Shown: positions 1-34,599, counted from the stretch's first letter. The stretch is DNA of 34,599 bases from a virus (IMGVR_UViG_3300050821_023958:1-34599), one strand, 5' to 3'. Numbers and translations: made by a program. Notes: generated by a model not told the origin, from the sequence alone.

Positions 1-993
1 TCATCCATCGCGTCTCACCCCGTACCTGGTGCCGAGCACGTAGGCGGCGTGGCCGTCGAGCTCGCCGCGGCGTAGATCGTACAGGCGCGTGGTCCGCGGG
101 TCGGCGTGGTGCGCGAGGTCCTGCGCTTTGCGGAGGTCACCGGTCGCGTCCAGGGTTTCGGTGATGGCCGTGTGGCGCAGCGAGTGCGGGGAAAGCCGGT
201 CCGCGCTGGGGATGCCCGCCCTGCGCGCGAGCCGCCGCACCAGCTTCCGCAGGTGCGGCTCGTCAACCGCCCGCCCGGTCCGCGTGACGAAGACCAGCCC
301 CCCCGGGGGTGACCCCCGCGACTCGAGGTAGGCGTCGATGGTTTCGGCGGTCGCGGGGGGGAGCGGGTCGCGGACCGTCTTGCCGCCCTTGTAGATCATC
401 GTCAGTACCCGGTGGCCGCGGTCCCAGCCGAGCCCGCCGATCTCCGCCGTTTCTATCACCGACGCCCGGACAGCGTTCGTGAGCATCAGCCGGATGATCG
501 CCGATGAGCGCAGCCCGTCGGCGTCGGCCGCCGCGATGAGCCGGTCAGCCTCAGCGCGGCTGAGCCCGATGGTGGGGGAACTGTCCTTGTCCAGCTGCGG
601 CCGCTGCCGGGTGTGCGCCGGGTTGTGGTCGAGCAGCGGCACGTCATCGCCGGCGGTGTCTTCGATCAGGTAGTCGTACCAGGACGCCACGACGGAGACG
701 CGCCGCGCGATGCTCGACCTTGCCGCCGGGCCCGCACCCGGCCGGACACCTGTGGTCCGCTGCGCCGCGATCCACCCGTCGACGTCGCTCTTGCGGACGG
801 CCAGCGGGTGGACGCCGCTGCTTTCACACCATGCGAGCCAGTACTTCAGGTCACGCTCGTATGCGCTGCGCGTGTGCCGGGACTCGCAGGAGTCCAGCCA
901 TGCCAGGGTCAGGCGCCGCAGAAGGTCGTCGCGCGGATCGGGGCCGGGCGGGCGGGCGGGCAGCGCCTGGCCAGTCAGTTCGATCTCGGTCAC
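1..993 (-). CDS. int: Tyrosine recombinase / phage integrase
   Basis: This site-specific recombinase would integrate and excise the phage. The 330-residue length is typical. The N-terminal half (about 25-130) matches a SAM-like core-binding domain (TRSAYERDLKYWLAWC). The C-terminal half holds the full catalytic set: R176 (NAVRAS), K202 (YKGGK), H270 and R273 (HSLRHT), H296 and nucleophile Y305 (LAHHADPRTTRLYD). The H270-H296-Y305 spacing equals that of XerD. The gene is complete, and its TGA is the first three bases of the window, so an attachment site could lie just left of the edge. The ATG overlaps the stop of the upstream 109-residue gene (ATGA), so the two are probably translated together from the palindromic control region near 1355-1388. 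Confidence 0.95.
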   Translation of the reverse strand: MTEIELTGQALPARPPGPDPRDDLLRRLTLAWLDSCESRHTRSAYERDLKYWLAWCESSGVHPLAVRKSDVDGWIAAQRTTGVRPGAGPAARSSIARRVSVVASWYDYLIEDTAGDDVPLLDHNPAHTRQRPQLDKDSSPTIGLSRAEADRLIAAADADGLRSSAIIRLMLTNAVRASVIETAEIGGLGWDRGHRVLTMIYKGGKTVRDPLPPATAETIDAYLESRGSPPGGLVFVTRTGRAVDEPHLRKLVRRLARRAGIPSADRLSPHSLRHTAITETLDATGDLRKAQDLAHHADPRTTRLYDLRRGELDGHAAYVLGTRYGVRRDG

Positions 994-1319
994 CGGGACC
1001 CCAATGCCGCGGCCACTGCCTCACCGATCCGCATGTCTACTTCCCGCTGCCCGGCGTCGAGGTCATCCCAGTCGGTCAGCCATGAAGGCTTCGGGTCGGG
1101 TTGCTCGCGGGCCCACGCCACCCATGTTTCGCGGACTATGCGCCCGAGGTCTTCCCTCCGCAGCAGTTGGCCGCCGGTCACGCGGCGCGGGCGCTGCACT
1201 GCCTGGCACGGCCAGTCGTCTCCGCAGTGCCCGCAGAACTCCTTTCCCTGATTGTCCAGGGCGGGGTTCTTCCAGTGCTGCTCAGGCGGGTCCTGCCGGT
1301 AGCTATCTCGCAGGCTCAT
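990..1319 (-). CDS. Small Cys-containing protein upstream of int
   Basis: This 109-residue soluble protein has no function I can name. It has a cysteine cluster near the N-terminus (C29, C32, C38 in EFCGHCGDDWPC) that could bind zinc. A C-terminal segment (WDDLDAGQREVDMRIGEAV) resembles short conserved phage proteins from actinobacteria. It is the first gene of the leftward integrase transcript and shares 4 bases with int. A purine-rich stretch (GGAAGGGGTGAG) lies upstream of its ATG. Its position between a lysogeny control region and int would suit a recombination or lysogeny accessory role, but that is inference. Confidence 0.75.
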   Translation of the reverse strand: MSLRDSYRQDPPEQHWKNPALDNQGKEFCGHCGDDWPCQAVQRPRRVTGGQLLRREDLGRIVRETWVAWAREQPDPKPSWLTDWDDLDAGQREVDMRIGEAVAAALGSR

Positions 1320-1352
1320 TGCCCGCTCACCCCTTCCAGGCCGAATGGGTTC

Positions 1353-1388
1353 AGCATATACCGGATAAGGTGCATTATCCGGTATATG
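1353..1388. promoter_or_regulatory. Perfect 14-bp inverted repeat in the int/regulator divergent region
   Basis: The arms CATATACCGGATAA (1355-1368) and its exact reverse complement (1375-1388) flank a 6-base spacer. The element lies between the leftward int operon (ATG at 1319) and the rightward HTH gene (GTG at 1472). Read leftward, the left edge includes TATGCT (1358-1353), a plausible -10 box for the int operon. This fits an operator for a dimeric regulator, most simply the adjacent XRE protein. No T-run follows, so a terminator is less likely. Confidence 0.7.
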
Positions 1389-1471
1389 TGGGAGGCTGGT
1401 TTACGTGTCGCTGACACTCTCTTGACACAATGTCCACATCATGCGGGACACATCGTTTACGGTGGTTCCTT

Positions 1472-1720
1472 GTGCGTAACGCCGACCTCGCCGTGATTGC
1501 CCGTATCCGCGCGGACCTCGCGTCCGGTGCGGCGCGGGCGGCGCGGGAGGCGGCGATGGTGAGCCGCGCTGATGTCGCGGCCGCCGCGGGGGTGTCGAGG
1601 CAGACGGTGTTCGCGTGGGAAACAGGCAAGGCGGTGCCGTCGGCCCGCAACGCCCTGAACTATGCGCGGGCGCTGGCCGCCGCGGTCCCGCAGCCTGCCG
1701 CCATGGCGAGCGGAACCTGA
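1472..1720 (+). CDS. Small XRE-family helix-turn-helix regulator
   Basis: This 82-residue DNA-binding protein is probably the phage Cro/CI-like switch regulator. The helix-turn-helix covers about residues 31-57 (SRADVAAAAGVSRQTVFAWE followed by TGK), with the typical xxSRQTVFxWExG recognition-helix pattern. I chose GTG 1472 because GGTGG lies 6 bases upstream. An ATG at 1430 would add 14 residues unlike the family and overlaps the putative promoter. The protein is near the minimal length for an XRE domain and has no protease or oligomerisation domain, so it is closer to Cro or a small immunity repressor than to lambda CI. It faces the int operon across the 1355-1388 palindrome, its likeliest target. 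Confidence 0.8.
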   Translation: MRNADLAVIARIRADLASGAARAAREAAMVSRADVAAAAGVSRQTVFAWETGKAVPSARNALNYARALAAAVPQPAAMASGT

Positions 1721-1755
1721 CAAAACGGACAAATAGGGAGTGGGGGAAATGTGTG

Positions 1756-1950
1756 ATGCCCGAACTGGCTGACCTGCCCTGGCGATGGGGCCGCAAGGTA
1801 GGCCGCACCATCTACGCCCAGCTCGGGCCGGAGCCGTCCGACGATGACACGCTGATCGGCACGATGGACACCGACGTGCTGGCTGCGGTCGCGGTCGCGG
1901 CGCACAACCTCGTGCTGCGCAACAGGATCGTGCCGGAGGAGCGGCCATGA
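1756..1950 (+). CDS. Small phage protein, unknown function
   Basis: This 64-residue protein begins MPELADLPWRWGRKVGRTIY. It has a basic N-terminal half followed by an acidic DDD patch and an Ala/Val-rich helix (DVLAAVAVAAHNLVL). I do not recognise the family. ATG 1756 is preceded by a G-rich stretch (GGGAGTGGGGG). The stop overlaps the next gene's ATG (ATGA), and it ends VPEERP, like the next gene's PEERP ending. It belongs to the rightward early operon behind the HTH regulator. Confidence 0.65.
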   Translation: MPELADLPWRWGRKVGRTIYAQLGPEPSDDDTLIGTMDTDVLAAVAVAAHNLVLRNRIVPEERP

Positions 1951-2156
1951 GGGGCGTCACGCCGGACGGCAGGATCGTCGAGCTGACACCGGACCAGGCC
2001 CTCCTCGTCCTGGCCATCGGCCAGTGGGCGACAGCCAACAAGCAGATCGTGCTGCCGATGGCCAGCAGGGGCGACGGGAAGTCGGTGATCCTCGCGACGG
2101 TCGCGGAGTACGACAAGCGCGGCTGGCCCGATGACCTGCCGGAGGAGCGGCCATGA
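1947..2156 (+). CDS. Small protein with a GDGKS P-loop-like motif
   Basis: This 69-residue protein holds PMASRGDGKSVILATVAEYD at about residues 37-56. The GDGKS resembles the end of a Walker A loop preceded by a hydrophobic strand (KQIVLPMAS). There is no room for a Walker B or the rest of an ATPase, so it is either a very short protein with a chance match or a remnant. The ATG overlaps the previous stop, and its own stop overlaps the next ATG, indicating tight translational coupling. Function unknown. Confidence 0.65.
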   Translation: MRGVTPDGRIVELTPDQALLVLAIGQWATANKQIVLPMASRGDGKSVILATVAEYDKRGWPDDLPEERP

Positions 2157-2521
2157 CCGAGACCACCCCCGGCAAGGCGCTGCTGATCCACGTCCGCAAG
2201 ATCCTGGACGAGCGCTGGCCGATGCGCGACGTGCCCGGTCACGCGAAGCCGCCCGAGGGCCTGCGCCTGGAACTGCACCCGCTGGCGGCCAACCACCTGT
2301 TCACCGACTCGTCGCTGGGCTGGAAGTACAGCGACGGGTCGCCGTCTGAGCAGCTAGCAGCAGCAGACAAGTTCGGCCTGCCGGTGAAGATCCTCGGCCT
2401 GGACCTGGAGCCCGGCGCCTGGCGGCTGGTCATCGTCACCGAGGAAGTGCTGGACGGCGGCAGGATGCCGGACGGCACACCCGGGCACAACGAGATGGAG
2501 CCCTCGCCGCATGTCCGCTGA
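2153..2521 (+). CDS. Small phage protein, unknown function
   Basis: This 122-residue soluble protein begins MTETTPGKALLIHVRKILDE. It contains a Trp/Leu-rich mixed alpha/beta stretch (KILGLDLEPGAWRLVIVTEE) and no motif that I recognise. It overlaps the previous gene by 4 bases and the following glycosyltransferase by 11 bases. The GT2/GH26 pair is therefore embedded in, and translationally coupled to, the phage early operon rather than sitting as a separate cassette with its own promoter. Confidence 0.7.
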   Translation: MTETTPGKALLIHVRKILDERWPMRDVPGHAKPPEGLRLELHPLAANHLFTDSSLGWKYSDGSPSEQLAAADKFGLPVKILGLDLEPGAWRLVIVTEEVLDGGRMPDGTPGHNEMEPSPHVR

Positions 2522-4064
2522 GACCCTGCCCGACGGTTTCCCTGCCCTCCGCCCGCGGCGTGACGCCACGGCGGTGGGCCTCGAGCAGCTGACCCGGATC
2601 GCTTCCGGCCAGGCGGCCGCCGCCGTCACCGAGCCGATCGCGTCCGTCACCGCCACCCGCCCGCTCCCCGCGGTCCGGACGCAGCCCGCGCGGCCCGCCC
2701 CCGCCCGCCCGGATGTTGTCCGTGCCGCGCGGCGGGAAACACGCCGCCACCGGATCTTCATCACCATACTGATGACCCTCACCGTCGGGGCGCTGTACGC
2801 GCTGCAGCAGTACCTGTGGCCGCATAACTTCGCGCCCGCCGACATCACGCAGCGGTTCTGGTCGTGGGCCGGCCTCGTGTGGGTGATCGGCGCGGTACCC
2901 GCCGTCTTCGAGCTCGCCGGCCTGTACCTGTGGCGCGCACCGGACGTGAGCCCGGTGGGGATACCGCAGCTGGTGTGCTGGCGGATCGTCAGCAAGGGCA
3001 TCAACACCGAGGCGCTCACCCATACGATCCTCACGACGCGGGCGGAGATGGCGCGGACGCCGCTGTTCCGGTACGTGATCGAGGTCGTGATGGATTCCAA
3101 CCCGGACGGCAGCGGACTCCCCCGCCCCGGCCCGGACCTGAACTACCTGATCGTCCCGGCGGGCTACCAGACCCCGGGCGGGACGCTGGCGAAGGCCCGC
3201 GCGCTGAACTATGCGCTGTGGCATTCCCCCCTCGGCCGGTTCGGGTGGATTGTGCACAACGATGAGGAATCCTGCCCGACCCGGGCGGTGATCATCGGGA
3301 TCGCGAACATGATCCGCGAAGAGGAAGCGGGCCGCCCGGACCGGCCGCGGATCGGGCAGGGCATGATTTCCTACCACCGCAAATGGGAGCAGTTCCCGCT
3401 GATGACCCTGTCGGACTGCATCCGCACCGGCAGCGACATGGGGCGGCTGTACCTGTCGATGCTGATCGGGGCGCCGCTGTTCGGGCTGCACGGGTCGTTC
3501 ATCGTCATCCGCAACGACGTTGAGCGGGCGGTCGGGTTCGACATCGGGCCGCTCGGCTCCCTCACCGAGGACGCCTGGTGGGGCACGATCGCGATGGACC
3601 GCGGGTACCGGTGCCGGTGGGTGCACGGCCACATGGCTGAGCAGTGCACCCAGAAACCCGCCGATTTCATTAAGCAGCGGCGCCGCTGGTTCAACGGCCT
3701 GTCCCGCACCACCCTTTACGCGCCGGCCCGGTTCCGGTGGCGGGCCGTCATCGGCGTCGCGCTGATCGCGTGGGCCAGCGCCCCCCTCGCCTGGGCGTAC
3801 ACCATCGGGCACCTGGTCCACGGCGGGTACATCAACCCTGAAGTGCGGGCGCTCGCGAACTTCTCGCTGGCCGTGTATGTCGTGACAACGCTGGCCGGCC
3901 TGCGGTTCAATATGCGCGAGCACGGGATAACCCGCCTGACCCAGAAGGCGCGATGGGGACTCACCTGGCTGGCCTGCCTGCCAGCATTCAGCTTCATGGA
4001 AGCCGCCGCCGTAATGTACGGTCTCGCAAGGCCCGCAAAAACCTTTCACGTAGTGAAAAAATAA
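2511..4064 (+). CDS. Processive GT2 glycosyltransferase, Egghead/BRE-3 (beta-mannosyltransferase)-like
   Basis: This 517-residue membrane enzyme probably polymerises or transfers a sugar from a nucleotide sugar at the cytoplasmic membrane. A Pro/Arg-rich N-terminus (1-80) precedes two membrane segments (about 82-102 and 117-140). The GT2 core carries D195 (VVMDSN), D251 (HNDEES), D354 (LTEDAWW) and Q389-RRRW-393, the D,D,D,QxxRW set of processive GT2 enzymes. Three more hydrophobic segments follow (about 411-435, 450-465, 483-504). The block KARALNYAL, HNDEES, IGQGMISYHRKWEQ, PLFGLHGSF, DFIKQRRRWFNGL recalls the Egghead/BRE-3 beta-1,4-mannosyltransferase type more than cellulose synthase. No PilZ domain is seen. 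The next gene is a GH26-like hydrolase, which supports a beta-mannan-type product. The donor sugar is inferred, not shown. Confidence 0.88.
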   Translation: MSAETLPDGFPALRPRRDATAVGLEQLTRIASGQAAAAVTEPIASVTATRPLPAVRTQPARPAPARPDVVRAARRETRRHRIFITILMTLTVGALYALQQYLWPHNFAPADITQRFWSWAGLVWVIGAVPAVFELAGLYLWRAPDVSPVGIPQLVCWRIVSKGINTEALTHTILTTRAEMARTPLFRYVIEVVMDSNPDGSGLPRPGPDLNYLIVPAGYQTPGGTLAKARALNYALWHSPLGRFGWIVHNDEESCPTRAVIIGIANMIREEEAGRPDRPRIGQGMISYHRKWEQFPLMTLSDCIRTGSDMGRLYLSMLIGAPLFGLHGSFIVIRNDVERAVGFDIGPLGSLTEDAWWGTIAMDRGYRCRWVHGHMAEQCTQKPADFIKQRRRWFNGLSRTTLYAPARFRWRAVIGVALIAWASAPLAWAYTIGHLVHGGYINPEVRALANFSLAVYVVTTLAGLRFNMREHGITRLTQKARWGLTWLACLPAFSFMEAAAVMYGLARPAKTFHVVKK

Positions 4065-4984
4065 CCATTGCCGCGGTGACGGTCATCGCGGCGGCCGCGA
4101 TATTGCTAGTCACGCTGCCCCATCCGAGGAGCAATTACATGATCGTCGGTGTCTACCAGCCGAACAGCCCCGGCTCATTCGGGCAGGTAACTGCCTTCAC
4201 CAGTGAGGCCGGGTTCACCCCGAGGCTGCTCAGCTACTACACGGGGACGTCGTTCGCTCAGCCGTTCCCGTCGGCGTTCGCGCAGCAGGCCGCCGGGATC
4301 GGGGCGTCCGTGCTGATCCAGTGGCAGCCCCGCGGAACCAGCAACAAGGCGGTCGCCGGCGGCGCGGAGGATCCCGTGATCAAGGCGATGGCCGCCGCGG
4401 TGAAGGCAGTGAACAGGCAGGTGTGGGTCTCCTACGGGCAGGAGATGAACGGGAACTGGTATGACTGGGCCGCTAAATACCCCGGGGCCGCGTCGTCGAC
4501 CGCGGCGTCGGACTACGTGGCGGCGTACAGGCGCATCCACGACGTGTTCGCCGCGGCCGGGGTCACGAACGTCACGTGGGTGTGGGGCCCGAACGTCGCC
4601 TACGGCGGCTCGTACCCGTTCCAGGCGGTCTACCCCGGTGACACCTACGTCGACGTGATCGGCCTCGACGGGTATTTCGCGCAGCCGTCCGATTCGTTCG
4701 TGTCGCTGTTCGGGCCGTCGATCACGGAGATCCGCGCGTTCACCGGCAAGCCGGTCATGGTCACCGAAACCGGTGTCACCGGGGCGGCGGGGGTGCAGCA
4801 GCTCAAGGACCTGTTCTACGGAATGTCCGTCTACGGCGTGATCGCGCTTGTCTACTTCGACCAGGCGCAAAGCGGTGATTCGACGCACCAGGACTGGCGC
4901 CTTGAGGACAACGCGGCGAACATGGCCGAGTTCAAAACGCTCGTCGCGCAATACGCGGAAAAGCCGCTGATCCGCACAAGTTAG
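3953..4984 (+). CDS. GH26 family glycoside hydrolase (beta-mannanase-like), signal-anchored
   Basis: The enzyme would cleave beta-1,4-mannan-type glycans outside the membrane. Over the 343 residues, an Arg/Lys-rich start (19-36) precedes one hydrophobic segment (37-55), then a TIM-barrel-like domain from about residue 63. GH26 landmarks are the acid/base E164 in YGQEMNGNWYDW and the nucleophile E272 in PVMVTETG, with WVWGPN and YVDVIGLDGY between. The usual HExNG histidine is replaced by Q163. The start is uncertain. ATG 3953 overlaps the GT gene by 112 bases but supplies the basic flank of the membrane anchor. GTG 4076 keeps most of the anchor but has no ribosome site. ATG 4139 has a good GAGGAG site 7 bases upstream but would give a cytosolic protein. 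Confidence 0.87.
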   Translation: MGTHLAGLPASIQLHGSRRRNVRSRKARKNLSRSEKITIAAVTVIAAAAILLVTLPHPRSNYMIVGVYQPNSPGSFGQVTAFTSEAGFTPRLLSYYTGTSFAQPFPSAFAQQAAGIGASVLIQWQPRGTSNKAVAGGAEDPVIKAMAAAVKAVNRQVWVSYGQEMNGNWYDWAAKYPGAASSTAASDYVAAYRRIHDVFAAAGVTNVTWVWGPNVAYGGSYPFQAVYPGDTYVDVIGLDGYFAQPSDSFVSLFGPSITEIRAFTGKPVMVTETGVTGAAGVQQLKDLFYGMSVYGVIALVYFDQAQSGDSTHQDWRLEDNAANMAEFKTLVAQYAEKPLIRTS

Positions 4985-5046
4985 CGCGTTTTTACGCGCG
5001 GATGGCTAGACGCAGCCGCATGCGCGTGGAAAAGTGCAGAAGAAGT

Positions 5047-5074
5047 AAAAAACCCGGCCGCGGGAACGACCGGG
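5047..5074 (-). terminator. Leftward intrinsic terminator-like hairpin
   Basis: On the minus strand, a stem CCCGGTCG / CGGCCGGG with one A-C mismatch and a 6-base loop is followed by six T. In plus orientation the A-run comes first, so it should act only on leftward transcripts. It lies in the 128-base gap between the GH26 and DGQHRY genes, both read rightward, where no leftward gene is visible. Confidence 0.5.
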
Positions 5075-5112
5075 CTGCAACGACCATCAAATCAACCAAG
5101 GGGAATCTTACC

Positions 5113-6036
5113 GTGACAGCCGCACCGCCTCTAGACCCGTTCCAGACCGCCGCCCCGGACCCCGCCGCCGCCCGGCCCCCCGCGCGGGCGGAGCTCATGG
5201 TGATCACCCCGGAGATGGCCCGCGACCGGATGGACCGGCACCGGGAGGTCGTCGAGGGACGCCAGATCGCCGGGATGGGCAAGGCCCGCGACAACCGGCC
5301 GGTCCGCTGGGGGGATGTCACCGCCTACTCCCGTGACATGCAGGCCGGGAACTGGCGGGCCAACGGCGAGACGATCAAGCATGACTGGGACGGCGCTGTC
5401 ATCGACGGGCAGCACCGTTACCTCGCGTGCATGATGGCTGAGACCCCGTTCGAGGCGTGGGTGATCACGGGCCTGGACCCGGACGACCAGGACACCGTCG
5501 ACATCGGCATCAAGCGGAAGCTCGCCGACCAGCTCGCGATCAACGGGGAGGCGAACGCTCCCGCGCTCGCGGCGATCGCCCGCTGGTCGCTGCGCTGGCT
5601 GAAAGGCGTCCGCGGCGGCACCTTCAGGTCCGGCGGGACATTCAACCCGACGCAGCAGGAACTCCTCGAGTACATCGCGCACACCCCCCACCTCCGCGAC
5701 GCGACCAGCTTCGCGATGCGCTCATACGCCCAGTTCCGGCTGGTGCGGCCGTCGGCCTACGGCATGGCGTGGCTGCTGTTCAACGGCAGCAACGCGGTCG
5801 CCGCGCAGGTGTTCTTCGACGGGCTGCTGACCGGCGCGGGCCTGACGCTGAGGCATCCGGTGCTGGAACTGCGGGACCGGCTGATGCACGCGCGGGACCG
5901 GGACGAGAAGATCGGCGAGCAGCAGCAGCTCGCCTGGCTGATCATCGCCTGGAACGCCTTCACGGTTGACAAGAAGCTCGCGCAGCGGGACTTCCCCGCG
6001 GTCATCGGCGCGAAGAACTTCCCCGAACCGGTATAA
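5113..6036 (+). CDS. ParB/sulfiredoxin-like phage protein (DGQHRY motif)
   Basis: This 307-residue protein has a ParB/Srx-type nuclease-like domain at about residues 30-140. The signature VIDGQHRYLACMMAE lies at about 97-111, after WRANGETIKHDWDG, and is followed by the GLDPDDQDTVDIGIKRKLAD block typical of a widespread phage family. The helical C-terminal half has no motif that I know. Members occur in phage replication or early regions and are usually described as ParB-like nucleases or DNA-binding proteins. The precise activity is not established here. GTG 5113 is chosen because AAGGGGA lies 8 bases upstream. An in-frame ATG at 5002 would add a basic tail spanning the terminator-like hairpin. 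It follows the GT2/GH26 pair after a gap. Confidence 0.75.
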   Translation: MTAAPPLDPFQTAAPDPAAARPPARAELMVITPEMARDRMDRHREVVEGRQIAGMGKARDNRPVRWGDVTAYSRDMQAGNWRANGETIKHDWDGAVIDGQHRYLACMMAETPFEAWVITGLDPDDQDTVDIGIKRKLADQLAINGEANAPALAAIARWSLRWLKGVRGGTFRSGGTFNPTQQELLEYIAHTPHLRDATSFAMRSYAQFRLVRPSAYGMAWLLFNGSNAVAAQVFFDGLLTGAGLTLRHPVLELRDRLMHARDRDEKIGEQQQLAWLIIAWNAFTVDKKLAQRDFPAVIGAKNFPEPV

Positions 6037-6042
6037 CTGGCG

Positions 6043-6211
6043 GTGTTCACCTGCCCGTGCTGCGGTGCCGTCTCCGCGCACCCCGCAGGACCTCGAGCAA
6101 GGCTACTGCGGCCTGTGCCACTGGTGGACAGGTGACCCGCAGCTGGGGCCGCCGCACCTGGAGCAGCCGTGTGCCGCCCGGGCTGCCCGTGAGGTGAAGG
6201 AGAGGCTGTGA
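6043..6211 (+). pseudogene. Small CxxC zinc-ribbon protein, apparently frameshifted
   Basis: Two reading frames together encode one recognisable small protein. GTG 6043 starts VFTCPCCGAVSAHP, and the next frame continues QDLEQGYCGLCHWWTGDP from base 6086 to a TGA at 6209-6211. The combined CPCC ... CGLC pattern with GYCGxCHxWTG is common among short actinobacterial and phage zinc-ribbon proteins. Joining the halves needs one base skipped at 6085, within CCCCG. This could be a real mutation, a sequencing indel or a +1 frameshift at CCC-C. The stop overlaps the next gene's GTG, so the 3' frame is the operonic one. Confidence 0.6.
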
Positions 6212-6624
6212 AGACATTCCAGTTCGAGGCCCGCCACGGCCCCGGAACCGGCAATCACGGCAAGTTCATGGTCGGTGTTCTGGACGAGGAGTGGGCCTGG
6301 CTGTCCGGTGTCGACGAGGGCCGCCCCCTGATGCAGGCGTGCGGCTGGTGGGGAGCCGCAACGGACCGCATCTGGGTGTTCGACCTGCAGACCGGTGAGG
6401 GGTGCTTCCTCCATCCGGGCGGATCCGCGCACGCTGACCTCGCCAAGCACCGGGTGTGGGTGTGCCCGCTGTTCGAGCCGTGGCTCACCTGGCTGTATGA
6501 GCAGCTGCGCGGCTGCGCGGCGGAGGACATTCCGGCGCGTCTCGGGGAACTCCCCCGCGTCGTGGACCTGCCCGGCGCGGAGTTCGCGCTGGCCGGGTAC
6601 CGCCGCCCGGGGCCGCAGCCGTGA
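6208..6624 (+). CDS. Hypothetical phage protein
   Basis: This 138-residue soluble protein begins MKTFQFEARHGPGTGNHGKF. It is Trp-rich (EEWAWLSG, ACGWWGAA, PWLTWLY) with predicted alpha/beta character. I see no catalytic motif and do not recognise the family. It starts at a GTG overlapping the upstream stop (GTGA), and its own stop overlaps the next GTG. Coupling places it in the rightward early operon. Confidence 0.7.
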   Translation: MKTFQFEARHGPGTGNHGKFMVGVLDEEWAWLSGVDEGRPLMQACGWWGAATDRIWVFDLQTGEGCFLHPGGSAHADLAKHRVWVCPLFEPWLTWLYEQLRGCAAEDIPARLGELPRVVDLPGAEFALAGYRRPGPQP

Positions 6625-6932
6625 GGGAGGAAACTGTCCCGGCGGTAGCCGAGTTCCCGTTCACCGACCCGGTCACGGGCCGGGAATGCGTGCTGTGCAT
6701 CCCGCCGGGCGGGCGGGTCTACCCGCTGCCGGGGCAGCCGAAGACCGGGGTCCGGCATCCGGGCTGTGACCACCTGGCGGACCTGTCCGTGTCGCTGGAC
6801 GCGTTCTGGTGCCGGGCGTGCCTGTGGAACGGCCGGGTGTCGGGCGCCTGGGCGATAGAAATGATCAGGAAGGTGCGCCAGTCAGGGCCGGGTCTAGTAG
6901 ACCGGCTGGGTGCCGGCGAAGATGGCCGGTGA
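6621..6932 (+). CDS. Hypothetical Cys-containing protein, last gene of the rightward operon
   Basis: This 103-residue protein has scattered cysteines (ECVLC, PGCDH, FWCRACLWNG) that could form a zinc site. The FWCRACxWNGRxSGAW stretch resembles short actinophage proteins. It starts at GTG 6621, overlapping the previous stop. Its last 39 bases run antisense to the 3' end of the leftward 515-residue tail gene, so the early and late operons converge and overlap here. Function unknown. Confidence 0.65.
   Translation: MREETVPAVAEFPFTDPVTGRECVLCIPPGGRVYPLPGQPKTGVRHPGCDHLADLSVSLDAFWCRACLWNGRVSGAWAIEMIRKVRQSGPGLVDRLGAGEDGR
6887..6906. terminator. Hairpin at the convergence of early and late operons
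   Basis: GCCGGGTC, loop TAGTA, then GACCGGC: seven paired bases with one bulged G. It straddles the stop codon of the leftward 515-residue gene and lies in the 3' end of the rightward 103-residue gene. No T-run is present on either strand. It could serve as a weak bidirectional terminator. The call rests on position and pairing only. Confidence 0.35.
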
Positions 6933-8441
6933 CTCGGGTGTCCCGGTGATTTTCGACCACACGTCGTAGCTCTGCCCGGCTGTCAGGGTGACCGCCCCTC
7001 CCCCGGGCCCGACGAGGCACTGCGCGATGTAGCCCCTGCCGGTGCCGCCGAGCAGCCACGACCCGGTGTACCAGGTGACCGGCTCTGCGGGGGCCGTGTA
7101 ATTGCCGCTGGACAGCGGGAACGCGAACTGGACGATAAGCGCCGCCTGACCGGCGGTTTGCCCGGTCGGGTCGATTCTGGTGCCGTCCAGGTCGGATGTC
7201 CACGAAACGTTCACCATCACGAGGCTGAGCGCGGAGATCGGCTGGAAAATAGTCATGGTGGTCCTCCATCGGGGAAGCGCGGGCGCCGCCGTCCACCGGG
7301 CGGTCCCGGGCAGTGCCTGCCAGCGCAACGGGGCCGGTGCCGCGGTCCAGGTGACGGTGCCGGTGCCGCCGGCGGGCACGATAGTGACCGCGACGCCCGT
7401 ACGGCTAGCGGTACGGCCGGCCGGCAGCGGCTTCTGCGGCTGACCGCGGACGGGGCGGCGCAACGGGATGGCGACCGGTCCCGTGCCGCTGTACGTGCCG
7501 TGCTGTGATGTGATCCGGCCGCGGGCGGGCGGCGGCTGCCTGCGCTGCACCCCGGCCGGCTGGTGCAGCGGCGGTGCCGGCGGCCCGCTGCCCGCATAGG
7601 TCCCGGCGCGGCGGATGACCCGGCCGCCCTGCGCGGGCGCCAGCCGGGCCTGGACGGGACGACAGGCCGGCGCCCCGCTGGTGAGCGAGACAGCGGTGTA
7701 CGTTCCCGTGCGGCCCTGCGCCCGGCCGCGTGGCGGCGGCGGAGCCGCAGCCCGCACCGGCCCGGCTGCCGCCCGGACGGCAGCACCGGTCGCCGCCGCG
7801 ATGACGATGATCTGGGCGGCCTCATGCGACGGGGCGGTCCCCCAGGTGCCGCCGCATGAGGATGCGCTGCCCGCTGCCGGGGCCGCCAGGTGATCGACCG
7901 CCGCATGTATCCGGGTTGACGTCCCGGCGTCGCTCGCGTCGTTCGTGAACGCCGCATCAGGGGTCCACGTGACCGTCGCGGCTACGGCGATCAGCTCGAC
8001 GTGGCAGCACAGCGCGTACTCCCCCGCCGCGGCGACGTTCCCCGCCGTGGTCACCGTCAGCGGGTTCGCGGTCGTCCCGGTCAGCCCCGACGTCCCCCAG
8101 GTGTCCCCCGGGGAGGCCGTGTTGCCGCCGGTGAACTCGTACAGGGTGCAGGACATCGCGGCGGTGCTGGTCAGCGTCGAGCTGAACGACGGCGCCGCAT
8201 CCCCGCCTGCCGCTGTCAGGCTGAAGAACGCTACCTGCGTATGACCCTCGGCGGCCTGCGGCCCGACAAGCGCCCAGGAGCCGCTGGCCGTGATCGTGGT
8301 GACGCTTGTCGCGGCACCCGCGGAAACCGCGGCGATCAGCAGGTTCCCGGCGGTGCGGTTCTGCCCCGTTCCCCACGTTCCCGTGACCGGGCTGGTGGTG
8401 GACCGCGTCAGGGCGGGCGTGCCTACCGGGGTGACGGTCAT
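6894..8441 (-). CDS. Tail-fibre-like structural protein, possible two-gene fusion
   Basis: This 515-residue protein is the last gene of the late region. Residues about 1-220 are Thr/Ser/Ala/Gly-rich beta sequence, similar in style to the 239-residue protein encoded at 12268-12987. Residues about 225-350 form a Pro/Arg-rich stretch with imperfect repeats (RTGTYTAVS, RRAGTYAGSG, SQHGTYSGTG). Residues about 396-515 form a separate beta domain. An internal ATG at 7256 has a GGAGG site 6 bases upstream and would give an independent 120-residue protein in the same frame, so two genes may have fused or internal initiation occurs. It ends with TAG. Receptor-binding or tip function is inferred from position. 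Confidence 0.7.
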   Translation of the reverse strand: MTVTPVGTPALTRSTTSPVTGTWGTGQNRTAGNLLIAAVSAGAATSVTTITASGSWALVGPQAAEGHTQVAFFSLTAAGGDAAPSFSSTLTSTAAMSCTLYEFTGGNTASPGDTWGTSGLTGTTANPLTVTTAGNVAAAGEYALCCHVELIAVAATVTWTPDAAFTNDASDAGTSTRIHAAVDHLAAPAAGSASSCGGTWGTAPSHEAAQIIVIAAATGAAVRAAAGPVRAAAPPPPRGRAQGRTGTYTAVSLTSGAPACRPVQARLAPAQGGRVIRRAGTYAGSGPPAPPLHQPAGVQRRQPPPARGRITSQHGTYSGTGPVAIPLRRPVRGQPQKPLPAGRTASRTGVAVTIVPAGGTGTVTWTAAPAPLRWQALPGTARWTAAPALPRWRTTMTIFQPISALSLVMVNVSWTSDLDGTRIDPTGQTAGQAALIVQFAFPLSSGNYTAPAEPVTWYTGSWLLGGTGRGYIAQCLVGPGGGAVTLTAGQSYDVWSKITGTPESPAIFAGTQPVY

Positions 8442-8468
8442 GCGGGGGGCCTTCCGCCTAGTCCCGGG

Positions 8469-8561
8469 TCACGGCTGCGGGTAATCAACCTCAAGGGCGT
8501 CGGTCTGCTGCGTCCCGCCGGACGGCCCGGCCAGCCGCCACGCGGCCCGCATCACGGTCAC
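8469..8561 (-). CDS. Possible 30-residue peptide between fibre genes
   Basis: A GTG overlapping the stop of the 171-residue gene (GTGA) opens a 30-codon frame, VTVMRAAWRLAGPSGGTQQT then DALEVDYPQP, ending in TGA. It fills the only gap in this block, and the overlap style matches its neighbours. The sequence is plausible as a short structural peptide, but I have no family assignment. It could also be chance. Confidence 0.4.
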   Translation of the reverse strand: MTVMRAAWRLAGPSGGTQQTDALEVDYPQP

Positions 8562-9073
8562 TCGGTGTACTCGACCTGGCCGGTGAACGTCGTCGCCGTG
8601 CCCGCCGACGACGCGGTGACGCACAGCGCGAACTGCCCCGAGATCGGCAGGTTGATCTCGAACCCGGGCGTCTTCCACTCACCCCAGTTCGACCCGGCAG
8701 TGAACGGGACAGGTTCCCCCCACCATTCCGTCGTCGCCGTCAGGCCGGTGATCGCCGCCGCCGACGTGCCGCCCGCCGTCGACCAGGTGGCCAGCGTCGC
8801 CTTCGCGATACCGGACTGCTGAGTCGGCGTCGCGGCCTGCCCGCCCGCCTTCGTGCCGGTGACCGTGTTGATGGAGAAGTAGATGCTCGCGTTCGACGGG
8901 AACGCCGCCGCGCCCAGCACCCCGCAGCGGATCGCCGAGATGTTCAGGTCGGAGTTCGCCGAGGTGGAGCAGAACAGGATCGGCGTCGTGGTCGTGGTCG
9001 TGACGGTCGCGCCGGTCGGCAGCCATGTCGAGGTGTCGAAGACGCCGACCTTGTATGCCCTGGCTAGTGCCAT
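8558..9073 (-). CDS. Phage structural protein, probably fibre or tip
   Basis: This 171-residue protein has a Thr/Ser/Gly-rich beta composition (GATVTTTTTTPILFCSTSAN) and ends in a hydrophobic beta segment (ISGQFALCVTASSAGTATTF). No enzymatic motif is visible. It overlaps the preceding gene by 10 bases and is coupled to the possible peptide downstream. Composition and location among tail-tip genes suggest a virion surface or fibre role. This is inference. Confidence 0.65.
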   Translation of the reverse strand: MALARAYKVGVFDTSTWLPTGATVTTTTTTPILFCSTSANSDLNISAIRCGVLGAAAFPSNASIYFSINTVTGTKAGGQAATPTQQSGIAKATLATWSTAGGTSAAAITGLTATTEWWGEPVPFTAGSNWGEWKTPGFEINLPISGQFALCVTASSAGTATTFTGQVEYTE

Positions 9074-9540
9074 CTTTCAGCCTTCCGTTTCATGTGGCCC
9101 GCTAACCAGCCGGACGCGTTCAGCGTGATGCTCGCCGCGGCGAACTGCACGGTGTCGCCGTTGACCACGCCGGTGATGCTGCTCGTCAGCGCGCCCTGGA
9201 ACCAGCGCAGCTTGGTGCCGGCCGAGTCCCAGATCTCCACGCCCGTCACCGTCGACCAGGTGCCGGTCGCGGACCAGCTCACCGAGTTGGCGTTGCTCGC
9301 GGTGGCTGTGGAGGAGGAAAACGACCCGAACGGCGCTGACGCGCCGAGCGTGGACCCGCCGGCGGTGTACCCCGACGCGGACAGCTCGGTGCCGTTCGAC
9401 CCGTTGACGTTGCCGTTGCCGCTGCCCGCTGCGGTCATCAGCCGCAGGAAGTACGGCTGGGTGATCGTCGGGGCTGATGCGCCGTCCAGCGCGTAGTTCA
9501 GCAGCGCCGCCGACCGGCCGGTGTCGGTCATGTACGTCAT
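9064..9540 (-). CDS. Tail-fibre-family protein
   Basis: This 158-residue protein matches the layout of a common small phage fibre family. An N-terminal helix (GRSAALLNYALDG) is followed by PYFLRLMTA, a variable Gly/Ser/Asn-rich loop, then the conserved pattern WSTVTGVEIWDSAGTKLRWF and NGDTVQFAAASITL. In that family the protein is a virion component, often annotated as phage tail fibre protein. It lies 1 base downstream of the Cys/His-rich gene and overlaps the 171-residue gene, within the block that begins at the 9.9-kb promoter. Confidence 0.7.
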   Translation of the reverse strand: MTYMTDTGRSAALLNYALDGASAPTITQPYFLRLMTAAGSGNGNVNGSNGTELSASGYTAGGSTLGASAPFGSFSSSTATASNANSVSWSATGTWSTVTGVEIWDSAGTKLRWFQGALTSSITGVVNGDTVQFAAASITLNASGWLAGHMKRKAERWH

Positions 9541-9541
9541 G

Positions 9542-9889
9542 TCAGGCCATCACGATGTTGGTCGTGCCGAAGTGGATGACCGGGCGGCACACGGTGCAGC
9601 CGTCAACACCGACGCCGCAGTGCCCGCCCGGGCAGTCCTCCCCGGCCGGGGTGAGCCGGATGCAGGCGTGCGGGTTGGGGTGCGGGCACGGCTGCCCGGG
9701 GTGGCCCTCTCCCCCGCTGCCGGGGCACGCCGCGGCGGCCTGGCCGTGGTGGTGCGGCTGCCCGTCGTCGCCGGTGATGGGGCAGCAGCCGCACCAGGTG
9801 TGCGCGTGCGGGTCGGCGCCGTCGGGGAGCTGGGTGACGGCGAGGCACTGCTGGCATTGCACGCGCCTGGTGGGGGCGGGCTGCGTCAT
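9542..9889 (-). CDS. Cys/His-rich small protein in the tail block
   Basis: This 115-residue protein has many Cys and His residues (VQCQQCLAVTQL, HTWCGCCPITGDD, QPHHHG, CPHPNPHAC, CPGGHCG, DGCTVCRPVIHFG), enough for several zinc sites. CQQC resembles a zinc ribbon knuckle. Similar short Cys-rich proteins occur next to tail genes in actinophages, without a defined role that I know. It is the first gene after the palindromic promoter element at 9925-9958 and has a CCGGAGA ribosome site. It may be regulated separately from the main late operon. Confidence 0.7.
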   Translation of the reverse strand: MTQPAPTRRVQCQQCLAVTQLPDGADPHAHTWCGCCPITGDDGQPHHHGQAAAACPGSGGEGHPGQPCPHPNPHACIRLTPAGEDCPGGHCGVGVDGCTVCRPVIHFGTTNIVMA

Positions 9890-9924
9890 GCTGTCTCCGG
9901 CTTCTCGCGTCCCTTTTGGCCACC

Positions 9925-9958
9925 AGCCTAGCCGGATGCACGTGCATATGCACGTGCA
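9925..9958 (-). promoter_or_regulatory. Leftward late promoter with 22-bp nested palindrome (copy 1)
   Basis: Bases 9937-9958 are a perfect 22-bp palindrome made of the 10-bp palindrome TGCACGTGCA twice, separated by TA. Read leftward, TAGGCT (9930-9925) begins 6 bases after it and fits a -10 box. The palindrome then covers the -35 position. The element lies in the 75-base gap upstream of the 115-residue gene. The same 22 bases recur at 31937-31958. Confidence 0.7.
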
Positions 9959-9964
9959 CGAGGG

Positions 9965-11716
9965 TTATGGGCCGGCTGCTTTTATCGGCGTGAGCACGGT
10001 GTTCTCCATCTGCAGCAGCCCCGTCAGGCTCTGATCCAGCGCCTGGTACGGGGTGATCGTCGCGACCTGCGCGAAGTCATCCCAGGAGTACGCGCCGACA
10101 ATGAACGTGACCGGGAACTGCGGCGTGACCTCCCCGCCGTACCCGTAGTCCGTCAGGATCAGCCGCACCACAGTGCCCGCCTGGTCAGTGCCCGGGTCGA
10201 CAGGGGCGCCGCCCGCGTTGAGGAGCTGCCCGAATGCGGCGGTGAACGGCCCCGCGAAGGAGGCCCGCTGGTAAATCTGCAGCACGGCGTTGCCGACCGC
10301 CTGCGCCTGCCCCGCGGTCTGCACCCCGACATCGGACAGGTCAATGTACGTTTCGATCACCTGGTGCGCGGCGACCGACTGGGCGTTCTGCACCGACGTC
10401 GTGGTGTAGACGGCGGTCGCGCCCGTCGTCGCGTTGTCGGCGCTGACCATGTACCTGATGAAGATCGTGTTGATGTCCGCGCCGAGCGTCCGCGCGACCG
10501 GTGTCGTGACCACCAGCAGCCGGTTCACCGTCGTGGGCAGCGGGAACACGGACAGGTCGTCACCCAGCACCCCGCCCGGCTGGCTGTTGACATACCAGGT
10601 CAAGCCGCCCCTGGTGCAGATCAGGTTCAGCATCGCGGTGACCGTCTGCGCCCCGGAGTCGACCGCCTGCCCGTACCAGGCGCCGGACGGGGTGCCCACA
10701 CCCGGGTTGACCCACGGCATCCCGCGGCTGATCGCATTGTTGACCGACTGGTCGGGCTGGCTCGCCGGCCAGGTGCTCGAGTAGATCGCGAGGAAGTCCT
10801 GCCCGCGGTTGCCGTGCCCGACCGCGGTCAGGTTCCAGCCGCTCGGGGTCGGCGCCGGCTCGTCCAGTTTGCCGTGCCACACGTCGTGGCCGCCGCGGGT
10901 GATCTTGACCTGCCAGCCGGGCCAGAACATCTGCGTCCGGTACGCGGCCGGGACCATGATCGTGCAGGTCATCTTGTCGCATCCGCCGGGGCAGGCGTAA
11001 CTGTACGTCAAGGCGGTCATCTGCCCCACGGTGCCCAGCCACTGCCACGCCGACGACCCGGGCGGCGCGACCGCCACCTGACTGGAGCCGGGCAGCGCGT
11101 ACGGGAACCCGACACCGCCGACACCGTTGACCAGCCCGCCCGCGACCTGCGGGATGGACAGCGACCCGGTACCGGTCAGCCCGATGGTCAGCTTGAGGGT
11201 CAGGGTCAGGCCCATGCTCCCCGAACCGGCCAGGTTCGCGATCGGGTCAGCGTACGCCCGCATGGTGCCGGTACCGGCCAGGTTCGCGATCGGGTCACCG
11301 TAGGCGCGCATGGTGCCGACGCCGGCCAGGCTCGCTGCCCCCACCAGGACCACCAGCGCGGTCGCGGTCAGGGACCCCTCACCGTCCAGTCCCGCTGCCG
11401 CGGCGAACACTCCCGCGGCGGTCATGCTGCCGATGCCGGCCAGGCTCACGGACCCGGCGAACACCCCGGCAGCCGTCATAGTGCCGGTGCCCGCCATGGT
11501 GGACGAGCCCTGCAGCGTCCCGATGACCGACCCGGTCGCGGACATCGACCCGGAACCCGCCATGGTGGACTGCCCGGCGAACGCCCCCGCCGCGGACATG
11601 GCGCCGGTGCCGGCCAGCGTTGTCGAGGGGGCATTGACTACCGAGTAGAGCAGGACAAGGGTGTTGCCGGTCAGCACGTACGTCTTGGCCGGGCGGCTTC
11701 GCCCTAGTCGCGGCAC
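9965..11716 (-). CDS. Tail hub/baseplate-like protein with N-terminal Gly/Ala repeats
   Basis: This 583-residue tail protein has an unusual N-terminal third. About eight imperfect repeats of the form LAGxGxMxAAGVFA span residues 34-180. The last two (MRAYGDPIANLAGTGT and its near copy) are a recent 48-bp duplication. The remainder resembles a siphovirus tail hub or Gp37-like baseplate protein, with beta-rich blocks such as PGWQVKITRGGHDVWHGKLD, GHGNRGQDFLAIYSS and a C-terminal VTFIVGAYSWDDFAQVATIT. The start is a GTG with GGAGGGGGTA upstream. It is the last gene before the second late promoter. Adsorption or hub function is inferred. Confidence 0.7.
   Translation of the reverse strand: MPRLGRSRPAKTYVLTGNTLVLLYSVVNAPSTTLAGTGAMSAAGAFAGQSTMAGSGSMSATGSVIGTLQGSSTMAGTGTMTAAGVFAGSVSLAGIGSMTAAGVFAAAAGLDGEGSLTATALVVLVGAASLAGVGTMRAYGDPIANLAGTGTMRAYADPIANLAGSGSMGLTLTLKLTIGLTGTGSLSIPQVAGGLVNGVGGVGFPYALPGSSQVAVAPPGSSAWQWLGTVGQMTALTYSYACPGGCDKMTCTIMVPAAYRTQMFWPGWQVKITRGGHDVWHGKLDEPAPTPSGWNLTAVGHGNRGQDFLAIYSSTWPASQPDQSVNNAISRGMPWVNPGVGTPSGAWYGQAVDSGAQTVTAMLNLICTRGGLTWYVNSQPGGVLGDDLSVFPLPTTVNRLLVVTTPVARTLGADINTIFIRYMVSADNATTGATAVYTTTSVQNAQSVAAHQVIETYIDLSDVGVQTAGQAQAVGNAVLQIYQRASFAGPFTAAFGQLLNAGGAPVDPGTDQAGTVVRLILTDYGYGGEVTPQFPVTFIVGAYSWDDFAQVATITPYQALDQSLTGLLQMENTVLTPIKAAGP
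11225..11320 (-). repeat. Tandem 48-bp repeat, two units
   Basis: Units 11225-11272 and 11273-11320 differ at only a few bases. They encode the two DPIANLAG/TMRAY repeats of the tail protein. A degenerate third unit follows (GCCGGCCAGGCTCGC). The high identity points to a recent in-frame duplication within an older repeat array. Confidence 0.85.
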
Positions 11717-11753
11717 AGGCTACCCCCTCCTCTCTCGGCTCTCCCCGGTCTTG

Positions 11754-12254
11754 CTACTCCTGCCAGATGATGTAGCAGTAGGCGTTGACGGCGGCGGCTG
11801 CGGTGACTCTCACCCGCAGGAAGTGCGACACCGGGACGTAAAACTCGCGGCCGAGCGGCCACTGCTTCACGTACTGGTTGGTCGGCGCGATCAGTTGCAG
11901 GTCGCCGTACCTCGTGACGGTCGTGGTGCCCTCGGTTGACGAACCGGAGTTGAACCCGGTCGCGCCGGTGCCGCCGACGCACAGGCTGGCCGCCTGGGCA
12001 TCAGCGGAGTACAGCTCCGGCGTCAGCGACGTCAGTGTCGCGGCGCCGACAGCGCCGGTGTCCACCAGTTCGCACTCGATCGGCGTGGCGGCGGCGGACC
12101 CGTCGAACGAGATGCCCCACTCCACCACGTGGATGTCCTGGTTGGACGGGGTGGCCACCTGCAGCAGCGTCTTGATCGCTGTGCCGGTGGTCATCTTCAC
12201 CGGGGCGGCGGTCGTGGGGAACGCGGCGTTCATCGCCCAGTAGAGACCGGACAT
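11754..12254 (-). CDS. Phage structural protein, tail-associated
   Basis: This 166-residue protein begins MSGLYWAMNAAFPTTAAPVK. It is beta-rich (DIHVVEWGISFDGSAAATPI, EFYVPVSHFLRVRVTAAAAV) without Gly repeats and resembles virion surface or fibre-associated proteins of actinophages. ATG 12254 has a clear GGAGG upstream (AAAGGAGGGTTCCCC). The open frame continues further upstream but reads Arg-rich non-family sequence. Exact role unknown. Confidence 0.7.
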   Translation of the reverse strand: MSGLYWAMNAAFPTTAAPVKMTTGTAIKTLLQVATPSNQDIHVVEWGISFDGSAAATPIECELVDTGAVGAATLTSLTPELYSADAQAASLCVGGTGATGFNSGSSTEGTTTVTRYGDLQLIAPTNQYVKQWPLGREFYVPVSHFLRVRVTAAAAVNAYCYIIWQE

Positions 12255-12267
12255 GGGGAACCCTCCT

Positions 12268-12987
12268 TTAGAAGTAGGCTGCTCGCTTGACGGCCTGGCT
12301 GAGGTTGACCGGCGGCGGCAGCAGCGCGCCTGCCGCTGCGGCCGCATCCCAGACAGCGACGACCGCGACCCATGTGGGCGTGTCGGACCCGATCGTCCAG
12401 GCCGCCGCCGTGGCGGTGGGCCCGCCGGCGTCGATCTTGTGGGATCCGGCGCCGACCAGCAGGCTGGACCCGGACACCTCCGCGTAGTCGTTCGTGAAGC
12501 TGCTCAGCGGGGTGGAGGTTTCGGTGCTGCCGGAGTTGTCGGTGTACGCGCCGATGAACAGCGCCCCCGCCGCGTTCGGTGTTGCGGTCCCGGAGCTCAC
12601 GTTCTGGGATGAGGCGGTGCCGCTGTTGGTGGCTGTCGGGGCGCCGGTCGCGACGTTGGTGTAGGACGCTGCGCCAGCCGAGTGCACTTCCCCGCTGCTG
12701 GCGGTGATGGTGATGGTGTAGGTGCCGCCGCCGGGCTGCACGTTGTCGGCGTACCAGATGCTCGCTGAGCATGATGACGCGAACTTGTCTTTGGCCTGCG
12801 TGAATGTCCGCGACGGTGACCCGTTGTCCACAATGGACGTGATGACACCGGTGTCGCTCGGGTTGACGGACATCGTGAGGATGCACTTGGTGCCCGCAGC
12901 CGGCTTGGTGGTGAAGGTGACAGTGAACGACGTGAGGCTGCTGCCGGAGGCGGACAGGCTGCTTTTCTGGTCCTGGGTGATCGCCAT
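12268..12987 (-). CDS. Fibre-like structural protein
   Basis: This 239-residue Ser/Thr/Gly/Ala-rich beta protein begins MAITQDQKSSLSASGSSLTS. It contains alternating strand patterns (GGGTYTITITASSGEVHSAG, DTPTWVAVVAVWDAA) and ends in a short basic tail. The same style of sequence forms the N-terminal part of the 515-residue protein encoded at 6894-8441, suggesting related domains in two tip proteins. No enzymatic motif is seen. Confidence 0.7.
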   Translation of the reverse strand: MAITQDQKSSLSASGSSLTSFTVTFTTKPAAGTKCILTMSVNPSDTGVITSIVDNGSPSRTFTQAKDKFASSCSASIWYADNVQPGGGTYTITITASSGEVHSAGAASYTNVATGAPTATNSGTASSQNVSSGTATPNAAGALFIGAYTDNSGSTETSTPLSSFTNDYAEVSGSSLLVGAGSHKIDAGGPTATAAAWTIGSDTPTWVAVVAVWDAAAAAGALLPPPVNLSQAVKRAAYF

Positions 12988-12988
12988 G

Positions 12989-13600
12989 TCAGGTGCACAC
13001 CCCGCTGGCTGTCAGGGTGTCGATGAGCGCGTTGCAGCAGTTGGTGAGCTGGCTGTTGGTGCCGGTGCCGGTGATCTTGCCGGGCGGGGTGGCGGGTATC
13101 GCGTAGCTGCTGCCGATACCGCCGATCAGGTTCAGGTTGCCGTGGATGCCCTCTGTCCCGAAGACGGTCGAGGTCCCGTTGGTTGTGTGGTTGCCGCCGA
13201 CTGTCACGTCGCTGCTGGTGGTGATTGTGTCGCTGCTGAGCCCGCTGGACACGCTGGCCCCGTTGCTCATCGTCCAGGGGCCGCCGACCACCGTGCCGCC
13301 GGCGTGGACGCCGAGCGCCCCGGTGACGGTGTGGTTGCCGTTGACGGTGACGCTGCCGCCGACCGACCCGCCGTTGGCGACGAAATTGACCGCCGGGGCG
13401 GTGTTCGTGATGTGCGTCGCCAGGCGTGCCGCCGTGCTGCGCGTCTGGGCGGTGTTGGCGGTGCTGGCCATCGCGGAGCCCCAGATGAACACGATCAGCG
13501 CCAGGACGACCAGGTGGCCGGGCAGGAACCACATCACGGCCGCGGCTGCCGTGAGCAGCACCTTTTTCATCGCTGACACCGAAGGCAAGGGTCCTGACAT
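12989..13600 (-). CDS. Fibre-like protein with N-terminal membrane segment
   Basis: This 203-residue protein has a strongly hydrophobic stretch at about residues 14-40 (VLLTAAAAVMWFLPGHLVVL onward) after a short basic start (MKK at 11-13). It is followed by a repetitive Val/Gly/Thr-rich region (GSVTVNGNHTVTGALGVHAG, then SSDVTVGGNHTTNGTSTVFG) that looks like a beta-helix or fibre shaft, and a Cys-containing tail (LTNCCNALIDTLTASGVCT). ATG 13600 overlaps the upstream stop by one base (TGATG). ATG 13570 (MKKVLL) is an alternative. A membrane or signal segment on a fibre-like protein is odd in a tail operon. Confidence 0.65.
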   Translation of the reverse strand: MSGPLPSVSAMKKVLLTAAAAVMWFLPGHLVVLALIVFIWGSAMASTANTAQTRSTAARLATHITNTAPAVNFVANGGSVGGSVTVNGNHTVTGALGVHAGGTVVGGPWTMSNGASVSSGLSSDTITTSSDVTVGGNHTTNGTSTVFGTEGIHGNLNLIGGIGSSYAIPATPPGKITGTGTNSQLTNCCNALIDTLTASGVCT

Positions 13601-15390
13601 CACTGGGTCCTGTCGAAGTAATAGGCGGCGAAGTAGGACAGCGAGACGTTCGGGGCCACACCGTCCGCGCTGTAGACGAACAGCATGTTGTCGCCGTCGG
13701 CGGGCTCCACGAACAGCGGGCCGCCGGAGATGTACGGGGTGTTGTCCATCACGCCGATCGCGTCGGGGCGCCCCGCCTGGCTGCCCATGATCCGGCCGAG
13801 GGACACGTTCGGGTCGGGGGCGTCGATGTAGTAGGTCAGGTATCCGCTGGACGGCTCGTTGATGACGACCGTCTGACCCATCGTGTCGAGGAATATGCAG
13901 TCGAAAAACCGGTCGCTGGTGTTCGAGGACTGCGGGGTGACCGTGTAGTAGCCGCCCACGTTGTCCGGTGCCACCGTCTTGATGGGCAGGGTCAAAACGC
14001 CTGCCGTGACGATGCCGTTGGTCACCTGGTTCGGTGCGATCGAGATCGGCAGGGTGGAGACCGTGTAGCCGGGGCCGCCGGCGTACTCGTACTGGGTGAC
14101 GGTGACAGTGATCGTCCGCTGGACGCTGGTGCTGCCGCTCCACGAGGAGTTGACCAGGTAAACGGTGTACGTGCCGGCGAAGTCGGCGTTGATGCCGCTG
14201 ACCGGCTGCGGCATCGTGTACTGGTGGGTGCCGTCCGGCGGGTCCCCGCCGCCGCCGACGGACACCATCGGCTGGAACGTCTTCACCGCGCCGAGCGGCG
14301 GCCGGTGCACGATCAGCGACTTGAACGGGCCCGGCAGGTACGGGGTGATCTTGAGCTGCCCGGCGGCCCCGTTGCCGCCTGTCTTGGTCGCGCCTGAGGA
14401 GTACGCGCCGCCGCCCGCCCCGCCGGGCGCCGTCCCGTTCGACCCGTTGTTCCCCGCTGACGCGGCACCCGCACCGCCCGCACCGCCGCCCGCGACCGCA
14501 GCGCCGCCCGCGCTGGTCGGCGCCCCGGTGCTGGACGGGTAGGTGAGGATGACCTGCCCGCTGGCCCCCGCACCGCCGGCCTGCGAGGTGAAGTAGCTGC
14601 CGCCGCCGCCGCCGCCCGGGACTACGCCAGGCGACCCCGGCACGTTGTTGGCACCGGAGGAGTTGCCGCCCGCTCCTCCCCCGGTCGGTGCTGCTGCCCC
14701 GCCGGGGCTGCTGCCCGCGTTGCCCGTTGCGTTCGGCCCCGCCGATGATCCGCCGCCGCCCGCGTACGGGTATGCGTCACCGCCGCGGCCGCCGTTGTGG
14801 CCGGTGCCGCCGGAGCCGCCGGACCCGCCGTTGTTCGGGGTGCTGCCCACGTTGCCGAGGCCGAGGCCACCGCCGTGCGCGATGACCGCCTGGCCGCTGT
14901 CGCCGGTGAAGCTGGACTGGCTGCCTGCGGTGCCGTTCCCGCCGCTGGTCCCCCCGTTCCCGCCCGCCCCGACGACAACGTTGTAGTTGTTTCCGGGGGT
15001 GACGGGGATCGTCGCGACACGGGTCTCGCCGCCGCCGCCGCCCTGCCCGTTGCCTCCCGAAGCCCCGCCGCCGGCGCCGCCGCCGCCGCCGGTCGGGGTG
15101 GCCTGAACCGAGGTGACACCGGGCGGGCACGTCCACACGGTGGTGCCGACCGTCGTGAATGTCTGCGACCCGGAACCCATCGGCGTGTTGCCCGCCGAGG
15201 CCGGGCCGGCTGAGGAGCCGCCGCCGCCGCCGAACGTGCTCGCCGGGTTGGCGCGGCCGGGGCCGCCCAGGTACTCAACCGAGTTACCTGAACTGGCGCC
15301 GGGCAGCCCCGCCACGTTGCTGTTGGTGGCCACCGACCCGCCGCCGTTGGCGATCACCTGAAGCTGCCCGCCGGGAGCCGGCCCGAACAC
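13600..15390 (-). CDS. Gly-rich tail protein, downstream of an in-frame TAG
   Basis: This 596-residue protein has a Gly/Ser/Asn-rich collagen-like or beta-loop region (about 1-350), with repeated GGGGGSG and a VTVPPG-like strand (TTVWTCPPGVTSVQATPTGG). A C-terminal beta domain follows (about 360-596, TYTVYLVNSSWSGSTSVQRT ... YFAAYYFDRTQ). It is in the same frame as the upstream Dit-like gene, separated only by the TAG at 15447-15445. The 18 codons between that TAG and GTG 15390 (VVGAGDTAGASPPGGQAT) continue the same Gly-rich pattern. It may be translated from the weakly preceded GTG or as a readthrough extension. Likely tail tip or fibre. Confidence 0.72.
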   Translation of the reverse strand: MFGPAPGGQLQVIANGGGSVATNSNVAGLPGASSGNSVEYLGGPGRANPASTFGGGGGSSAGPASAGNTPMGSGSQTFTTVGTTVWTCPPGVTSVQATPTGGGGGAGGGASGGNGQGGGGGETRVATIPVTPGNNYNVVVGAGGNGGTSGGNGTAGSQSSFTGDSGQAVIAHGGGLGLGNVGSTPNNGGSGGSGGTGHNGGRGGDAYPYAGGGGSSAGPNATGNAGSSPGGAAAPTGGGAGGNSSGANNVPGSPGVVPGGGGGGSYFTSQAGGAGASGQVILTYPSSTGAPTSAGGAAVAGGGAGGAGAASAGNNGSNGTAPGGAGGGAYSSGATKTGGNGAAGQLKITPYLPGPFKSLIVHRPPLGAVKTFQPMVSVGGGGDPPDGTHQYTMPQPVSGINADFAGTYTVYLVNSSWSGSTSVQRTITVTVTQYEYAGGPGYTVSTLPISIAPNQVTNGIVTAGVLTLPIKTVAPDNVGGYYTVTPQSSNTSDRFFDCIFLDTMGQTVVINEPSSGYLTYYIDAPDPNVSLGRIMGSQAGRPDAIGVMDNTPYISGGPLFVEPADGDNMLFVYSADGVAPNVSLSYFAAYYFDRTQ

Positions 15391-15444
15391 CGTCGCCTGC
15401 CCGCCAGGCGGCGACGCCCCCGCGGTGTCACCCGCCCCGACGAC

Positions 15445-16812
15445 CTAGGGGATGACCTGCCCGGCTGATGCGGGGAACGTCAGCTCCGCGTCGTAGTTGC
15501 CGCCCGCCCCGCCGGCGCCGACCCCGGGAATGGTCATGCCCGCGCCCGCGCCGCCGCCGCCGGTCCCCCCGACCGCCAGGTAGGCGGTGTTGACCGGGAC
15601 GGTGTACGTGCCGGGGCCCGCCGTCGTGACCGTGGTGACGGTGCCGGGGGACGGCGGCTGCTGGAACGACATGCTGACCGGCGCCCGGGCGGTGCCCTTG
15701 ACACCGTAAATGGTGTAGACCGCGCCGCGGGTCACGGGGGTGACCTGGATACTGCCCGGCTGCGCGGTCAGGTTGTCCAGGTAGGCGGTGACGTTGGCGA
15801 GGCGCCGCACCCGGTCCTGCCGGTTGATGATGGTCAGCGCGTAGCCGGCAACCGCGGTGTAATCGAACGTGGGACTGTTGCCCGGGATCGGGATGGTGAT
15901 CCGGGTGAACACCGGGCTGTTAGGGTCGGCGGACACCGGCAGGAACAGGTTCGAGCGGGAAAACGACAGCTGAACGCCGTCGTTGTCGGTCAGCGTGAAG
16001 TACACCGACCCGCCGTGCGTCTTGCCGTGGAACTCCAGGTCCGCGTAATACCTGGAGCCGAGCCCCAGCCAGAACTGCAGCGACGCCATGTTCGCCAGGT
16101 TCTGCGGGCCGGCCGGGAACGTGGCGCTGTAGGTGAGCGCGGTCTGCTGCCCGCCGGGGTCACCGAACGAGTCCGGGTCCCACCGGCAGGTGTTCGGCCC
16201 GACAACACACTGGCTGGACTGGGTGCACTGCACCGAGCTGATCGTCGAGAAGGTGTCCAGCACAACGGGGGACGGCGGCGGCGGCACAGTCGGGGATGTC
16301 GGCGCCGGGGAGGAGAAACTGACCTGCGACTGCTGGTCGCTGCGGCCGTACGGCAGCGCGGGGATGGTCAGCTGGATCTGCATCCCGATGAGCTGGTCTT
16401 CGACCCTCGTGTTGAAGACCGGCACGGTGGGCTGGGCGCGGAAACAGTCGAACACCATCGGCAGCGGGGTGCCGCCCGGGTTGCCGTTGGTCGGGTCCCG
16501 GGTCCAGACGATGGTGAAGTAGTCCTGGTCGATGGCCTGCTGCAGCACTTCACGGGCCGCCGCGAGAAGCTGCCGGTTACCTGCGGTGATCCACACGGGC
16601 AGCGTGATTGTCCGGTTGCTGGCCCGCCGCCCGAACGGCCGCTCACCGTCCAGCAGCAAGCTGGCCACGAAGTCGGTGGTCGGCTGCGGTGCCCCCGGAC
16701 TGGAGCCCTGCTGAAGCCGGAACACCGCACCGGTGCACAGCGGGTTGATCGACGGGACGCCGCCGCCCAGCAGCTCCACCGTGTTGGCTATGACCAGCGA
16801 GTCGAACCCCAA
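15445..16812 (-). CDS. Distal tail (Dit)-like protein with Gly-rich C-terminus
   Basis: This 455-residue protein directly follows the tape measure gene, the usual place of Dit. The N-terminal part shows a tail-protein layout (GAVFRLQQGSS, FGRRASNRTITLPVWITAGN, VFNTRVEDQLIGMQIQLTIP). A middle jelly-roll-like region follows (LQFWLGLGSRYYADLEFHGK). From about residue 405 the sequence becomes a Gly-rich domain that stops abruptly at TAG 15447-15445. I chose TTG 16812 because GGGGAGG lies 8 bases upstream, it sits 1 base after the tape measure stop, and MGFDSLV mirrors the neighbour's MGFDAGS start. Upstream codons in this frame overlap the tape measure gene. Confidence 0.78.
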   Translation of the reverse strand: MGFDSLVIANTVELLGGGVPSINPLCTGAVFRLQQGSSPGAPQPTTDFVASLLLDGERPFGRRASNRTITLPVWITAGNRQLLAAAREVLQQAIDQDYFTIVWTRDPTNGNPGGTPLPMVFDCFRAQPTVPVFNTRVEDQLIGMQIQLTIPALPYGRSDQQSQVSFSSPAPTSPTVPPPPSPVVLDTFSTISSVQCTQSSQCVVGPNTCRWDPDSFGDPGGQQTALTYSATFPAGPQNLANMASLQFWLGLGSRYYADLEFHGKTHGGSVYFTLTDNDGVQLSFSRSNLFLPVSADPNSPVFTRITIPIPGNSPTFDYTAVAGYALTIINRQDRVRRLANVTAYLDNLTAQPGSIQVTPVTRGAVYTIYGVKGTARAPVSMSFQQPPSPGTVTTVTTAGPGTYTVPVNTAYLAVGGTGGGGAGAGMTIPGVGAGGAGGNYDAELTFPASAGQVIP

Positions 16813-16813
16813 T

Positions 16814-19800
16814 TCAGGAGCCTCCCCGCGGGTAGCGGCTCGCGAACGACGCTGCCTGTGCCGCGCCGCTGAGCGCACCGCCGACGTGCCGCCCCACCCC
16901 GGCGGGGACAGCGCCAGTGACCGCGATGAGCCGGTCGAGCCGGTCGAGGATCGCCGCGGCGGAGTCCCCGTCGCCGCCCCTCGACCCGGCCGGGCTGATG
17001 TACTCCGGTCCGTGCTCACCCATCGTGTAGACCGTGCCGGTGGACAGGCCGTAGCCGACCACCGGCTCAGTCAGCCAGCCGCCGCCCGCGTACCCGACGT
17101 AGTTGCCGCCCAGCAGGCCGGGGATGTTCGCCGGGCTGCCGTAGGTGGCCATGATGTACCGCAGGCTGGCGACCAGGTTGGCGACCGGGTCAAGGATGGA
17201 GCCGCCCTCTCCGTACGCCGCGAACGTCGCCGGCAACAGCTGAGCGATCCCGGTAGCATGCTGCCCGTCCACCAGGATCGGGTCGACCGCGGTGGGGCTG
17301 CCCCCCGATTCCTTGGAGACCAGGGTTTCCATCAGCCCCAGCCAGGACGCGGGCGCCCCGACCTTGCCCAGCGCCTGGGTGATCCACCCGGCGACGCTGC
17401 TGCCCATCGCCGTAACCGAGCCCTTGACCGCCCCGGCAGAGCCGGTGATGCCGTTGATCAGGCCCTGCATCAGGTGCTTGCCGATGTCGTAGAACACCCG
17501 GGACGGGGAGAAGACGCCGAGCACGGTCTTGAACGCGTTGACGATCCCGCTGCCCAGGGACTTGAACCAGCCCAGGATGGCCGTTCCGACCGACTTCAGG
17601 CCGGACCAGAAGTCGTTGAGCACGGCTGCGCCGATGGTCTTCAGCTTGGCGCCGATGTTCAGCGCTGCCTCGATACCGGCCGCGATGGTGTTCTTGAAGT
17701 AGTTCACGATGGTGGTCCACACCGACCGGACCGTGCTGTAAACCGTGTTCCACGCTGTGGACAGCACGGACTCAACGGTGGCGACCGTGGAGCGGAACGA
17801 CGCGACCATCGCAGCCCACCAGGACACGAACCAGCTCGAAATCGCGTTCCAGACAGTTTTGACTGTGCCTTCTACGCTCGTCCAGGCAGCCGAGAAAATG
17901 CTCTCGACTGTGGAAATGATCGTTTTCCACCCGGATATCTCAGCGTTCCACCAGGCGGTGAAGAACGCGGCGATAGCGTCCCACGCGGCCTTGAGCGTGG
18001 AGGTGATGGAATCCCACGCGGTCTTGAAAAAGCCCTCGACCGCGGTGATCACGGCCATGATGTCGTGCCAGATGGTGTTCCAGTGCTGGTACAGCTCAAT
18101 CGCGGCGAGCGCGAGCAGCCCGGCCGGGCCTAGCAGCGGCAGCAGGTACTTGCCGATCCCGTTGTAGATGAAGTTCCAGGCGTCTGCGGCCGCCGCCTTG
18201 ATCGCGTTCCACACGGTGGTCCAGTGGGTGACCAGCTCGTAGATCGCGGCACCGAGGGCGGCCAGGGCGATCACGATGAGCGCGATCGGGTTGGCGTTCA
18301 GCGCCACGTCCAGGATGGCCTGCGCGACGGCCCACGCCTTGGTGGCGACGGTCACCAGCAGGTCCCAGGCGTACATGGCTTTCAGCGCGATGGTCTCAAG
18401 GTCGAACAGGGCGGTCAGGGCAGCGACGCCCTTGGTGGCCAGTTCCCACAGCTTCATCGCGGCGACGATCCCCAGGACGCCGACGACGATGCCGCCGAGC
18501 ACGTTCGGCGATACCGCGTTGATGATCGCGGCGAAGGCGGTGGCCACCCCGGAGATCGCGGCGACCACGGCCCCGGTGAATACCCCGGCAAGCTGGAGGA
18601 ACAGAGGCAGGACGACAGGCAGGAGACTTGCGAGGGTCCCGAGCACGGTAGTGGCCAGGGTGGTCAGCGGCGGGAGCAGCACCGTGATGGCCTGCACGAG
18701 CCCGTTCGCGAGCATCGTGCTGAGCTGGGCGATGAACTGGATGACTACGGGGAGTATCGGGGTCAGCCCGTTGAGCAGCGCGTTGATCAGGGTGGCCAGC
18801 GGCTTGGCCAGGGCCTCCACGGCGTTGCCGAGGGTGGCGAACACGCCGTTGTTTTCCAGCACGGTGAAGATGCCAGAAAACGCCTGCGCGAAAGCTGTCA
18901 GAGCCGGGGCGATATCAGTCAGCAGAGTTGCCAGCGCGCCGAACGCGGACACAAGGTCACCCAGGATGGCCCCGGCCAGCGCGGCGAGTACCTTGCCGAC
19001 GATCGTCAGGAACGGCAGCAGCGCCTTGACCACCCCGGCGAACTGGATGAACACGGGCGCCAGGGCCGTGGCGAAGACGCCAGCCAGCTTGGCGATGATG
19101 GGCAGCAGCGCGCCGATCACGTCGAACAGCGCCTTCAGCAGCACGCCGGACGGGACGAGGACGGGCGCCAGGTCAGCGAAGAACGACCCGAGGTCCTTGC
19201 CCAGCGTGCCGAACACGGACGACAGGGCCGCCACGGCGGGGGCCGCTGCCTTCAGCAGCGTGACCAGGCCGGGCAGGAAGTTGCCGATCAGCGAGCCCAG
19301 CCCGTCCAGCAGCGGCCTGATCAGCGGCGCAGACGATGAGATGACCTGGGCCAGGGATGGCAGGATGGACTTCACCACGTCGCCCAGCCCGGCGATCAGC
19401 GGCTGGGCAACCGTGAACGCCGAGGTGAAGAACTGGGTGAAGGGACCGGTCAGCCCCTGGAGCAGGGAGGCGACCTGGTGGAGCGGCCCGGCGAACTTCG
19501 GCGCGAAGCTGGCCGTGAATCCCTGCCACCAGTTGCCGATCTGCTGCTCGGAGTTGTAGATGCTCTTGAGCCCCGGACCCAGTGCATTGACGCCCTGGTT
19601 GAGCTGGGCCTGCTGCTGCGCGAGCTGCTGCGCGCCCTGCGAGGTGGCCCCGAGCCCGGCTGCCTGCTCACTCTGGATCGTTGACGAGAGCTGAGTCAGC
19701 GGCGAGACGCTGCTCTGCGCGCCTTTGAACAGCAGCCCGAGCGCCCCGGCGCCGGCGCCGAGCCCGATCGCCGGGGCCAGGCCGCCGAGCAGCGCGGGGA

Positions 19801-20542
19801 TAGCTCCCAGCACAGGAGCGCCGAGCCCGAGGATACCGGCCGACTTGAGTCCCAGGCCGGGGATGGACGGGCCGATCCCTCCGAGCAGGTTGCCCAGGAA
19901 CGACCCGCTGGACCCGCCGCCCTTGCTAGGCGTGCCTCCGCCGCTGCCGCCTCCCCCGCCGATGTGCCCGGCCAGGAACCCGGCGACTCCCCCGAGCAGG
20001 CCGCCTAGCCACCCGGAGCCGTTCTTGCGTGTCTCGTCGCTGGCTGCCTTGTTGGCGGCGTCGGCGGCGTCCCTGCCCGCCTTGGCGGCCTCGGCCTTGA
20101 GCTGGGCGTCATTACCGACGCCCAGCACCGTAGCGATGGTGGAGGTTGTCCGCGTCGAGCTGCTGTTGTTCGACGTGCCCGGGCCGCCACCGCCAGGTCC
20201 CGAGATGATCTTGCCCAGCAGGCCGCTCTGGGCCGCCTGCTGCGGGCTCGGGGCGCCGGTGACCGGGTGCGGGGAAAACAGCGCGTTCAGCGCCCCCAGC
20301 ACGGACCCTTGCGGGCTGCTGCGCAGCCGCGACATGGCGTCATTGGAGATCGCCTGGTCCAGCCGGCTGAATGCCTGCCGCGCCTTGCTGGTGCTCGCGT
20401 TGTCGAAGACCGCCGAGACTTTAACCTCATGCCTGGCGTCCTCGAGCGCCTTGACGCGGGCCTCGATCTTGTCGAGGTCCGCGCTGGCCTTCGCCGTGTT
20501 GATCGACAGGGTGGCTTCGATTGACCCGGCGTCGAAGCCCAT
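16814..20542 (-). CDS. Tape measure protein with lytic transglycosylase domain
   Basis: This 1242-residue protein sets tail length and is the longest gene here. The N-terminus is coiled-coil-like (LDKIEARVKALEDARHEVKV). Hydrophobic stretches (about 220-760) and Trp-rich repeats (about 790-930, such as KTVWNAISSWFVSWWAAMVA) are typical of tape measures. Near the C-terminus lies an SLT/goose-lysozyme-like domain: the candidate catalytic E at about 1078 (LVSKESGGSP), then HATGIAQLLPATFAAYG and LVASLRYIMATYGSP. This would locally cut peptidoglycan during DNA entry. It sits between the chaperone pair and the Dit-like gene, the canonical order. ATG 20542 has an AAAGGCGGGTGG stretch upstream. Confidence 0.95.
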   Translation of the reverse strand: MGFDAGSIEATLSINTAKASADLDKIEARVKALEDARHEVKVSAVFDNASTSKARQAFSRLDQAISNDAMSRLRSSPQGSVLGALNALFSPHPVTGAPSPQQAAQSGLLGKIISGPGGGGPGTSNNSSSTRTTSTIATVLGVGNDAQLKAEAAKAGRDAADAANKAASDETRKNGSGWLGGLLGGVAGFLAGHIGGGGGSGGGTPSKGGGSSGSFLGNLLGGIGPSIPGLGLKSAGILGLGAPVLGAIPALLGGLAPAIGLGAGAGALGLLFKGAQSSVSPLTQLSSTIQSEQAAGLGATSQGAQQLAQQQAQLNQGVNALGPGLKSIYNSEQQIGNWWQGFTASFAPKFAGPLHQVASLLQGLTGPFTQFFTSAFTVAQPLIAGLGDVVKSILPSLAQVISSSAPLIRPLLDGLGSLIGNFLPGLVTLLKAAAPAVAALSSVFGTLGKDLGSFFADLAPVLVPSGVLLKALFDVIGALLPIIAKLAGVFATALAPVFIQFAGVVKALLPFLTIVGKVLAALAGAILGDLVSAFGALATLLTDIAPALTAFAQAFSGIFTVLENNGVFATLGNAVEALAKPLATLINALLNGLTPILPVVIQFIAQLSTMLANGLVQAITVLLPPLTTLATTVLGTLASLLPVVLPLFLQLAGVFTGAVVAAISGVATAFAAIINAVSPNVLGGIVVGVLGIVAAMKLWELATKGVAALTALFDLETIALKAMYAWDLLVTVATKAWAVAQAILDVALNANPIALIVIALAALGAAIYELVTHWTTVWNAIKAAAADAWNFIYNGIGKYLLPLLGPAGLLALAAIELYQHWNTIWHDIMAVITAVEGFFKTAWDSITSTLKAAWDAIAAFFTAWWNAEISGWKTIISTVESIFSAAWTSVEGTVKTVWNAISSWFVSWWAAMVASFRSTVATVESVLSTAWNTVYSTVRSVWTTIVNYFKNTIAAGIEAALNIGAKLKTIGAAVLNDFWSGLKSVGTAILGWFKSLGSGIVNAFKTVLGVFSPSRVFYDIGKHLMQGLINGITGSAGAVKGSVTAMGSSVAGWITQALGKVGAPASWLGLMETLVSKESGGSPTAVDPILVDGQHATGIAQLLPATFAAYGEGGSILDPVANLVASLRYIMATYGSPANIPGLLGGNYVGYAGGGWLTEPVVGYGLSTGTVYTMGEHGPEYISPAGSRGGDGDSAAAILDRLDRLIAVTGAVPAGVGRHVGGALSGAAQAASFASRYPRGGS

Positions 20543-20559
20543 CTACATCCACCCGCCTT

Positions 20560-20832
20560 TCATTGCCTGCGCCTGGCGTCCGGGTTGGCTTCCAGCGCGG
20601 TGATCATCGCCCGCAGGTCGAGGATGGGTGCGCCAGTGTTCACGCCCGTCCTGACCGTCGGCCCTTCAGTGCCTGTCGCCTCCGCCGCACCGGGATGGAA
20701 CGCGGTCCCGGCGTCAGCGTCGATGCGGAACGGGATGTCTTCTTCGGCGCTGAGCCCGTCCAGGTAGGTTTGCTGAAGATCCCAGGTCAGCGCGTCCCAC
20801 TCGTCTTTGCTGTAGTAGAGCCAGCGGCGCAC
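20560..20832 (-). CDS. Tail assembly chaperone, second reading frame (gpT-like)
   Basis: The 3' frame of the chaperone pair encodes RRWLYYSKDEWDALTWDLQQ ... LDLRAMITALEANPDARRRQ, followed 17 bases later by the tape measure start. Coordinates give the first in-frame GTG (20832, 90 residues), which lacks a clear ribosome site. Similar sequence continues upstream (VILYAVRRW), with no good start there. In siphoviruses this part is normally made as a -1 frameshift extension of the upstream gene. Here the frame is open back through the whole upstream gene, so a fused product 21305-20560 is possible. Confidence 0.6.
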   Translation of the reverse strand: MRRWLYYSKDEWDALTWDLQQTYLDGLSAEEDIPFRIDADAGTAFHPGAAEATGTEGPTVRTGVNTGAPILDLRAMITALEANPDARRRQ

Positions 20833-20843
20833 GGCGTAGAGGA

Positions 20844-21305
20844 TTACCCGGCGGCTGCGGACCGCAGGTTCCTCACCTGCGCGTTGCCACCGCCGGGTGC
20901 GGCTTCCGGGGCCATCACCTCCTGCTGCAGCCAGGTGTAGAACACGGACCGGATCCGGATCGGCAACCCCAGCAGGTCGTCTTTCGACGGGGTACCTGAG
21001 CACAGGTCCGCGACGACCGCGGCGAGGCCGGCGTGGAACTGGGTCACGGTCTCCGGGTCCAGGTCGTCGACGGCGCTGGTGAGCTCGGCGGGCGTCGCGG
21101 TCCCCGTCATCAGGTCGTCGGGGAGTTTCCCGCGGAACTCCTTGATCAGCTTCTTGATCCCGGCGAGGTAGTCGGCGAGCTGCCGGTCGGTCGGCTCGCG
21201 GACGACACCGGACTTGTCCACGTACGGTTTCCCGGCGGGGTCTTTCAGCGACGCGAAGTTCCACGTCAGCGGCTCTACAACGGAGCCTGCGTCGAATGCT
21301 GGCAC
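20844..21305 (-). CDS. Tail assembly chaperone (gpG-like)
   Basis: This 153-residue protein would coat the tape measure during tail assembly. It lies between the major tail protein and the tape measure, the canonical chaperone position. It has a beta start (VPAFDAGSVVEPLTWNFASL) and helical middle (LADYLAGIKKLIKEFRGKLP), and ends NAQVRNLRSAAAG at TAA. GTG 21305 has AGGAGG 6 bases upstream. A candidate frameshift site is C-CCG-GAA near the 3' end, about 7 bases after an internal GGAGG that could act as a dnaX-like stimulator. It is not a canonical slippery heptamer. Confidence 0.75.
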   Translation of the reverse strand: MPAFDAGSVVEPLTWNFASLKDPAGKPYVDKSGVVREPTDRQLADYLAGIKKLIKEFRGKLPDDLMTGTATPAELTSAVDDLDPETVTQFHAGLAAVVADLCSGTPSKDDLLGLPIRIRSVFYTWLQQEVMAPEAAPGGGNAQVRNLRSAAAG

Positions 21306-21384
21306 GCGCCGCCTCCTTTTCTCTGGTAGGGACATGCGTGCCGCCAGCGCCAGCGTCACGGCCGCCAGCGCCAGCGGCAGCCAC

Positions 21385-22002
21385 TCAGCTGGTGGCAACC
21401 GCGGTGAGGTCCGTCCACTGGATGGAGCTGAACGGGCAGATCGCGGTCAGGGTGAGCGGGTACAGGCGCTGCTGCGCGGCGCGGCGGAACGCGGTCTGCA
21501 CCTGCCCGGCCGACACGACAACCGGGATGTAAAGCACCCGCGCGAACCCGAGCTGGTTCACCCCGACGATCGCCGCGGACAGGGTCTGGAAGGCGGTGGA
21601 CAGGGTGAGGACCGACTTGCCGGGCTGCCCGGCGCCGGCCGCGGTGACCGCGGTGGTGCCGCCGTTACCCCACGCCATGTTGATGTGCGCCAGCGTCTCT
21701 TCCGACAGGTTGGTGGTGATCTGCAAGTCGGCGGTGTTGACGGCGACGCCGACGGGGGTCGGCTGCTCCTCAATGTTGATGTTCTGCACTGTCGGGTTGA
21801 ACGTCAGCGTGACGCCCGCCTCGGTGGCGCCGACATAGTTCCAGCCCAGCCCGAGCCACGACGACCCGACACCGAGGTTCGCGTCGCCTGGCACGGTGGC
21901 GCCGACACCCGGGGAGGGGTTCGCGGCGGTGAACAGGATGCCCACGCCGTACAGCACGTTGGTGGTGGTGTAGGCCGGCGGGGTGTACGGCAGTGACGGC
22001 AT
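21385..22002 (-). CDS. Major tail (tube) protein
   Basis: This 205-residue protein fits the major tail protein by size, composition and position before the chaperone pair. Blocks include LGVGSSWLGLGWNYVGATEA, VTLTFNPTVQNINIEEQPTP and VGVAVNTADLQITTNLSEET, the pattern of siphovirus tube proteins in actinophages. There is no C-terminal Ig domain. The gene begins with ATG, and 7 bases separate it from the upstream 102-residue gene. I am fairly confident from synteny plus sequence style. Confidence 0.85.
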   Translation of the reverse strand: MPSLPYTPPAYTTTNVLYGVGILFTAANPSPGVGATVPGDANLGVGSSWLGLGWNYVGATEAGVTLTFNPTVQNINIEEQPTPVGVAVNTADLQITTNLSEETLAHINMAWGNGGTTAVTAAGAGQPGKSVLTLSTAFQTLSAAIVGVNQLGFARVLYIPVVVSAGQVQTAFRRAAQQRLYPLTLTAICPFSSIQWTDLTAVATS

Positions 22003-22009
22003 AGCCCCG

Positions 22010-22318
22010 TTATCCTTCCGTGATCAGGGTGACGCCCGCCCTGCCGGCGGCCTGCAGCAGGTCCGTCAGGCGGGAGGCGGGCACGGGGGTGAAATCAGGG
22101 CCCACGTACAGCCCGCCGAACTGCATTGCCGAGTGCGGCGCCGCGACCTTGACGCGCACCACGGCGGGCCCGGCCAGCCCGGCTTCGATCTGCGCGGCTT
22201 CACGCCGCAGCGCGGCTGCCCGCGCGAGCGGGTCGTCCGCCGCGGCCGCTGCCTGCTGCGCCGTGGCGGGCGGCCGGATCGACGGCACCGGCTCGGGAAC
22301 TGCCTGCTCATCTGCCAT
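22010..22318 (-). CDS. Small phage protein, head-tail region
   Basis: This 102-residue protein has an Ala/Pro-rich N-terminus, a short helix (DPLARAAALRREAAQIEAGL) and a beta C-terminus (VRVKVAAPHSAMQFGGLYVG). The C-terminal part resembles short proteins found beside major tail genes. The role is not known to me. It lies 7 bases upstream of the major tail gene. Confidence 0.65.
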   Translation of the reverse strand: MADEQAVPEPVPSIRPPATAQQAAAAADDPLARAAALRREAAQIEAGLAGPAVVRVKVAAPHSAMQFGGLYVGPDFTPVPASRLTDLLQAAGRAGVTLITEG

Positions 22319-22334
22319 GTGTCAATCCCTCTCG

Positions 22335-22823
22335 CTACGGCTGGATGGTGGACATCGTGTAGGCGCGGACCGACAGCGTGGTTGTCGTCGTGAACGCCAC
22401 GGCGTAGCAGCCCTGCGCAGCCGCAGGCCAGGACGCGATGGTCGGAGCGCCGGCGATGTTCGCGGGCACCAGGTTGACGTTGGCGACGTCATAGGTGACC
22501 GGGCTGAACGGGCCGAGCCAGCCGCAGGAGGTGGCCGCGATGGTCTGCGCCGTGGCGGCGGGCAGCACCTGCCCCGCGATCGGGTCCTGCACGAGCACCT
22601 GGCAGATCCCGGCGAGGGTCGCGCCGCAGTACCACCACAGGAAGACGTTGCCGGTGTTCGGCACCAGCACCACGTTGTTGGAACCCCACGCGGTACCGAA
22701 GGCGTTGCCCGCCCCCGCCAGGTCGATGCCCGCAGACGGGGCGCCGCCGGAGAAGAACGTGCCGGTCAGCGGGCTGGCGTTCAGGTTGCATACAGCCAGC
22801 GGGGTGGTGAGAAGTCCGGCCAT
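22335..22823 (-). CDS. Phage structural protein, possibly tail tube-associated
   Basis: This 162-residue Ala/Gly/Thr/Val-rich beta protein begins MAGLLTTPLAVCNLNASPLT and contains several aromatic strands (GNVFLWWYCGATLAGICQVL). No catalytic motif is visible. It sits between the tail terminator and the small gene before the major tail protein. A virion role is inferred from position. It could be a second tube-like or decoration protein. Confidence 0.62.
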   Translation of the reverse strand: MAGLLTTPLAVCNLNASPLTGTFFSGGAPSAGIDLAGAGNAFGTAWGSNNVVLVPNTGNVFLWWYCGATLAGICQVLVQDPIAGQVLPAATAQTIAATSCGWLGPFSPVTYDVANVNLVPANIAGAPTIASWPAAAQGCYAVAFTTTTTLSVRAYTMSTIQP

Positions 22824-22826
22824 CAG

Positions 22827-23264
22827 CTACTCCAGTCCGGTGGTGATCAGGTAGGTGCACGTGTACTCGAACCGCCGGTCAGCGGGGTCGAGGGGCAGCG
22901 GCGACGGCGGTGACCCGGCGCGGGCGACCAGCGTGATGACCGTCCCGTCGACGGTCTGCGGGTACGGGCCGCCCAGGATCAGCACGTCCAGCTGCGCGGC
23001 GGCGAGTTCGGGGGCGAACGGGTCGTCGGCGGGGCCGCGGACCCTGGCCTGGAACGACCAGCAGTCCAGCGCGGCCTCCTCAGTGATCCAGCCGGGCCCC
23101 CCGGCGGGGGTGAGGAACAGGGCCCGGTCGGGGGCGTCGGTGATTTCCGGGCCGGGCAGCGGCGGGTACCCGGTCTCCTGGGTGCCGTCCCACCCGAGGG
23201 CGGTGATGAAGTCGGCGATGAGCTGCGTCTTGGGGACCGTCGGCGCGGGCTGCGGGAAGGTCAC
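22827..23264 (-). CDS. Tail terminator / minor head-tail protein
   Basis: This 145-residue protein begins MTFPQPAPTVPKTQLIADFI. It carries features of siphovirus tail terminators: an N-terminal helix that would pack against the tube, a central AALDCWSFQARVRG strand-helix unit, and a C-terminal FEYTCTYLITTG strand. Its place between the gp10-like gene and the major tail gene matches a tail terminator. It overlaps the gp10-like gene by 4 bases. Confidence 0.72.
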   Translation of the reverse strand: MTFPQPAPTVPKTQLIADFITALGWDGTQETGYPPLPGPEITDAPDRALFLTPAGGPGWITEEAALDCWSFQARVRGPADDPFAPELAAAQLDVLILGGPYPQTVDGTVITLVARAGSPPSPLPLDPADRRFEYTCTYLITTGLE

Positions 23265-23792
23265 AGCCGCCCCCTCAGCCCGTGGGGCTCGTTCCGGCCG
23301 GGGATCCGCATGACCTTCCCGCCCCGCATGAAGTAGACGGTCAGGCCCTCAGCGAGCCGCTTGCGGAGGATCGCGCGGGACTTGGCGCGCAGCTCCTGCG
23401 CAGTCAGCCGGGCGGCCTTCGGCGGCCGGTCATAGATGGTGCGGGCCCCGAGGGTGACTTGCGGGTGACCGGATTTCATGAGGTCACCCCATTCGCGGGG
23501 CGCGGTGATCTCCACCTGGTCCGACAGGTGCTCCACCGACCGGCGCATGGCGGGCTGGCCGCCGTCGCGCAGCACCGTGCGGGCGTAGTCGGTGAGGTAG
23601 TCGCGGTAATGGTCGTACAGCGGCCGCTCGAGGTATTTGGCGGTGCCGCCGCGCGGATGCACGAACTCCAGGTGCTCATGCTGGTAGTGCGCGTAAGTAC
23701 ACCTGGTCGACGGTCACGGAGCCGGTCAGGCGATCGGGGCAGCCGATCATCTGCCGCAGTTCGCTGATGCGGGCCGTGAAAGTACCAGACAT
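23261..23792 (-). pseudogene. HK97 gp10-like head-tail/tail morphogenesis protein, frameshifted
   Basis: Two frames make one recognisable protein. ATG 23792 encodes MSGTFTARISELRQMIGCPD through VTVDQVY, then runs out of family sequence and stops at 23678-23676. Another frame continues YAHYQHEHLEFVHPRGG, AKYLERPLYDHYRDYLTDYA and the rest to 23261. Family members read VDxVY followed closely by xxYxxxQHEHLEFRHPxGG, so the break lies at about 23693-23699. There TACTTACGCG looks like TACGCG with a 4-base insertion (net +1). Without repair, the 3' part could start at GTG 23662 (133 residues). The upstream Shine-Dalgarno is unusually perfect. Either a mutation or an indel error explains it. Confidence 0.7.
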
Positions 23793-23798
23793 AGCGGC

Positions 23799-23809
23799 AT
23801 CACCTCCTT
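23799..23809 (-). promoter_or_regulatory. Near-perfect Shine-Dalgarno
   Basis: Read leftward this is AAGGAGGTGAT, full complementarity to the 16S rRNA tail. It lies 6 bases before ATG 23792 of the frameshifted gp10-like gene and supports that start. A second ATG in another frame (GGTGATGCC) overlaps it but leads nowhere useful. Confidence 0.75.
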
Positions 23810-23819
23810 CCCTCCTCGT

Positions 23820-24377
23820 TCAGCCCTGGTAGACGGGTCCGCCGGCGTCGGTCCAGTCGGTGCCCATCGGGGCCCACATGCCGGGCGGCACGTCGGCCTG
23901 GAGGGCGCCGGTGCGCGGGTCGAGCCGCGTGTTGGAGTCCGCGCCGGTGAAGACCGCCGGGATCCGGTTGATGACGGTGCCGGTCTCAGACCCGATGCCG
24001 GGTGCGACGGCCGGGTCGAGGAGGATCGTGCCGGACCGGACCGCGTTGAGGATCTGCATCGCGTTGGTGTAGGCGATGAAGACCGGGCTCGTGTTCTCGA
24101 TCGCCTTGTATTTCAGGTACGTTTTGGCGGCCCAGAACACGGCCAGGTCGAGGGTCAGGTCATGCAGGATCGGGGGCGGGTCCGCCTGCCCGGTCGACCC
24201 GTCGTACACGTTCCCCGCGTAGACGCTGACCCGGTTGGAGGCGGCGTACAGGGCAAGCTCAAGCTGCTGGTCGGTGAGCTGCGCGGCGGTGCCGGTCCCG
24301 GAGTCGGTGCCGGACATCACCTGCCGCAGGTCCTCCACGGAGGCGTACAGGGTGCCGGACGCGACGGGGCCGGTCAC
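23820..24377 (-). CDS. Head-tail connector (gp6-like adaptor)
   Basis: This 185-residue, largely helical protein has the pattern of phage head-tail adaptors: YASVEDLRQVMSG, LTDQQLELALYAASNRVSVY, then LHDLTLDLAVFWAAKTYLKY. These proteins sit between portal and tail. GTG 24377 overlaps the upstream stop (GTGA), matching operon style. Longer frames upstream read Arg-rich sequence and are not used. The position before the gp10-like and terminator genes fits. Confidence 0.78.
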   Translation of the reverse strand: MTGPVASGTLYASVEDLRQVMSGTDSGTGTAAQLTDQQLELALYAASNRVSVYAGNVYDGSTGQADPPPILHDLTLDLAVFWAAKTYLKYKAIENTSPVFIAYTNAMQILNAVRSGTILLDPAVAPGIGSETGTVINRIPAVFTGADSNTRLDPRTGALQADVPPGMWAPMGTDWTDAGGPVYQG

Positions 24378-24565
24378 GGGACGGCCCCGGACAGGATCCA
24401 GGCGGCGAACCCGCCGAACGCCCACGACCACGCCGGGACGGTGCCGACCGTGTCACCGCCGGACGCGAACGCGGCGAGCACGAACAGGCCCGCGCCGATG
24501 ACGAGCAGGATGAGGGACAGGGAAACCTTCATGACAGGCCGCTGCGGCGGTGCTGGCGGGGTCAT
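24374..24565 (-). CDS. Small two-helix membrane protein
   Basis: This 63-residue protein has two hydrophobic segments at about residues 14-34 (VSLSLILLVIGAGLFVLAAF) and 44-62 (VPAWSWAFGGFAAWILSGAV). A holin is possible by size and topology, but it lies inside the head-joining genes with no endolysin beside it, so I do not call it one. ATG 24565 overlaps the upstream stop (ATGA). The in-frame ATG at 24532 (MKVSLSL) is an alternative. Confidence 0.65.
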   Translation of the reverse strand: MTPPAPPQRPVMKVSLSLILLVIGAGLFVLAAFASGGDTVGTVPAWSWAFGGFAAWILSGAVP

Positions 24566-24837
24566 GTGCTCTCTCCGGTCAGGTCAGCGGCGGCGTCCTG
24601 CGTTTTCCCGTTGCCGCGGGGTTTGCGGGGGGCGGGGTCCGCGGCGGGTGCGGCGGGTTCGGCGGCCGGGCGGGATGTGGCGGTGGCGCCGAGCGGCACG
24701 AGGTTCTCGGTGCCGATGGCTTCCTCAAGTGCGGAGCCGGGCGGCACGTCGATGACCTGGCCGCGGGGCAGCCGCTGCGGTACCCCGTCCCACATGATGC
24801 GGGTGTCGGCGGTGACGACCCGGGGGCTGGCGGCCAT
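24562..24837 (-). CDS. Small phage head-region protein
   Basis: This 91-residue protein has an N-terminal beta domain (RVVTADTRIMWDGVPQRLPR followed by GQVIDVPPGSALEEAIG) and an Ala/Pro-rich basic tail. The first part resembles the 75-residue protein two genes upstream (both pair a VTxDTxxxWD-like strand with a VVDIVPGS-like strand), suggesting related capsid-surface domains. It overlaps its neighbours by 1 and 4 bases. Function unknown. Confidence 0.65.
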   Translation of the reverse strand: MAASPRVVTADTRIMWDGVPQRLPRGQVIDVPPGSALEEAIGTENLVPLGATATSRPAAEPAAPAADPAPRKPRGNGKTQDAAADLTGEST

Positions 24838-25007
24838 CAGGCGGTCGCCTCCTGGTCGTAGACGCCGCCCCAGCAGGCCGGGGAGAACTTCGCGACGACG
24901 GCGCCGTCGGCGCGCAGGATCAGGTAGCCGTTCTCGTCGTTGTCGAACGTGTCCGCTTTGAACGCGACCGCGGCACCCGCCTGGTTGATGACCGTGATCA
25001 GCTTCAT
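24837..25007 (-). CDS. Very small phage protein
   Basis: This 56-residue protein begins MKLITVINQAGAAVAFKADT and continues with an acidic, aromatic beta region ending ACWGGVYDQEATA. ATG 25007 shares one base with the upstream stop (TGATG), so it is coupled. A longer frame upstream is Arg-rich noise. I do not recognise the family. Confidence 0.6.
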   Translation of the reverse strand: MKLITVINQAGAAVAFKADTFDNDENGYLILRADGAVVAKFSPACWGGVYDQEATA

Positions 25008-25234
25008 CAGTTGGTCACCGCCGCCCGTGAGCAGCACGCTTCGCTGCCCCGCTGGCTGGCCGGCAGGACACCCGACAGGTTCCCGGTCCCGCCGTAGGCG
25101 GCGGCCAGCAGCGAGCCGGGCACGATGTCGACGACGGTGCCGTGCTTGACGAACGTGGTCACCGGGACCCCGTTGGCGTGGCTGTCCCAGGTGACCAGGG
25201 TGTCGGTGAGGATCCGCTGCGGGTACTGGCTCAA
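25007..25234 (-). CDS. Small phage protein with TTG start
   Basis: This 75-residue protein begins (L)SQYPQRILTDTLVTWDSHAN and contains HGTVVDIVPGSLLAAAYG. TTG 25234 overlaps the upstream stop (TTGA) and has a GGTGGGGG site about 7 bases before it. No better start exists in this frame. It resembles the N-terminal domain of the 91-residue protein encoded at 24562-24837. Role unknown; likely capsid or head completion. Confidence 0.6.
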   Translation of the reverse strand: MSQYPQRILTDTLVTWDSHANGVPVTTFVKHGTVVDIVPGSLLAAAYGGTGNLSGVLPASQRGSEACCSRAAVTN

Positions 25235-25812
25235 TTCGAGACCCCCACCGCCAGGCCGGGGAACCCTGCTTCGGAGTGCGCCGCGTACGGCAGGTCGTTG
25301 ACCGGTGAGTAACCGGCGACACCGGTCGCGGGGACCGTGTTGGAGCTCGCGTAGGCGGTGCCGAGGGAGTCGCCTTCGACCAGGTCGGGGAAGTTCATCC
25401 ACGCCCACACCGGGGCACCGGAGTAGGTGAGGGTGATCGACTCGCCGTTCGGCAGCATCACCTGCGCGGGGGTGGTGGTGCCGCGGTCGGAGCCGTTCAC
25501 GGTGATGTGGGTGACGGTCCCGGCGGCGAGGATGACGGTGATGTTCTGCCCGGTCGTGTTCGGCACCGCGACAGTGCTTGAGGGGACCGCGGGGGTGAAC
25601 GTCGACCAGTACCAGGCGGGCAGCACCGAGTAGGTGATCGCGATCGTCTGCCCGGCCGCGACCGTGGCGGTGAAGTTGGTGGAGGTGGCCTGGTCGGAGC
25701 CGTTCACCGTGATGTGGGTGACGGTCCCGCCGATCACGGTGACGAACGCGGTCTGCCCGGTGCTGTTGGTGTAGGTGACGGTGCTGGCCGGTACGGCTGG
25801 CTGCGGAAGCAT
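25231..25812 (-). CDS. Virion protein with two tandem beta-sandwich repeats
   Basis: This 193-residue protein contains two copies of a roughly 65-residue domain. Each has a VPxSTVxxxNxTGQ start, a GTVTHITVNGSDxxT hairpin and an xITxTYSxxPxWxW end. The repeats share a 38-base DNA stretch with one mismatch (25485-25522 and 25692-25729), so the duplication is recent or conserved by conversion. A C-terminal tail of about 45 residues follows. The same domain appears in the 209-residue protein at 26447-27076. Likely a capsid decoration or surface domain. ATG 25812 shares a base with the upstream stop. Confidence 0.65.
   Translation of the reverse strand: MLPQPAVPASTVTYTNSTGQTAFVTVIGGTVTHITVNGSDQATSTNFTATVAAGQTIAITYSVLPAWYWSTFTPAVPSSTVAVPNTTGQNITVILAAGTVTHITVNGSDRGTTTPAQVMLPNGESITLTYSGAPVWAWMNFPDLVEGDSLGTAYASSNTVPATGVAGYSPVNDLPYAAHSEAGFPGLAVGVSN
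25485..25729 (-). repeat. 38-bp direct repeat pair within one gene
   Basis: Positions 25485-25522 and 25692-25729 match at 37 of 38 bases. They encode the conserved GTVTHITVNGSD hairpin of the two tandem beta-sandwich domains. The bases between the copies are more diverged, so the hairpin is the best-conserved part. Confidence 0.8.
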
Positions 25813-26423
25813 CAGTTGCTCAACCCCCAGTGGTTGTGGCCTACGTTGTCGGTGCCGTCGATCCAGGCGCGGACATTGGCGGACAGAAGGGCGTAGAGGG
25901 GACCCGCGTTGTCGAGCCACATCGGGGTGCCGGCGAGGAACGTCACGGGGAACGGCCCCGGTGACCATTCCGGCGGGGAGCCGGGCCCGGTCCAGGTGAC
26001 GGTCCCCCGGTTGTCACCGGATATCAGCGGTGTCACAGTCAGGCTGGCCGCGTACACGCTGCTCGCCGACCCGATAGCGATGTTCTTGACCGCTACCGCC
26101 GCGTTCGCCTCGAGGTAGGCGGTGACGGCGGGCTGCGGGAACGACGCGATCGTGGCGGTGTTCACTGAGGTGGCCAGCAGCGCCGCGCCGTTGTAAAGCC
26201 CGAAGTTGTTCACGTCCCCGGCCGCGGCGGCGGCCTGAAGCTGCGCCGTCCAGCTGACCAGGAACGTGCCCGGGCCGACTGTCTGACTGGTGACCGAGGT
26301 GCCCGCGGCGGGGGTCGCGGAGGTGGTTCCCGTTGTGGTGACACCGGGTCCCGCGGCGGGGTAGCCGGGTGTCCCGGCGGGGATGGTGACGTCGCCGGTC
26401 AGCACGTACCTGCCGAGCGTCAC
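25812..26423 (-). CDS. Phage structural protein, beta-rich
   Basis: This 203-residue protein begins (V)TLGRYVLTGDVTIPAGTPGY. Its first half has Thr/Gly-rich strands (GPGTFLVSWTAQLQ) and it ends DNVGHNHWGLSN. GTG 26423 has a strong GGAGGAGG site 6 bases upstream. An earlier GTG lies inside that site and is unlikely to be used. It resembles virion surface or minor head proteins encoded between capsid and connector genes in actinophages. Exact role unknown. Confidence 0.65.
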   Translation of the reverse strand: MTLGRYVLTGDVTIPAGTPGYPAAGPGVTTTGTTSATPAAGTSVTSQTVGPGTFLVSWTAQLQAAAAAGDVNNFGLYNGAALLATSVNTATIASFPQPAVTAYLEANAAVAVKNIAIGSASSVYAASLTVTPLISGDNRGTVTWTGPGSPPEWSPGPFPVTFLAGTPMWLDNAGPLYALLSANVRAWIDGTDNVGHNHWGLSN

Positions 26424-26446
26424 GGGCGTCACCTCCTCCGGGCGGG

Positions 26447-27076
26447 TTAGTAGCTGGTCTGCGGGACGGCTTCGACGCCGGACAGCACCGGGGACGCCTG
26501 CGCGACGGTCACGCTCACCGCGGAGCCGTGTGAGGCGTTCAGCGCGCCGACGGGCACGGACGTGCCGGTGGGGGTGCCGTTGACGACGACCACGTCGGAG
26601 GTTCCGGCGGGGTCGACGATCAGCACCTGACCCTGGGTGAAGGCGGTGCCCCACGCGGTGAACGGCAGCGCCGTGCCGCCTGCGGTCACGGAACCGCTGG
26701 TGGCGGGCAGCGCCCACGCCATCGTCGGCTGCGTCGTCGCCCAGGTCACTGAGATCGTTCCGGCGACGGGGACGAGCACGGTCCCGGAGGTCTGCCCGGT
26801 GGCGACACTGTTCACGGTGATCGCGGTGACCCCGCCCGCGTTCCCGATGGTGGCCGCGACGACGGTGCCGCTGCTGTTGGTGTAGACCGTGTTGTTGACC
26901 GGGGAGGCGTTCGGGACGGTCACTGTCGCGGCGGCGAGGGTGAACGGCCATTCGCAGCGGGCACACCGGAACGTCAGGGCCGCGTTCGGCAGGAACGGGG
27001 CCGGGAACCAGCAGCGGGGGCACCGCAGTTGCGCTACCTCCGCTGGCTGGATCGTCGCCGGCGTGTATGTGGCCAT
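26447..27076 (-). CDS. Zinc-ribbon plus beta-sandwich virion protein
   Basis: This 209-residue protein has an N-terminal CxxC-x15-CxxC zinc-ribbon motif (LRCPRCWFPAPF and FRCARCEWPF, C19, C22, C38, C41). One beta-sandwich domain of the type duplicated in the 193-residue protein follows (TVYTNSSGTVVAATIGNAGG, VTAITVNSVATGQ). A second beta region follows (QGQVLIVDPAGTSDVVVVNG). A metal-binding ribbon fused to a surface-type domain is unusual for a head-region gene. ATG 27076 has few alternatives. Role unknown. Confidence 0.68.
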   Translation of the reverse strand: MATYTPATIQPAEVAQLRCPRCWFPAPFLPNAALTFRCARCEWPFTLAAATVTVPNASPVNNTVYTNSSGTVVAATIGNAGGVTAITVNSVATGQTSGTVLVPVAGTISVTWATTQPTMAWALPATSGSVTAGGTALPFTAWGTAFTQGQVLIVDPAGTSDVVVVNGTPTGTSVPVGALNASHGSAVSVTVAQASPVLSGVEAVPQTSY

Positions 27077-27079
27077 GGG

Positions 27080-27649
27080 TTACTGGGCCCTGCGGCGGCT
27101 GCGGGAGGGCGGCAGGTCCATCGCGTCGACCGGCCGTTCCTGCAGCTGGTCGGCCATCTCCCCGGGGGCTGCCGTGGCGGCTCCCTCGGTTTCGGGGGCG
27201 CCGCCGTCGTCGATGACCTCGATGCGGGAGGAGCCTTCCGGGTCGGGGCGGGGCAGCTCCGAGCCGGGCGGCGGGACCGCGGGCCGGAACAGGCGCCCGG
27301 ACACGTGGCGGGGCAGCAGCCGCGGCAGCGGCTCACGGGACCCGTCGGGGCCGGACAGTTTCCGGATCACCGGCACCTGCCGGCCGTCGCGGGTGCCGTG
27401 CCGCTCGAACTGGCGGGCTTCCTCCTCGGTGAGGTAGATGATCTCCCCCGGGTACACGAGGTCGGTTTGCCGGTCCTTGTCGCCGCGCCTGGGGACCGAC
27501 AAGGCGATCAGCGCCTCGTAGGCGTCCCCGATCCGCGCCGTGGGCGCTTTCCCCGCCGAGTGGCGGGCGAGGAGACCTTCGAGGGTTTTCTGCTCGCCGG
27601 CGGACAGCGGCGTGAGCGGCTCAGCGGGCGCGGCGGTGTCGGCTACCAT
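27080..27649 (-). CDS. Phage head-region protein, charged
   Basis: This 189-residue protein is hydrophilic and Pro/Arg/Glu-rich. A short conserved-looking block YPGEIIYLTEEEARQFERHG lies at about 66-85, and the tail is disordered and basic (LPPSRSRRRAQ). Similar unknown proteins occur after the major capsid gene in actinophages. It overlaps the 84-residue gene by 7 bases. A head-completion role is possible, without direct support. Confidence 0.62.
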   Translation of the reverse strand: MVADTAAPAEPLTPLSAGEQKTLEGLLARHSAGKAPTARIGDAYEALIALSVPRRGDKDRQTDLVYPGEIIYLTEEEARQFERHGTRDGRQVPVIRKLSGPDGSREPLPRLLPRHVSGRLFRPAVPPPGSELPRPDPEGSSRIEVIDDGGAPETEGAATAAPGEMADQLQERPVDAMDLPPSRSRRRAQ

Positions 27650-27897
27650 GCCGGGCTCTGCGGGAAAGTGAGGGTCTGGACCTGCGTGTTCGCGTTCATC
27701 GTGTTCAGCGGGTACTGGCTGGTCACGGTGAGCGGGTAGGAGTACGGCTGCGGGGCCGTGGGGTAGAAGCTGTGGGCGCAGACGCAGACGTGCGCGGCCT
27801 GCGCGGCGCGGAGCTGGGCGACTTCCGCCTGGAGCTGCCGGACGGCCTCAGCCACGCCGTCCGGGTCAGGGGTTTCGCCGGTGGCTACTGCAGACAT
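27643..27897 (-). CDS. Small protein downstream of the major capsid gene
   Basis: This 84-residue protein begins MSAVATGETPDPDGVAEAVR with a short coiled coil (LQAEVAQLRAAQAAH). The tail is rich in Tyr, Pro and Thr and includes VCVCAHSFYPTAPQPYSYPL. ATG 27897 lies 5 bases after the major capsid gene. It could be a minor capsid-associated protein. I do not recognise the family. Confidence 0.6.
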   Translation of the reverse strand: MSAVATGETPDPDGVAEAVRQLQAEVAQLRAAQAAHVCVCAHSFYPTAPQPYSYPLTVTSQYPLNTMNANTQVQTLTFPQSPAW

Positions 27898-27902
27898 GAG
27901 CG

Positions 27903-28814
27903 CTACACCCCGCTCAGCAGGCAGATCGCCAGCGGCTGGTCCAGGCCGATAGCGCTGGACCGCTGCGTGTCGGACCGCCACGCCTTGTTCGTCTCCTGCC
28001 GGTACAGCGGCCCGGCGAGGAACGGCAGTTCGTCGGCGAAGAAGCCGCAGCGGTGCCGCTGCATGATGATCGCGTTCCCGGCCGGCACCTGGCGGCTGAC
28101 CAAAACATCCAGGTTGAAGATCTTGTTCGGCAGCACACCGGTGTACTGCAAGTTTTCCGACGCGATATCGCCGATATATGGCGCCGCGAATGTGCTGCTT
28201 TGAAGCAGCGTGTTTTTGGTGCCGTGGTTAATGATCAAGGTATCGGCCTCGAAGCCGAGCCACTGCGTAACGCCAGAAGGCGAAACTATGTTCGCGTTCT
28301 CGACGAGGTACACGCCCTGCGCGATGTCGGCGCGGGTCGTCGCCGAAGCGGACGCCCACGGGTTCGCGACGGCCAGCGTCTGGATGGACGCGTTCGCGAC
28401 GACCGCAGAGTAGAACGCCGTGTTCCAGCTGTAGACCATCGTGTTCTTGACCTGCAGCAACTGCCGCGTCACAGGGTCGATGGTCTGCCGGCGCCGCATC
28501 TCGTCCGACACCATGATCGCCATGGCGCGCTCATGGCTGAACACCACGCGCGGCACGCCGATCGACGTCGGCACGACGGGCACTTCACCGAACTCAGGGC
28601 GGATTTCGGGGAAGTCGTCGGCGTACAGCGGCGTCGACTCGCTGTACCGGACAGCGCCGGACGGGGCCGCGCCGCCCATCCGCAGCACCGAGTCCATGAT
28701 GAACTCGTTCTGCGTGATGTCGAGGATGAGCGCCGGGATGACCAGGGGGTCTTTCAGCAGCTCGTTGACGGTGATTCTCGGGGCATCTGAGTACCCGCGT
28801 GCGCCGGTTGGCAT
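27903..28814 (-). CDS. Major capsid protein (HK97 fold type)
   Basis: This 303-residue protein follows the protease/scaffold and decoration genes, the classic capsid order. Sequence support includes FSHERAMAIMVSDEMRRRQT (spine-helix-like), MVYSWNTAFYSAVVANA and DTLIINHGTKNTLL, then VLVSRQVPAGNAIIMQRHRC (P-domain/A-domain strands typical of HK97-like coat proteins). It ends near LAICLLSGV. The short N-terminal arm agrees with scaffold function being supplied by the separate protease/scaffold gene. Confidence 0.88.
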   Translation of the reverse strand: MPTGARGYSDAPRITVNELLKDPLVIPALILDITQNEFIMDSVLRMGGAAPSGAVRYSESTPLYADDFPEIRPEFGEVPVVPTSIGVPRVVFSHERAMAIMVSDEMRRRQTIDPVTRQLLQVKNTMVYSWNTAFYSAVVANASIQTLAVANPWASASATTRADIAQGVYLVENANIVSPSGVTQWLGFEADTLIINHGTKNTLLQSSTFAAPYIGDIASENLQYTGVLPNKIFNLDVLVSRQVPAGNAIIMQRHRCGFFADELPFLAGPLYRQETNKAWRSDTQRSSAIGLDQPLAICLLSGV

Positions 28815-28828
28815 CTCTCAGTTCCCCT

Positions 28829-29395
28829 CTAGAAAACCCGGGCCCGGCCCAGGAAGTAGTAGGCGTTGCCCTGGCCGCCGATCTGCTGCGTGAGCATCGC
28901 GCCCGACACGCCGCCGGGGTGGGTGCAGCGGGCGACGATGGTGTTCGGGGTGAACGACGTGATCGCGGTGGACGTGAAGAACGGGGTGCCGGCGATGCCG
29001 GTCACGCAGCCGGCGACGACGTGACCGGATGTGCCGGTGCCGATCACCAGCAGTTCCCCGGGCGCGGCCGGGCCGCCGTACCACACCCAGATGTCGACGC
29101 CGCCGTACCAGACGGACACGTAGTCGCCGAGGACCGAGATGTCGATCAGCGGCTCGCCGTAGCTGTTGGCGGCGCCGGTCTGGGTGGTGATCACGTTCGC
29201 GTCGGTGCCGGCGACGCCGATCACGTTGGTGACACCGGTCGCCGCGGCGGACTCGCCGCCTGGCGCGACCGCGACCGTGAGGTCCGTGGTCCCTGCCGTG
29301 ATGGTGTTGGGGACCAGGAACTGGCCACCGTAGATGAGCCCCGCAGCCTGGTAGTTAGCCGGGCCGGTCTTGTAGTGCGGCAGGACCGCAGTCAT
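28829..29395 (-). CDS. Capsid decoration / cement-like protein
   Basis: This 188-residue protein is beta-rich and located between protease and major capsid protein, where decoration proteins are encoded. Segments such as GGQFLVPNTITAGTTDLTVA, VNVIGVAGTDAN-like VTNVIGVAGTDANVITTQTG and VSVWYGGVDIWVWYGG match DUF2190-like cement domains in layout. It ends with a small glycine/tyrosine tail (NAYYFLGRARVF). Function is inferred from position and style. Confidence 0.75.
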   Translation of the reverse strand: MTAVLPHYKTGPANYQAAGLIYGGQFLVPNTITAGTTDLTVAVAPGGESAAATGVTNVIGVAGTDANVITTQTGAANSYGEPLIDISVLGDYVSVWYGGVDIWVWYGGPAAPGELLVIGTGTSGHVVAGCVTGIAGTPFFTSTAITSFTPNTIVARCTHPGGVSGAMLTQQIGGQGNAYYFLGRARVF

Positions 29396-29407
29396 CGCGG
29401 CAGCCTC

Positions 29408-29611
29408 CTAACTTCCGTTGGAAATGCCGGCGGATTCGCCGAGCTGGTCGTGCATGGTGCTGCTGCTGACGGCGCGGAGGTTCCCGGCGCCGATCGCGGT
29501 CACCTCGGCGGCGGACAGCTCCAGGACCTGCGTCTTGGTGACGGTCCGGGCGGGCTGCGTGTACCCGGAACCCGCGACCGTGGCTGTCGTGACCACCACG
29601 TAGCGGGCCAT
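29408..29611 (-). CDS. Small phage head protein
   Basis: This 67-residue protein begins MARYVVVTTATVAGSGYTQP. It is beta at the start, with a short helix (LELSAAEVTAIGAGNLRAVS). Similarly small proteins occur between the protease and decoration genes in other actinophages. Its ATG overlaps the protease stop by one base, so it is coupled. Function unknown. Confidence 0.65.
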   Translation of the reverse strand: MARYVVVTTATVAGSGYTQPARTVTKTQVLELSAAEVTAIGAGNLRAVSSSTMHDQLGESAGISNGS

Positions 29612-30915
29612 TACTTCAGGCCCGTCACAGCCTTGAACCGGTCCACCAGGGCGTCCCGGCTGGTGGCCTGCGCCTCGTCGCCGGCGTCGTCCGGCTCATC
29701 CATCGGCGAGCCCATCTCGGCGCTGAGGTCGAGGAGGCGGGCCTGGCGGGCGTACTCGGTCAGGACCCGGCGGGTGATCGCCCCCGCGTCGACGGTCTTG
29801 CCGTTCGCGAGTTCCACCGCATGCCCGGCGCCTTCGAGCAGCGGCCGCGCCAGCTCGGTGATGTACGGGGGGACGCCGAGGTCGGCGAGGCGCCGCTTCT
29901 CCGCCTGGTAGTCCTCCTCCCGCAGCCGCGCGGTGACGACCGACAGTTCCCTGGCGGTCTCCTCCTGCCTCGCGTTCGCCAAATCGATGGCGAACTGGGC
30001 CTCGGCGGACAGTCCTGCTGTCACGGGCTCCCCCTCTGGTGCGTAATCCGGGATTTCCGGCTCCCCGGCCCCGGATTCGGCCGCCCATTCGGCCTCGAGC
30101 GCGGCGAGTTCCTCATCCGACATGGCGTCGATCGCGGCGGCCAGCGCACTGAACTCGTCGCCTTCCTCGCCGTCGCCGTCCTCGCTGTCCTCGTCGTCTT
30201 CGGGGGCGGTGAGCGCTTCCAGCTCCTCCGGGGTGACGACCGTGCCGCCCGCCGCGAGCGCGTCGAGAACGTCATCGGGCAGCGCGAGCAGCTGCGTCAG
30301 CCGCTGCCTGTCCGCGTCGGTGAGGCTGTTCAGGTCCGGCATGCCGTCTGTCCCTTCGGGGGGCTGGGTGATCTGGCTGGCCGGCGCGTCGCCGGCGAAG
30401 TGCGCTGCGGACAGGTCAATCACCTGGTCCGGTTCCGGGGTGGCGGCCTCGATCGCCTGCCACCCGCCCAGGCCGGGGATCCGCGGGTCGAGGGTGCCGA
30501 GGACATGCTGGATCGCGGCGGGGAACCGCGCGCCGTCGCTGCGGGCGTAGTCCTCCACGATCCGGGCGGACACGCCGAGTTTCGGGTTCGCGGCGAGGAC
30601 CTGCTCCCCCTCGGGGGTGAGCTGCGCGGTGATCCAGAGACCGTCGTCACCGAGTTCCATCGCGGTGATCTCACCGCGGGTGCGTTCCGGGTCGTTGGTG
30701 TGCGTGTTCTGCGCGTCGGCGAGCTGGAACGGCACCTGGTCGTAGGCGCCGTCGTGGAACGCCTGCACGAGCCGGCCGAGATAGTCGCGGGTGAAGTGCA
30801 GCAGCCGCCCCTTGTACTCGACGTCACCGACGGGCAGCACTTTCTTGCGCCATATCCGGTTGCCGAGTTCCACGGCGGGTGAGCCGTGGAACGGGGTGAG
30901 GACCGCTGCGGTCAC
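29611..30915 (-). CDS. Capsid maturation protease fused to scaffold (Mu I-like)
   Basis: This 434-residue protein has an N-terminal protease domain (about 1-150) and a long acidic helical scaffold. Protease landmarks are H72 in NTHTNDPERTRGE and S116 in PKLGVSARIVEDYARSDGAR, with AIQHVLGTLDPRIPG after them, a pattern I know from actinophage Mu-I-like proteins. Residues about 220-290 are very acidic (PEDDEDSEDGDGEEGDE). A charged helical region then runs to the C-terminus (RRLADLGVPPYITELARPLL). The fused scaffold would be degraded during head maturation. No portal gene lies upstream, unusual for this order. Confidence 0.85.
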   Translation of the reverse strand: MTAAVLTPFHGSPAVELGNRIWRKKVLPVGDVEYKGRLLHFTRDYLGRLVQAFHDGAYDQVPFQLADAQNTHTNDPERTRGEITAMELGDDGLWITAQLTPEGEQVLAANPKLGVSARIVEDYARSDGARFPAAIQHVLGTLDPRIPGLGGWQAIEAATPEPDQVIDLSAAHFAGDAPASQITQPPEGTDGMPDLNSLTDADRQRLTQLLALPDDVLDALAAGGTVVTPEELEALTAPEDDEDSEDGDGEEGDEFSALAAAIDAMSDEELAALEAEWAAESGAGEPEIPDYAPEGEPVTAGLSAEAQFAIDLANARQEETARELSVVTARLREEDYQAEKRRLADLGVPPYITELARPLLEGAGHAVELANGKTVDAGAITRRVLTEYARQARLLDLSAEMGSPMDEPDDAGDEAQATSRDALVDRFKAVTGLK

Positions 30916-30916
30916 G

Positions 30917-31885
30917 TCAGCTGGCCTTGCCGAACGCGCCGGGCCGCGTCTTCTGGCTGTTCCGCGCGAACGCGAGCGCCCGCGCGGCGGGGAACCCGCG
31001 GGCGAGCAGCTTCTTGTAGATCGCCTGCCCCTTCGCGGTCAGCCCGTTCGCATCCGAGTCGCTGTCACCGCCTGCGGTGGTCATGCGGGGCCCGTCGCCG
31101 CTGGCGCCCGCGGCGGGGGTGGCGAACGCGGCGGACCGCATGGCGGGGATGCCGTAGCTGGCCATCAGCGGGGTCTGCACCGGCTCGGGCCGCAGCGGCG
31201 TGTCCTGCGGCCGGACCGCCGAGCGGATCGCCCCGTTCCACGTGCCGACCGCCTCCATCAAGGCTGTGCGCTGATGGTCGCGGGGCGTCAGGTCCCGGCC
31301 GTTGACGGAGGCGAGCCACTTGCCTTCGGGGGTCCTGCGAAGCGACGCGATCGTCGCGCCGCCGTTGCGGTGCCGCAGCACCGCGGTGCCGTCCTCGCCA
31401 CGTTTCACCAGCACGTCCATCGGGCCGTGGATGGGGCGGCGGACTGTCCCGGTCGCGAGTTCCACCGCGCTGCGGGTGCTGGCGAGGGCGTGCGCGGCGC
31501 CGCTGCGGACGGTCAGCGGCACACCGTCACGGACCGCGCCGGTACCCGGGGCGGGGGTGCGTAGCTCACCGGGCTGCGTGTCCAGTGATGCGCCGCTCGC
31601 ACCGAACCGGTTCGCGGGCCCGGAGTAGTTGCACTCGGGGCAGGTGAGGGTCAGGCCCTGTTCGTCCTTCGCGGTTTCGGCGAGGTAGATGCCGAGGTCA
31701 GGGTTCGCGAGGGACTTGCCGTGCGAGAGGCGGCCCATGCCGCCGGCGCCGTACTTTCGCCGGCCGATCCAGGCGGCGAGCGCGTCGGGGTTGCTGGCAC
31801 CGCGGGCCGCGAGGTGCGCGGACAGCTTGCGGAAGCGGGTGCCGGTGCCGAGTTTGGGTGCGGTGGCGAAATCCAGGGATGCCAA
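30917..31885 (-). CDS. Capsid-associated protein, first gene of the leftward late operon
   Basis: This 322-residue basic protein begins MASLDFATAPKLGTGTRFRK. It has an N-terminal conserved block (LAAWIGRRKYGAGGMGRLSH) followed by a cysteine pair (LTCPECNYSGP). A disordered Pro/Thr/Ala region follows, and the C-terminus reads AKGQAIYKKLLARGFPAARA. The first block recurs in actinophage proteins encoded near the capsid protease. The gene starts about 50 bases downstream of the palindromic late promoter and is therefore the first gene of the 25-kb late operon. Function unknown. Confidence 0.72.
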   Translation of the reverse strand: MASLDFATAPKLGTGTRFRKLSAHLAARGASNPDALAAWIGRRKYGAGGMGRLSHGKSLANPDLGIYLAETAKDEQGLTLTCPECNYSGPANRFGASGASLDTQPGELRTPAPGTGAVRDGVPLTVRSGAAHALASTRSAVELATGTVRRPIHGPMDVLVKRGEDGTAVLRHRNGGATIASLRRTPEGKWLASVNGRDLTPRDHQRTALMEAVGTWNGAIRSAVRPQDTPLRPEPVQTPLMASYGIPAMRSAAFATPAAGASGDGPRMTTAGGDSDSDANGLTAKGQAIYKKLLARGFPAARALAFARNSQKTRPGAFGKAS

Positions 31886-31920
31886 CGGGTTGCCTTCCCG
31901 GCTGGCACCCCTGCCTAGCG

Positions 31921-31962
31921 CATAGCATAGCCCGCGTGCACGTGCATATGCACGTGCACGCG
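31921..31962 (-). promoter_or_regulatory. Leftward late promoter with 30-bp nested palindrome (copy 2)
   Basis: Bases 31933-31962 form a perfect 30-bp palindrome. Its inner 22 bases (31937-31958) equal those at 9937-9958: TGCACGTGCA twice around TA. TATGCT (read leftward, 31929-31924) lies 7 bases after the 22-bp core and fits a -10 box, close to the 6 bases seen at copy 1. It precedes the 322-residue gene and should drive the main late operon. Confidence 0.72.
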
Positions 31963-32294
31963 CTAGAGTTTTCTGGCGAGGCCGGGCGTAATGGGCTGGC
32001 TACCCCTGCCGGCAAGTACGCCCGGCCTCGCCGCAGAAACGCCCGGCGGCCGGGGGGCAGCAGACCACCCCCGGCCGCCGGCGTATTATCGGGGGCGTCG
32101 GACCGCGGGACGACATAAAAAACAGCCTGCGGTGGTGGTGCCGGCGGGAAACCGCGCCCCGCGAGAGGCCCCCTGTTTCCCAGAGGGCCTCTCGTCGTCC
32201 GGCCGTCCCGTTTCCACAGGCCCCCACTGGTGCCCGTCCGGGCTCACCGGCACGTTACTACTATTGCTAGGGTAGTAACTACCGGAGAGAGGGG
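31963..32294. other. 332-base non-coding region with three strong hairpins
   Basis: No convincing gene is present. Hairpin A: a 16-bp perfect inverted repeat, GGCGAGGCCGGGCGTA (31975-31990) with 32017-32032, loop 26 bases. Hairpin B: a 14-bp perfect repeat (32043-32056 with 32068-32081), loop 11. Hairpin C: 10 paired bases plus two more after one mismatch (32162-32174 with 32182-32194), loop 7. An A-run (32117-32122) lies between B and C. The region separates the leftward late promoter from the rightward regulator. It could be a structured RNA, an origin, a packaging site or a set of terminators. Confidence 0.7.
32254..32283. promoter_or_regulatory. Operator-like repeats upstream of the RHH-like gene
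   Basis: GTTACTAC (32254-32261) and GTAGTAAC (32272-32279) form an 8-bp inverted repeat with 10-base spacing. GGTAGT-A-ACTACC (32271-32283) is a second, overlapping palindrome. TACTAT (32259-32264) could be a rightward -10 box. The cluster ends 11 bases before ATG 32295, so it suits autoregulation by the gene that follows. Confidence 0.62.
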
Positions 32295-32717
32295 ATGGCA
32301 GGCATGAGGGCGGCTACTTCTAACAGGAACACCACCCGCGTGGTCGGCTGGCATCCAAGGTCAGCCCGTCTCGTGGAGTGGCTGGCCGCGGAGGTTGAGC
32401 GCCGCGGCGGCGGCCGGGGAGTCCAGAGCGACATCCTCGACGAGGCACTCATCGACCTCGCAGCCAAGTACGGCGGGCCCGTAGCACCGAAGCACCCCCG
32501 GCGCCTGCGGACGGTGCCCGCCAGGAAGATCACCGTCGAACTGACACGAGAGCAAGCTGAGGCGCTGCGCCTGGCCGCCGACTACATCCTGTACGGAGAC
32601 GAGAGCCCCACAACGTTCGGCTGGTCGCCGGGCACCGTGAAAGCGCTGCAGAACGCACACGACATCCTGGGCGGGAAGGTCTCTCCGCCCGCGCCAGGCA
32701 GGACGGAGGCAAGCTGA
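32295..32717 (+). CDS. Putative ribbon-helix-helix regulator
   Basis: This 140-residue protein has an N-terminal segment resembling a ribbon-helix-helix fold, with a short strand then two helices (RLVEWLAAEVERRGGGRGVQ, SDILDEALIDLAAKY). A second region follows (KITVELTREQAEALRLAADY), then NAHDILGG. Regulation is inferred, as no exact family was recognised. ATG 32295 has GGAGAGAGGGG directly upstream. The repeat cluster 32254-32283 in front of it would be a natural operator. It is divergent from the late operon and could control the palindromic late promoters too. Confidence 0.65.
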   Translation: MAGMRAATSNRNTTRVVGWHPRSARLVEWLAAEVERRGGGRGVQSDILDEALIDLAAKYGGPVAPKHPRRLRTVPARKITVELTREQAEALRLAADYILYGDESPTTFGWSPGTVKALQNAHDILGGKVSPPAPGRTEAS

Positions 32718-33148
32718 TGCGTTACACGGCATTCGCGGCGTCGGCCGTTAGTTTCGCCGTCATCGCGGCGGTGACCGGTCAGCCGCTGTACCTGATCGGG
32801 ATAGCGTGGGCCGCGATGCTCGGGGTGGCGGACTGGCGGATCCACCAGAAGAGGACCCGCAGTCAGGTGATCCGCAGCGGTGACGGCTCATACAACGTGC
32901 AGGCGGGCCGCGACATCAATCAGTTAGCCGGCGGCTTCCAGGGGAAGCGTCCCCGTGTACCGGTACTCAGTCACCTGGACATGCTCAGCACGGACAGTGT
33001 GCCCGGTCTCTATCGCGTGGACCCGGGCCGCTTCAGCGACCCTGGCAGGCGATGGATCAGCGGCGGGCCATCCGCAGTGCTGGCACCGGGCCGTGGCGTC
33101 CTCGTAGCGGGGCCAGCTGGTGCAGGCGAGGCCGTCCGCGGCGGTTGA
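32717..33148 (+). CDS. Small membrane protein with GDGSYNVQAGRDIN motif, 3' end doubtful
   Basis: This 143-residue frame begins MRYTAFAASAVSFAVIAAVT with two hydrophobic segments (about 4-20 and 24-42). A basic linker and SGDGSYNVQAGRDINQLAG follow, a Gly/Asn motif seen in other phage and defence-related membrane proteins that I cannot assign. From about residue 73 the sequence is Pro/Arg/Gly-rich and runs antisense to the leftward 78-residue gene at 32924-33160, so the natural stop may have been lost or the C-terminal part is not functional. ATG 32717 shares one base with the upstream stop (TGATG). Confidence 0.5.
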   Translation: MRYTAFAASAVSFAVIAAVTGQPLYLIGIAWAAMLGVADWRIHQKRTRSQVIRSGDGSYNVQAGRDINQLAGGFQGKRPRVPVLSHLDMLSTDSVPGLYRVDPGRFSDPGRRWISGGPSAVLAPGRGVLVAGPAGAGEAVRGG

Positions 33149-33160
33149 GGAGCCGCTCAA
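32924..33160 (-). CDS. Small zinc-binding-type phage protein
   Basis: This 78-residue protein contains ARCQHCGWPA and EAARVHAIETGHTVRAEHVQ, the CxxC plus H-x4-TGH pattern of many short actinophage zinc-finger-like proteins, and ends YRYTGTLPLEAAG. It overlaps the HTH gene upstream by 4 bases, matching operon style. The antisense overlap with the 3' part of the 32717 gene (225 bases) is odd, but the zinc-finger pattern favours this strand. Confidence 0.62.
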   Translation of the reverse strand: MSGSSTAADGLACTSWPRYEDATARCQHCGWPAADPSPARVAEAARVHAIETGHTVRAEHVQVTEYRYTGTLPLEAAG

Positions 33161-33435
33161 GCAGGCTCACCCTTCCGGTGGCCGCCGAGCCGGGGATGCC
33201 GGCTGAGCCACGCCCTGATGTCGTCCATCCGCTCCGGCAGCCAGCCGGGCAGCGGATGGTCACCGAGGCCGGTCTCAACGTCGGGTTCGGGGAACGGGTC
33301 CGGGGTGCCCTTGAACCGGGCCCGCCACACGTTCACCATCGTGCGTCCAACACCGAGCTGGCGGCCGATGTCTTCCTGGGCCAGGTGACGGACAGGCATG
33401 CCGACAATGTTAACAAGTTCGGCGGGGTCTAGCAT
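33157..33435 (-). CDS. Helix-turn-helix DNA-binding protein
   Basis: This 92-residue protein has a helix-turn-helix at about residues 19-40 (LAQEDIGRQLGVGRTMVNVW) followed by PFPEPD and WLPERMDDIRAWLSRHPRLG. This MerR/excisionase-like layout, with a wing and a DIRAW C-terminal helix, is typical of small phage regulators. ATG 33435 has GAGG 8 bases upstream. GTG 33444 is an alternative. It overlaps the 104-residue gene by 7 bases. Possible targets are int excision or early promoters. Which one is not decided by the sequence. Confidence 0.72.
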   Translation of the reverse strand: MLDPAELVNIVGMPVRHLAQEDIGRQLGVGRTMVNVWRARFKGTPDPFPEPDVETGLGDHPLPGWLPERMDDIRAWLSRHPRLGGHRKGEPA

Positions 33436-33743
33436 CGGAGGCACCTCGTGTCGCGTTCCGCTTTGTGCTCGCCCCGGTCGTGGGCTTGCAGCCGCTCAAC
33501 GCAGGCCAGCGCGGACCCGTTCGCGGTCGCCTCACGCGCTGCGGTCAGCGTGCCGTACCAGTCGGCCTCAAGCCCGGTCGGGACGTGGGTCACCGACCAC
33601 GGGGTACCGCTTATCTCAAGCCGCTCATACGTCCAGGTGCCGTCTTTCGATGCGGCGGCCCAGGTCTCCACCCGGCGACCACGGAACGACGGGTAGCGGG
33701 CGGTGATGTCAACTGGGGTCAGGGTGCGTCGCGGCTTCGGCAT
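33429..33743 (-). CDS. Hypothetical phage protein
   Basis: This 104-residue basic protein begins MPKPRRTLTPVDITARYPSF. A beta-rich middle (RRVETWAAASKDGTWTYERL, GTPWSVTHVPTGLEADWYGT) is followed by a helix (TAAREATANGSALACVERLQ) and a Cys-ending tail (RDTRCLRC). No family is recognised. It overlaps both neighbours, so it is co-translated in the leftward operon. Its stop is TAG. Confidence 0.65.
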   Translation of the reverse strand: MPKPRRTLTPVDITARYPSFRGRRVETWAAASKDGTWTYERLEISGTPWSVTHVPTGLEADWYGTLTAAREATANGSALACVERLQAHDRGEHKAERDTRCLRC

Positions 33744-34116
33744 GGCCGATCACCTCCAGTCCGCTCGGCCACCAGCCGAGCACGCCCTCATCGCCGTCGA
33801 ACCGGACCGGCACGTTGTCCCACCGCCAGCCGTGGGCGTGGCAGTTGGCGACGCTGCACGCCTGAATCTCCGCGTCCGTCACCACAGTGCCGAGTTGGGA
33901 CTTCCACCACTTGCGCGGTGCGGCCACCCGCGTGCCGGGCGGGAACTTCTGCTTCGCCTCGGCGAGCCCGTCGAACACGCGGATGATCGTCAGGCCGAGT
34001 TCCTCCTCCATTGCCTGCCGGTGCAGGTCCACGTCTTCGGGCGCGATGCCGCCATCCAGTCGGATGCGGTCCCCGTCCTGGTAGGCGATGACCATCGGGC
34101 CGTCCATCACGTCCAC
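33709..34116 (-). CDS. Hypothetical phage protein
   Basis: This 135-residue mixed alpha/beta protein has DGDRIRLDGGIAPEDVDLHR and a Trp-rich C-terminal half (PRKWWKSQLG, HGWRWDNVPV, GWWPSGLEVIGH). The acidic, aromatic composition resembles unknown early phage proteins. It overlaps the neighbour genes by 10 and 35 bases. No motif is found. Confidence 0.65.
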   Translation of the reverse strand: MDVMDGPMVIAYQDGDRIRLDGGIAPEDVDLHRQAMEEELGLTIIRVFDGLAEAKQKFPPGTRVAAPRKWWKSQLGTVVTDAEIQACSVANCHAHGWRWDNVPVRFDGDEGVLGWWPSGLEVIGHAEAATHPDPS

Positions 34117-34433
34117 CGTTCCTCTCGTGCGAGCCGTTCGCCTTCGGGGCCGAGATCGGCCGGCGAGTCAGCGGTGATCTCGCAGCCGGCCTCGAACTCG
34201 CCGGCGAACGCCTCCGCGAACACCTTGAAGTCACGCAGGGTCTTCGGCGGTTTCCAGCCGAACCGTTCCGGGTGCACCACATCACGGGCCACCTCGGCGC
34301 GGAACGCCATCGGCCCGGTCATGCCCTCACCCCACAGGACTCCCATCCGAACCCCGTCGGCGCTGGTCCAGGCGAACTGGTAGACGCCCAGCGCGGATTC
34401 ATTCGACAGCTTGACGGGCTTGCGGTCAGGCAT
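34107..34433 (-). CDS. Hypothetical phage protein
   Basis: This 108-residue protein begins MPDRKPVKLSNESALGVYQF. It has beta strands (FAWTSADGVRMGVLWGEG) and an acidic helical part (LRDFKVFAEAFAGEFEAG). No family is recognised. It overlaps the partial gene upstream and the 135-residue gene downstream, so the group is one leftward operon. Confidence 0.65.
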   Translation of the reverse strand: MPDRKPVKLSNESALGVYQFAWTSADGVRMGVLWGEGMTGPMAFRAEVARDVVHPERFGWKPPKTLRDFKVFAEAFAGEFEAGCEITADSPADLGPEGERLAREERWT

Positions 34434-34599
34434 CTTCGGTCACCGCCGTCCTGCTCTTGGCACGCCTCGTCCCGGTTACGGTGCCGAGCGCCTCACGGGC
34501 TTCCCGTGCCCGCCTGCGGGCCAGCGCCTCCACGGTGTCCCGCACCTTCACGGGCACCTCAAGGCCGCCGTCCGCGCCGGCGACATCCGTCTTGGACAG
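34426..34599 (-). CDS. Partial basic protein, cut by the window edge
   Basis: The C-terminal 57 codons of a leftward gene, LSKTDVAGADGGLEVPVKVR, then DTVEALARRRAREAREALGT, and a basic end TRRAKSRTAVTEDA. The stop TGA (34428-34426) overlaps the next gene's ATG. The Arg/Ala helix could bind nucleic acid. No family can be assigned from the fragment. Confidence 0.6.
   Translation of the reverse strand: MSKTDVAGADGGLEVPVKVRDTVEALARRRAREAREALGTVTGTRRAKSRTAVTEDA

Follow-up and report, generated by a model that had tools for sequence, protein, structure and literature searches.

The window analysed here is the entire IMG/VR virus record IMGVR_UViG_3300050821_023958, a stretch of 34,599 bases, and the gene pair of interest lies in the first 5 kb from its left end. 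This end carries a tyrosine integrase gene on the minus strand (1..993; phrog_1, 2.8e-28), 1.5 kb from the cassette and related to the integrases of Gordonia and Arthrobacter phages. An HTH_3 regulator gene on the plus strand (1430..1720; PF01381, 2e-11) diverges from it and opens a rightward block, in which three small plus-strand genes (1756-1950, 1947-2156 and 2153-2521), which gave no match in a Pfam search, lead into the gene for a GT2 synthase of 517 aa (2511..4064, plus strand; PF13632, 1.4e-17); these four genes overlap successively by 4, 4 and 11 bases. The gene for a GH26 endoglycanase of 343 aa follows (3953..4984, plus strand; PF02156, 1.6e-12), with a terminator-like hairpin and T run at its end (4965..4986, plus strand), and a ParB-like phage gene with relatives in 78 phage records (5002..6036, plus strand; phrog_5931, 1.6e-51) forms the right boundary of the cassette. 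Further along, the window encodes a tail tape measure protein that marks it as a phage (16814..20542, minus strand; phrog_305, 2.3e-42), and a major capsid protein (27903..28814, minus strand; phrog_1650, 1.5e-68) whose relatives occur in 274 phage records, actinophages with few exceptions. The closest capsid and integrase relatives belong mostly to phages of Gordonia, Arthrobacter, Mycobacterium and Streptomyces and, as judged from its integrase, tape measure and major capsid genes, the window is that of a temperate soil actinophage.

A preliminary description of this DNA had pointed out adjacent GT2 and GH26 genes inside a coupled early operon. Both open reading frames are indeed present and intact, with coding-type base composition (GC3 0.90 vs GC2 0.52 for GT2, 0.85 vs 0.49 for GH26) and Pfam scores far above chance (64.6 bits with a cut-off of 27 for PF13632, 47.8 bits with a cut-off of 20.2 for PF02156). 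The early operon holds in part: the successive overlaps agree with coupling up to the GT2 gene, but the hairpin lies at the end of GH26, so that the transcription unit may stop there. Early expression of the pair is presumed. The hairpin itself comes from a consensus scan only, and the region scanned contains four such hairpins where 2.3 are expected. No sigma-70 consensus promoter was found in a scan of positions 900-7000, and no sugar-nucleotide gene was recognised in the window cassette.

With the pair less than 5 kb from the left end of the record, one could ask whether these are simply host genes that a misplaced prophage boundary happened to include; three strong host-type GT2-GH26 pairs (L122, L123 and L128) do lie near contig ends, and were left out of our count of phage-internal pairs. 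For the window we consider such an accident very improbable, since the pair is enclosed by phage genes, with the integrase and the HTH_3 regulator on the left and the ParB-like gene on the right, and since comparable pairs are internal in two other phage contigs (G028 and G029) and in the complete, virome-assembled genome of phage GX15bay, all of which are described below.

The GT2 protein consists of N-terminal hydrophobic helices, a GT-A domain, three C-terminal membrane helices and a terminal FHVVKK sequence. The D,D,D,QxxRW signature noticed previously is found as D195, D251, D354 and Q389RRRW393; as to the Egghead/BRE-3-like blocks also noted, the match obtained is to the broad Pfam family PF13632. 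Among 25 aligned relatives, D251, E353, D354, Q389, R390, R392 and W393 are invariant (motifs HxDEE, TED and QRxRW), while the first aspartate, D195, is conserved as Asp in 19. The C-terminal end is of the F-x-V-V-x-K type; F512 and K517 are kept in all 25 relatives, and the Thr of the FxVTxK motif is replaced by Val or Ile throughout. The predicted structure (pLDDT 86.7) superimposes on E. coli BcsA with a Z score of 23.6 over 365 residues, on hyaluronan synthases with Z ~22 (22.1), on the archaeal mannosyltransferase PcManGT, also among the closest folds, with Z 21.3, and on the mixed-linkage glucan synthase CslF6 with Z 17.5. In the structural alignment with CsBcsA, residue 517 of the model pairs with residue 508, which is the last aligned pair and also the end of the CsBcsA gating-loop signature 503-FAVTAK-508 (PMC10374906). 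The end of the phage protein thus overlays the gating-loop motif, which favours a cellulose-synthase-like enzyme. Judged by the model, the protein combines the D,D,TED,QxxRW motifs of processive BcsA/HAS-type synthases with a GT-A fold and membrane helices, and has an FxVTxK-type gating-loop motif, with T changed to V/I, at the expected place.

In profile terms the enzyme stands apart from cellulose synthases proper: it scores 12.6 bits against the BcsA equivalog TIGR03030, where the cut-off is 699.1, has no PilZ domain and thus falls outside that family, and the NCBIfam search returned only a sub-threshold CelA match. A search of GenBank phages and plasmids with the GT2 gave no match, and no PHROG family was matched by either GT2 or GH26. 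Searching solved structures with the single GT2 sequence yielded noise; the alignment found BcsA at 2e-6.

Since the protein stops at the gating motif without a PilZ domain and shows about five membrane helices, a smaller number than BcsA has, we call it no more than probably processive. The low helix count and the C-terminus ending at the motif would also suit a non-processive enzyme: transfer of one or a few sugars onto a wall glycan or a lipid would alter a phage receptor, with GH26 pruning a host glycan and no long polymer being made. The PcManGT-like fold and the presence of GtrB in the Foldseek list for the model point in this direction as well, and Gtr-type receptor-modifying phage transferases are well known. 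We nonetheless regard this as somewhat unlikely: conservation of the QRRRW motif and of the F-x-V-V-x-K type end matches what is seen in processive synthases, and the GT2 is accompanied in every pair seen by a hydrolase from an endo-acting family, which suits a polymer.

For the hydrolase, the profile match, the predicted TIM-barrel fold and the two catalytic glutamates all place the protein in glycoside hydrolase family 26. Of the two glutamates singled out earlier, the acid/base E164 aligns with E109 of CtLic26A and the nucleophile E272 with E222 (chain positions). The worry that a GH26-like protein might turn out to lack the fold or the catalytic residues is not borne out: the model, with a pLDDT of 70.6 overall and low values in its N-terminal part, superimposes on CtLic26A with Z 31.1 at 1.8-2.0 Å. 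Family 26 xylanases follow with Z 24.5-25.2 and mannanases with Z of at most 22.3. A GH26 profile built from three phages gives the same order against solved structures, with the lichenase CtLic26A at 8e-38 and the best mannanase at 1e-10. By its nearest characterised relatives the predicted enzyme therefore lies outside the GH26 beta-mannanase group and is nearest to Lic26A-type lichenases in both sequence and fold and would, if it shares their activity, cleave beta-1,3;1,4-glucan. Ahead of the acid/base residue, the Arg and His of CtLic26A are replaced in the phage protein by S160 and Q163, and the specificity of the phage enzyme may thus differ.

The start of the GH26 gene bears on where the enzyme would act. 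From ATG3953, a basic N-terminal segment and a hydrophobic stretch (residues 34-59) precede the enzyme; from ATG4139, which follows a strong GAGGAG ribosome site, only the catalytic domain (4139..4984, plus strand) would be made, and the product would be cytosolic. Locus L002 has a similar arrangement, with a basic segment and a hydrophobic stretch when read from ATG6010 and a stronger ribosome site at ATG6124, so that in both cases the best ribosome site stands before the start that would leave GH26 in the cytosol. The GH26 of locus L003 has a lipoprotein-type signal (LAGC). Taken together, we consider export by means of an N-terminal membrane anchor or signal to be quite likely. A programmed frameshift fusing GT2 and GH26, at the A6 run before the GT2 stop, was considered and rejected because the GH26 frame is -1 in the window and L003, +1 in L002, and because the GH26 of L003 has its own start.

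The pair is not confined to this phage. An IMG/VR search with GH26 returned two contigs, and in both the gene immediately upstream of GH26 encodes a GT2 from the same family. In the first (G028, 95.7 kb, with portal and tape measure genes), the order is GH16-GT2-GH16-GT2-GH26; in the second (G029, 58 kb, with integrase and tape measure genes), a GH12-GT2-GH26 row begins ~0.6 kb from the integrase. Apart from this, all that the window and these two phages have in common is a weak similarity of their tape measure genes and a single short match. A third case is GX15bay (GenBank MK557849.1), a complete genome from a mangrove virome, with the order GT2-GH26-GH26; its GT2 is of another subfamily and matches the synthase profile used here weakly (3.9e-10). 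The fear that the pair might be a host insertion peculiar to this one genome is thereby dispelled. A phage polysaccharide module, its catalytic residues retained, is now considerably better supported than when first proposed: it is phage-internal and recurs in unrelated phages.

A wider GH26 scan gave 25 viral loci. GT2 lies directly upstream in all seven of the close loci for which upstream sequence exists, whereas with the profiles used none was detected at the distant ones. Loci L124 and L126 carry GT2-GH26 pairs, and a GH16 scan of viral contigs added one GH16-GT2 arrangement (L146). In every pair seen, the partner hydrolase comes from an endo-acting family. Separately, a phage contig of 28% GC (L076) carries a distant GT2 with no adjoining GH26. 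In trees of both proteins the window is sister to L002 (support 100/98 for GT2 and 100/100 for GH26), so the two genes of the pair descended together there, while L003 is separate from both in either tree. Between the window and L002, the GT2 genes differ by 0.55 at third positions and 0.30 at second positions; synonymous sites are near saturation, and we read only the third-position excess from this comparison.

Soil viral glycoside hydrolase genes have been published as auxiliary metabolic genes, and one viral GH5 endomannanase has been tested (PMC6786970), while a mangrove viral GH26 has been called a mannanase (PMC6460857). On such an account the hydrolase would supply the host with nutrients by degrading polysaccharide from plants or microbes, and the GT2 would be incidental. 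The GT2 directly upstream at every close viral locus and its absence from the profile hits at distant ones argue against this, as does the same association in bacteria, and we find it a rather improbable explanation.

Turning to bacteria, the close GT2 family is rare, with at least 27 loci in ~85,000 genomes (a lower bound from a motif-seeded scan). Its closest relative to the phage protein is from Streptosporangiaceae (L004), with a GH16 lipoprotein gene 7 bases downstream; since only 1 of 343 genomes of Streptosporangiaceae has a close GT2, it is uncommon as a host gene in that family. GH26 relatives are commoner than the GT2 family (33 of the 297 genomes in the class carry one), and the nearest ones adjoin GT2 synthases of other subfamilies. 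A synthase-type GT2 lies within 3 kb of GH26 in 28 of 45 actinobacterial windows around the nearest relatives. The density of GT2 genes is 0.091 per kb near GH26 and 0.003 per kb further out, a difference of ~30-fold; as a caution, one of the GT2 profiles was built from four GH26-neighbour GT2s of a single genome (G001), although the same profiles served for the near and far counts. The GH26 tree divides into two halves, of which the one with the phages shows linkage to GT2 almost throughout and the other mostly lacks it; a GT2 lies in the surrounding sequence of 20 of the 21 bacterial entries in the clade that includes the phages. Linkage of a synthase to an endoglycanase is thus conserved across phage and host genomes, in the manner of bcsZ and cslZ, and from its density around actinobacterial GH26 we conclude that the phages took up a host-type synthase-plus-endoglycanase module.

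The bacterial neighbours also bear on which polymer is made. The preliminary description had labelled the module as beta-mannan-type, and a pair that makes and trims beta-1,4-mannan or glucomannan would be in line with family habits, as mannanases make up the majority of the characterised enzymes in GH26 and GH113. Besides GH26, which is found beside GT2 relatives in L005 and L018, GH113, a family of beta-mannanases, adjoins GT2 relatives in L013 and L016 and is also found near GH26 relatives in L072, and PcManGT is among the closest GT2 folds. For some of the bacterial GT2 relatives, the GH113 partners thus point to mannan. For the phage pair we think mannan unlikely, and the label is not supported: GH26 is clearly nearer to a beta-glucanase than to any mannanase, GT2 aligns best with cellulose synthase, with hyaluronan synthases also among its nearest relatives, and the partner hydrolases in phages include GH12 and GH16, which are mainly glucanase families. 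We therefore prefer glucan over mannan.

Our favoured interpretation, in which we have moderate confidence, is that a temperate phage carries in this pair a compact exopolysaccharide module of actinobacterial host type, by which a beta-glucan would be made, trimmed outside and used to coat the cell. The GT2 would polymerise a beta-linked hexose chain from a nucleotide sugar, most likely glucose, and pass it across the membrane, giving a beta-1,4 or mixed beta-1,3;1,4-glucan. Outside the cell, the exported, membrane-tethered GH26 would then cut or trim that chain, in the way of BcsZ or CslZ with cellulose synthases; the cut might serve for release, for length control or for making way through the wall, in line with a proposal for the CslZ-type glucanase and its emerging chain (PMC11022532). 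The polymer would coat or alter the infected cell or lysogen at its surface, and the resident phage would probably benefit from a fitter lysogen or from masked phage receptors; superinfection exclusion and a matrix role, proposed in the preliminary description, are candidate functions. Both in the window and in G029, less than 2 kb separate the GT2 gene from the integrase. This position suits lysogenic conversion, without being proof of it, and supports surface coating or receptor masking, which we take to be the best, though putative, reading of the module.

Several known systems resemble parts of this module. The bcsA-bcsB-bcsZ and Streptomyces cslA-glxA-cslZ clusters likewise link a GT2 synthase of the same fold to a glucanase acting on the emerging chain (PMC11022532), but the phage locus lacks a BcsB, GlxA or PilZ partner, uses a GH26 hydrolase and is phage-carried. 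The mixed-linkage glucan synthase RiGT2 of Romboutsia ilealis shares D,D,D,QxxRW and an FxVTxK-type gating motif (PMC10374906), but requires a C-terminal PilZ domain for activity, whereas the phage GT2 stops at the motif. CtLic26A, the GH26 domain of Endoglucanase H and a beta-1,3;1,4-glucanase, is the best match to the hydrolase in sequence and fold, yet the identity is 24%, and the phage enzyme is known from its sequence and model. Among viruses, the chlorovirus hyaluronan synthase and chitin synthase offer a precedent, as virus-encoded enzymes that coat infected cells with polysaccharide early in infection (PMC5408694), and the fold matches with Z ~22. These, however, belong to eukaryotic algal viruses and have ~9% identity to the phage GT2. 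We know of no paired hydrolase for them. Synechococcus phage S-CBWM1 encodes a cellulose-synthase-like GT2, the 'putative cellulose synthase' gp158, but this has a PilZ domain, and no endoglycanase is annotated beside it.

A close counterpart is GX15bay, where a GT2, in this case with an overlapping downstream GH26 and a second GH26, lies inside a complete phage genome. The preliminary description knew of no phage module of this kind; the GX15bay set was in fact already deposited, but it has been read in terms of carbon degradation, its genes being published only as a carbon-degrading 'mannanase' and 'endoglucanase'. These phages combine different GT2 subfamilies and different hydrolases in the same manner. 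We suggest tentatively, as something a little short of an even chance, that several soil actinophage lineages independently assembled coat-making cassettes from a membrane synthase and one or more matched endoglycanases (GH26, GH16, GH12).

The recurrence of the pair suggests that these phages give their host cells a coat or a remodelled surface, probably with a beta-glucan and not a beta-mannan. If this is true, phages carry whole synthase-plus-trimming modules for surface polymers, which would be a bacterial counterpart of the chlorovirus hyaluronan coats and would make receptor masking by prophages directly accessible to genetics. The glycoside hydrolase genes of this GH26 clade in soil viromes would then serve phage-directed coat synthesis and not the breakdown of soil carbon. 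Should the cassettes also have been assembled independently, some of the glycoside hydrolases reported as 'carbon-degrading' in soil viruses would be halves of coat-making modules, not feeding enzymes.

Phage-type GH26 genes also occur in bacteria: one Streptosporangiaceae genome, G001, carries seven of them (loci L071, L073, L074 and L075), several lying immediately behind a GT2 gene, with a PMT_2 protein upstream. This arrangement is a host polysaccharide locus, of which we found no published description. A GT2 relative on a contig labelled Zambryskibacteria (L006:4872-6311) contains an in-frame stop; the gene is frameshifted, is a pseudogene or is read with a different genetic code.

Among phages, the cellulose-synthase-like GT2 of Synechococcus phage S-CBWM1 (L120:5419-7593, corresponding to MG450654.1 114593-116767) contains a PilZ domain and is adjoined by a gene for an efflux-type membrane protein. 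None of the proteins tested from the window itself (1-34599) was recognised as a terminase, and the record may therefore be incomplete.

RNA-repair-like genes turn up repeatedly in phages with the window-type GT2 family: TROVE/Ro60 genes are common to the IMG/VR phages G028 and G029, and G029 has in addition an RtcB ligase gene (together at L033:2745-4415, L039:3552-5135 and L038:10323-11525), and an RtcB-like ORF (L076:2946-4151), in a 28% GC phage contig with a distant GT2, was recognised solely by eye.

G028 additionally encodes a GT4 transferase, an NAD-dependent epimerase and one more possible transferase (L034:852-2348 and 4346-5956); given these genes, surface-sugar editing by this phage may extend further.
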